IMG/VR virus record: IMGVR_UViG_3300042731_005198
Span: 1-35,530 of that record
From: a virus
Length of the DNA stretch: 35,530 nucleotides
Strand: one strand, 5' to 3'
The notes under the pieces are model-generated. The model did not search any database. It saw nothing but the letters and a program-made list of their open reading frames with translations, and was not told where the DNA came from. Position numbers and translations under genes: made by a program. The first letter of the stretch is position 1. The number at the start of each line of letters is the position of its first letter. Of the stretch, positions 1 through 35,530 are shown one piece after another.

Positions 1-410
1 CCGTGTTCCCAATGGGCTTCCAATTGAAGTTTCCCATTCTCATACCAACGTTTCTCTACCCCGTGTTTTTTCCATTGTTGGTATTGGACTTCCACATAAG
101 GCCATCCGTTATCATGCCATCCTTTCTCAACGCCATGTATTTGCCCTTGTTGATATGGAATTTCCCACCAAGGTTGTCCACCATCATACCACCATTTCTC
201 AACCCCGTGTCTTTGTCCTTGTTGATATGGGACTTCCTTTTGAAGTTGTCCATTTTGATACCAATATCTTACAACATAGCTTTTTGTTTCTATGTCAATA
301 TCACTTATAGTAATAGGATTGTCATATTTATCCTGCCAATGAATTCCTTTTTCATCTTTATAAGTTAGCCCTGATAGCCAGGCTGTGTAAGCGTCGTGTA
401 GTAAGTTCAT
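1..410 (-). CDS. MORN_2/YwqK-type repeat protein, 3' end cut by window edge
   Basis: The frame is open from an ATG at 408-410 to the left edge, so the last few codons are missing. The product starts MNLLHDAYTAWLSG, has the ~45-residue N-terminal segment shared by this locus, and then four 24-residue repeats of the form HGVEKxWYENGxLxxExPYQQGQ. Two repeats are degenerate: Gly replaces Asn in one, and Trp-Pro replaces Gln-Leu in another. The visible C-terminus (LEAHWEHG) matches the family ending, so only about three residues are lost. Its ATG overlaps the stop of the next MORN gene (407-973) as ATGA, which implies translational coupling. The last ~68 bases (positions 1-68) are repeated at 420-487. 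MORN_2 repeats occur in the YwqK antitoxin-like family; the role here is unknown. Confidence 0.85.
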   Translation of the reverse strand, partial: MNLLHDAYTAWLSGLTYKDEKGIHWQDKYDNPITISDIDIETKSYVVRYWYQNGQLQKEVPYQQGQRHGVEKWWYDGGQPWWEIPYQQGQIHGVEKGWHDNGWPYVEVQYQQWKKHGVEKRWYENGKLQLEAHWEH

Positions 411-793
411 TGTTTCATTCCGTGTTCCCAATGGGCTTCCAATTGAAGTTTCCCATTCTCATACCAACGTTTCTCTACCCCGTGTTTTTGCCCTTGGTAC
501 CATGGGGTTTCCTCTTGAAGTTTTCCGTTCTCGTGCCACCATTTCGCGGTCCCGTGTATTTGTCCTTGTTGGTATGGAAATTCCTTTTCGAGCTTTCCGC
601 TTTCATACCACTGTTTCATAACGCCGTGTATTTGTCCTTGTTGATATGGTATTTCCTCTTCAAGTTGTCCGTTTTCATTCCACCACTTCTCAATCCCGTG
701 TATTTGTCCTTGGCAAACTGGGATTTCCGCCTTAAGTTTCCCATTTTCATACCACCGTTTCTCTACCCCGTGTTTTTGCCCTTGGTGAAATAG
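1..793. repeat. 72-bp MORN-coding DNA repeats, left part
   Basis: Units of about 72 bp carrying CCCCGTGT-TTGYCCTTG and AAGTTGTCCRTT on the + strand recur through the two MORN genes here. Positions 1-68 and 420-487 are identical. The same units continue at the right end of the window. Confidence 0.8.
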
Positions 794-973
794 GATTTCA
801 CTTTCAAGCTGTCCATTCTTGTGCCAATATCTTATAACATAGCTTTCTGTTTCCGCATTTACATTGCTTATGGTAACATGGTTGTCATATTTATCCTGCC
901 AATGAATTCCTTTTTCATCTTTGTAAGTTAGCCCTGATAACCAGGCTGTGTAAGCGTCGTGTAGTAATGTCAT
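407..973 (-). CDS. MORN_2/YwqK-type repeat protein (6 repeats)
   Basis: This gene encodes a 188-residue soluble protein with no signal peptide or membrane segment. Residues 1-45 are the locus-specific N-terminal segment (MTLLHDAYTAWLSG, then IHWQD). About six 24-residue repeats with the core W-Y-E-N-G-K/Q-L and Q-G-Q-x-H-G follow, and the C-terminus is WEHGMKQ. Its stop overlaps the ATG of the downstream copy (ATGA at 410-407). Upstream, 10 bp separate it from the gene at 984-1298, and GGGAGAA before the ATG is a plausible ribosome site. MORN_2 proteins are annotated as YwqK-family antitoxins where a partner toxin is known, but no toxin is recognisable beside this copy. Membrane or protein binding by the repeats is possible but is inference. 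Confidence 0.9.
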   Translation of the reverse strand: MTLLHDAYTAWLSGLTYKDEKGIHWQDKYDNHVTISNVNAETESYVIRYWHKNGQLESEILFHQGQKHGVEKRWYENGKLKAEIPVCQGQIHGIEKWWNENGQLEEEIPYQQGQIHGVMKQWYESGKLEKEFPYQQGQIHGTAKWWHENGKLQEETPWYQGQKHGVEKRWYENGKLQLEAHWEHGMKQ

Positions 974-983
974 TCTATTCTCC

Positions 984-1298
984 CTACACCGGAATCAAAG
1001 AAATTCCAATCGTATCGGATATATTATTCGGTACTGACCAGTATATTTTCATATTTCCACGACCAAATACACTTGACTCTACCCTATAACCAAGTTTTTT
1101 CAATTCATATTTTACATCATACCATACGACATAAGAACCAAAGAACTCCCAATCGTATTCTATCTTAAATTGTCCGCTATCCTTCATTGCCATTATGTCT
1201 TTTTCTATCTGTTTTAATTTCTGTGGAACCATTTCATTCCTTAATTTTTTAAACTCAAAGCTTGTCGTTAATTCTCTAGCTTCTTTTGCTGTGATCAT
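984..1298 (-). CDS. hypothetical protein, 104 aa
   Basis: I do not recognise this protein. It begins MITAKEAREL and is an alpha/beta-looking soluble product. An amphipathic helix at about residues 5-40 (EFKKLRNEMVPQKLKQIEKD) is followed by an aromatic stretch, YDWEFFGSYVVWYDVKYEL, and a C-terminal WSVPNN-type strand. The last part resembles in style the C-terminal YTISWDVP region of the zinc-ribbon protein at 32750-33199, so the two may share a small domain. GAGGTG lies upstream of the ATG, and the ATG overlaps the stop of the RHH gene (ATGA, 1298-1295), so the two are probably coupled. The MORN gene follows after 10 bp. Confidence 0.75.
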   Translation of the reverse strand: MITAKEARELTTSFEFKKLRNEMVPQKLKQIEKDIMAMKDSGQFKIEYDWEFFGSYVVWYDVKYELKKLGYRVESSVFGRGNMKIYWSVPNNISDTIGISLIPV

Positions 1299-1459
1299 TT
1301 TTCACCTCTATTGGCCCTTATGCGTTCTTTTTTAATAAGCCTTCTTATTAGTTTGGATCGGGTCATCCCTAACTCTTTACAATACTTATCGAGCCATTCA
1401 ATAAGCATGTCGCCTCGCTTGAAATTAATGGACACTGCAGTATATTTATCTCTATCCAT
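1295..1459 (-). CDS. small ribbon-helix-helix (CopG/Arc-like) regulator, 54 aa
   Basis: This short gene was found by reading the - strand between its neighbours. The ATG at 1459-1457 is preceded by AAAGGAG, and the frame closes with TGA at 1297-1295, overlapping the next ATG as ATGA. The product has a beta-strand segment (YTAVSINFKRGDML), a helix (IEWLDKYCKELG), a turn starting MTRSK and a second helix (LIRRLIKKERIR). That is the pattern of an RHH DNA-binding domain, which acts as a dimer with the strand in the major groove. The upstream paralog-pair gene ends 7 bp before the ATG, so this looks like one operon. It is a candidate autoregulator of the - strand operon and might bind the ATCTAT palindrome at 1934-1949; that link is inference. 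Confidence 0.75.
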   Translation of the reverse strand: MDRDKYTAVSINFKRGDMLIEWLDKYCKELGMTRSKLIRRLIKKERIRANRGEK

Positions 1460-1466
1460 TTTCTTA

Positions 1467-1670
1467 CTACTCCTTTCCTGGGCTGGGCAATGATTTGATA
1501 TAGTTCAAAAAACTCTTCATTATATTTTTGTCGGCATCCTTTACATTGATGCTCACGCAATTCAAACACTGTGAGTGCCAAACGGATGCCTTATATCCTT
1601 GATCAGGCGTGAGCATTACTTCTGCTACATAACCATTTGAATATCGATACTTCTTTGATTTAGATTTCAT
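1467..1670 (-). CDS. hypothetical protein, 67 aa, paralog of 1710-1910
   Basis: This small protein begins MKSKSKKYRYSNGYVAEVML and ends in a helix containing IKSLPSPGKE. It shares the N-terminal SKKYRYxNGYxxEV pattern and the C-terminal I(K/R)SLP pattern with the protein of the gene just upstream (1710-1910), so the two are tandem paralogs. A strong GGAGG precedes the ATG. The stop lies inside the ribosome site of the following RHH gene. No known domain is recognised. It contains two Cys residues in the middle (QCLNCV). Confidence 0.7.
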   Translation of the reverse strand: MKSKSKKYRYSNGYVAEVMLTPDQGYKASVWHSQCLNCVSINVKDADKNIMKSFLNYIKSLPSPGKE

Positions 1671-1709
1671 TCTGTTTCCTCCAATAATTTACATTCACTA
1701 AATATCCGT

Positions 1710-1910
1710 TCATTTTCTATTCTCCTTTTCTAATGGTAGCGACCGAATACGCTCTAAAAAACGCGCCAAACCCATATCGTCTAAATCGGTGGCGTTGAGA
1801 ATAAAATCTGGGTCAAATCCTGTCGTGACTAAAGCACAATACTTATCTTGGCCAAAAGTGATCTCGACGTCATAACCGTTCGGATATCGATACTTCTTTG
1901 ATCTTGTCAT
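1710..1910 (-). CDS. hypothetical protein, 66 aa, paralog of 1467-1670
   Basis: The protein begins MTRSKKYRYPNGYDVEITFG and ends with a helix (ARFLERIRSLPLEKENRK). It is the first gene after the noncoding gap at 1911-2124. AGAGGG lies about 7 bases before the ATG, and the palindrome ATCTATCAATATAGAT lies about 25-40 bases upstream, in a position suited to control transcription. It is a tandem paralog of the next gene, sharing the N-terminal strand pair and the C-terminal SLP motif. Function unknown. Confidence 0.7.
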   Translation of the reverse strand: MTRSKKYRYPNGYDVEITFGQDKYCALVTTGFDPDFILNATDLDDMGLARFLERIRSLPLEKENRK

Positions 1911-1933
1911 TTAATAACCCTCTACATATACAT

Positions 1934-1949
1934 ATCTATATTGATAGAT
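1934..1949. promoter_or_regulatory. operator-like palindrome ATCTATATTGATAGAT
   Basis: On the + strand the sequence has 6-bp arms (ATCTAT / ATAGAT) around a 4-bp centre. Its TATTGATAGAT half recurs at 3537-3547 and, inverted, at 3571-3581, in the divergent control region upstream of the polymerase gene and the virion operon. The repetition at two probable promoters suggests binding by one phage regulator. Confidence 0.45.
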
Positions 1950-1995
1950 TTCTGATTGCTCAAACCTGGACCAAGGTAACGGCTGGCTCCGCCAC

Positions 1996-2019
1996 CCATT
2001 TAATAAACAAATTAAATGG
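1996..2019. repeat. inverted repeat, 9-bp arms
   Basis: CCATTTAAT (1996-2004) is a perfect reverse complement of ATTAAATGG (2011-2019), with a 6-base loop. It lies between the terminator-like hairpin of the polymerase gene and the leader of the next operon. It could be an operator or a second, weaker terminator stem. Confidence 0.5.
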
Positions 2020-2051
2020 TGTTATTTATAGCCGGGATTAAATAAAAAGTG

Positions 2052-2090
2052 GAACTTTTACCCGTTTAATATATATAGGGGTAAAAGTTC
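2052..2090 (-). terminator. terminator-like hairpin after the polymerase gene
   Basis: GAACTTTTACCC (2052-2063) pairs perfectly with GGGTAAAAGTTC (2079-2090) around a 15-base loop. Read on the - strand, it begins about 35 bases after the polymerase stop and is followed by CACTTTTTATTT, a T-rich run. This suits a rho-independent terminator. The arms are AT-rich and the loop is long, so an operator role is also possible. Confidence 0.5.
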
Positions 2091-2124
2091 AATAATTTGT
2101 TATTTAAGTTTTATATCATGTTCT

Positions 2125-3462
2125 TTAATATATTTTCTTATTGCTCATCATATCTACCATTTCATTAAACGCTTCTGTAATGTCGGCACAAGTATAAATA
2201 GCGTCATGAACGGTGAAATAAGGCTCTGTAAGCGATTTACAAAAGCCAAACACATAATCAGCCTCAATACGCTGTATTTCTTGTGCTACGGCCTTGTAGC
2301 CGTGCTCTTGCTTGTGTTTGATTATTGCTTGCCATATCGTTGGAAACCAATCTTTGTAGACCTCGATATATCTGTTCTCCCATTGCGGCCTGCCAAACAT
2401 CGTAGACAGCAACGGTATTTTCATGTCGTTTCGAGTTTTGTTTGTGCCATATTTTTTATTGTATCGATTACAAAATTCTGTATAAAAGTCCTTATTAACT
2501 ATCGCTTTAATATACTCTTTATATTCATCTTGATTAATGTCCTTATTATTTAACCATTTTATTAGACATCTTGGCTGACTTGTTGGAATGTCAAACTCAA
2601 AAAGTAGTCCACATAATGAAAGAACTTTCTCTCCTTTCTTTCCTGGGTTATAGGAACACATATTATAATTATTATAGTTAATATAACTATTTTTTATAAA
2701 GCAGGTAAAATTGTCTCTAATTATAGATGGTAGATTAGTCATAGGTGTGTGCTCTCTCCCATATCTATCTTCTATTAAATAGGCTTCTTTATTGTTGATT
2801 AATATACACTTGAATAATATAAGTTGTTTTTCGTAATTAGAGAGAGCCCGCCCTGCTTTGGTTGTAGGATTAGATTTAAGCCAAGATCTAACGGCGGGAA
2901 GATTAATATTTATGGATTTGAGATATTCGAGTCTTTGTTTTTGCTCAAATGTATAATTCTTTTTTGATTTGATCAATAAGCGATTATATGAGTTGATTAT
3001 ACTCTTCTTTGTAAGTTGGTAATATCTCAAATTGCCTCGGACGATCCTATATCTTTTTGTTTGTCCGTGCGTCTCAAAATGCCAATATTTGTGATTAATT
3101 TCTATTATATTTAGTTGCTCAAATAGGTCAATATACGGCTTATATTGTTGGTGAATGCTTCTTAAATATTTCTTGCTCAACTCTGCCCATCTATTCGCAT
3201 CAACGGCGTCCCAATCTATGAACAAATCACGGCGCTGGATTTGCCATAATATCCACATGGCCGTCTGTTTATTGTAGCGTTGAAAGGCTGTATCAGGGAG
3301 TTTATTTACTGCTTGTTGTGGTAGGAATATCGTTATCATGTTACTATCTCTCAATTTGATTTGGCTTTTATTATCGAGCACTCGAAAAAGCCAATAAAAC
3401 GAGCCAAAATACCTGAGATAGTTAGGTTGCTCTATTTTATTGCACGGTAGTAAATCGTGCAT
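2125..3462 (-). CDS. family A-like palm polymerase, probable TV-Pol type
   Basis: This is a 445-residue protein with three spaced motifs of the family A DNA polymerase/T7 RNA polymerase palm. Motif A is F-D291-I-P-T-S-Q-P-R298. Motif B is R344-x3-K348-x7-F356-G357. Motif C is V418-H419-D420. An upstream conserved-looking block, RYGREHTPMTNL (233-244), suits the same family. Order and spacing fit the TV-Pol (transposon-virus polymerase) group described by Iyer, Abhiman and Aravind, proposed to have primase and DNA polymerase activity. No exonuclease or helicase domain is present. It is the only replication-type gene visible, so it probably replicates the phage DNA. The start is uncertain: the first ATG (3462) has no clear ribosome site, while an internal ATG at 3339 (404 aa, MITIFLPQQAV) has GAGAG upstream. 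All motifs lie within both versions. Confidence 0.7.
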   Translation of the reverse strand: MHDLLPCNKIEQPNYLRYFGSFYWLFRVLDNKSQIKLRDSNMITIFLPQQAVNKLPDTAFQRYNKQTAMWILWQIQRRDLFIDWDAVDANRWAELSKKYLRSIHQQYKPYIDLFEQLNIIEINHKYWHFETHGQTKRYRIVRGNLRYYQLTKKSIINSYNRLLIKSKKNYTFEQKQRLEYLKSININLPAVRSWLKSNPTTKAGRALSNYEKQLILFKCILINNKEAYLIEDRYGREHTPMTNLPSIIRDNFTCFIKNSYINYNNYNMCSYNPGKKGEKVLSLCGLLFEFDIPTSQPRCLIKWLNNKDINQDEYKEYIKAIVNKDFYTEFCNRYNKKYGTNKTRNDMKIPLLSTMFGRPQWENRYIEVYKDWFPTIWQAIIKHKQEHGYKAVAQEIQRIEADYVFGFCKSLTEPYFTVHDAIYTCADITEAFNEMVDMMSNKKIY

Positions 3463-3610
3463 ATTTACTATTACACTGTTGCTATGACTTGATTAATCGG
3501 AAAATCATAAAAATGCATCCTACCTATACATTCATATATTGATAGATTGCTTTTATTTTTGTTAATTCAGATCTATCAATAATTACGACTATTATTGAAG
3601 GAAATTAACT
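3463..3610. promoter_or_regulatory. divergent control region between polymerase and virion operons
   Basis: This is 148 bp of AT-rich DNA between the leftward polymerase gene and the rightward packaging operon. A perfect 11-bp inverted repeat, TATTGATAGAT (3537-3547) and ATCTATCAATA (3571-3581), lies in the middle with 23 bp between the arms. The same half-site recurs at 1939-1949. A divergent operator is likely, and promoters in both directions must lie here, but I could not assign the -35 and -10 boxes with confidence. Confidence 0.55.
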
Positions 3611-4054
3611 ATGACCAAGTTTGTATTTGATAGTTCGCTAAAAGGGCCACTCAGCAACGGCCCGGTCCCAGACAGGGCATTCAAAGAGTCATTGCCTGGC
3701 CTCGATCAAATTGCCGATAACCTGCAAAGTGCAATTTCCTTCGATGCGATGAAGATCAAAGAAAAGTCCAAAACAGAAAGTTTAAACGCGGGCGAGAGAG
3801 AAGGAATAGCGAAACTCACAAAGTCATTACGAGATATCGCATCATATCGAAAGGAAGCACGAGCCAATGATAAATGGTCATCTTTGAGTGATGAGGAAGT
3901 GTTAGATTACCTATTAGCATACATTGCTGAAAATCCAAATCTGAAAGAAAAAGTAATAGAGAGATTACTAACTGATGAAACAGACAACATTAAACCAAAA
4001 TCAAACAGAAAGCGACAACGTAAGTATATGGATTCGGGAACCAGTAGAGAGTGA
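3611..4054 (+). CDS. probable terminase small subunit (weak) or upstream packaging protein
   Basis: This is a 147-residue charged protein and the first gene of the rightward operon; GAAGGA precedes the ATG. The N-terminus is polar and Pro/Gly-containing (GPLSNGPVPDRAF). A helical middle follows, with LTKSLRDIASYRKEARANDKW at about residues 67-90. Next is an acidic helix pair (EEVLDYLLAYIAENPNLKEKVIERLL), and the tail is very basic (NRKRQRKY). Helical DNA-binding or oligomerising proteins just before the GNAT and large-terminase genes are often the small terminase, which recognises the packaging site. No diagnostic motif was seen, so the assignment rests on position, size and composition. Its 3' end overlaps the GNAT gene by 80 bp. 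Confidence 0.55.
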   Translation: MTKFVFDSSLKGPLSNGPVPDRAFKESLPGLDQIADNLQSAISFDAMKIKEKSKTESLNAGEREGIAKLTKSLRDIASYRKEARANDKWSSLSDEEVLDYLLAYIAENPNLKEKVIERLLTDETDNIKPKSNRKRQRKYMDSGTSRE

Positions 4055-4490
4055 CTGGAACAGGATTAAGTCAGACTGGTTACGTTCATACAAACACATG
4101 GGTCACAATCGATGGCTCACTTGGCAATACTACAAATCACAGCAACGCCAAATCATCTCCAATATATTGAAACGATCGCAAATAAGAGTTGCTTGTTTCT
4201 CAGACCAGCCCAACAATATTATCGGTTGGTTGTGTTACGAGTCTATCAAAATTGGTGCCACTGACGTAGATATAATTCACTACATCTACGTAGCAGCACG
4301 ATATCGAGGTAAAGGTGCAGGCAAGTTTCTTTTGGCGAAAACTAATGCCTTAATAAAAAATCGCACAAACAAAGTGCCAAGATTATATTCGAGCCATGCA
4401 GGGCCATTCATTCAATTCATGCAAAACAAAGTAATGGTAATTTTTTTGCCGGAGCTAGCAACAAACGATACCAGTGGGATAATTTTATGA
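3975..4490 (+). CDS. GNAT-family N-acetyltransferase (phage late-operon type)
   Basis: This is a 171-residue protein. The acetyl-CoA-binding motif A is clear: HYIYVAARYRGKGAGKFLL (about 102-120), with the R111-x-x-G114-x-G116 signature. It is preceded by a typical strand, NNIIGWLCYE (80-89). The N-terminal part (EPVESDWNRIKSDWLRSYKH) matches the pattern of GNAT proteins that many phages encode near the terminase. The substrate is unknown. The start at 3975 lies inside the preceding gene, and no alternative start in this frame precedes the domain. Its stop overlaps the start of the next gene by four bases. Confidence 0.8.
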   Translation: MKQTTLNQNQTESDNVSIWIREPVESDWNRIKSDWLRSYKHMGHNRWLTWQYYKSQQRQIISNILKRSQIRVACFSDQPNNIIGWLCYESIKIGATDVDIIHYIYVAARYRGKGAGKFLLAKTNALIKNRTNKVPRLYSSHAGPFIQFMQNKVMVIFLPELATNDTSGIIL

Positions 4491-4735
4491 AAATATTAAA
4501 AAACAAAACATACAAGCTTAAGACAGTAGATTTAGGATTCCAAGCCAGAATAATAGGCACGCGACAAACGCTTACCCGATTCACTGTTGGGCTCGATTGC
4601 GTCAAAGAAATGCTTCTAACAGGAGATTACATTTCTGTCGAGATGTCCGGCCCACGCGTAGCAGAACCATTTATTTTTATACCTGTATGTCAGGTACAGT
4701 CATTCATACTTGAACCGGAGATTACCAACGAATAA
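4487..4735 (+). CDS. hypothetical protein, 82 aa, in the packaging operon
   Basis: This small beta-rich protein begins MKILKNKTYKLKTVDLGFQA and includes ISVEMSGPRVAEPFIFIPVC. Its ATG overlaps the stop of the GNAT gene (ATGA), and its stop is followed directly by the ATG of the large terminase. This tight packing supports a real, co-translated gene. No domain is recognised. A link to packaging is suggested by position only. Confidence 0.7.
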   Translation: MKILKNKTYKLKTVDLGFQARIIGTRQTLTRFTVGLDCVKEMLLTGDYISVEMSGPRVAEPFIFIPVCQVQSFILEPEITNE

Positions 4736-6289
4736 ATGAAACCCGAGGTACGTAGAGCACTAGATACATATCTGCGACGCAATATGTCGCAAGAGCAGCT
4801 TCCCACCACAGACAAGCCAGCACAACCAAGGCTTGGTTTCATGAGTGAGTTGTTTCCATTCCAAAAAGACATTATCTATGATCCAGCCCGTCTCAAATGC
4901 TTATGCTTTGGTAGACGTTCCGGCAAAACATATATTTTGAAAGCTGACGCAGTAAGAATATCAGAGGAAAATCCAGGCGTAATTTGTTGTTTCGTTGGCC
5001 TCACAAAGGGACACGCCAAGGATTTAATTTGGAAGGAGCTAAAAATATTCGATAAGAATTACTCGTTAGGATTACACTTTAATGAACGAGACTTGACAGC
5101 TACTTTTCCTAACGACAGTGCAATCCATTTGTGTGGTGTAGCAAAAGAGCAAGACATAGAAATTCTACGTGGATTAAAACCAAAGATGGTAGCATTCGAT
5201 GAAGCACAGTCAGAGCGTATAGGCAATTTAGAATACATAATCGAAGAAATTGTAATGCCTACTCTATCAGATTATGAGGGCACACTGTATCTTTCGGGAA
5301 CGCCAAACTACTCTTGCACTGGTTATTTTCACAAGATTTGGAACAATAAAGATAACTTTAAGAAATGGCATTCAACTATTTTACAAAATCCGAAGTTTCC
5401 GGCCTGGTCAGATCTCAGAATGATACCAAAATGGATAACAAAAAGAATGAAAGACGAGCAAGTCAATATAAAATCCAAACCCGCCAAGCAAAAGTGGCTA
5501 AGAGAAAATTGGGAAGTCCTAGCCCCCGAATGGCTAGAACGTGAAATGACCACTTACGGTATTTCCATGACCTCTTCTCGCTTCAAGAGAGAATGGCTGG
5601 CGGAATGGACGAGAACAAGGGATTCACATATTATAATCTTCAATGATGACCTAAACACATTCGAGAAGCTACCTGACAACAAATACAACTACGTCCTAGG
5701 GGCAGACTTCGGAACCAAAGATCCAGTTGCTCTGGTTATTTGTGCTTACGCTAACGACGACCCCAACTTCTATGTTATAGATGTGTTTCAACAGGCAGGA
5801 ATGGCTTTTCAGCAAGTTATGGCCAAGGTAAAGGAGCTAGACAATATCTATGCCTTCGAGTCCATTCAAGCAGATCCAGGCGGCGGCGGAGCACAGTACG
5901 TCCAAGACATCGAGGCCCAGTATGGATTACCTATTGAGGCGGCATACAAGAGAGATAAGCCAGAGCACATCGAGTTGTTATCTTCCGAATTTCAGGCCGG
6001 CCGAATAAAAATACACAAGAGCCTAGCCAATTACATAGACGAGATAAGACGATTGCGCTGGCTAACCGCAGAGCGAAAGAAAATAACAGGAGGCCCGGAC
6101 CACTTCTTTGATGCCCTGCGCTATGCCCACGTCTCAACTCTGGGCATTAGAGAACGTCAAGAGCGCAAGGTCCCGGGTTTCTTTCAGCGGTATTGGGAAA
6201 AGCGACAACAAGGTCCCAGAACGCCAGAGGACAAATACATAGCCGACCTATTCCAAACCGACTCGGCGTTTTCATTGGAGGCTGAATAA
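4736..6289 (+). CDS. terL: terminase large subunit
   Basis: This 517-residue protein is the packaging motor and headful or site nuclease. The ATPase half has Walker A at G59-R-R-S-G-K64-T65 and Walker B with the catalytic acid at V-A-F-D155-E156-A. A coupling-type motif, LYLSGTPN, lies at about 184-191. The RNase H-like nuclease half shows three acidic clusters: GADFG (D324), QADPGGGG (D380) and PDHFFDALRYA (D455 and D459). Length and domain order are normal. It starts immediately after the stop of the previous gene, so translation may be coupled. The downstream coiled-coil gene begins one base after its stop. Confidence 0.95.
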   Translation: MKPEVRRALDTYLRRNMSQEQLPTTDKPAQPRLGFMSELFPFQKDIIYDPARLKCLCFGRRSGKTYILKADAVRISEENPGVICCFVGLTKGHAKDLIWKELKIFDKNYSLGLHFNERDLTATFPNDSAIHLCGVAKEQDIEILRGLKPKMVAFDEAQSERIGNLEYIIEEIVMPTLSDYEGTLYLSGTPNYSCTGYFHKIWNNKDNFKKWHSTILQNPKFPAWSDLRMIPKWITKRMKDEQVNIKSKPAKQKWLRENWEVLAPEWLEREMTTYGISMTSSRFKREWLAEWTRTRDSHIIIFNDDLNTFEKLPDNKYNYVLGADFGTKDPVALVICAYANDDPNFYVIDVFQQAGMAFQQVMAKVKELDNIYAFESIQADPGGGGAQYVQDIEAQYGLPIEAAYKRDKPEHIELLSSEFQAGRIKIHKSLANYIDEIRRLRWLTAERKKITGGPDHFFDALRYAHVSTLGIRERQERKVPGFFQRYWEKRQQGPRTPEDKYIADLFQTDSAFSLEAE

Positions 6290-6290
6290 A

Positions 6291-6599
6291 ATGTTAAAAC
6301 GGACGGAAAATAGAATAAAAGAATTAATAGATGAAAAGACAGAGAAATTAGAGAAGATAGATGAGCAATTAAAAGATCTATTAATAAATAACAGTTATAG
6401 TGTAGAGGATATAAAAGATCTAATTTCTTTTATTAAAGAACACTCAATACCACATGTAAGATTAAAGGTAGATAATATAGAATTAGAAATAGTAGGAGAA
6501 CCTCCCATGCGAAATGATATGGAAGGTGAAGAAAGATCAAGAAACCCATTTGGCCTAACAGACGATCAAATAAGAACCGCGGCAGGAAGGGATTGGTAA
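6291..6599 (+). CDS. small coiled-coil protein after terL
   Basis: This is a 102-residue product with a highly charged coiled coil at about residues 1-50 (ENRIKELIDEKTEKLEKIDE). A strand-rich middle (HVRLKVDNIELEIVGEPP) follows, and the tail is polar (GLTDDQIRTAAGRDW). The ATG is one base after the terL stop, and GAGG lies inside the end of terL. Codons in the first half are very AT-rich. Function is unknown; small proteins here can be packaging accessories or head-tail parts. The long repeat-rich gap starts right after its stop. Confidence 0.75.
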   Translation: MLKRTENRIKELIDEKTEKLEKIDEQLKDLLINNSYSVEDIKDLISFIKEHSIPHVRLKVDNIELEIVGEPPMRNDMEGEERSRNPFGLTDDQIRTAAGRDW

Positions 6600-6619
6600 T
6601 AAATAAATAGGCCTAATAT

Positions 6620-6795
6620 AAAGCATATACGTTATACAAGATATACATAAAACTAAAAGCATATATGTATAGAAAACATTAAAAATCAAAGCATATAGAT
6701 TATACAGATATACATAAACATTAAAAATAAAAGTATATTACAAGATATACATAAAAATAAAAGCATATAGGTATAAAAAACATTAAAAATAACAG
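6620..6795. repeat. iteron-like AT-rich direct repeats
   Basis: Five copies of AAAGCATAT or AAAGTATAT begin at 6620, 6656, 6688, 6730 and 6760, spaced 36, 32, 42 and 30 bases apart. They are accompanied by repeated GATATACATAAA and CATTAAAAATA segments. The pattern resembles replication iterons or DNA-unwinding elements. The sequence is nearly free of G and C, so some repetition may come from composition. Confidence 0.6.
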
Positions 6796-6820
6796 GCGAA
6801 TAAATATAACAGCGTTGATT

Positions 6821-6846
6821 GTGTGGTAAGAAAAGTCGCACCACAC
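6821..6846. repeat. inverted repeat GTGTGGT / ACCACAC
   Basis: The arms at 6821-6827 and 6840-6846 are perfect 7-bp reverse complements with a 12-base loop. It stands between the AT-rich repeats and the GC-richer part of the gap. Possible protein-binding site. Confidence 0.45.
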
Positions 6847-6951
6847 CCGCTCACAAAACACTACACGGACACATATTTAATCACATAAACTCACATCCAG
6901 GGCAGACCAGCCAAAATCAATCCAATTCCAGAGAGATCACGTGGCAATAAC

Positions 6952-6975
6952 CTATGAAAATAACCCTTTTCATAG
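6952..6975. repeat. perfect hairpin, 9-bp arms
   Basis: CTATGAAAA (6952-6960) pairs with TTTTCATAG (6967-6975) around the loop TAACCC. On the + strand it is not followed by a T run, so a terminator is unlikely. Its right arm leads straight into the phased ATAG repeats, suggesting a compound recognition site. Confidence 0.55.
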
Positions 6976-7030
6976 ATGGCCATAGAAAGCCCGTAGATGG
7001 CCCGTAGAAGTCCATAGGACCATAGAGGTC
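6971..7030. repeat. helically phased ATAG/GTAG repeats
   Basis: Six CATAG, CGTAG or similar pentamers occur about every 10 bases across 60 bp (CATAGATGGC, CATAGAAAGC, CCGTAGATGG and so on), equally described as three degenerate 20-bp units. Ten-base spacing places each copy on the same face of the helix, as expected for an array of bound proteins. Confidence 0.5.
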
Positions 7031-7118
7031 ATCTCGACCCACAAAGAGCTCACAGGGCAATTGTGGGCCATTTCGACACGGTTCTAGCGTGTATGGAACA
7101 TAGAGACCAGTGTAATAG

Positions 7119-7250
7119 CATATAAGTTAATGTAGGGAAAAGTAAGATAAGATTAATGTAAGGACATATAAATTAATGTAGGGATAGGTAGGATAAGATT
7201 AATGTAAGGACATATAAGTTAATGTAGGGATAGGTAGGATATATGAATAC
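7119..7250. repeat. 46-bp tandem repeat, nearly three copies
   Basis: Units start with CATATAA at 7119, 7165 and 7211, with an exact 46-base period. Inside each unit, TTAATGTAGGGA and, in the complete units, ATTAATGTAAGGA occur, so the unit itself looks like a diverged half-repeat. The third unit breaks down near 7245. It lies 110-240 bases upstream of the portal ATG. Confidence 0.75.
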
Positions 7251-7363
7251 ACGGAGCAAGGCGATCACCGACCCACCCCTACCCTATTATACCCAATATA
7301 ACGGCTCTGACATCGATTTGAAAATTGGCTTTTAATATAACTAAATAATACGGAGATTTATTA

Positions 7364-9157
7364 ATGCTCTATAACTTGTGGTGGAAGGCAGAAAAATCCG
7401 AAGTGCACACAGCAATATGGAATATCTGTCAAACGCTTAAAGACCAGCAACATGATCGCATAAAGGAAGACATCATACACTTAAAACAGTATGGCAACAT
7501 AGATATATCGTCTGTGTTATCAGGTAGTATATTAGAAGCTAAAACGGTAAATAAAGAAGCACGAGCCAAGCGCAATATTATCTTTTCCGCTATTGATACT
7601 CTGACCTCCAAGATCGCCCAGAAAAAGCCTAGACCGTTCTTTAAGCCATATTCCAACGATTTTGAAGTGTCTAACAATTGCGAAGTGCTTACCGATTATG
7701 TCACAGGATTGTTTCAGAGTCTTGGTATCTATAAGCAGACTCGAGAAATTTTTAGAAACAGTGGTTGGAAAGGAGAAGCACATTTAAAAATATGGGTCGA
7801 AAACGACGAGATTAAGACGGAATCAGTGTTTCCTTTAGAGGTGTGGGTTGACGCATTTGAAGCAATGACAGGAAACCCTAGGTCCATGTATCAGGTAAAA
7901 ACGGTGCCCAAAGAAGTATTGATGGCACGATTTAAGAATAAGAAAGGCGAAATAGAGACTTCTGCCTGTAACATTAATAACTTTTGGATAGAGTCTCACG
8001 CCGAGTTTATTGATGTTGTAGAGGCTTGGCACCTACGTTCTGGACCAGACGCAAAAGATGGCCGACATGTAATCGCTGTAAGTGATGGTTCTTTAATAGA
8101 CGAACCGTGGGAATATGATTTCTTTCCGTTTGTTACTTGGAGGTGGAAACAGCGTGGCCTCGGTTGGTACGGCATGGGAATAGCCGAGCAGTTAGACGGC
8201 ATACAGACCGATATTAACTTAATGATGCTTTCTATTCAGCGCAACCTACATCTTAACTCTCAACCATATTGGTGGATTCCTACTAATGCCGAGATACCGG
8301 TTGGAGCAATCAATAATGAATTTGGTAGAATTATACGGTCTCGACAACCACCTAAACTTTTCACTTTTCAACAAATGCCGTCTGATTTTTATCAATGGTT
8401 GGCTTTACGCAAACAAGAAGCTTTCGAGGAAATTGGGCTTAGTGAATTATCTGTTGCTGCTAAAAAACCAGCGGGTCTAGAGTCTGGCGTTTCCTTACGT
8501 GAATACGCCGATATTGAAACCGAGCGATTCAAAGAAGTAGGTTTGGATTGGCAAGACTTCCACGTAGAAATTGGCAGACGGCTAGTTATTTTATCGAAGG
8601 AGATAGCCAGCAATTATGATTTCGTAATGCCGTCTGTGAAGCGTGATATTTTCTCGAAGATCATTTGGGAAGAGGTAGATTTGAGTAGCGATAAGTATCA
8701 AATGGTAGCTTATCCTACTTCTTCTTTGCCTAGCCGGCCAGAAGGACAATTAGCGTTTATTGAACAAATGCTAAAGATGCAACTTATCAAAGACCCTGAG
8801 ATAGCTAGAGACTTATTAGATTGGCCAGACTTGAACAAATATAATGACATGCATTCTGGCTTGAATGACGCTGTAAAGCAAATAGTGGACCGTATAGCCA
8901 AGACAGGCGAATACGAGCCACCGGATCCTTTGTTTCCAGCGGATCATTGTTTGTCTTATGCTCTTATGGTTTATGGCCGTATGAATGTAGAGAAATACCC
9001 AGAATTAAATAAACAGTCAATCCGTGAATGGATTAACGATTGTCAAGAAATGATAAGAGAAGCCCAAGAAGCCCAAGAAGCGCAAGCAGTGCAAGAAGCC
9101 CAAGAAGCGCAAGCGCCTGAGGCTTTGAATACACCAGGGCAACAAATGCCACAATAA
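7364..9157 (+). CDS. portal protein
   Basis: This 597-residue protein forms the dodecameric portal through which DNA is packaged and ejected. Portal-type features are the early helix ARAKRNIIFSAIDTLTSKIA, then KKPRPFFKPY (about 67-83), a Trp-rich middle (FPFVTWRWKQRGLGWYGMG) and a long helical C-terminal half. It is followed by scaffold and capsid genes in the standard head-gene order. GGAG precedes the ATG. The C-terminus is a low-complexity QEAQEAQ stretch (about 565-585) encoded by repeated CAAGAAGC units at 9063-9115, possibly a slippage-prone tail. Confidence 0.85.
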   Translation: MLYNLWWKAEKSEVHTAIWNICQTLKDQQHDRIKEDIIHLKQYGNIDISSVLSGSILEAKTVNKEARAKRNIIFSAIDTLTSKIAQKKPRPFFKPYSNDFEVSNNCEVLTDYVTGLFQSLGIYKQTREIFRNSGWKGEAHLKIWVENDEIKTESVFPLEVWVDAFEAMTGNPRSMYQVKTVPKEVLMARFKNKKGEIETSACNINNFWIESHAEFIDVVEAWHLRSGPDAKDGRHVIAVSDGSLIDEPWEYDFFPFVTWRWKQRGLGWYGMGIAEQLDGIQTDINLMMLSIQRNLHLNSQPYWWIPTNAEIPVGAINNEFGRIIRSRQPPKLFTFQQMPSDFYQWLALRKQEAFEEIGLSELSVAAKKPAGLESGVSLREYADIETERFKEVGLDWQDFHVEIGRRLVILSKEIASNYDFVMPSVKRDIFSKIIWEEVDLSSDKYQMVAYPTSSLPSRPEGQLAFIEQMLKMQLIKDPEIARDLLDWPDLNKYNDMHSGLNDAVKQIVDRIAKTGEYEPPDPLFPADHCLSYALMVYGRMNVEKYPELNKQSIREWINDCQEMIREAQEAQEAQAVQEAQEAQAPEALNTPGQQMPQ

Positions 9158-9174
9158 TATAATGGAGAAAAATA

Positions 9175-10164
9175 ATGGCCGACAATAATAATGAAACAGA
9201 GACTAATAGTAACGATCAAGAGTTAGACCTTGAAGCACAAGAATCCCAAATAGCCAAGGAATTTTTGCAACAATTAAATGGTTTACCTGAAGACCTCGAA
9301 AGTGAAAACGAAGAAGTTGAATCTACTGAAAATAAAAGCGACGAGTTAGAGGAAACCGAGCCTGATGATAAATCAGAAGTAGCAAAACCCGGCAATCTAG
9401 ACGCAAAGGCTTTTGTGGCCGCACGTAGAGCACAGCGGGAGAGAGATGAGATAAGCAAAGCACATACAGCCAATCAATCTGAATTAGAGAAAGCTAAAGG
9501 TGAATTAAAGAGATATATGTCACTTCAGGATAATCGAAATCCGGGAGAAATATTATCTACCTTTAATTTGTCACTCAAAGACATATCAGACTGGTTAGAG
9601 GCTGATGGGAACATAGATAAAATGGCCAATATGCCTAGCAAAGAAGTGCAGGCATTACAAAATAAAGTGGCCGAATTAGAACAAGACAGGCAAAATCGAG
9701 CGCAGGCAGAACAACAAAGATTAGAACAAGAGCAGAATGATTTAGTCCAAAAACTATACAATGACGTTCAAGTGGTTATTGACGAAGGTGATTATCCGTG
9801 CTGCAAAGCATTAAACGCTGGTGCTGTGGTATTATCCCGAGTAAACGAACATTGGTTAGAAGATCAGACCATACTTGAATATTCTGATGCCACCAGTGCC
9901 ATAGAAAATGAAATCCTTGAAAGTCTAAGGTCCATACCGAAAGAAACACTTTTCGCAAAATTATATCCAGAGGAAAATACACAAAAGGAAGTTACTCCAG
10001 GCAAAAAGAGAGCAAAGCAAACAGACAAAACACAGACGAATACATTATCTAATAGTCTATCATCGGATTCAGGTACTCAACTTAATTTAACCGATGCATC
10101 AGACGAACAACTAGCAAAACAAGAAGCCCGGCTTCATGCACAGTGGCTTCGCGAAAATACTTAA
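9175..10164 (+). CDS. scaffold (head assembly) protein
   Basis: This is a 329-residue, very acidic and helical protein between the portal and the major capsid genes, which is the classic scaffold position. The N-terminal ~75 residues are rich in Glu, Asp and Asn. A coiled coil lies at about 155-195 (KVAELEQDRQNRAQAEQQRLEQEQ). The C-terminal end is polar and basic before a short helix (ASDEQLAKQEARLHAQWL), a possible capsid-binding helix. Scaffold proteins guide procapsid assembly and then leave. GGAGAAA precedes the ATG, and no protease domain is seen. Confidence 0.8.
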   Translation: MADNNNETETNSNDQELDLEAQESQIAKEFLQQLNGLPEDLESENEEVESTENKSDELEETEPDDKSEVAKPGNLDAKAFVAARRAQRERDEISKAHTANQSELEKAKGELKRYMSLQDNRNPGEILSTFNLSLKDISDWLEADGNIDKMANMPSKEVQALQNKVAELEQDRQNRAQAEQQRLEQEQNDLVQKLYNDVQVVIDEGDYPCCKALNAGAVVLSRVNEHWLEDQTILEYSDATSAIENEILESLRSIPKETLFAKLYPEENTQKEVTPGKKRAKQTDKTQTNTLSNSLSSDSGTQLNLTDASDEQLAKQEARLHAQWLRENT

Positions 10165-10184
10165 TATAATAAGGAGTAACTACA

Positions 10185-11438
10185 ATGGTAGCAACTGCAA
10201 CTCTAAGTGCATATTTCGATAATATGCTAAAAGTCTGGTATCCGCCTAAGGTCGATTTCCAGGAACTATATCAAAACAATCCAACTATGGCCCTTACCAA
10301 AAAAAATGAAAAATGGCGAGGTCTAAATACTCAGTTTCCCGTTATGTATTCAGACGGTAATCAGGCTGTAGCAAGTGATTCAACTGCTCTTACCGCTTCT
10401 CAGACACCACTATTTACCAAGTTTACTGTGGAACCAGCTGATGTATACAACCGTGGTATTTTGAGCCGTAAAAGGATGCGTCAATCAATGGGTAACGTCG
10501 GCGCGTTCCGTGACAACGTAAAGATGTACATCGATGCAACTAAAAGAATGCACCGCCGGGCTCTTGCCGATGTCTGGTTTGGAGATGGCGGAAACTATAC
10601 TGGCCGAATATCTGAAATTTCTTCAGACGGCAAGACCGTTACATTAACAGAGAAGACTATGGCCTGTAACTTCCAGGCTGATGACTATATTGGTTTATCA
10701 AGTGATCCAGGCACTGGCTCTTTAAGAGGTTCACCAAGTTATGCCCAGATCGCTGGTGTAAACGTCAATAGTGGTCAGCTTTCTTTTGCGACCGCTATTA
10801 CTTCTTCTATTAGTGGTGCATCGGCATCCGACTATGTATTTCTCAAAGGTCGTCATAATAACGCTATTGCTGGTATTGGTGGTTGGATTCCTTCTGTTGC
10901 TCCAGGTAATGGTGATTCCTGGCAAGGTTCAACTGACCGATATAAGCATCCTACAAGATTAGCTGGCCACCGCTTTGATTTCACTTCTCAAAGCCCAGCC
11001 TTGCATGAAATGATTATTGAATCTGTAGCACAGTTAGTTGGGCGTGAAGAATCAAATGCCGATCTTATCGTAATGTCCCATAGGAATAGAGCTGAACTGC
11101 AAAAGTCATTACAGGCCGCAAGAGTTTATAATGAGCCAGGAATGAAAAAAGCATCAGGTAATGGTGCTACAGTTGGCTTCAAGACTATTCAATTCTCTGG
11201 CACAAAAGGCGGCGATCTTGAAGCTATCGCTGACCGTGGTTGTCCAGACAGTAAGATCTTTATTCTAGACATGTCAACGTGGGAATGGAACTCAACTGAC
11301 CCAATCGCACAGTTAGTTGACGACGACGGAAATGTTCTTTCTCGTGTTTCTGGTTATGACCAAATGGATTATTACTGTGCAACTTATGGGAACCTTTGTT
11401 GCAAGAATCCAGGAGCCAATGGGGTAATCTTACTATAA
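10185..11438 (+). CDS. major capsid protein
   Basis: This 417-residue protein is taken as the HK97-fold shell subunit from its position and composition. It follows the scaffold gene and has a strong ribosome site (AAGGAGTAACTACA then ATG). The N-terminus MVATATLSAYFDNMLKVWYPP leads into a long region with VEPADVYNRGILSRKRMRQS (an E-loop/spine-helix-like segment, about 82-102). The C-terminal half contains ADLIVMSHRNRAELQKSL and ends in a hydrophobic strand (GANGVILL). Size fits a capsid protein, and codon use is the most balanced in the window, as expected for a highly expressed gene. Confidence 0.85.
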   Translation: MVATATLSAYFDNMLKVWYPPKVDFQELYQNNPTMALTKKNEKWRGLNTQFPVMYSDGNQAVASDSTALTASQTPLFTKFTVEPADVYNRGILSRKRMRQSMGNVGAFRDNVKMYIDATKRMHRRALADVWFGDGGNYTGRISEISSDGKTVTLTEKTMACNFQADDYIGLSSDPGTGSLRGSPSYAQIAGVNVNSGQLSFATAITSSISGASASDYVFLKGRHNNAIAGIGGWIPSVAPGNGDSWQGSTDRYKHPTRLAGHRFDFTSQSPALHEMIIESVAQLVGREESNADLIVMSHRNRAELQKSLQAARVYNEPGMKKASGNGATVGFKTIQFSGTKGGDLEAIADRGCPDSKIFILDMSTWEWNSTDPIAQLVDDDGNVLSRVSGYDQMDYYCATYGNLCCKNPGANGVILL

Positions 11439-11476
11439 GGTAAAGAGCACAAAATAACTAATAGGAGTAAAACATA

Positions 11477-11941
11477 ATGGCTAATAAATTTCCTTATGCT
11501 CTCGAAACCCCAAATAGACACGAAGTCCGTGTCGTGTTTAACTTTGCGTCAGGAGCCGCAGAGGATGACACTTTCCCGACAGGTGACGACGGTTACGAGA
11601 ACATTTACGATAATGACTATGATGCCGATGGTTATGGTAGTAGATATGAAGTATTCAGAACGGGTAAAGGGACTTATCATTTAATCCTTCGTGACCAATT
11701 CGAGAGAATTGTTCGGGTTAGTGGTGAGGTAGTTCCTTCAAGTGACGAGGTATTAATTGTTGTTCCAGAATATCCGTTGAGTCAGTCTTTGCAAGCTGAT
11801 GGATATGCCGAACCGCAACAGACTCGGGTCATACTCAAGATACTTAATACTTCTGCGGCTAGAACTGACCTTGGCCACGACGAAAGGGTAACAGGTGAAG
11901 TGGTTCTAAATAACGCTGTGGTTGATAGTCCAATTTGGTAA
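11477..11941 (+). CDS. hypothetical virion protein, possible head decoration or fibre, 154 aa
   Basis: This beta-rich, acidic protein directly follows the capsid gene with its own ribosome site (TAGGAGTAAAACATA then ATG). It has an N-terminal strand (EVRVVFNFASG), an Asp/Gly/Tyr-rich loop (DNDYDADGYGSRYEVF) and further strands (GTYHLILRDQF, RVILKILNTS). Three Asp-Gly-Tyr triplets occur in it, a motif that recurs in other virion proteins here. Position suggests a decoration or head-completion role. I recognise no family. Confidence 0.7.
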   Translation: MANKFPYALETPNRHEVRVVFNFASGAAEDDTFPTGDDGYENIYDNDYDADGYGSRYEVFRTGKGTYHLILRDQFERIVRVSGEVVPSSDEVLIVVPEYPLSQSLQADGYAEPQQTRVILKILNTSAARTDLGHDERVTGEVVLNNAVVDSPIW

Positions 11942-11986
11942 AGGAGGCGAAACATGGAATTAATATTTTCTCCCGGGTCGCCTCCT
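11942..11986 (+). promoter_or_regulatory. Shine-Dalgarno-sequestering inverted repeat
   Basis: AGGAGGCGA (11942-11950), which contains the ribosome site, is perfectly complementary to TCGCCTCCT (11978-11986) inside the coding region of the next gene. The loop of 27 bases includes its ATG. In mRNA this 9-bp, mostly GC stem would hide the ribosome site and could restrain translation. Confidence 0.55.
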
Positions 11987-12145
11987 AAAGGCAAATATGA
12001 CAAAAAAGAAGGCAAAGAAAGCAAAGATGGTTTAGAAGACCAAGTAAAATCCTTTGCTAAAGATTTTGTACAAGCCGTCCAAGACGGTGATGTTGAATCT
12101 GTTGCTGATATACTAATGGCTGTAATAGAGGCCGCCCGAGGATAA
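11954..12145 (+). CDS. small helical protein, 63 aa
   Basis: This is a short gene with a very strong AAAGGAGG ribosome site. The first third is basic and Pro/Gly-containing (SPGSPPKGKYDKKEGKE). The rest is an amphipathic acidic helix (DGLEDQVKSFAKDFVQAV, then ESVADILMAVIEAARG). Similar tiny helical genes sit between capsid and adaptor genes in many podophages, with no known function. The early codons form the 3' arm of the stem described at 11942-11986, so its expression may be limited by RNA folding. Confidence 0.7.
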   Translation: MELIFSPGSPPKGKYDKKEGKESKDGLEDQVKSFAKDFVQAVQDGDVESVADILMAVIEAARG

Positions 12146-12150
12146 AAAAT

Positions 12151-12810
12151 ATGGCAAATGTTGCTTTGAGTACTCTACGCACGCGTATCAGAGAACGCAG
12201 TGGTTTACAAGATACAAACGTAGTGTCTGATAGTGAATTGAACACTTATATCAACCATTCAATTGCTGATTTGATTGATATGGTTGAAAAGACCGACACT
12301 GATTTGTATATGACCAGCGCGACTTGGACTTCTGATGGATCTGATGCGTATTCACTTCCCGATGATTTCTATAGTTTGCGTGGCGTGGAGTACCAAAGTG
12401 GCAGTAATTGGTATAGTATGGATAAGTATACTTGGGAAAATAGAAATATACGTAGTATTAGTTTACCGTCTGTGCCATACGGTTATAGGGTATATGGTTC
12501 TAATATTGGAATTATTCCTACACCATCATCTGGTGACGTTTTTAGGATATGGTATATAAAGCTACCCGATATATTAGAACAGGATACCGATACTATTAAT
12601 TGCTATAACTCGTGGGACGAGTTTATTATTGTTAGTTCGGTTATCAAATGTCATGAAAAAATGAATGATATAGAAATGGTCACGACTATGTATAACCAAC
12701 TATCTAGGATTACCGATAGAATTACATCGTCTATGACACGTAGGGACGTTTATAGGCCGGAGCGAGTCAATGACGTATGGTCACGTGATAGTGAATATTG
12801 GTGGAGGTAA
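12151..12810 (+). CDS. head-tail adaptor/connector protein
   Basis: This is a 219-residue protein with the layout of podophage adaptor (gp6/tail-tube A-like) proteins. An N-terminal helical segment, LSTLRTRIRERSGLQD, is followed by LNTYINHSIADLIDMV. A beta region then carries YSLPDDFYSLRGVEY and GYRVYGSNIGIIPTPSSGDVFRIWY, and the C-terminus is a helix pair. These proteins dock on the portal and form the upper tail ring. GAGGA precedes the ATG, and the fibre gene begins directly after its stop with GGAGG in the last codons. Confidence 0.75.
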   Translation: MANVALSTLRTRIRERSGLQDTNVVSDSELNTYINHSIADLIDMVEKTDTDLYMTSATWTSDGSDAYSLPDDFYSLRGVEYQSGSNWYSMDKYTWENRNIRSISLPSVPYGYRVYGSNIGIIPTPSSGDVFRIWYIKLPDILEQDTDTINCYNSWDEFIIVSSVIKCHEKMNDIEMVTTMYNQLSRITDRITSSMTRRDVYRPERVNDVWSRDSEYWWR

Positions 12811-14364
12811 ATGAAACAGTTTCATAGTCTTCCTATTTTTGCTCAGGAGAATATTACAGAAAACAAGAATATACGTAAATTACAAAATTCTCTTGAGGAA
12901 ACTTTGGTCCAGCTTACAAACAGTCTAGCGTTTACTGTTGTAGATGACATATTACAAATAAAGAGCAAGCTAGGGGTTGGTACTTCTGAGGTTCCAGTAG
13001 ATAATATTGGTTCAGCTATAGTAGTATTACACGGTACAGACTCAAGCGTAGACGGGCCACATTTCCAAGTTACTACCACAAAAGATAACTATCCTACACT
13101 TCAACAATTAAATTGGTCGCACGACAATATTAATTTTGCTTTCGACGCTTTCTATAATGGTGCATGGAAATCTTCGGACGCAGGAAGTAACTTTCTTTTT
13201 GCTAAGAACAACGATACTTTAGCCTGGAAGTATGATTCAAATGTTGCCCAAGGTGAAACAGTTTCTTGGAATAATGGAATAGTAATGGATAATGCTGGTA
13301 ATGTAGGCATAGGAACTACTCCAAGTTACCCATTACATTTGACTACTTCTTCGGGCACAGACGCAGAAATAAGAGCACAAACGGCAAATGGAAGTGATAA
13401 TGCTAAATTAACTCTTTTAGCAGCTGGAAATCAAGAATGGCATATAGAATCAGATAGAAGTAACAATCTTATGCAAATAGGTAGTTCCGTTCGTGAAAGT
13501 ATTAAGATTAATGGAAGTAATGGGATTGTCACATTGCCGACTGGTTATTTAAGCGTTGGTGATAGTTCTAAATCAACAGAAGCGGTTGCCGTAGAAATAG
13601 GTGGCGGTAGAACAGACAATGGTTATGCCTTGATAGACTTGGTTGGTGATACAACATACACTGATTATGGGTTAAGAGTTGCTCGCTTAAATACTGGAGC
13701 GAATACAACGTCTACTATAGAACATCGCGGCACCGGAGCTTTAACTTTAAACGCAATAGACGCTGGTACAATAGGTTTTTACACAAACAATACTTTTGCC
13801 GCAACTATTGATAGTTCTCAAAATGTAGGTATAGGAGTTAGTCCTAGTTACAGATTAGATGTTGCGGATAACGTGGCCGACTGGGTGGCTAACTTTTTTA
13901 ACGATGGTAATAGTTCAGAAAGAAACGGTATTAAAGTTCAATGTGGCGCGGATGACCAATCTACTGGCGCACATTATTATTTTGGTGCTTATGATGGGGA
14001 CGGCCAGGCCGAAGGTTATTTGCGCGTTGCAAGTGGCACCTTTGAATTAATCCAGGCGTCGAGTGAAAAACGAAAAACCAATATAACTTTTTCTAACACC
14101 GTTGCTTCTGATATTTTATCAAAATTACAGATTAGACAGTTTAATAGAGTTAAAGATAATATGATTGGTGATTCTCATAGGTTCGGGTTTGTGGCTGAGG
14201 AAGTAGAAAAAATATTTCCAGAGATGGTAGCAATTGGCCCGTGTGGTGGAAAGTTTATATCAGAATCCAGATTGATTAGTGTGCTGGTGAAAGGTTGGCA
14301 AGAATTGAAAAGAGAAGTTGACGATCTAAAGGAACAACTTGATATATGCAAAAACAATCAATAG
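12811..14364 (+). CDS. tail fibre/spike with C-terminal S74 intramolecular chaperone
   Basis: This is a 517-residue protein. The N-terminal ~130 residues include a short coiled coil (NIRKLQNSLEETLVQL), probably for trimerising or docking. The middle is repetitive beta-rich fibre sequence, with NVGIGTTPSYPL near 165 and NVGIGVSPSYRLD near 340. Residues ~415-517 form a peptidase_S74 chaperone: the S-S-E-K-R-K-T-N-I block keeps the Ser and Lys of the cleavage dyad, and HRFGFVAEEVEKIFPEMV follows. S74 domains fold fibre trimers and then cut themselves off. Its 3' end overlaps the next gene by 19 bases. Confidence 0.85.
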   Translation: MKQFHSLPIFAQENITENKNIRKLQNSLEETLVQLTNSLAFTVVDDILQIKSKLGVGTSEVPVDNIGSAIVVLHGTDSSVDGPHFQVTTTKDNYPTLQQLNWSHDNINFAFDAFYNGAWKSSDAGSNFLFAKNNDTLAWKYDSNVAQGETVSWNNGIVMDNAGNVGIGTTPSYPLHLTTSSGTDAEIRAQTANGSDNAKLTLLAAGNQEWHIESDRSNNLMQIGSSVRESIKINGSNGIVTLPTGYLSVGDSSKSTEAVAVEIGGGRTDNGYALIDLVGDTTYTDYGLRVARLNTGANTTSTIEHRGTGALTLNAIDAGTIGFYTNNTFAATIDSSQNVGIGVSPSYRLDVADNVADWVANFFNDGNSSERNGIKVQCGADDQSTGAHYYFGAYDGDGQAEGYLRVASGTFELIQASSEKRKTNITFSNTVASDILSKLQIRQFNRVKDNMIGDSHRFGFVAEEVEKIFPEMVAIGPCGGKFISESRLISVLVKGWQELKREVDDLKEQLDICKNNQ

Positions 14365-17255
14365 ACATATCATTCATTAATGGTGTTCACCAAGAGATAG
14401 CAGAGGAGGTATTACCTCCTGGACAACTTACCAAGTTGGAGAACATGTATTTTAATAAGACTGGCAAATTGTCCAAGCGTCAAGGTTATAATGTTCTATC
14501 TAACGAAACAACAGACGGTTATACGGAGATTACTGATAGCAACAAAATTATCGTCAACAAAAATGAATTGCTTATGACTACTGACACCACTTTGTATAGT
14601 TACAATGAATCATTACAACGATGGATAGACCAAGGGTCATATGCTCCTATATCCGTAGACATAACCGACGTGCTAGGTGGTACGGTTCAGAAGAGGTATT
14701 ATTCCAATGTTGAATACGTGAGTGGCCATTATATTTATGTCTATTATACCAGCACAGACCTTGGTGTTGCATCAGGATGGTATTATTCAATTCAAGAGGC
14801 GTCTACTGGTAATTTTGTTAAAAAGGATATTGAATTAGAAGACATAACAAACGAACAACCCGTTCGCTTGGTAAAAATAGGTGATAATGTTTGTCTTGTA
14901 TACGCTTCCAATTCTCTTGCTGGATACATTAGAGCACTTGTAATAGATATGGGAAATCCACACCTAAACGGCTTTATTATTAACTTAGCAACCGACGGTG
15001 TTTCTGATGCTGGTGATAGGGATTTTGATGTCTGTGAAATAAGCGATAGTGACGCCTTTCTTGCATATACAATCTCAAGTGGCACAAATGCTCTTATATT
15101 TAACACGGCTGGTGCTACGGCAACCGATTATAATAATGGCACAGAATATGGTTCGATCAGTGTAACCAAAGATGATAGTGATAACTTTTTTATTTTTGGC
15201 TATTCGAGCGGCAATGTAGAGACTGTAATTATATTAGATTCAACGCTTAATTTAGTAGCAACAACAGCAATAGAAACAAAGACTAATTTGCGTAGTATTC
15301 GCGCCGTTCCAGACGGATATGGAAATGTTAAAGTCTTTACCGAATTTCAAACAGTTGGCGGTACGTCGGATAAACAATATGTCAGGTTGTGTGTAGTCGA
15401 CACAGAGGGAACGGTTTTAACTGCTCCACACGACCTATTTTTAAGTGTCGGCCTAGCGTCAAGAGCGTTTATTTATAATCACAGAGCGTATGTTTTCCTT
15501 GTGCATGAGCACCGCACTAATTTAGGAACCATAGGGCCGTTCTTGTTTCAGAATACTCTGTTTCTTGGCGACGAAGACGGTAATATTTTGGTCCGCACTT
15601 TGTCAGAGAAGGCTGGCAAGGTTACTACTTCGGCCGGATATCAATATAGTATATCAAATGTAATTGAGAAAGATACAGGTATCTATGAAGTTGTGCATGT
15701 AAAAAAAGGTGAGGCTATTGGGACACCAATTCTTGGTAAACAACCTGCAGACGGGTTGTGTAAAGTAACTTTAGACTTCACAAAAAATATGCCAAATGCA
15801 GTAGAATTAGGTAATCAATTGTTGATTCCTGGTGGTTATCTATATTCCTATGACGGACATACGATAACAGAAGGCGGCTTTCATTTGTATCCACAACGTG
15901 TTTCGTTATCTGCTACTACCGGTGGCGCCCTTAGTGAAGGAACATACTCATACAAAGTAATATATGAGTGGATAGACGCTAGAGGAAATATCCATCGTAG
16001 TGGGACGTCACCTGCTAAAACCGTAAGCGTTGCCGCACCAAATAACTCCGTTACGGTTACTGTGCCAACCTTAAGAATGACATCAAAAGAAAATGTTCTG
16101 ATACAAATATACAGAACCACAGCAAATGGTAGCGTTTACAATCATGTTGGTTCAGTAGATAACGATAAAACTGTACACAGTACAACTTATACTAGTGATG
16201 GTATGTTAGATTGGGATGATTGCTATCCTTTGTATTCGGATTCAGAAGCCACTAACACAGCATATCCAGATTGCAAAGCGTTAGTAAGTTGGCAAAACAG
16301 ATTGTTTGTGCTAGCCGAAAACAATGTAATTTATTTTTCACAACAAAGTCGTGAACAAGTAGGTGTATCATTCTTTTCTAAGGGATATCTTTTAACCGAT
16401 CCAGACGGTGGCAAAATAACGGATATAGCACCATTTGCTGGTAGGCTAATCATAGCAAAAGAGAAAAAAATATTTCAGGTATATGGCACTGGTCCAACTA
16501 TAAACGGGCTTAATTCACAATATAATGATCCTGAACCGATACCTTCTGATGTTGGTGTAAAGGATGGGTCACGTATAATTGTCTTTGGCAATGGTCTGTT
16601 ATTACCATCACAACAAGGGTTATTCTATACCTCAGGCGGGCCCCCAGAATATATTGGTGGCCCAGTCGAGGATTATAAATCATATGACGTAGTTAATTCA
16701 GTTGTAGATGGTAATGACCAATTAATTTATCTGTTATTGGATGACTATCACACTATCTTGGTTTATGATATTCGGCGGCAACAATGGGCAGAATGGAAAG
16801 ATCATAACGCATACGATATTAGTATATGGAATAACAATCTTGCATATTTGGACGTTGCAGAAAATGCTATTTACTATCAGGATAGCTCTTTCGTTGACTA
16901 TGATACATACATAACAAGCAATGTAGCAACAGGCTGGATCAACCTTGGTGGTTTGATTAGGTTTAGCATATTATACAAAATATACTTGTTAGGAAAATAT
17001 AAATCACCACACACATTGAATGTGAAGATCTATTATCCCGACGGTACAGACGAGACTATTACAGAGGATATAACGTCGGACCCAGGCGAGTATTTGTATA
17101 TTATCAAGCCAGCAAAATATACAACGCGAAGTCTGAAGATAGAAATATGGGATAGCAATCATAGCGGAACTGGCGAAAGTTTCGAGCTATTAGGATTGCG
17201 CCCGATATACGGAATAAAACGGAAGACACACGGAAAACGAATGAGGGGTGTTTAA
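14346..17255 (+). CDS. large tail protein, probable tail nozzle/stabilisation protein
   Basis: This 969-residue protein begins with a pattern typical of podophage tail-stabilisation and tail-tube B-like proteins: FINGVHQEIAEEVLPPGQLT, then NMYFNKTGKLSKRQGYNVL. The rest is beta-rich, with repeated YxYDG and DxxGN motifs and a GTYSYKVIYEWIDARGNIHR segment (about 530-550) that looks like a fibronectin-like or jelly-roll insert. Two DGY triplets are present. It is probably the tail nozzle that closes the tube below the adaptor ring. The start overlaps the fibre gene by 19 bases, with AAAGGA upstream. Confidence 0.75.
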   Translation: MQKQSIDISFINGVHQEIAEEVLPPGQLTKLENMYFNKTGKLSKRQGYNVLSNETTDGYTEITDSNKIIVNKNELLMTTDTTLYSYNESLQRWIDQGSYAPISVDITDVLGGTVQKRYYSNVEYVSGHYIYVYYTSTDLGVASGWYYSIQEASTGNFVKKDIELEDITNEQPVRLVKIGDNVCLVYASNSLAGYIRALVIDMGNPHLNGFIINLATDGVSDAGDRDFDVCEISDSDAFLAYTISSGTNALIFNTAGATATDYNNGTEYGSISVTKDDSDNFFIFGYSSGNVETVIILDSTLNLVATTAIETKTNLRSIRAVPDGYGNVKVFTEFQTVGGTSDKQYVRLCVVDTEGTVLTAPHDLFLSVGLASRAFIYNHRAYVFLVHEHRTNLGTIGPFLFQNTLFLGDEDGNILVRTLSEKAGKVTTSAGYQYSISNVIEKDTGIYEVVHVKKGEAIGTPILGKQPADGLCKVTLDFTKNMPNAVELGNQLLIPGGYLYSYDGHTITEGGFHLYPQRVSLSATTGGALSEGTYSYKVIYEWIDARGNIHRSGTSPAKTVSVAAPNNSVTVTVPTLRMTSKENVLIQIYRTTANGSVYNHVGSVDNDKTVHSTTYTSDGMLDWDDCYPLYSDSEATNTAYPDCKALVSWQNRLFVLAENNVIYFSQQSREQVGVSFFSKGYLLTDPDGGKITDIAPFAGRLIIAKEKKIFQVYGTGPTINGLNSQYNDPEPIPSDVGVKDGSRIIVFGNGLLLPSQQGLFYTSGGPPEYIGGPVEDYKSYDVVNSVVDGNDQLIYLLLDDYHTILVYDIRRQQWAEWKDHNAYDISIWNNNLAYLDVAENAIYYQDSSFVDYDTYITSNVATGWINLGGLIRFSILYKIYLLGKYKSPHTLNVKIYYPDGTDETITEDITSDPGEYLYIIKPAKYTTRSLKIEIWDSNHSGTGESFELLGLRPIYGIKRKTHGKRMRGV

Positions 17256-17256
17256 T

Positions 17257-18450
17257 ATGGCAGGCAGAAAACAAAAAAGAGCCGCCCAAAGAGCTATGGG
17301 AGCAGCGGCAAAAAGGGCTAAGGGATATTTACAAGCTGAGGCACCAGCTAATCTTGGTGTCGATGTATCTAAATTCAAAATGCCAAAAGAGCAGCAAGAG
17401 CGCTTTGACACAATGGCAATGGAAGCACAAGAACGTGAGGCACCGCAAGTAGGACAAACACAAGTGCAACGTACTAGTCAACCTAGTGGTATTGACCAAA
17501 GTGAGAAAGAGTTTCGACAGCAACAACAGCAATTGTATAACACTCTGCAAAGTAAGATAAGTCAGGGGTCGAACGCGCCATCTTTGGAAATGATGCAAGC
17601 ATTTAACAGAGCAGCTAAACAAAACCGTGCTGCTGCCGGTAGTGTTAGCGCACGCAATAGAGACGCCGCTTTGTTACAAGCCGCAGATACTACCGCCAGT
17701 CTTCAGGGTGAGGCCGCAACACAACGTGGATTATTGGAAGAACAACAAAGACAAAACCAAATACAGAATCTTATGAATACATCCAATATACTGCAAGGCG
17801 CAAGAGCACAAGATGTAAGCATAGCAGGGTTACAGGCACAGCAAGACATTGAAGGGGCCAGAATAGCGTCACAAGAAAATATCCAGCAAGCACAGTTAAG
17901 ACAGCAAGCTAATCTTGCTAATTTACAGTCGGCAATACAACAAGGCGCGTCCAATGACCAATTGATGCTTAATTTAATGAATCAAGGCTTTACTCGAGAC
18001 CAGGCTGTTGCTCAAATAAACATAGCAAGTGAACAGTTGAAAGCTCAGAATTATGCCACGTCAATGGGTGCGGCAAGTGGCCTAGCAACACAAAAAAGCA
18101 CAATGCAGCAATTAGCTCCAGCTATAGTTGGCGGAGTAGCTACATTGGGTGGTGCCGCATTAATGGCATCTGACCGCAAATTAAAAAAGAACATAAAACG
18201 CAATGAGAAACCTGCTAAAGAGTTTCTTAACGCTTTGAAGAATTATGACTTTCATTATAAATCACAGCGGTTCGGTGATAAGCATTATGGTGTAATCGCG
18301 CAGGATCTTGAAAAAACACGAGCCGGCCGGCAAATGGTAAGCAATACACCAGCGGGAAAAGTTATTCACGCGAATCCTGGTCCAATCCTAGCGGCTCTTG
18401 CGTCCATACATCGCAGACAAGAAGAATTAGAGCGCAAAATGGAGAAATAA
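17257..18450 (+). CDS. internal/ejection protein with C-terminal S74 chaperone
   Basis: This is a 397-residue, Gln/Ala-rich helical protein. GAGGGG lies 8 bases before the ATG at 17257, so that start is preferred to the in-frame GTG at 17248. The N-terminus is very basic (AGRKQKRAAQRAMGAAAKRAK). A long Gln-rich coiled coil spans ~60-280, and a short hydrophobic stretch (IVGGVATLGGAALMAS) precedes the last domain. That domain (~304-397) begins S-D-R-K-L-K-K-N-I, a textbook S74 motif, and continues with YDFHYK and HYGVIAQDLE. The coiled-coil and hydrophobic layout suits an ejected internal virion protein; an S74 domain on such a protein is uncommon. Confidence 0.75.
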   Translation: MAGRKQKRAAQRAMGAAAKRAKGYLQAEAPANLGVDVSKFKMPKEQQERFDTMAMEAQEREAPQVGQTQVQRTSQPSGIDQSEKEFRQQQQQLYNTLQSKISQGSNAPSLEMMQAFNRAAKQNRAAAGSVSARNRDAALLQAADTTASLQGEAATQRGLLEEQQRQNQIQNLMNTSNILQGARAQDVSIAGLQAQQDIEGARIASQENIQQAQLRQQANLANLQSAIQQGASNDQLMLNLMNQGFTRDQAVAQINIASEQLKAQNYATSMGAASGLATQKSTMQQLAPAIVGGVATLGGAALMASDRKLKKNIKRNEKPAKEFLNALKNYDFHYKSQRFGDKHYGVIAQDLEKTRAGRQMVSNTPAGKVIHANPGPILAALASIHRRQEELERKMEK

Positions 18451-18454
18451 AAAC

Positions 18455-20281
18455 ATGGCTACTTATCCATATGATGTAAAACTTCCAAAAGATTACGCAT
18501 CTTATTTAGACATAGAGGCCGCCCCGTTCATAAGGGAAAACCCAGCTATTAATCTTGGTGTTGCTAATGTACAAGAGCAAAAGGAATATGACCGCCTTAA
18601 GAAGATCATAGAGGAAAACAAACAACTAACAACACAAGAAAAAACAAGATTATTACAAGAACAGGTTAAGCAATCGCACAAAGAATTTAGCAAGCGTTAT
18701 GACGAAGGAATAGCAAAAATACGTGCACAAAGGGAGCAAGCAGCACAATTAGAATCTGAGGAAAAAGAGAAAAAAAATGTAGCAAGTGCATTAGACGCAG
18801 CTAGGAAAGCGATTGATAATGTAGCTGGATTAAATCTTGACGATACGCAAAAAGACATACTCCAAAAGGAAAGAATTATAAACGTGGCTAACAAATATAA
18901 TATGAAGCCGAGCGAATTGTTAGCCCAACTAAACAAACCAGCGGAGCCAGTATCAGTTGGGCAACAGCAACAGCAGCAACCAATAATATCAGGCGAGCCT
19001 ATACCACAACGGCTACTACAAAAATCAGCTTTGGCTTCATTACCATCAACTATTGGTAAGTTTCAAGGGCAACTGTGGCGATTAAAAAAACAGCACGAGA
19101 CTGAATTAGCAGGCATAGAACAAAAGCAAAATGAAGCGTTAGCCAAGCAATCGTTGATATTAGATGAAGCACAATTACGTGGCGAATCAATCGCAAAAGA
19201 ACGTGATGCTATTTATGAATCAGAGAAAGCACGTAGGCAACAGGAATTAGAAGACCAACAAAACGCAGAGAAAGAAAGGCAAGACATGTTGGCCAAACAG
19301 ACTGCAAAATTACAAACACTACAAGATAACCTTGGTGACGCAAAAGTAGACCCGGATAGGTTTTGGGATAATAAGAGTACATTTGACCAAGTTAGACTTG
19401 TTCTTGGTGCTGCCTTAATGGAGGCTGGTGCTGCTTTCGGTGGCCCTGGCGGCGGCTTAAAAATTCTTAATGCTATGATCAATAGAGATATCGAAGCACA
19501 AAAAGCAGCTATTCAGAATAAGAGAGCTGGTGTAACAGCACAACAGAATCTTATCTCAATGACACGTGCTCAATTCTCAGACGATCGTGCGCAAGACGCT
19601 GCAGCAAGAGCACTCGCATATAACATTGTAGAAACGGAGTTAGATAAATTAGGAGCAAAGGCACAAAACGAACAAGTAAAACGAAATTATGCCACAGCAA
19701 AACAGGAGTTACAAAATAAGCGTATTGAACAAGAACAACAGGCATTGCAATACCAAGATGCTTGGAATAGACAAAACATACTTGATAGAGCCGCAATGGC
19801 CGAAACCAGAGCAAGTGTAGAGTCTAAAATGCGTGGCCAGGGTGAAGTTGCAATACCAGGAATGGCCGCAACTGGTGAAAAACAAATTAACAAAGAAGAC
19901 ATTAAGGAAATTTCAAAAACAAGGCCAGAAATAGTTAAAGCACTTACAATGCTTGACCGTATGGAAGCACATATAAAGAAATATGGGACTGAGATATTAC
20001 CAACAGACGCCGCTAGACAAGGTAAAATGATGGGCAATGATTTTCAAATGTTACTTAAAGGGGAATCATTCTATAAACTAGGCATTCTATCTGAAAGTGA
20101 CAAAGAGCTATTAGATAGTGTGTTTCCATCAGATATCAATCAATTTAGACAAGGTGTCGTACAGGGTGCTATTAATGAATGGCGCAACAAGATAATCACT
20201 GGCTGGCGCACAACAGCAAGACAACGTGGCTTTGCTGATAAAGAAATAGGCGCAACACAAAGTGTAGGATTTCAACAATAA
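18455..20281 (+). CDS. internal virion (core/ejection) protein, coiled coil
   Basis: This is a 608-residue protein dominated by charged coiled coils (~45-130 and ~200-290, rich in KQHETELAG-type heptads). In the middle is a conserved-looking small-residue segment, GAALMEAGAAFGGPGGGLKI (~330-350), followed by NRDIEAQKAAI. Segments of this kind occur in podophage internal core proteins, which are ejected into the host envelope with the DNA. GGAGA precedes the ATG. Its stop shares one base with the next ATG (TAATG). Confidence 0.7.
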   Translation: MATYPYDVKLPKDYASYLDIEAAPFIRENPAINLGVANVQEQKEYDRLKKIIEENKQLTTQEKTRLLQEQVKQSHKEFSKRYDEGIAKIRAQREQAAQLESEEKEKKNVASALDAARKAIDNVAGLNLDDTQKDILQKERIINVANKYNMKPSELLAQLNKPAEPVSVGQQQQQQPIISGEPIPQRLLQKSALASLPSTIGKFQGQLWRLKKQHETELAGIEQKQNEALAKQSLILDEAQLRGESIAKERDAIYESEKARRQQELEDQQNAEKERQDMLAKQTAKLQTLQDNLGDAKVDPDRFWDNKSTFDQVRLVLGAALMEAGAAFGGPGGGLKILNAMINRDIEAQKAAIQNKRAGVTAQQNLISMTRAQFSDDRAQDAAARALAYNIVETELDKLGAKAQNEQVKRNYATAKQELQNKRIEQEQQALQYQDAWNRQNILDRAAMAETRASVESKMRGQGEVAIPGMAATGEKQINKEDIKEISKTRPEIVKALTMLDRMEAHIKKYGTEILPTDAARQGKMMGNDFQMLLKGESFYKLGILSESDKELLDSVFPSDINQFRQGVVQGAINEWRNKIITGWRTTARQRGFADKEIGATQSVGFQQ

Positions 20282-22740
20282 TGGATTTTAATGATCGGAT
20301 AAATGACCCCGGTTTTGTTGCCGTGGTTTCTCCAAGTGGTCAGGTCGGCACTATTCCAAAAAATAATCTTGACCTGGCACAGAAACAAGGATTCAGGGCG
20401 GCAACACAAGATGAAGTAAAAAAACGATTAGAAGGTGAAAAATATTCTGGCTTCGGGGCTGGTACTAAAGCTTTTGGTGCGGGATTATTGTCCGGGCTAA
20501 CCTTTGGTGCATCAAACAAAATTCTCTATCGTGGTACTGGCGTTAAAAAAGAAACGCTCCAGAAACTACGTGCGTACCAACCTGGAGCAACTACAGCTGG
20601 TGAAATAGTCGGTGCCATTGCTCCTATGTTTATTCCAGGTGGCCAGGCAGGCGTAGCTAGTCGTGCTGGGACAGTTGCAAAAGTAGCAAAAGGCGTGGGC
20701 ACTGCGCCAAGATTAGTTTCCAGATTAGGCGCCACTACTGAAAAAACGCTCGCTGGCCTTTTATTAAGGGAAGGAACACAAGCGGGTCGCATTGCTAAAG
20801 GTGCGGTGTCCATTGGTTCTAAAATGGCTGGAGCCGGCGTCGAAGGCGGAATCTATGGTTTAGGTCAAGCCATCACTGAAAGGGACCTTGGAGATGAAGA
20901 ATACAACGCTGAAAAAATGTTGTCTACTGTAGCAAAGGGAGCTTTGTTTGGTGCCGCCGGCGCAGGGGTATTATCTGCTACCGGAAAGATAGCAAAGACT
21001 GTAGGCACTCCTGTATTAAAACAATTAAAAGGCTCCACTCCGATGCAAAAAATAACCGGTTGGCTAAAGGATTTTTCAGAAAAACGAGCAGTTAAAGCAT
21101 TAGGTAGAGACACTGGAGCATATAAACGATTAACTCGAAAAGGTAATCGTCCCGAAAGAATCAATGAATTGGGAGAATGGCTATTGAATTATAAAGTAGC
21201 CACCGAAAAAGGCGAACAATCGATCATTACCAAATTAGATGATTTGGAAAGTATCAGTAGCAAACTTGATACCGCCCAGGATGTTGCTGGTAGTAGTATA
21301 GGCGACGCATTAAAAGACCTAGACGAATTGCCAGATATTTCTCAAATAGGTGATAAGGCAGGAAATATCTATATGACTTCGGAAGGTAAACTAACTGCAT
21401 TTAATCCTATTGATATAGCGAATAGAATAGAAAATGAAGTGATTATACCAAGAGCAAAAGTATTAGGTACAGCAAAAAACTCCTTGGTAAAAGAAGCGGA
21501 AACTATTGCAGCACAATTACGAGCGCGCGAACAAGCTGGTATAACTTTGTTAGATACCAACAACATGCGTATTGATTTAGACAAGCAAATAAATTGGGAC
21601 CGTATTTCTACACGCGATGGTAGTCTTACGGGTAAAGGCGAAGTCTTGCAGGAAATACGTAGCATATTAAGTGATGAAATAGATCGCAAAGCTAAAGTTA
21701 TATCGGAAATAAAAGATGCTGGACAGACCTATAATAATTGGTTGAAAGCCAAGAAAGATTACAGCAATACTATGTCTGCACAAGAATTTGTGAAATCTGA
21801 ATTACAGCGCAGAGAGCGTAACAGATTCATTTCGCCTTCTGATTATGGTTCTGGCCTTGGTCTCGGGATTGCTTCAGCCGTTACCAGTGGCTCTATTCCT
21901 ACTGGCCTATTGTGGGGCGGTTTTAGTGCCGCTACTAATAAGATGATGAGAGAACGGGGGCCACAGTTTCTTGCCGGTATCTCGGATGATATAGTCAAGG
22001 GTTTAAGTAGCATTCAAAAGAGCACCTCAGTGATAGACAAAAGAATAGACAAGGCTGTAAAGACTTTTTTTGACACCGAAACTGTGCGGGTTGCGGCACC
22101 ATTATCTACAAAAATATTGTTTGATAGTAAATGGGGTCGACCAGCCAAAAAGGAAAATCTAATCGATTCTTATAAACGCAATTCAAAGGAAATAACACGA
22201 TTAGTAGAGAACATAAATGCTACGTCAGACGGATTGATAAATACAACGAAGCGCATGTCTAACATAGCACCCAAGATAACAGAGAATATGAATACTAAAG
22301 CGATTAATCTATTACAGTTATTATACGACAAGATGCCAAAGAAACTAAACAGGCCAGGTTATTCTGGTAGGCCGTCTGATGCGGAGATAATTAAATGGAG
22401 TAAATACCTCGATGCGATAGACGATCCGCTTTCGGTTATAGAAGGCTTAAGTCATGGACGGATATCTCGCGAAGGGGTTGAGGTTTTAAGAGTAGGTTAT
22501 CCAAAGTTATATGAAGAAGTAAAACTAAAAATGCTTAATAGTATGGCCGATAGAGAAGTCCCGTATAATAAGCGAGTTTTATTAAGTATTTTATTTAATA
22601 CGCCGTTTGAGCACTTTATGGAACCAAACGTATTGGCAACCATACAAGGTAGTTTTGAACCAACACAAGAAACGCAAGCACAAACGGGAAACATAAGAAA
22701 GTCAGAGCCTATGTTATATAAGCAACTGGCAATGACATAA
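20281..22740 (+). CDS. large internal/DNA-ejection protein
   Basis: This is an 819-residue protein. The N-terminus (FVAVVSPSGQVGTIPKNNLD, then AQKQGFRAATQDEVKKR) is a small strand-helix module often found at the start of phage and bacterial membrane-active proteins. Residues ~60-240 are Gly/Ala-rich with several hydrophobic helices (GAGLLSGLTFGASNK, GEIVGAIAPMFIPGG, GALFGAAGAGVLSA), suited to membrane insertion. The remainder is helical. It is the last of three consecutive internal-type proteins, which together resemble a podophage ejection complex. No lytic transglycosylase motif was recognised. Start overlaps the previous stop as TAATG. Confidence 0.7.
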   Translation: MDFNDRINDPGFVAVVSPSGQVGTIPKNNLDLAQKQGFRAATQDEVKKRLEGEKYSGFGAGTKAFGAGLLSGLTFGASNKILYRGTGVKKETLQKLRAYQPGATTAGEIVGAIAPMFIPGGQAGVASRAGTVAKVAKGVGTAPRLVSRLGATTEKTLAGLLLREGTQAGRIAKGAVSIGSKMAGAGVEGGIYGLGQAITERDLGDEEYNAEKMLSTVAKGALFGAAGAGVLSATGKIAKTVGTPVLKQLKGSTPMQKITGWLKDFSEKRAVKALGRDTGAYKRLTRKGNRPERINELGEWLLNYKVATEKGEQSIITKLDDLESISSKLDTAQDVAGSSIGDALKDLDELPDISQIGDKAGNIYMTSEGKLTAFNPIDIANRIENEVIIPRAKVLGTAKNSLVKEAETIAAQLRAREQAGITLLDTNNMRIDLDKQINWDRISTRDGSLTGKGEVLQEIRSILSDEIDRKAKVISEIKDAGQTYNNWLKAKKDYSNTMSAQEFVKSELQRRERNRFISPSDYGSGLGLGIASAVTSGSIPTGLLWGGFSAATNKMMRERGPQFLAGISDDIVKGLSSIQKSTSVIDKRIDKAVKTFFDTETVRVAAPLSTKILFDSKWGRPAKKENLIDSYKRNSKEITRLVENINATSDGLINTTKRMSNIAPKITENMNTKAINLLQLLYDKMPKKLNRPGYSGRPSDAEIIKWSKYLDAIDDPLSVIEGLSHGRISREGVEVLRVGYPKLYEEVKLKMLNSMADREVPYNKRVLLSILFNTPFEHFMEPNVLATIQGSFEPTQETQAQTGNIRKSEPMLYKQLAMT

Positions 22741-22762
22741 AATCGATAAGGAGGTTATTATA

Positions 22763-23215
22763 ATGTCTTATGGTTTTTTTGCACCGCTAAAATGGTCAGC
22801 GGAAACAGAATGGAGGTCTGGGGAAACGGAATTTTCTGTTGATACCGATGGGTATTTGGGAGACGATATTGTGTCAAATCCGATTGATTTCGGCACACAC
22901 ACGTCAGGTTCTATTTCTTTACACTGGTGGGCAGACACAAACGGTAGTGATGACCTAGCAGGATATTTCTATTTACAGGTAGCAACAGACGGTTATTATG
23001 GCAGTTTAGGGCCACATAAAAGCCTTACTGGTACAATGCCCGATGAATTTTGGGTTGATTTAGATGATAGCACCGAATTAGTTTCAACAACGCAGGGGTC
23101 AAGAGACACAATTTTATACAACCTGCAGGAAATTGGATATAGGCTGTGTCGTGTTGTATGGGTTAATACCGCTGGATATGGTCGCTTGTCGGGCCATGCC
23201 ATGGGCAAACGATAA
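22763..23215 (+). CDS. hypothetical virion protein, beta-rich, 150 aa
   Basis: This gene has a very strong ribosome site (AAGGAGGTTATTATA then ATG) and so is probably well expressed. The product is acidic and aromatic, with two DGY triplets (DTDGYLGDD, ATDGYYGSL) and alternating strand patterns (SGSISLHWWADTNGSDDLAGYFYLQV). It stands between the ejection proteins and a fibre gene. A fibre-associated cap, adaptor or head-surface protein is possible. No family is recognised and it does not look like a lysin. Confidence 0.7.
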   Translation: MSYGFFAPLKWSAETEWRSGETEFSVDTDGYLGDDIVSNPIDFGTHTSGSISLHWWADTNGSDDLAGYFYLQVATDGYYGSLGPHKSLTGTMPDEFWVDLDDSTELVSTTQGSRDTILYNLQEIGYRLCRVVWVNTAGYGRLSGHAMGKR

Positions 23216-23226
23216 GGAGGCCAACA

Positions 23227-24567
23227 ATGGGAACATATATTAAATTACCTATACCGGAATATTCCTATGATGTCACTGAGTCTGAACATTATGACCAATT
23301 ATCGGATACCCTGCAAACAATTATAAAAGACCTAGACGGTTATCTCACTTCCGACTCAAACACTAATGCTGATGGTTATGTTGCTTTTTTTACCAATTCA
23401 ACTAATTTAGAAGGCGACAACGATCTTTATTGGAACCGTGAAACAAACAGATTAGAAGTGAAAGGGCAAGGTATTTACAACCCAGACGGTCCTGTAGTAT
23501 TAGGAACTAATGCTACCACAAGTCATTCTCTTGGAACTGGTGACGTTCTGGTTGGTGGAAGCCTGGAAGTCGATGGACCTTTTCTATATGTCGATGGAAG
23601 ACTGGTTGTTACAGACTATGGCGGGGTCAGTCTGATAGCTTCTAATCTTTTTATTCACGGTTCATCATATATTTCCCCTAGTAACCAATATGTTTTCGGT
23701 CTACATTCAGACCAAGATCGAACCATGGTAATCACTGACCAAGCAAACTACGGTAAGAACCACGGTATTACTTTAGCTGACCAAGCAACTATAAAATTAT
23801 TTGCAAACAGAGACCCAACCGAAGATTCGACACGATGGCTTGGGTTATGGCATGAAGAACAACGTGGAGTAATATCTACCGGCTATGGAGAATTAGATTT
23901 TCGTCCCGGAGAAAATACTCAGCTGAAAGTTGCTGATGGTTACGCTTCGTTTAAAGGAGATGTATACGTAGAATCTGGACAAAAACTTTATTTAGATGGT
24001 GGCGACGATACTTACATTCAAGAAGTTAGTCCCAATACACTTAAATTAAGCGGCGGTGGTAGTAATTTTTATATTTCTAATTCTACAATAACATCTTATT
24101 TAGATTACGATTCATTTAATAAACGTATTCATGATAGTAGCGGAGCCTTAAATCTTGGTGCATCAGCAACACCTTCTGTTATTAGTGATTCAGCTGGCAA
24201 TGTGGTCTGTGGTGCAGAGTTAGAAGTAGATGGCTATGCCCAGTTTGTTGCACCTATCGCTACTCCTGCTACGTCCAAAACTCTTGGACCAGGGGACTCG
24301 TCTTTCGCTGCAGAATCTAGTGTAATGCTAATTACTGGCGACGGCTCTGGCAACACGATCTCTGCTATCTACGGTGGGCATAGCGGTATGTGGCTAACGC
24401 TAATCTTCCAAGACAGCAACGTTACTTTAAATGATACTGCTTATGGTTCGCTCGGAGCCAACCAAATGGCATTAAACAACCCATTGTCCTCTGCGTCTGG
24501 CACTGTATTACAACTAGTGCATGACGGTACCGGGTGGGTTGAAAAAAGCAGAAGTGCAAACGGATAA
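23227..24567 (+). CDS. tail fibre protein (second)
   Basis: This is a 446-residue protein. The N-terminal ~45 residues (YIKLPIPEYSYDVTESEHYD) look like a virion-anchoring segment. The rest is a repetitive fibre shaft with LEVDG, LYVDGRLVV, VVLGTNAT and LNLGASAT repeats and four DGY triplets. The final ~100 residues are Gly/Ser-rich and end in a Trp-containing strand (LQLVHDGTGWVEKSR) common in fibre tips. A perfect AAGGAGG precedes the ATG. It probably binds the host receptor or carries the receptor-binding tip. No S74 domain is present here. Confidence 0.75.
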   Translation: MGTYIKLPIPEYSYDVTESEHYDQLSDTLQTIIKDLDGYLTSDSNTNADGYVAFFTNSTNLEGDNDLYWNRETNRLEVKGQGIYNPDGPVVLGTNATTSHSLGTGDVLVGGSLEVDGPFLYVDGRLVVTDYGGVSLIASNLFIHGSSYISPSNQYVFGLHSDQDRTMVITDQANYGKNHGITLADQATIKLFANRDPTEDSTRWLGLWHEEQRGVISTGYGELDFRPGENTQLKVADGYASFKGDVYVESGQKLYLDGGDDTYIQEVSPNTLKLSGGGSNFYISNSTITSYLDYDSFNKRIHDSSGALNLGASATPSVISDSAGNVVCGAELEVDGYAQFVAPIATPATSKTLGPGDSSFAAESSVMLITGDGSGNTISAIYGGHSGMWLTLIFQDSNVTLNDTAYGSLGANQMALNNPLSSASGTVLQLVHDGTGWVEKSRSANG

Positions 24568-24581
24568 GCTGGAGCAAATAG

Positions 24582-24911
24582 ATGTCTGATAATCTTTGGC
24601 AAGACTTAAAAACAAAGGTTGATAAAACAAGTGATGAGCTTGTAGAAGCCAGAATTGAACTAAAAGCCCAAGGTGTGCAAATACAACAAATTAAAGAAAA
24701 TGTCGGTGGATTACATACTAAGGTAGACAGACTAATAGACCACACGTTACAATCAGCCAACAAGTCGAGTGCTTGGTGGAGATCTCTGGCCTTTAAGGTT
24801 TTGCTTGCCTTGGTTGGTGCAGGTGGCCTTGGTGTGGGAGCAAAGGTATTGTTGGGTGAGAGTCAGCCTGTTCAGGCTAAGACAACAACATCAATGGAAG
24901 TGAAGAAGTAG
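24582..24911 (+). CDS. holin-like (XhlA-type) coiled-coil membrane protein
   Basis: This is a 109-residue protein with an N-terminal amphipathic coiled coil (~5-55, KTKVDKTSDELVEARIELKA). One transmembrane helix follows (~68-92, AFKVLLALVGAGGLGVGAKVLL), then a short polar tail. This architecture is that of XhlA/hemolysin-type holin accessory proteins. As the last gene of the late operon it fits a lysis role: pore formation or control of lysis time. GGAG precedes the ATG. It is convergent with the next gene, with only 8 bases between the stops. No endolysin gene is adjacent. Confidence 0.6.
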   Translation: MSDNLWQDLKTKVDKTSDELVEARIELKAQGVQIQQIKENVGGLHTKVDRLIDHTLQSANKSSAWWRSLAFKVLLALVGAGGLGVGAKVLLGESQPVQAKTTTSMEVKK

Positions 24912-24919
24912 AGGATTAC

Positions 24920-25465
24920 TTAAGGTAGATATTCTTGTTCTGAAAACGAGTGCTCGATTACCTCAACTCTGTTGTTCTTATGATATATGCCAGTAAGCCA
25001 AGACACTCGATGCTTCTTACTAATAGGATAGCGGTATGAGCAACACATACGGGCTATTATTATATCAGGAGTAGAAATAAAGTCTTGGTAGGCTTGTCCA
25101 CATGTCAATAGTTCAAGCCTACCTATAGCTGACCGCGCACCAGTTACTCTATCAACAGTCTCGTGTGTTATGTATGTTGGTAACGATTGGAATGCTCTAA
25201 TATGGGCATTTGTGCGTGTGTCAGCACAAGCAAGGAAAGTATCCTTGGTTTGCCCGTAAACATGGCTGGCGTGTCGTGTAGAAGCGCACGATACGATTGT
25301 TAGGATGGCCAACAGAATAGTGACAATGACACTTGTTGCCTTGGTCTCTGGCCTGCGCTTGTGTGATTTAATCCAGCCTTTCTCCTGGGCCTTACGCACC
25401 CAAGCTTCCCCGAATTGCTCCCTCAAGTTATCAATCTCACTCTGCGTCGGTTTCCGTTTTGACAC
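24920..25465 (-). CDS. membrane-anchored hypothetical protein with Cys-rich outer domain
   Basis: This is a 181-residue protein. The N-terminal ~40 residues are charged and cytoplasmic-looking (SEIDNLREQFGEAWVRKAQE). A hydrophobic helix (44-60, TSVIVTILLAILTIVSC) ends at Cys60, which resembles a lipobox but lies far from the N-terminus. The remaining ~120 residues contain more Cys and would be periplasmic. It is the distal gene of the integrase operon and overlaps the end of the integrase gene by 29 bases. Lysogenic conversion, superinfection exclusion or a spanin-like role are possible; none is proven. Composition is GC-richer than the virion genes. Confidence 0.6.
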   Translation of the reverse strand: MSKRKPTQSEIDNLREQFGEAWVRKAQEKGWIKSHKRRPETKATSVIVTILLAILTIVSCASTRHASHVYGQTKDTFLACADTRTNAHIRAFQSLPTYITHETVDRVTGARSAIGRLELLTCGQAYQDFISTPDIIIARMCCSYRYPISKKHRVSWLTGIYHKNNRVEVIEHSFSEQEYLP

Positions 25466-26411
25466 CGTCGTTTCCTTTCATTGTCCCGTAGGGGACGTTC
25501 AGTTGTAAAACACCACGCTGTTGTGTGGCTTCATCCCTGCGATCGTAGCGGGCGGTAATCTGAACATTGCTGTGCCCAACTTGACGGGCAATCGTGCTCA
25601 GGTCGACACCAGCGTCGAGCAACTCCGAGATAAACGACCTACGTAGGTCATGGGGTGAGAATGGCTTAATACCCGCTTTCTTGTGTCTCAGACGCACTAT
25701 ATCGTAGACAGTCTGGGCATTGATCGCTCTGCCAACTACAACAAATCCAGACTTGCGAACCCGGTTGAAAAGGTAGCCTGGCTTGACGCCACGGTTCACT
25801 AGCCATTCGACCACGGCGTTTACGGTTCCAGGTGGCAAGAACACGGTCCGCTCTTTGTTGCCCTTGCCGATGACCTTGCAGCGCCCCTCGGCTATATTGA
25901 CATTCTCGACCTGTAACTCGGCAACTTCGGCTCGTCGTAGGCCTGCACCGTAGAGCATGGCCAGGATAGCAATGTCGCGATTACCAAGGGCCCTATTGCT
26001 GTCCTTGGCGCAGGTCTCAAACAATGTGGCAATCTCGTCTACCTTTACCACCCTACCCTTTGGTTGGCGTTTTCCACGAATCGGTGACACGTCAATGGTT
26101 CTTGCCATAGCCTCATGGGTCAATAGCCCCAAGCGCCAGGCTGTCTTTAGCACGCCACGCACAGCGGTAAGGTAGCGGTTTGCTGTAGCGGGTGCGTACC
26201 GTCTGACCAAGTGTGCCCGTAGAGCCGCAAGGTGCGGTGCTTTTAGTTCGTGCCAGGCCAACTCATCGGCTAGTACTTGGTCGTCGCTAAGAACCGAAGC
26301 CACGGATTCAAGAGCTGACCGCATAGTGCGGGCCGAGCCAGCATTGAAAGCACTGAGGTAAGTGTTAATTGGGTTGTCTTCGTATCGGTGGGTTTTGATG
26401 AAGATAGGCAT
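25437..26411 (-). CDS. int: tyrosine recombinase / integrase
   Basis: This 324-residue enzyme performs site-specific recombination between phage and host attachment sites. An N-terminal SAM-like core-binding domain (~10-105) is followed by the catalytic domain. The full active-site set is visible: R159 (GAGLRR), K183 (IGKGNKER), H254 and R257 (SPHDLRRSF), H280 (QVGHSN) and the nucleophile Y289 (ARYDRR). It is XerD-like in length and motif style. The start at 26411 (MPIFIKTHR) lies 1 base after the stop of the upstream TPR gene. An extension further upstream would overlap that gene and lacks support. GC content is clearly higher than in the virion region. Confidence 0.92.
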   Translation of the reverse strand: MPIFIKTHRYEDNPINTYLSAFNAGSARTMRSALESVASVLSDDQVLADELAWHELKAPHLAALRAHLVRRYAPATANRYLTAVRGVLKTAWRLGLLTHEAMARTIDVSPIRGKRQPKGRVVKVDEIATLFETCAKDSNRALGNRDIAILAMLYGAGLRRAEVAELQVENVNIAEGRCKVIGKGNKERTVFLPPGTVNAVVEWLVNRGVKPGYLFNRVRKSGFVVVGRAINAQTVYDIVRLRHKKAGIKPFSPHDLRRSFISELLDAGVDLSTIARQVGHSNVQITARYDRRDEATQQRGVLQLNVPYGTMKGNDGVKTETDAE

Positions 26412-26412
26412 G

Positions 26413-27111
26413 TTAGTCTTCGATAAACCTCGGCAGGGTCGCCCCAAGCTTGGTGAATGCTAGGTTGTAAGTAGCCGAGCAAGAACTAGACACCCTACAT
26501 TCTGCCGCACTTGGAATGAGTTGCCCGTTTCCGACTGGCCAATATTCGTAGGAGCACATAGCCTCAAGCGTCACCTCATAGCCGTCCGAGTCGATGTAGG
26601 TGCACGTTTCGATACTATCGGCCACGCAAGCGTCCGGGTATTCGTCCAACGTTGTCATCCAACAGTGACCGTCGGTCATAGCCGCTTCGATATACGCGCT
26701 AAACAAGCCCTCTGGAGAATGGATGTAGAGGTCGATGCCACGCAACCCAAAGGGGTTATAGGCTTGCTTGCTGATACCAACCCGATAACGGCCATTGACC
26801 ATTTCCAGGCCAGTACAATCGATGTCTCCACAAGCGACTGTGGCCATAGAGATGGCAACCAAGATAACAAAAGAAGTAATCAGTTTGAAGACTGCGCTAG
26901 CCTTGGCGAATATCCCTTTGCGCTCGTATTCCTCGGCGACCTTGCGGTACTCGTGCTTGGCCATGTTGGGACGTCCCATCTTGCGTAGTAGATCTGCCCT
27001 ACGCAAACGAAGTGTCGGGCTGTCTGGCTTATTGGCTATGGCTTGCTCGTAGACTTGGAGCGCTTCGTTGAGGTTTCCTCCGTTGATTAGTTTTGCCGCT
27101 TTGTTAATCAT
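26413..27111 (-). CDS. TPR domain fused to a membrane-anchored extracytoplasmic domain
   Basis: This is a 232-residue protein. Residues 1-76 form a TPR pair (AAKLINGGNLNEALQVYEQA, then HEYRKVAEEYERKGIFAKAS) very like the N-terminal TPR modules of Myxococcota proteins. A transmembrane helix (78-94) follows, ending in a TVAC lipobox-like site. The C-terminal ~138 residues are rich in Cys and acidic residues, including one DGY triplet, and would face the periplasm. The arrangement (cytoplasmic TPR, helix, outer domain) is unusual for a phage protein. AAGGAGAT precedes the ATG. It is the first gene of the integrase operon. Function unknown; a host-derived sensor or immunity protein is plausible. 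Confidence 0.65.
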   Translation of the reverse strand: MINKAAKLINGGNLNEALQVYEQAIANKPDSPTLRLRRADLLRKMGRPNMAKHEYRKVAEEYERKGIFAKASAVFKLITSFVILVAISMATVACGDIDCTGLEMVNGRYRVGISKQAYNPFGLRGIDLYIHSPEGLFSAYIEAAMTDGHCWMTTLDEYPDACVADSIETCTYIDSDGYEVTLEAMCSYEYWPVGNGQLIPSAAECRVSSSCSATYNLAFTKLGATLPRFIED

Positions 27112-27348
27112 AGGTATCTCCTTAGTTGTTGTGTAGATGTGTGACGATTGCTACGCCTTGAAAAGTGTGATTTTTACAGCGTATGTATATCGAAAACGAA
27201 GACCGCCTCGCGAGCCCCCGCCTGGTTTCCTTTGCTGTCAGCGTGCTTATCATCTCCCCTACTCCAAGTCTACCATAGCCATCCTGTTTTTTCATCCGGG
27301 CTTTGGACCGGCAACGGCACAGTTACTAGGGCCACAAGGGCCCCGGTT

Positions 27349-27624
27349 TCACTTCTCCTTTCTGGCCTCGCAGGTCACCGCGAAAGTCTTATCGTCGAGC
27401 TTGCGAACGCGCAGGAGAGTACCATCCTTGCGGTCCTTGTTGGCGTCTTTTGCCCAGTTGCGTAGGCGGGAAACGAATGAAGAATCGCAACCCTCGTATG
27501 GGATGCCGTCCCCTTCTTTGAGAGCGTCCCACCTTTGCTGTAGCGGATTCGCCTTTTTGGTTGCCCCCTTGGTGGCAAAGTTCATTGCTTTTACCTTCAT
27601 CGTTTTTCCTGCTTTACCTGTCAT
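27349..27624 (-). CDS. small basic hypothetical protein, 91 aa
   Basis: This Lys-rich protein has a possible N-terminal DNA-contacting tail (AGKTMKVKAMNFATKGATKK). A helical middle (LQQRWDALKEGDGIPY, then SSFVSRLRNWAKDANK) precedes a strand pair (GTLLRVRKLDDKTFAVTCEA). AAAGGA lies just before the ATG; an internal ATG (MKVKAM) could also be used. It stands upstream of the integrase operon and downstream of the large inverted repeat at 27689-27750. A regulator or an integrase accessory (excisionase-like) protein is a reasonable guess from size, charge and position. Confidence 0.6.
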   Translation of the reverse strand: MTGKAGKTMKVKAMNFATKGATKKANPLQQRWDALKEGDGIPYEGCDSSFVSRLRNWAKDANKDRKDGTLLRVRKLDDKTFAVTCEARKEK

Positions 27625-27688
27625 CGTCCTTTGTCCTTTCTTGTTGGTTTTCGTTCAACTGATATGATCGGCTACTTTTCGCCAATCT

Positions 27689-27750
27689 ACAACCAAATCT
27701 TACACTAATTTTTGTAGTAATATTATACACTTAAAAATTAGTGTGGTTGT
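27689..27750. repeat. large interrupted inverted repeat
   Basis: ACACTAATTTTT (27702-27713) is the perfect reverse complement of AAAAATTAGTGT (27733-27744). An outer pair, ACAACC (27689-27694) and GGTTGT (27745-27750), extends it; the left side has 7 extra bases between inner and outer arms. The - strand loop contains TATAAT. It lies upstream of the integrase region and downstream of the last MORN gene, so it could be an operator, a promoter control site, an integrase-binding (attP) site or a terminator. Confidence 0.6.
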
Positions 27751-27779
27751 CCTACATTGTGTGTGCGTGTAGTTATCCC

Positions 27780-28499
27780 TTAGTCTATCCGCTCCCCATA
27801 CATGTATGCTTGTTCCGTCTCAAGTTGTCCGTTTGGATACCAGTATTTCACAATCCCGTGTTGTTGCCCTTGGTGGTAAGGGATTTCCCTTTCAAGTTTT
27901 CCATTCTCATGCCAATATCTTACAATCCCGTGTTTTTGTCCTTTGTGGTATGGGGCTTTAAACTCAAGTTTTCCATTCTCATCCCAACATTTCACAACCC
28001 CGTGTTCTTGTCCTTTGTGCCATGGGATTTCCCACCAAAGTTGTCCATTTGGATACCAGTATTTCACAACCCCGTGTTTTTGTCCTTGTCGGTATGGAAT
28101 TTCACTTTCAAGTTTTCCGTTCTCATCCCAACGTTTCTCAACGCCGTGTTGTTGCCCTTTGTGGTAAGGGATTTCCTTTTGAAGTTGGCCATTCTCGTGC
28201 CACCATTTCACAACCCCGTGTAGTTGTCCTTGTTGGTATGGAATTTCCCACCAAGGTTGTCCATCATCATACCACCATTTCTCAACGCCGTGTGGTTGCC
28301 CTTTGTGGTAAGGGATTTCCTTTTGAAGTTTTCCATTCTCATGCCAGGATCTTACAACCCCGTATCCTTGCTCTTGGTTGTATGTGACCACCTGTTTAAG
28401 TTTTCCGTTAGGCCACTTTTCAACCGCACCATATATGATACCTTCGACGCAATTACAAATCGCAAACAACATAGCAAACACAACTAATACCCTTTTCAT
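27780..28499 (-). CDS. secreted MORN_2/YwqK-type repeat protein
   Basis: This is a 239-residue protein. Unlike the other copies it begins with a signal peptide (MKRVLVVFAMLFAICNCVEG, positive end then hydrophobic core), so it is probably exported. It lacks the shared HDAYTAW segment. About nine 24-residue repeats follow, of the type HGVVKWWHENGQLQKEIPYH, and the protein ends YMYGERID instead of WEHG. AAAGGAAAAG precedes the ATG. It is the last MORN gene of the array, next to the inverted repeat at 27689-27750. Chromosomal YwqK-like proteins are often secreted lipoproteins, so this copy may be closest to the ancestral form; that is inference. Confidence 0.85.
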   Translation of the reverse strand: MKRVLVVFAMLFAICNCVEGIIYGAVEKWPNGKLKQVVTYNQEQGYGVVRSWHENGKLQKEIPYHKGQPHGVEKWWYDDGQPWWEIPYQQGQLHGVVKWWHENGQLQKEIPYHKGQQHGVEKRWDENGKLESEIPYRQGQKHGVVKYWYPNGQLWWEIPWHKGQEHGVVKCWDENGKLEFKAPYHKGQKHGIVRYWHENGKLEREIPYHQGQQHGIVKYWYPNGQLETEQAYMYGERID

Positions 28500-28522
28500 T
28501 CTACTTTTCCTTTCTCTGTCAA

Positions 28523-28822
28523 TTACAGCTTTAGAAGCTTTTCAATTATACTAGGGTCAGTTATTTTACCTCCCCAATGTTCTTCATAGACACCACCCAT
28601 TACGTCATGCATTGTATCATTGTGTAAATTAGGACAGGCTTCCTTTAGCTCCTGTGGTGTTAATGTCATTTGTCCATAACTGTTTGTTTCTATAGTTACA
28701 TGACCAAATGCAACTGCATGGCAAAGCCAATCTAAATAGGTATGAGTTGGGCCAGGATACGGTGGTCTACTACAACTAATGATCGTTTTCATTATTTCGT
28801 CTTTTAATGTTTGGTCTAACAT
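28523..28822 (-). CDS. hypothetical protein, 99 aa, in the MORN array
   Basis: I do not recognise this protein. It begins MLDQTLKDEIMKTIISCSRP and has an aromatic segment (YPGPTHTYLDWLCHAVAFGH) and a polar C-terminal helix (DPSIIEKLLKL). AAAGGAAAG precedes the ATG. It is flanked on both sides by MORN genes in the same direction (24 bases to the next ATG), so it is a cargo gene of the array. Confidence 0.65.
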   Translation of the reverse strand: MLDQTLKDEIMKTIISCSRPPYPGPTHTYLDWLCHAVAFGHVTIETNSYGQMTLTPQELKEACPNLHNDTMHDVMGGVYEEHWGGKITDPSIIEKLLKL

Positions 28823-28862
28823 TCTATTCTACTTTCCTTTCTATGTTAGAACCCTGATCTAT

Positions 28863-29861
28863 TCAGAGTGCTATTCCGTGTTCCCAATACGTTTCACTTT
28901 CAAGTTGTCCATTTAAATACCACCGTTTCTCTACCCCGTGTTTTTGTCCTTGGTGGAACGGGACTTCATACTTAAGTTTTCCGTCTTCATACCAACGTTT
29001 CACAACCCCGTGTTGTTGCCCTTGGTGAAATGGTATTTCAACTTCAAGGTGTCCATTCTCGCGCCACCGTTTCTCAACCCCGTGTTCTTGCCCTTGGTGA
29101 AATGGTATTTCCTTTTGAAGTTGTCCATTTTCGTGCCACCGTTTCATAACGCCGTGTTCTTGCCCTTGGTGAAACGGGACTTCATACTTAAGTTTTCCGT
29201 CTTCATACCACTGTTTATCAATCCCGTGTATTTGTCCTTGTTGGTATGGGGCTTCAATTTGAAGTTGTCCATTCTTGTGCCACTGTTTTACAATGCCGTG
29301 TCTTTGCCCTTGGTGAAACGGGACTTCAAACATAAGTTTTCCATTCTCATCCCAACGTTTCTCAATGCCGTGTGGTTGCCCTTGGTGATATGGGGTTTCC
29401 TCTTGAAGTTGGCCATTCTCGTGCCAACGTTTCTCAACCCCGTGTTTTTGCCCTTGTTGGTAAGGGATTTCTGATTGAAGTTGTCCGTCTTCATACCAGT
29501 ATTTTATAACCCCGTGTTCTTGCCCTTTGTGCCATGGGATTTCCTCACAAAGTTGTCCATTCTGATACCACCGTTTCTCAATGCCGTGTGGTTGCCCTTG
29601 GTGGAATGGAGCTTCACTTTGAAGTTGGCCATTCTCGTGCCAACGTTTCTCAACGCCGTGTTTTTGCCCTTGGTGGAACGGGACTTCACTTTCAAGTTGT
29701 CCATTTGGATACCAATATCTTACAACATAGCTTTTCGTTTCCGCATTGATATCACTTATAGTAATAGGATCGTTTTCTTCATCCTGCCAATGAATTCCTT
29801 TTTCATCTTTATGTGTCAATCCTGATATCCAGGCTGTGTAAGCGTCGTGTAGTAAGTTCAT
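28863..29861 (-). CDS. MORN_2/YwqK-type repeat protein (12 repeats, longest copy)
   Basis: This is a 332-residue protein starting at the ATG at 29861 (MNLLHDAYTAWISG). A longer frame exists but would overlap the previous gene, and the MNLL start is shared with other copies. After the ~45-residue N-terminal segment come twelve 24-residue repeats, the most in the window. The repeat with GKLKYEVPFHQGQ occurs twice at separate places, a sign of internal duplication. The C-terminus is YWEHGIAL. The start overlaps the stop of the upstream MORN gene (ATGA). The long array of near-identical 72-bp DNA units makes this a likely site of unequal recombination or of assembly error. Confidence 0.9.
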   Translation of the reverse strand: MNLLHDAYTAWISGLTHKDEKGIHWQDEENDPITISDINAETKSYVVRYWYPNGQLESEVPFHQGQKHGVEKRWHENGQLQSEAPFHQGQPHGIEKRWYQNGQLCEEIPWHKGQEHGVIKYWYEDGQLQSEIPYQQGQKHGVEKRWHENGQLQEETPYHQGQPHGIEKRWDENGKLMFEVPFHQGQRHGIVKQWHKNGQLQIEAPYQQGQIHGIDKQWYEDGKLKYEVPFHQGQEHGVMKRWHENGQLQKEIPFHQGQEHGVEKRWRENGHLEVEIPFHQGQQHGVVKRWYEDGKLKYEVPFHQGQKHGVEKRWYLNGQLESETYWEHGIAL

Positions 29862-30352
29862 TGTTTTATTCCGTGTTCCCAATAGGTTTCCAACCAAAGC
29901 TTTCCATTGTCATGCCACACTTTCACAACCCCGTGTTTTTGTCCTTGATAAAATGGTATTTCCGCCCTAAGTTTTCCATTCTCATACCACCGTTTCATAA
30001 CGCCGTGTATTTGTCCTTGTTGGTATGGTATTTCAACTTCAAGTTGTCCGTTATCGTGCCACCATTTCACAACCCCGTGTTTTTGTCCTTTGTGCCATGG
30101 TATTTCCTCATAAAGTTGTCCATTCTCATCCCAACGTTTCATAACGCCGTGTCTTTGCCCCTGATAAAATGATAGTTCACTTTCAAGTTGTCCATTTGGA
30201 TACCAATATCTTACAATATAACTTTCCGTTGCCACATTCACATTGCTTATGGTAATAGGATCGTCATATTTATCCTGCCAATGAATTCCTTTTTCGTCTT
30301 TGTGTGTAAATCCTGATGTCCATGCTGTGTAAGCGTCGTGTAGTAATGTCAT
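29858..30352 (-). CDS. MORN_2/YwqK-type repeat protein (5 repeats)
   Basis: This is a 164-residue protein starting MTLLHDAYTAWTSG at 30352, where AAAGGA lies about 9 bases upstream. The longer in-frame version lacks support. It has the N-terminal segment, five repeats and the ending YWEHGIKQ. Its stop overlaps the next MORN ATG (ATGA). It is the first gene after the 307-bp gap at 30353-30659, so transcription of this sub-cluster may start there. MTLL versus MNLL starts correlate with position: in the complete genes MTLL copies follow non-MORN genes or gaps, and MNLL copies directly follow another MORN gene, except for 34334-34972. Confidence 0.85.
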   Translation of the reverse strand: MTLLHDAYTAWTSGFTHKDEKGIHWQDKYDDPITISNVNVATESYIVRYWYPNGQLESELSFYQGQRHGVMKRWDENGQLYEEIPWHKGQKHGVVKWWHDNGQLEVEIPYQQGQIHGVMKRWYENGKLRAEIPFYQGQKHGVVKVWHDNGKLWLETYWEHGIKQ

Positions 30353-30376
30353 TCTGTTTTTCCTTTCTCTATTGGT

Positions 30377-30431
30377 GGAACGGGTGAGTCGGGGAGGATT
30401 GATAAAAAGGAGGACCCTACCCACCCGTTCC
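30377..30431. repeat. 10-bp inverted repeat in MORN leader
   Basis: GGAACGGGTG (30377-30386) pairs perfectly with CACCCGTTCC (30422-30431). It lies 25-80 bases upstream of the MORN ATG at 30352 and could fold in the leader mRNA or bind a regulator. No T run follows the stem directly on the - strand. Confidence 0.5.
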
Positions 30432-30472
30432 TAGTTGTTTGTTGCTAGTTCTTGATTGGTTAGAGCGTGATG

Positions 30473-30488
30473 GTATCGGAACCGATAC
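30473..30488. promoter_or_regulatory. operator-like palindrome GTATCGGAACCGATAC
   Basis: Seven-base arms (GTATCGG / CCGATAC) flank AA. Perfect short palindromes of this type are common repressor sites. It lies about 120 bases upstream of the MORN start at 30352 and 170 bases downstream of the RHH gene stop; no second copy was noticed in the window. Confidence 0.45.
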
Positions 30489-30659
30489 GCTGAACTGGCT
30501 GGTCAGAGAGTGTGCAACTTTTATGCCAACGACGAAAACCCCAACGAAATCAAGCAACACACATTGTGGTAAGATGTGTGACACTATGACATGCAGGTCT
30601 GTGTGGGAATGTAGTCCTCAACAAAATCAGGTAGTTGTAGCTTGAAAAAAAGTCAGAGC

Positions 30660-30806
30660 TTATTCCTTCATATTCTTTTTATACTCTCTAATTATTCTCG
30701 CTAATAATTCAGACTTTGATATGTCCAGTTGTTTTGCTTGGGTATCAAACCAATTGAATAACTCTTTGTCTTTCTGCTTAATGTAAAACATTTTTCTTTG
30801 TTCCAT
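30660..30806 (-). CDS. small ribbon-helix-helix protein, 48 aa
   Basis: This short gene was found by reading the - strand. AAGGAG lies before the ATG at 30806 and the frame ends with TAA at 30662-30660. The product has a strand (RKMFYIKQKDKEL), a helix (FNWFDTQAKQLD), the turn-and-helix start ISKSELLARIIREY, and a basic end (KKNMKE). This is an RHH pattern like the protein at 1295-1459: both show an aliphatic strand followed by S/T-x-S-x-L-x-R-x-I. It is the third gene of a set with the methyltransferase and a 46-residue protein, and is likely a DNA-binding regulator of that set. Confidence 0.7.
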   Translation of the reverse strand: MEQRKMFYIKQKDKELFNWFDTQAKQLDISKSELLARIIREYKKNMKE

Positions 30807-30810
30807 AATA

Positions 30811-30951
30811 TTACTCCTTACTTTTTTTGTTTTTCCAATATTCTATTTGTCTTAATCTCCGCTCAACCTGTTTCTCTGTTTTATAAGGCCCAGCGATCTT
30901 CTTACCCTTATGGTCTACTATAATATAGCCTTTATTCGTTTTCTTTATCAT
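30811..30951 (-). CDS. small basic hypothetical protein, 46 aa
   Basis: The ATG at 30951 is preceded by GGAGGTG, a near-perfect ribosome site that lies in the last codons of the methyltransferase gene. The frame ends with TAA at 30813-30811, inside the ribosome site of the RHH gene. The product is a basic strand-turn-helix (GYIIVDHKGKKIAGPYKTEK, then QVERRLRQIEYW). It resembles small single-domain phage proteins in which a beta-hairpin is followed by one helix. Function unknown. Confidence 0.7.
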   Translation of the reverse strand: MIKKTNKGYIIVDHKGKKIAGPYKTEKQVERRLRQIEYWKNKKSKE

Positions 30952-30953
30952 AT

Positions 30954-31499
30954 TTACACCTCCAAGCCCCACGCGTCCCAACCTTGTGCCCTTTGCCTTG
31001 CGAATAACTCAATGCGTGGTATATTGCCATATAGTTCTACGATTCGATCCCGTGCTTCATCTGGCTTCCTACTGTGTTCCCTGCGCTTGGATATTATAAC
31101 TGAACTGACTTTATTACTTACTGGCTTAAGCCTTCCTTTAATGCCAAGCAAACAGACTTCAGCGTTCGATTTAGTGTAGTAGCCAACACCAAAACAGGGC
31201 CTACCATTTCTTTTGTTGGTTTTAATCCAAGTGAAAGCGACCGTTTTATAATCAAAGCCCCAGTGCTTAAATAATTTAATTTGCTCGTCTAAATAAGGAA
31301 ACGTGCACCACAGAAATAGAGCACAGTTTGGTTCAGCTATATTTGGAACCGGTAACGCTTTAATCTCCGCCATAGACATTAAATCATAGTGGCCACAAGC
31401 TCCACCACGAAATCGTGTTTTATGATTTGCTTTGCTATTGTATTTCCAAGGCGGATCGGCGTAGATTATGGAATATTGTTTATTTGTTGTTAGATTCAT
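30954..31499 (-). CDS. MT-A70 family DNA N6-adenine methyltransferase
   Basis: This is a 181-residue enzyme that would methylate adenine N6 using S-adenosylmethionine. The catalytic DPPW motif is at 15-18 (YADPPWKY). It is followed by MSMAEIKALPV, ALFLWCTFPYLDEQIKLF and WGFDYKTVAFTWIKTNK, all typical of the MT-A70 family, and by a C-terminal block with KPDEARDRIVELYG and RIELFARQ. AGGA precedes the ATG. Such phage enzymes usually protect DNA from host restriction or mark it for other purposes; no restriction partner is seen. It heads a three-gene operon placed between MORN genes. Confidence 0.93.
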   Translation of the reverse strand: MNLTTNKQYSIIYADPPWKYNSKANHKTRFRGGACGHYDLMSMAEIKALPVPNIAEPNCALFLWCTFPYLDEQIKLFKHWGFDYKTVAFTWIKTNKRNGRPCFGVGYYTKSNAEVCLLGIKGRLKPVSNKVSSVIISKRREHSRKPDEARDRIVELYGNIPRIELFARQRAQGWDAWGLEV

Positions 31500-31548
31500 A
31501 TCGACTAATCCTATTTGCTTTATTATGGGTTATATATACTACTATTTA

Positions 31549-32262
31549 TTAGCTCTGTCTATATCCGTGTTCCCAATACGTTTCACTTTCAAGTTGTCCG
31601 TTCTCGTTCCACACTTTCACAACCCCGTGTTTTTGTCCTTGATAAAATGGTATTTCCGCCCAAAGTTTTCCATTCTCGCGCCACTGTTTCACAACCCCGT
31701 GTTGTTGTCCTTGGTGAAATGGTATTTCCTCTTCAAGTTGTCCGTTATCGTACCACCGTTTCACAACCCCGTGTTGTTGTCCTTGGTGAGCTGGGATTTC
31801 CGCCTTAAGTTTTCCACTCTCATACCACTGTTTCACGATTCCGTGTTCTTGTCCTTTGTACCATGGGACTCTAAACTCAAGTTTCCCATTCTCATACCAC
31901 CATTTCTCAACCCCGTGTTGTTGTCCTTTGTGCCATGGGGTTTCAACTTCAAATTGTCCGTTTTCATTCCACCGTTTCTTAATGCCGTGTATTTGTCCTT
32001 GTCGGCACGGTATTTCCAACCAAAGTTGCCCATTCTTGTGCCACTGTTTTACAATGCCGTGTCTTTGCCCTTGGTGAAACGGGACTTCATTTTCAAGTTG
32101 TCCGTTATCATACCAGTGTCTTACAACATAGCTTTCTGTTTCCGCATTTACATTGCTTATGGTAATAGGATTGTCATATTTATCCTGCCAATGAATTCCT
32201 TTTTCATCTTTATGTGTCAATCCTGATAACCATGCTGTGTAGGCGTCGTGTAGTAAGTTCAT
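31549..32262 (-). CDS. MORN_2/YwqK-type repeat protein (8 repeats)
   Basis: This is a 237-residue protein starting at MNLLHDAYTAWLSG (32262), with the ATG overlapping the stop of the upstream copy (ATGA at 32262-32259). It has the N-terminal segment and eight 24-residue repeats, some deviating (FRVPWYKGQ, EIPCRQGQ). The end, YWEHGYRQS, differs slightly from the family ending. The repeat block FYQGQKHGVVKVW is shared with the copy at 29858-30352, indicating exchange of repeats between copies. Confidence 0.88.
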   Translation of the reverse strand: MNLLHDAYTAWLSGLTHKDEKGIHWQDKYDNPITISNVNAETESYVVRHWYDNGQLENEVPFHQGQRHGIVKQWHKNGQLWLEIPCRQGQIHGIKKRWNENGQFEVETPWHKGQQHGVEKWWYENGKLEFRVPWYKGQEHGIVKQWYESGKLKAEIPAHQGQQHGVVKRWYDNGQLEEEIPFHQGQQHGVVKQWRENGKLWAEIPFYQGQKHGVVKVWNENGQLESETYWEHGYRQS

Positions 32263-32753
32263 TGTTTTATTCCGTGTTCCCAATGGGTTTCTAACTCAAG
32301 CTGTCCATTCTCATGCCACAGTTTCACAACCCCGTGTTGTTGCCATTGGTGAAATGGGATTTCTGCTTCAAGCTGTCCGTTCTCATGCCACCGTTTCATA
32401 ACGCCGTGTAGTTGTCCTTGATAAAATGGTATTTCCAACCAAGGTTGTCCGTTTTCATACCACTGTTTCACAACCCCGTGTTTTTGTCCTTGGTGAAATG
32501 GGGCTTCAATTTGAAGTTGTCCGTTCTCGTACCACCGTTTCTCAACGCCGTGTTGTTGCCCTTGGTGAAATGGTACTTCCTTCAAAAGTTGTCCGTTTTG
32601 ATACCAATATCTTACAACATAGCTTTTTGTTTCCGCATCAATATCACTTATGGTAATAGGATCGCCATTCTCATCCTGCCAATGAATTCCTTTTTCATCT
32701 TTATGTGTCAATCCTGATAACCAGGCTGTGTAAGCGTCGTGTAGTAATGTCAT
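32259..32753 (-). CDS. MORN_2/YwqK-type repeat protein (5 repeats)
   Basis: This is a 164-residue protein beginning MTLLHDAYTAWLSG, with the shared N-terminal segment, five repeats (one with QWQ in place of QGQ) and the ending HWEHGIKQ. Its ATG overlaps the stop of the zinc-ribbon gene (ATGA at 32753-32750), and its own stop overlaps the next MORN ATG. It is therefore the middle of a three-gene chain joined by four-base overlaps, which suggests fixed ratios of the products. Confidence 0.88.
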   Translation of the reverse strand: MTLLHDAYTAWLSGLTHKDEKGIHWQDENGDPITISDIDAETKSYVVRYWYQNGQLLKEVPFHQGQQHGVEKRWYENGQLQIEAPFHQGQKHGVVKQWYENGQPWLEIPFYQGQLHGVMKRWHENGQLEAEIPFHQWQQHGVVKLWHENGQLELETHWEHGIKQ

Positions 32754-33199
32754 TTTTTCACCCCTGCTAATCGTTCAATCAATTGCTCTGAACGCAATTC
32801 GTCTCTGGTATCCTGGAGCATCTTAATGCGCTCATCCAACTCGAGAATCTTTTTATCTAGAGGTACGTCCCAAGAAATAGTATAATTGGCACCCGGATAA
32901 GAACTATTATTGACAACACCAAACCCTAATGCCATTAATCTATCAATAAATAATTGGTTGACGTCGCCTAACGAGCAATTGACCAAGCCACTTCTTGCAG
33001 AATCATAAATATGAGACATTATTTCTTCAAATGCTTTATCGCTATTTGCCAGTGTTCTGACTTTCTTGGCGTCTTTTAATTTATAACATTCATAATAGCA
33101 CATACGATGATAATATTTTATTAATAGTGTATTAGATTCAGTGTAGATTTTGCGTTGCCATGGACGAATAGGCTTATTACATATTGGACATAGTTTCAT
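32750..33199 (-). CDS. zinc-ribbon hypothetical protein coupled to MORN gene
   Basis: This is a 149-residue protein. The N-terminus has a probable zinc site: Cys4 and Cys7 (LCPICNKPI), then His31 with Cys34 and Cys38 (YYHRMCYYECYKL). The middle (~50-110) is a mixed helix-strand region ending YTISWDVP. The last ~35 residues are a charged helix (LDERIKMLQDTRDELRSEQL). The stop overlaps the MORN start by four bases. DNA, RNA or protein binding are all possible for a single ribbon with a coiled-coil tail. It has the same style of W-containing end as the protein at 984-1298. Confidence 0.7.
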   Translation of the reverse strand: MKLCPICNKPIRPWQRKIYTESNTLLIKYYHRMCYYECYKLKDAKKVRTLANSDKAFEEIMSHIYDSARSGLVNCSLGDVNQLFIDRLMALGFGVVNNSSYPGANYTISWDVPLDKKILELDERIKMLQDTRDELRSEQLIERLAGVKK

Positions 33200-33227
33200 T
33201 ATTTTTTATCCTTATTATCTCTGCTTC

Positions 33228-33758
33228 CTATGTAATATTTGATTTTAGAAATAAACCAACTGGCATTCTATTTTTATAGTTATAATTATTATTATTGTGT
33301 CGTATAATATTTGGTTTTAATTTATCACTAATAATATCACATGTTGTAGCAAGACATTCTTTTGGCGTGATACAATTACAGGTAGTTGCTTTTGGTATAA
33401 TTTTTATGTTATGAAAATTATTACTTTGTTTTAAACCGTATGCAGTTGATCTAACGCAGGCACAAGCGTTGATTCCACATATTCTTAAATTATTTGACTG
33501 TAAGAATGTAGTATTTTTCATCGTTGATATTATTTCAGTTGTTCCGCAGTCTTTGTTCTTTTTAACAATTTTATATTTATTATATTCTTTAAGCACGCGG
33601 TATATTTTTTTATGTGATGTAGAGCCATTAAACTCTACAATCATTATGCCAGCTTCATCTTTCATAGCCAATTTTCTTTGTTTTATCACTTGGCGTAGGA
33701 TTTTTTTATGTGCTGGAAATCTTTTTTGCACATCAATAACACATAGTGTATATCTCAT
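33228..33758 (-). CDS. isochorismatase-like cysteine hydrolase
   Basis: This is a 176-residue protein. The N-terminal strand and catalytic Asp are clear (TLCVIDVQKRF, D9), as is the nucleophile block (LRICGINACACVRSTAYGL, C101). The family uses an Asp-Lys-Cys triad; the Lys is probably one of those at 64-69 (KIVKKNK). Relatives hydrolyse nicotinamide, isochorismate or carbamoyl-type amides. The C-terminal ~30 residues are unusual and Asn-rich (IIRHNNNNYNYKNRM). Start and upstream stop overlap (ATGA). A phage copy could act on NAD-derived or signalling metabolites, for example against NAD-depleting defence; that is inference. Confidence 0.75.
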   Translation of the reverse strand: MRYTLCVIDVQKRFPAHKKILRQVIKQRKLAMKDEAGIMIVEFNGSTSHKKIYRVLKEYNKYKIVKKNKDCGTTEIISTMKNTTFLQSNNLRICGINACACVRSTAYGLKQSNNFHNIKIIPKATTCNCITPKECLATTCDIISDKLKPNIIRHNNNNYNYKNRMPVGLFLKSNIT

Positions 33759-34084
33759 TCCTCTTCATATTCTCCGGTATATACATCAACGTATCCTTCA
33801 TCTTTGGGATACTTTTCATCTATTACACTATTGCAGAAATCTATTTTTTTTCTTATGTCGATTGAACCATATCGCCAGTCCTCGCCATTCCAGTTTTCAG
33901 AATAAATTACGTCAGTTGTTTTTTTACACATCTCAAAGTATTCATCAACGTAACCTTTCCAATCGTAGTTGGGAAACACGATTGCCATTTTTTTCGCTAA
34001 TTCATTAGCACATGTATCACACCCACCATCAGCAGTGCCTAAAATATAGCCTATTAGTTGTGCTTCTTTTTTAGTCATTTTCAT
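33755..34084 (-). CDS. hypothetical protein, 109 aa
   Basis: This is an acidic C-terminal, Cys-containing small protein (GTADGGCDTCANELAKKMAI at ~16-35, then a Trp-rich DWKGYVDEYFEMC and ENWNGEDWRYG). A CxxC pair is present but no other metal-site residues are obvious. A second ATG two codons in (34078) is better spaced from GGGAG and may be the real start. It overlaps the genes on both sides, by 14 and 4 bases, so it is part of a tightly coupled operon. Function unknown. Confidence 0.65.
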   Translation of the reverse strand: MKMTKKEAQLIGYILGTADGGCDTCANELAKKMAIVFPNYDWKGYVDEYFEMCKKTTDVIYSENWNGEDWRYGSIDIRKKIDFCNSVIDEKYPKDEGYVDVYTGEYEEE

Positions 34085-34319
34085 TCTCCCAATTATTCAT
34101 TTCTTTATGCAGATCTAATGTTTCTTGCGTAAGCATAAGATCTGCGTCTTTTTCTGCTAATGCTCTGTAATATTCCAAGAACTGCTGTTCTGTAATCTCG
34201 TCGGCGCCTGTAGTGTGATATACCGTGCTTGCAATTTTTTTTACAAACGACAATGATTTATTAGAATAAAAGAAGTGCTTGTTTTCGCCTATTGTAGTAA
34301 TGCAGTAATATTTTTTCAT
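34071..34319 (-). CDS. hypothetical protein, 82 aa
   Basis: This is a small protein with an N-terminal strand pair (MKKYYCITTIGENKHFFYSN), a basic helix (LSFVKKIASTVYH) and a C-terminal acidic helix (QFLEYYRALAEKDADLML). AGGAG lies about 7 bases before the ATG. It follows a MORN gene after a 14-base gap and overlaps the next gene. No family is recognised; the strand-helix layout resembles many phage accessory proteins. Confidence 0.65.
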   Translation of the reverse strand: MKKYYCITTIGENKHFFYSNKSLSFVKKIASTVYHTTGADEITEQQFLEYYRALAEKDADLMLTQETLDLHKEMNNWENEND

Positions 34320-34333
34320 CCTATACTCCTATC

Positions 34334-34972
34334 TCATTGTTTTATTCCGTGTTCCCAATGGGTTTCACATTCAAGCTTTCCATTCTTGTACCACTGTTTA
34401 GCAACACCGTGTATTTGCCCTTGGTGATATGTGGTTTCCATCCAAAGCTGTCCGTTTTCATACCACTGTCTCACAACACCGTGCTGTTGCCCTTGTTGGT
34501 ATGGGACTTCAAACATAAGTTGTACGTTGCCATACCACCGTTTCACAACGCCGTGCTGTTGTCCTTGTTGGTATGGGACCTCAAACATAAGTTGTCCGTC
34601 GGCATACCACTGTTTCACAACCCCATGTCTTTGCCCTTGGTGAAATTGGATTTCCGCTTCAAGTTGTCCATCGGCATCCCAATCCTTTTCAGTTCCGTAT
34701 TTTTGTCCTTGTTGGTATGGGACCTCAAGTTTAAGTTGTCCATTTTCGTGCCACTGTTTCACGATTCCGTGTTTTTGTCCTTGGCGATATGGTTCTTCAC
34801 TTTCAAGTTGTCCATTTGGATACCAATATTTTACAATATAGCTTTTTGTTTCCATATTGATATTGCTTATGGTAATAGGATCGTTTTCTTCATCCTGCCA
34901 ATGAATGCCTTTTTCATCTTTGTGTGTCAATCCTGATGTCCATGCTGTGTAAGCGTCGTGTAGTAGGTTCAT
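34334..34972 (-). CDS. MORN_2/YwqK-type repeat protein (7 repeats)
   Basis: This is a 212-residue protein beginning MNLLHDAYTAWTSG, with seven repeats. One repeat departs strongly (KYGTEKDWDADGQLEAEIQF) and two adjacent ones are near-identical (QLMFEVPYQQGQQHGVV twice), which points to a recent duplication. It ends HWEHGIKQ. The start shares one base with the stop of the upstream MORN gene (TAATG). It is followed by non-MORN cargo genes. Confidence 0.88.
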   Translation of the reverse strand: MNLLHDAYTAWTSGLTHKDEKGIHWQDEENDPITISNINMETKSYIVKYWYPNGQLESEEPYRQGQKHGIVKQWHENGQLKLEVPYQQGQKYGTEKDWDADGQLEAEIQFHQGQRHGVVKQWYADGQLMFEVPYQQGQQHGVVKRWYGNVQLMFEVPYQQGQQHGVVRQWYENGQLWMETTYHQGQIHGVAKQWYKNGKLECETHWEHGIKQ

Positions 34973-35530
34973 TATTTTATTCCGTGTTTCCTTATCATTT
35001 TTTCTATGTATTCTTGTCCTATTACGTGTTTCCTTATTATTTTTTCTATGTATTCTTGTCCTTGGTCATAGGGGATTTCCCGCCAAAGTTGTTCATTGCC
35101 ACACCACTCTTTCACAACCCCGTGTCTTTGCCCTTGATAATATGGTATTTCTTCTTCAAGCTTTCCGTTCTCGTGCCACCATTTCGCGATTCCGTGTTTT
35201 TGTCCTTGGTGAAACGGGATTTTCCACCAAAGTTTTCCGTTTTCGTACCACCGTTTCTCTACCCCGTGTTTTTGTCCTTGATGGTAAGGGATTTCCCACC
35301 AAAGTTTTCCATTTTCGTGCCACTCTTTCGCAACCCCATGTTGTTGCCCTTGGTGAAATGGTACTTCCTTCAAAAGTTGTCCATTTTGATACCAATATCT
35401 TACAACATAGCTTTTTGTTTCTATGTCAATATCACTTATAGTAATAGGATCGTTTTCTTCATCCTGCCAATGAATTCCTTTTTCATCTTTATAAGTTAGC
35501 CCTGATAGCCAGGCTGTGTAAGCGTCGTGT
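34972..35530 (-). CDS. MORN_2/YwqK-type repeat protein with atypical C-terminus, 5' end cut
   Basis: The frame runs off the right edge in codons for HDAYTAWLSG; only about four residues and the ATG are missing. It has the N-terminal segment and five repeats. Then, instead of the usual WEHG ending, it has a tail containing two copies of GQEYIEKxIRKH. The tail is encoded by a 42-base tandem duplication (starts at 34983 and 35025). Its TAA shares one base with the next ATG. If the genome is circular, the gene at the left edge (1-410) lies just before or beside this one. Confidence 0.85.
   Translation of the reverse strand, partial: HDAYTAWLSGLTYKDEKGIHWQDEENDPITISDIDIETKSYVVRYWYQNGQLLKEVPFHQGQQHGVAKEWHENGKLWWEIPYHQGQKHGVEKRWYENGKLWWKIPFHQGQKHGIAKWWHENGKLEEEIPYYQGQRHGVVKEWCGNEQLWREIPYDQGQEYIEKIIRKHVIGQEYIEKMIRKHGIK
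34983..35066. repeat. 42-bp tandem duplication in MORN gene 3' end
   Basis: Two units starting CGTGTTTCCTTAT begin at 34983 and 35025, differing at very few bases. The period is 14 codons, so the reading frame is kept. It forms the atypical C-terminus of the MORN protein at the right edge. Confidence 0.75.

Follow-up and report, generated by a model that had tools for sequence, protein, structure and literature searches.

A predicted compact palm polymerase with a winged-helix-like head in a 35.5-kb phage, with relatives in large phages and bacteria

What does a small phage encode for the replication of its DNA when one gene only is recognisable as a polymerase? This question is raised by a viral record in IMG/VR, 35,530 bases long (subsequently designated the window, i.e. 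the whole stretch of DNA that was analyzed). An earlier note had proposed that a single open reading frame (2125-3462) encodes a divergent family A/T7-like palm polymerase similar to TV-Pol and represents the sole replication gene. The coordinates of this frame proved exact, and its orientation, which had been left unstated, is on the minus strand (Table 1). The frame is open and carries no internal stops.

The polymerase gene and its phage genome

The polymerase gene recurs at 100% identity in a second contig of 36,171 bases (IMGVR_UViG_3300037297_000099). This contig follows the window from position 13462 down to 1, continues over 20 bases and then runs from 35530 down to 34229, all at 100%. 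As it spans both ends of the window, the genome maps as a circle of ~35,550 bp, and from this end closure we infer that the circle is the whole phage genome. Both contigs may stem from one sample, and a scan for sister phages using the terminase of the window returned the second copy of the same phage only.

Twenty-nine other ORFs of the window were scanned with Pfam and/or PHROGs, a set that leaves aside most of the MORN genes and a few small ORFs. Matches comprised a terminase, a portal, weak head/tail matches, an acetyltransferase, a tyrosine integrase, an MT-A70 methyltransferase, a TPR protein and MORN repeats; several ORFs were matchless. No helicase, primase, SSB or initiator was detectable among these 29 ORFs, the polymerase models PF00476, PF07733 and PF00136 matched nowhere in the window, and no helicase or SSB gene adjoins the polymerase gene. 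The idea of a sole replication gene agrees with what could be searched, as the closed genome yielded neither a second polymerase nor a recognisable helicase or primase; the role in replication itself is a best guess (see below).

Table 1. Positions of the features discussed in the text. Positions refer to the window, residues to the palm polymerase.
Feature	Residues	Position	Strand	Remarks
Palm polymerase gene	445 aa	2125-3462	minus	Start codon 3460-3462, stop 2125-2127; heads leftward cluster
Winged-helix-like N-terminal domain (predicted)	36-150	3013-3357	minus	Model pLDDT 86.7, best VIA Z 7.0
D-x-Y-G-R...R segment	232-249	2716-2769	minus	R236 and R249 invariant (53/53)
Motif A, EFDIPTSQPRCL region	289-300	2563-2598	minus	D291, S295, Q296 and P297 invariant (53/53)
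Motif B, RNDMKIPLLSTMFG	344-357	2392-2433	minus	K348 53/53, F356 51/53
Motif C, TVHDAI	417-422	2197-2214	minus	T417 and D420 53/53, H419 52/53
Divergent promoter region		3463-3610		Facing ATATTGATAGAT copies at 3536-3547 (+) and 3571-3582 (-), one mismatch
Non-coding AT-rich direct-repeat block		6620-7241, within 6590-7363		Candidate origin
Higher-GC patch with tyrosine integrase and TPR protein		25000-27700		GC 0.47-0.53 vs ~0.40
Eight MORN-type repeat genes, first four		407-973, 27780-28499, 28863-29897, 29858-30424	minus	
Eight MORN-type repeat genes, last four		31549-32283, 32259-32753, 34334-34972, 34972-35373	minus	

The polymerase gene faces the rightward packaging/structural operon across 148 bp. 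Sites resembling ATATTGATAGAT were found in this divergent region (two facing copies; Table 1) as well as at 1938-1949 and 32938-32949, two of the four being exact and two carrying one mismatch. When up to two mismatches were allowed, the motif occurred in 13 places compared to 5.9 expected, a number reached in 0 of 100 shuffles, and it possibly serves as operator or promoter. The direct-repeat block comprises a 57-nt pair at 6635 and 6739 and a 46-nt unit present three times in 7104-7241. Judged by its sequence it may represent iterons or an origin; it stands apart from the polymerase gene.

Elsewhere in the genome, the higher-GC patch carrying the tyrosine integrase has possibly been acquired. 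The MT-A70 methyltransferase is encoded at 30954-31499 on the minus strand (PF05063, E 1.7e-31). The MORN-type copies share ~75-84% DNA identity with each other and form an amplified family that occupies much of the right end; one copy was confirmed with Pfam as MORN_2.

Relatives in phages and bacteria and their gene neighbourhoods

A tblastn search of 50,697 phage records returned seven. Six are uncultured phages with genomes of 595-735 kb, matched at E 1e-9 to 0.1; the other match is at chance level (E 9). As LR756501 and LR756503 gave an identical row, the six correspond to five distinct large genomes. In a search with a six-member alignment, relatives were found to be encoded in 95 of 174 candidate viral stretches, and 80 of these 95 were taken into later work. 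A scan that covered 84,980 species genomes of bacteria and archaea yielded 10 relatives, which belong to Bacteroidota, Planctomycetota, Verrucomicrobiota and one unplaced MAG; when 296 genomes from the phylum to which Rufibacter belongs were sampled, 15 gave a match. A plasmid search returned no match.

The family alignment comprises 53 sequences, namely the window protein, 42 viral representatives and 10 proteins from genomes. Representatives were picked at 75% identity and proteins below 300 aa were excluded, as were the large-phage members L003-L007 of the annotated collection (L006 had already been merged with L027). The member at L092 is cut by the contig end, and that at L204, which is without the motif, was kept out of the tree. 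A profile built without the window protein recovers nearly all of the latter (140.8 bits, E 2.7e-39 at a Z of one million). The tree places the window protein on a long branch (3.18) in an open fork near L052, so that its closest relative is not fixed.

Pfam returned Paramyxo_NS_C as the sole row for the window protein (residues 36-79; E 0.012, below the cut-off), and the cut-off of PF00476 (DNA_pol_A) was not reached. PHROGs with the window protein, and a PDB sequence search with the window protein and two alignments, gave nothing useful. When all 53 members were submitted to Pfam and PHROGs, scattered weak rows appeared, none of them common to more than five members, and no model of either collection covers the family. 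Our literature search, judged mostly from titles and abstracts, recognised no earlier description. What emerges is a family of compact family A-type palm polymerases that is without a name and extends from small phages to giant ones and to some bacteria; this family in large phages and bacteria had been absent from the earlier note, as had the winged helix and the steric-gate Gln described below.

To survey the polymerases that accompany family members, PolB, PolIII alpha and PolA were looked for as PF00136, PF07733 and PF00476 in nine large-phage records. A family B polymerase was present in eight of the nine and PolIII alpha in the remaining one (LR756511); with another main polymerase in each of them, the family member is accessory in these phages. 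PF00476 matched in one of the nine, again LR756511, in the gene right behind the family member. In this 595-kb genome (L005:7578-10024) the second palm gene has a 4-nt overlap with the family member, and its DNA_pol_A match has an E of 1.0e-20. At a Bacteroidota locus (L089; 6143-8508), the family member is followed by a 265-aa protein, which is matched by the profile of divPolA2 (see below; E 6.6e-10) and by phrog_4756 (E 2.1e-9). Among up to 94 loci, near-copies included, 64 have one particular neighbour family behind the gene and 58 share a second one, which lies mostly upstream; this recurrence indicates that the site is conserved in large phages.

The member of Flavobacterium sedimenticola (L091) resides in a prophage that also encodes a portal, a head protease, an endolysin and a serine integrase. 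It is located on the integrase side and is divergent from the lysis and structural genes; a UmuC-like Y-family polymerase, recognised by eye, is encoded near it (L091:13763-15028). An exonuclease gene is next to the family member at L097; the gene in this place in Flavobacteriaceae bacterium 14752 codes for a 5'-3' exonuclease-like protein (phrog_107 'exonuclease', E 1.2e-23). A serine recombinase lies near the member at L096. Several family copies per genome, some of them split into two ORFs, were observed in Rufibacter latericius (L232 and genome G004); they lie near an apparent tyrosine recombinase (by eye) and look like decaying mobile copies.

Active-site motifs, predicted fold and comparison with known polymerases

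Motifs A, B and C occur in the order and at the places that had been proposed, namely D291 (within FEFDIPTSQPR), R344-x3-K348-x7-F356-G357 and H419-D420. The strict motif order was found in 0 of 20,000 composition-preserving shuffles of the protein (a loose version in 23 of 20,000), and D291, K348 and D420 are present in all 53 members. More telling against chance than the shuffles are this conservation, the tblastn matches in five distinct large genomes, the recovery by the profile built without the window protein and the modelled palm fold (see below). Twelve residues are invariant throughout the alignment (R236, R249, D291, S295, Q296, P297, Y327, K348, P374, E400, T417 and D420), while at the position of R344, 37 of the 53 members have Arg and 12 have Lys. 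The window protein itself deviates from the consensus at a number of conserved positions (T294, L352, A401, A421). By their positions in the motifs, D291 and D420 would be the two metal-binding aspartates and K348 the fingers lysine of a putatively catalytic protein. From the order of the motifs, residues 232-249 probably correspond to the segment TGR...NIP.R in DNA polymerase I.

The D+5 position of motif A and the K+4 and K+8 positions of motif B presumably govern the choice of sugar. They were compared with T7 RNAP, T7 DNAP and one Bacteroidota DNA polymerase I. At D+5, Gln is present in 53 of 53 members, whereas both reference DNA polymerases have Glu and T7 RNAP has Gly. K+8 is Phe in 51 of 53 members and Tyr in all three references. 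K+4 is Tyr in 42 members, Phe in 6, Leu in 3 (including the window protein) and another residue in 2; the references have Met (T7 RNAP), Tyr (T7 DNAP) and Phe (Bacteroidota DNA polymerase I). The invariant Gln stands where family A DNA polymerases have their steric-gate Glu. Since the active-site letters match neither known class exactly, they yield no decision between DNA and RNA synthesis.

The AlphaFold2 model calculated on the 53-sequence alignment has a family A palm (mean pLDDT 79.2, pTM 0.76; unreliable at residues 1-29 and in parts of 259-283). VIA-align gave Bacillus DNA polymerase I as the best match (Z 12.2, rmsd 3.2, 238 residues). All 50 matches listed are family A polymerases, DNA polymerases having the highest scores among them; T7/N4 RNA polymerases are missing from these 50, which is not counted as evidence against them. 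Foldseek detected nothing below E 0.001 in the PDB (best 5.4e-3), and its top matches there, all above that value, are family A DNA polymerases and, at ranks 6-9, mitochondrial RNA polymerases. In the viral structure library BFVD two matches stood out, A0A516L5C2 (E 2.9e-18) and the 'Putative DNA polymerase I' A0A8D9FR19 of an uncultured marine phage (E 8.5e-18); further down came, among other proteins, one of Aeromonas phage 4L372D (E 1.6e-5) and one of Rheinheimera Barba31A, which ranked 17th (E 4.3e-3). Motifs and predicted fold thus agree with the proposal of a divergent family A palm polymerase, and according to the model the window protein is a compact polymerase with this palm fold. In the model, residues 36-150 form a winged-helix-like head and residues ~165-445 the palm and fingers, and where a full thumb would be expected there is a short helical linker. 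The protein had rightly been described as compact and without exonuclease or helicase, but it is more than a palm, as it has the N-terminal domain.

Residues 36-170 were also folded alone using 52 sequences (pLDDT 86.7). Foldseek gave weak matches, mostly to winged-helix regulators. Top in VIA were the plasmid initiators 4pql (Z 7.0), 4pt7 (6.8) and 5kbj (6.5), plus ORC winged helices. Plasmid Rep or ORC/Orc1/Cdc6 chains account for 12 of the 50 matches listed, including ranks 1-5, the others being mainly Fur/PerR, MarR, TFE and ScpB. As these Z values are below 8, where common arrangements score too, they support the fold class and no relationship. We take 4pql, 4pt7 and 5kbj, the PDB titles of which say 'initiator' and 'Rep-DNA complex', to belong to the RepA_N family; the winged-helix head shared with such initiators is a fold-class match, and these initiators are not known to have a palm. 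Going by the modelled fold, the head may bind DNA.

By profile comparison, the closest described relative is divPolA2, as a sister group. In the available part of Yutin et al. 2024 (PMC11348598), divPolA2 is reported from barbaviruses, ICP1 and other Vibrio phages, with a palm, without the usual thumb and with an N-terminal globular domain without known fold. In barbaviruses it occurs beside a regular PolB, and a repair polymerase or an RNA polymerase are both considered there. Profile-profile comparison with a divPolA2 set (AUR84708 and nine relatives) gave 97.5% and E 7.8e-12; the alignment spans residues 230-443 and pairs all three motifs as well as the GR segment. A second, weak N-terminal piece was not significant. 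HMMER with the 53-sequence profile matched two of 11 whole phage records, namely LR756511 (the family member) and Aeromonas phage 4L372D, where the match falls within the divPolA2 gene (E 5.6e-8). Conversely, a search with the divPolA2 profile found 11 of the 52 other members at E <0.001, the window protein being absent at E<=1. BLASTP of the family against AUR84708 showed no similarity and a viral scan with AUR84708 no relative. Because of the forward link and the reverse miss of the window protein, we file the family as a sister of divPolA2 rather than a member. Both have ~430 aa, motifs A/B/C and a GR segment before motif A, both are without full thumb or exonuclease, and in large phages both accompany another main polymerase; the Foldseek matches in BFVD are a further point in common. 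However, AUR84708 has YDFKAFE and is without the D-I-x-N-S-Q-P signature of the family, and the available part of the paper does not report divPolA2 as the sole polymerase gene of a small phage (PMC11348598).

The TV-Pol family, to which the window protein had been likened, was defined by Iyer et al. 2008 (PMC2579912; available in part). By description, TV-Pols are likewise compact palm polymerases of mobile elements/viruses without exonuclease, and have an Arg before motif A (here R236, 53/53), RxxxK in the fingers and two aspartates. According to the available excerpts, CCPol of SCCmec is a TV-Pol that becomes a primase with its small ssDNA-binding partner MP (PMC7581432), which is predicted as an OB fold (PMC10061031). 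CCPol keeps the residues E710 and F762 that are named for E. coli Pol I in the same excerpt (PMC7581432), whereas the present family has Gln at D+5. No D5 helicase or OB-fold partner was seen in the window, and here a winged helix is fused to the polymerase. TV-Pols typically, though not always, have a D5-like helicase fused or next to them, or a resolvase, integrase or transposase as neighbour; in the window no helicase was found in the scanned ORFs and the tyrosine integrase lies elsewhere in the genome, whereas the member at L096 has the serine recombinase near it. TV-Pols also have a conserved fingers aspartate, and among the 53 members no aspartate of the fingers is invariant. The 53-sequence profile had no match in Microcystis phage Ma-LMM01, a TV-Pol carrier, in which PF00476 matches two neighbouring frames (157489-158636) that we take as its ordinary polymerase.

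With DNA polymerase I and T7 DNA polymerase (PF00476), the family shares the palm and fingers fold (VIA Z 12.2) and the motif order. It differs from these in having no PF00476 match and no exonuclease domain, and in the changes Glu to Gln in motif A and Tyr to Phe in motif B. T7-like and N4-like RNA polymerases share the superfamily fold, and N4 RNAP2 is of similar length (404 aa); they differ at the sugar-selecting positions. Profile comparisons were not significant for DNA polymerase I (six genomes plus T7 gp5), for T7 RNA polymerase (12 sequences; hhalign 0.3%) or for the N4 enzymes (RNAP2 4.2%), so that membership in the superfamily rests on fold, motifs and the divPolA2 link. The profile search that had been suggested against Pol A and single-subunit RNAP families therefore gave no significant match to these, and the link obtained is that to divPolA2. 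With filters off, the family profile ranked N4 RNAP2 first among the reference sequences in HMMER, although the match is weak (E 0.00037), and a viral scan with N4 RNAP2 returned N4 itself only. As far as the available part extends, a jumbo phage survey names neither TV-Pol nor such a family and cites Iyer 2008 (PMC7824862). In the excerpt at hand, a lineage of large aquatic phages has a VOG labelled 'DNA polymerase I' in 28 genomes beside PolB (PMC12619734).

Possible roles of the protein

Family A enzymes include both DNA polymerases and RNA polymerases. A family of ~400 residues with its own presumed DNA-binding head and an altered sugar gate would be a compact test case for the way in which the palm gains or gives up primer dependence and selects NTPs or dNTPs, and for what a small phage itself has to contribute so that its replication can begin. 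It provides the sole recognised polymerase gene of a small phage, stands beside a main polymerase in phages of up to 735 kb and occurs in bacterial genomes as well.

With a confidence just short of even, we favour the role of an initiator/primase-polymerase, by which replication of the phage would be begun on behalf of the host replisome; this grading and those given below are judgements, not calculations. The winged helix would grip the phage origin, perhaps the repeat block, or single strand exposed there, the palm would make or extend a short first strand, and the host helicase and Pol III would take over bulk synthesis. Such a role accounts for the lone gene in a small phage and for the fused DNA-binding head. 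It also has a precedent in CCPol-MP, the closest biochemical one, where the ssDNA-binding partner is separate whereas here the head is fused in cis; according to the available excerpt, CCPol with MP is the sole bare family A member shown to prime DNA within the cited literature (PMC7581432). We further count in its favour that the searches of the closed genome revealed neither a second polymerase nor a helicase or primase and that the Flavobacterium prophage member is divergent from lysis and structural genes. Counted against it are the following: the polymerase role is a prediction in all members, large phages carry PolB or PolIII alpha beside the family member, the Foldseek matches in the PDB are weak, the profile comparisons with DNA polymerase I or T7 RNA polymerase alone are not significant and the winged-helix Z is below 8, no helicase or SSB gene adjoins the gene and the repeat block is remote, and the window protein is a long branch that is off consensus at several conserved places.

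It is rather doubtful that all these activities are combined in one polypeptide, i.e. an initiator-primase-polymerase with a Rep-like winged helix in cis and a rebuilt sugar gate (invariant Gln, near-invariant Phe), which would read the origin, initiate DNA or RNA strands in a primer-independent manner and pass further synthesis on to the replisome of the host. If true, a 35-kb phage would need one replication gene, and huge phages and bacterial mobile elements would have in common a module for priming outside DnaG/AEP with the DNA-binding part built in.

The presence of another main polymerase in nine of nine large phages (PolB in eight, PolIII alpha in one) speaks for an accessory enzyme for repair, gap filling or translesion synthesis, which aids phage DNA synthesis but does not start it; repair is also one option of Yutin et al. 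for divPolA2 in the available part of their paper (PMC11348598). The exonuclease-like neighbour in Flavobacteriaceae bacterium 14752 and the second palm protein next to the family member in LR756511 and L089 fit this role as well. The 35.5-kb phage, however, has no other recognised polymerase to assist, bar that of the host, and simple gap filling leaves the steric-gate Gln and the fused winged helix unexplained. On balance, we regard an accessory role as unlikely, though a serious contender. Transcription of phage genes by a single-subunit RNA polymerase, with the winged helix as promoter-binding head, would agree with the mitochondrial RNA polymerases among the Foldseek matches, with the rank of N4 RNAP2 in the filters-off search, with matches of phrog_2051 'RNA polymerase' to two of 53 members (best E 0.0032) and with the resemblance of D-x-Y-G-R to DWRGR of T7 RNAP. 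An RNA polymerase is likewise entertained for divPolA2 in the available part of Yutin et al. (PMC11348598). This assignment seems distinctly unlikely to us: DNA polymerases hold the highest VIA scores, D+5 is Gln and not the Gly of T7 RNAP, and the residue after L396 is Gln in 50 of 53 members, as in DNA polymerases, where T7 RNAP would have His at the presumably equivalent position. In addition, a search with one motif found no repeated late promoter.

Finally, the palm might be catalytically dead and kept as a DNA-binding or regulatory protein, to which the long branch of the window copy, its lack of some residues conserved elsewhere and the decayed, split copies in Rufibacter would fit. We consider this very unlikely because the invariant residues are kept; all twelve are present in the window protein, including both aspartates and the lysine, and its frame is open throughout.

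Follow-up and report, generated by a model that had tools for sequence, protein, structure and literature searches.

A recombining array of MORN_2 repeat genes in the genome of a predicted temperate tailed phage

Nine genes built from one 24-residue repeat lie at the two ends of IMGVR_UViG_3300042731_005198, a 35,530-bp viral record analysed here in full (the window), and raise the question of how such an array varies and what its products do for a phage. A second IMG/VR contig, G001 (IMGVR_UViG_3300037297_000099, 36,171 bp), exhibits no difference from the window over everything compared, one segment excepted. G001 bridges the window ends, between which there is a gap of 20 bp, and an exact 112-bp overlap joins its own ends to give a circle of 35,550 bp. 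Because the genome closes as a circle, the two arms of the array form one region that runs from position 27780 round to 973. An initial annotation had described the array as extending across both edges of the window; both arms do hold array genes, but the edges are a single junction at which 20 bp are absent. The region spans ~8.7 kb, and the nine repeat genes together comprise ~5.6 kb, or ~16% of the genome, rising to about a quarter when the interspersed ORFs are included.

The window encodes a terminase, a portal-like protein, an SU10-type major capsid protein and adaptor, tail fibre genes, an S74 chaperone domain and a tyrosine integrase, a gene set that by its content marks the genome as that of a tailed, temperate phage. 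The array lies on the minus strand and the structural genes on the plus strand. When the terminase and portal are used to search for related phages, G001 is recovered along with just one distant fragment and some remote terminases, and the window terminase has no match in the 31 genomes that carry similar MORN_2 genes. Scans of the phage for tRNAs and Rfam elements identify none, and scans for promoters and terminators are at chance level. The segment at 25350–27600, within which the integrase lies, has a G+C content of ~54% compared to 40% elsewhere and is possibly host-derived DNA near the attachment site; the first 78 residues of an ORF in this segment resemble a TPR protein and are followed by lipoprotein-like sequence. 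A non-coding 46-bp tandem repeat (2.7 copies, 93% matches) is present at 7119–7241, between position 6599 and the portal gene at 7364.

The nine repeat genes, g1 to g9, are all on the minus strand and surround the junction of the window's ends, with g1–g6 complete within 27780–34972 and g7–g9 straddling the ends. The 239-residue product of g1 (27780–28499) has a signal peptide followed by nine MORN_2 units (PF07661, E=6e-50) and lacks the N-terminal head common to the other genes. A non-repeat ORF of 99 residues with no family match (28523–28822) separates it from g2 (28863–29861; 332 residues), which contains the head, 12 MORN_2 units and a C-terminal cap, and g2 is adjoined by g3 (29858–30352; 164 residues, head and five units). 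A ~270-bp stretch without a clear gene (30370–30640) lies upstream of g3, and is possibly the leader of the gene pair that starts with g3. Between g3 and g4 is an interspersed non-repeat gene for an MT-A70 DNA methylase (30954–31499), followed by g4 (31549–32262; 237 residues, head and eight units), g5 (32259–32753; 164 residues, head and five units) and a 149-residue ORF (32750–33199) whose stop codon overlaps the g5 start at an ATGA. The g6 gene (34334–34972; 212 residues) has the head and seven units. The g7 gene (34972–35530) is cut by the window end and g8 (1–410) by the window start; their full lengths, 189 residues with head and five units at L010:10285–10854 and 140 residues with head and four units at L010:9866–10288, respectively, come from outside the window record. 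The last gene, g9 (407–973), codes for 188 residues with head and six units. ATGA overlaps join g9 to g8, g5 to g4 and g3 to g2, as well as g8 to g7 in the second contig, and the g7–g6 junction is TAATG. The array is interrupted by the 99-residue ORF, by the MT-A70 methylase with small ORFs, and by four small ORFs.

The methylase (E=2e-31) is classified by PADLOC as a type II methyltransferase and no restriction enzyme is seen beside it in the array region; it is the only PADLOC match, with no meaningful match to PADLOC defence families for the repeat proteins. A 176-residue ORF at 33228–33758 has an isochorismatase-like start (CVIDVQ), and the isochorismatase family has a weak Pfam match (E=0.0011) to one ORF of the scanned set.

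The array contains 61 units of 24 residues (72 nt), with 9, 12, 5, 8, 5, 7, 5, 4 and 6 units from g1 to g9, in line with the initial count of about sixty repeats in nine genes at 4–12 per gene. The proposed assignment to the MORN_2 family is borne out by the repeat length, by the hairpin fold in predicted models and by scores far above the PF07661 cut-off of 29.6 bits (for example, 217.9 bits and E=3e-68 for g2; 117.8 bits and E=1e-35 for g9). Tandem Repeats Finder identifies a 72-nt period in all nine genes, outscored in most of them by a period of 144 or 216 nt, which indicates duplication of two- and three-unit blocks. The units of these genes have a mean identity of 73%. A 45-residue head, HDAYTAW...GIHWQD, with 26 invariant residues is common to g2–g9, so that the N-terminal segment attributed earlier to eight genes is indeed found in eight, and none of these N-termini resembles a signal peptide; g1 is the exception on both counts. 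A conserved tail, E(T/A)(H/Y)WEHG(I/M)KQ, closes most genes, although in g7 this C-cap is absent and a 42-bp tandem duplication stands in its place. Each head-bearing gene thus codes for a conserved N-terminal cap and 4–12 hairpin modules, and most add a conserved tail at the C-terminus. In searches of 2.9 million viral contigs and 84,980 genomes the head is found nowhere except G001.

AlphaFold models of g9 (pLDDT 91.1) and g2 (pLDDT 87.8) are confident and consist of one helix at residues 3–13 followed by an unbroken series of beta-hairpins, one every 24 residues, a rhythm that holds through all 12 units of g2. In these models the head looks like an N-terminal helix cap. The best matches among solved folds are OspA variants and eukaryotic MORN1 proteins, and the best in a viral library are giant-virus MORN proteins, two of which are named antitoxins. 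WD40 proteins, which appeared as PDB sequence matches, were dropped as candidates given the open runs of beta-hairpins and the OspA and MORN1 fold matches. Acidic DNA mimicry was rejected on the predicted pI values of the window genes, 5.8–8.2.

Comparisons among the copies provide evidence of recombination. A PHI-type test written for this analysis gives p=0.0005 for the heads and tails of seven genes, and again p=0.0005 for the heads and first unit of eight genes. The g8 gene is a mosaic, with a head 93% like that of g7 and a final 83 nt identical to g9, and exact blocks of 60 and 53 nt are shared by g2 with g4 and by g3 with g4; the initial description of blocks common to non-adjacent copies is confirmed. 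Judged from these sequences, the copies have traded both modules and larger parts of genes.

The one segment in which the two contigs differ offers a further view of the locus. At the left end of G001, a different gene (geneX) precedes the 82-residue ORF that follows g6 in the window (34319). This mosaic gene has stretches in common with g5 (116 nt), g2 (96 nt) and g3 (38 nt), and includes units absent from all other copies. In this allele (L009) it is followed by a g6 remnant truncated after its first 47 nt, of which 46 match g6, and then by a downstream flank identical to the window for at least 1,300 bp; at the right end of G001, by contrast, g6 is present in the window's version. The simplest reading is that one slot may have two structural forms, whether both occur in a single population or one belongs to a sister strain; misassembly at the left end of G001 could also give this arrangement. 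Together, the PHI-type test, the mosaic blocks and a second allele on an otherwise identical genome support the recombining multigene array originally proposed. The further proposal that the array generates variants is upheld in part: two forms occur at one slot, but none of the nine genes differs in repeat number between the window and the only other assembly, and this equality speaks against fast change.

Patterns of substitution differ between the head and the repeat units. Purifying selection, by this measure, acts on the heads, for which pN is 0.09 and pS 0.32 (pN/pS ~0.28; all such estimates here are uncorrected for saturation and codon bias). Within 51 units of the window genes, the structural positions W5, G9, Q21, H23 and G24 are nearly invariant. 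In the same uncorrected estimates, position 4 (pN 0.58) and position 13 (pN 0.71) exceed the overall pS of 0.48, the bootstrap intervals for the pN–pS difference lie above zero, and at positions 12 and 22 pN roughly equals pS. Because the model strands span unit positions 1–5 and 11–18, positions 4 and 13 would fall on different strands of the same hairpin. In a control set of Helicobacter chromosomal arrays, positions 4, 12 and 13 likewise exceed pS; the pattern of variability is therefore general to MORN_2 arrays. Selection that favours variety could account for the excess at positions 4 and 13; so could weak constraint at exposed sites.

Relatives recovered by unit-level searches are chiefly from Helicobacter and Bacteroidetes, several of them in tandem with one head per array. 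These chromosomal arrays (L031, L033, L048, L057, L079) resemble the phage locus in having 4–7 neighbouring genes, a single conserved head for each array, repeat numbers of 3–14 and the same hypervariable positions. They differ in that the head is a signal peptide with a short stretch of conserved residues (e.g. ECK..ADKISGC), and no phage genes are seen alongside. In a single Helicobacter rappini genome, MORN_2 genes are spread over at least seven contigs (L031, L033, L038, L042, L045, L060, L081); the genes in the arrays read there bear signal peptides as well as a conserved ECK..DKISGC segment. By a simple hydropathy rule applied to a biased sample, 110 of 118 MORN_2 genes outside the window encode a hydrophobic N-terminus; the remaining eight comprise three genes of a Helicobacter equorum prophage, three on one viral contig, one at a Helicobacter rappini contig end and one with a doubtful start. 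The count suggests that bacterial arrays are exported and phage arrays cytoplasmic, a contrast absent from the literature found.

Among 50,697 annotated phage records, only three contain a detectable MORN_2 protein, and an array is present only in the Helicobacter equorum prophage (BK070118; L011, L025); more distant phage MORN proteins also exist, as seen in the fold search of the viral library. Like the window, this prophage has tandem overlapping genes without signal peptides at the integrase end and the same variable unit positions, with three genes of 10–17 MORN_2 units each. Unlike the window array, it has no head in common with g2–g9 and its repeats are ~43–51% identical, and a search without a positive control finds no match to the window terminase in the genome that bears it. 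The initial statement that no phage system of this form had been described therefore calls for a qualification: BK070118 offers a three-gene precedent, and giant viruses and bacterial chromosomes also contain large MORN families. Elsewhere, a 598-residue viral protein (L019:7164–8960) has MORN_2-like repeats followed by a C-terminal segment that, by eye, resembles an ASCH-type domain.

Several known systems share parts of this design. Lamprey variable lymphocyte receptors combine fixed caps, a variable number of modules, variety at exposed positions and assembly by gene conversion; the likeness is one of design only, as fold and organism are unrelated and the phage array shows no programmed assembly. 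Giant viruses, including Orpheovirus, Hyperionvirus and marseilleviruses, also have many paralogous MORN proteins per viral genome, but they have protist hosts, much larger genomes and no known head in common with the window. Fusobacterium carries expanded families of 24-residue repeats annotated as MORN2/YwqK, with 1–27 repeats, which unlike the window array are chromosomal and mostly exported, and are linked to invasion (PMC12940168; PMC5551000). MORN_2 antitoxins take the YwqK name from the YwqJ–YwqK pair of Bacillus subtilis, in which YwqK is the partner of the LXG toxin YwqJ (PMC6562991, PMC8321402); there, a single gene adjoins the toxin gene, unlike the array. In Campylobacter jejuni, a MORN_2 gene adjoins a homologue of the T4 Imm protein and is part of the host operon that a T4-like phage induces most strongly (PMC6024767). 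MORN repeats are 37-fold more frequent in long-read viral data than in short-read assemblies (PMC9238414), so phage MORN arrays are probably under-reported.

What the products do is a matter of weighing alternatives. Binding decoys, immunity proteins and host-surface modifiers were the roles initially suggested; for the eight products that lack a signal peptide, this lack speaks against the last. No toxin, target or partner family is identified among the window ORFs with Pfam, NCBIfam, PHROGs and PADLOC, a set in which small uncharacterised ORFs remain. A YwqK-type antitoxin locus would pair a MORN_2 protein with an adjoining cognate toxin gene; the former is present and the latter is not detected in these scans, and YwqK is only one annotated member of a family whose bacterial members found here mostly look secreted. 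A polymorphic-toxin poly-immunity locus would be a series of diverse or paralogous immunity genes with cytoplasmic products; the array genes are paralogous, recombining and mostly without signal peptides, and their products might or might not confer immunity. Two further candidates were set aside: a diversity-generating retroelement, as Pfam and PHROGs scans contain no reverse transcriptase family, and a module partner, as the ORFs preceding g9 and g5 are not convincingly related (E=0.023, single comparison).

The reading tentatively preferred, though held at somewhat less than even confidence, is that the array encodes diversified intracellular binders with a role in immunity or counter-defence; it is favoured because the products are mostly cytoplasmic, the caps are fixed and variation falls at exposed positions. 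Unequal crossing-over, slippage and gene conversion among the 72-nt units would keep yielding proteins of different length, and a few exposed residues, positions 4 and 13 above all and then 12, 22, 2 and 15, would change from module to module without alteration of the caps. In the least certain part of this reading, the products of g2–g9 would act in the host cytoplasm, in lysogeny or early infection, where they may bind and neutralise a range of protein antagonists, much as counter-defence inhibitors do or orphan immunity proteins, of which YwqK is the named example, and the exported g1 product would meet its partner outside the cytoplasm. The main rival to intracellular binders is neutral repeat turnover, in which units expand, contract and exchange unaided, the proteins fold and their variety is of no use. 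The higher-order periods of 144 and 216 nt, the fresh duplication in g7, the loss of its C-cap, the loss of g6 from the second allele and the fact that the variable positions are those variable in every MORN_2 array examined all accord with neutrality. It is nevertheless unlikely: nine open frames persist in a 35.5-kb genome where decay would not preserve them, and selection on the heads, near-invariant structural positions and the excess over pS at positions 4 and 13 sit poorly with it.

Lysogenic conversion of the cell surface by adhesin-like or surface MORN_2 proteins, as has been suggested in Fusobacterium and Leptospira, draws on the g1 signal peptide, on the exported, invasion-linked Fusobacterium families and on the sole NCBIfam match, the Leptospira LIC20035 adhesin family (NF033566). 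That family assignment is rejected at 65.4, 36.8 and 22.6 bits, far below the curated cut-off of 250, and surface conversion is improbable given that eight of nine genes lack a signal peptide, that the head is predicted to form a short helix cap and that bacterial arrays of like design do carry signal peptides. Equally hard to credit is a structural scaffold that, on the model of eukaryotic MORN proteins, polymerises or attaches to membranes or to the site of phage replication, with the copies serving dosage. Although the closest solved folds include MORN1 of Toxoplasma, Trypanosoma and Plasmodium as well as junctophilin, TM-scores to the MORN1 structures are modest (0.36–0.58), and dosage leaves both the spread of 4–12 units and the amino-acid changes concentrated at two positions unexplained. 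The array might finally owe its copies or its second allele to short-read chimeras, as its longest exact blocks (83 nt in the window, 116 nt in the mosaic gene) are near assembler word length and both contigs terminate within the array. Such an artefact is very improbable, for the nine genes occur without one difference in two contigs, the circle closes through an exact overlap and the mosaic gene holds units present in no other copy.

Neither the MORN_2 domain nor its tandem arrays nor the conserved-head design is new; the novelty lies in the phage setting at this scale, the cytoplasmic head and the mosaic second allele. Intracellular binders may even constitute a self-diversifying phage repertoire, renewed during phage growth and blocking changing proteins of hosts or competitors, an extension that is itself rather doubtful but that, if true, would represent a phage parallel, at the level of design, to receptor repertoires built from repeats. 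Arrays of MORN_2 genes are widespread but unexplained, and a small phage with two forms of one slot offers a compact system in which to study their turnover and function.
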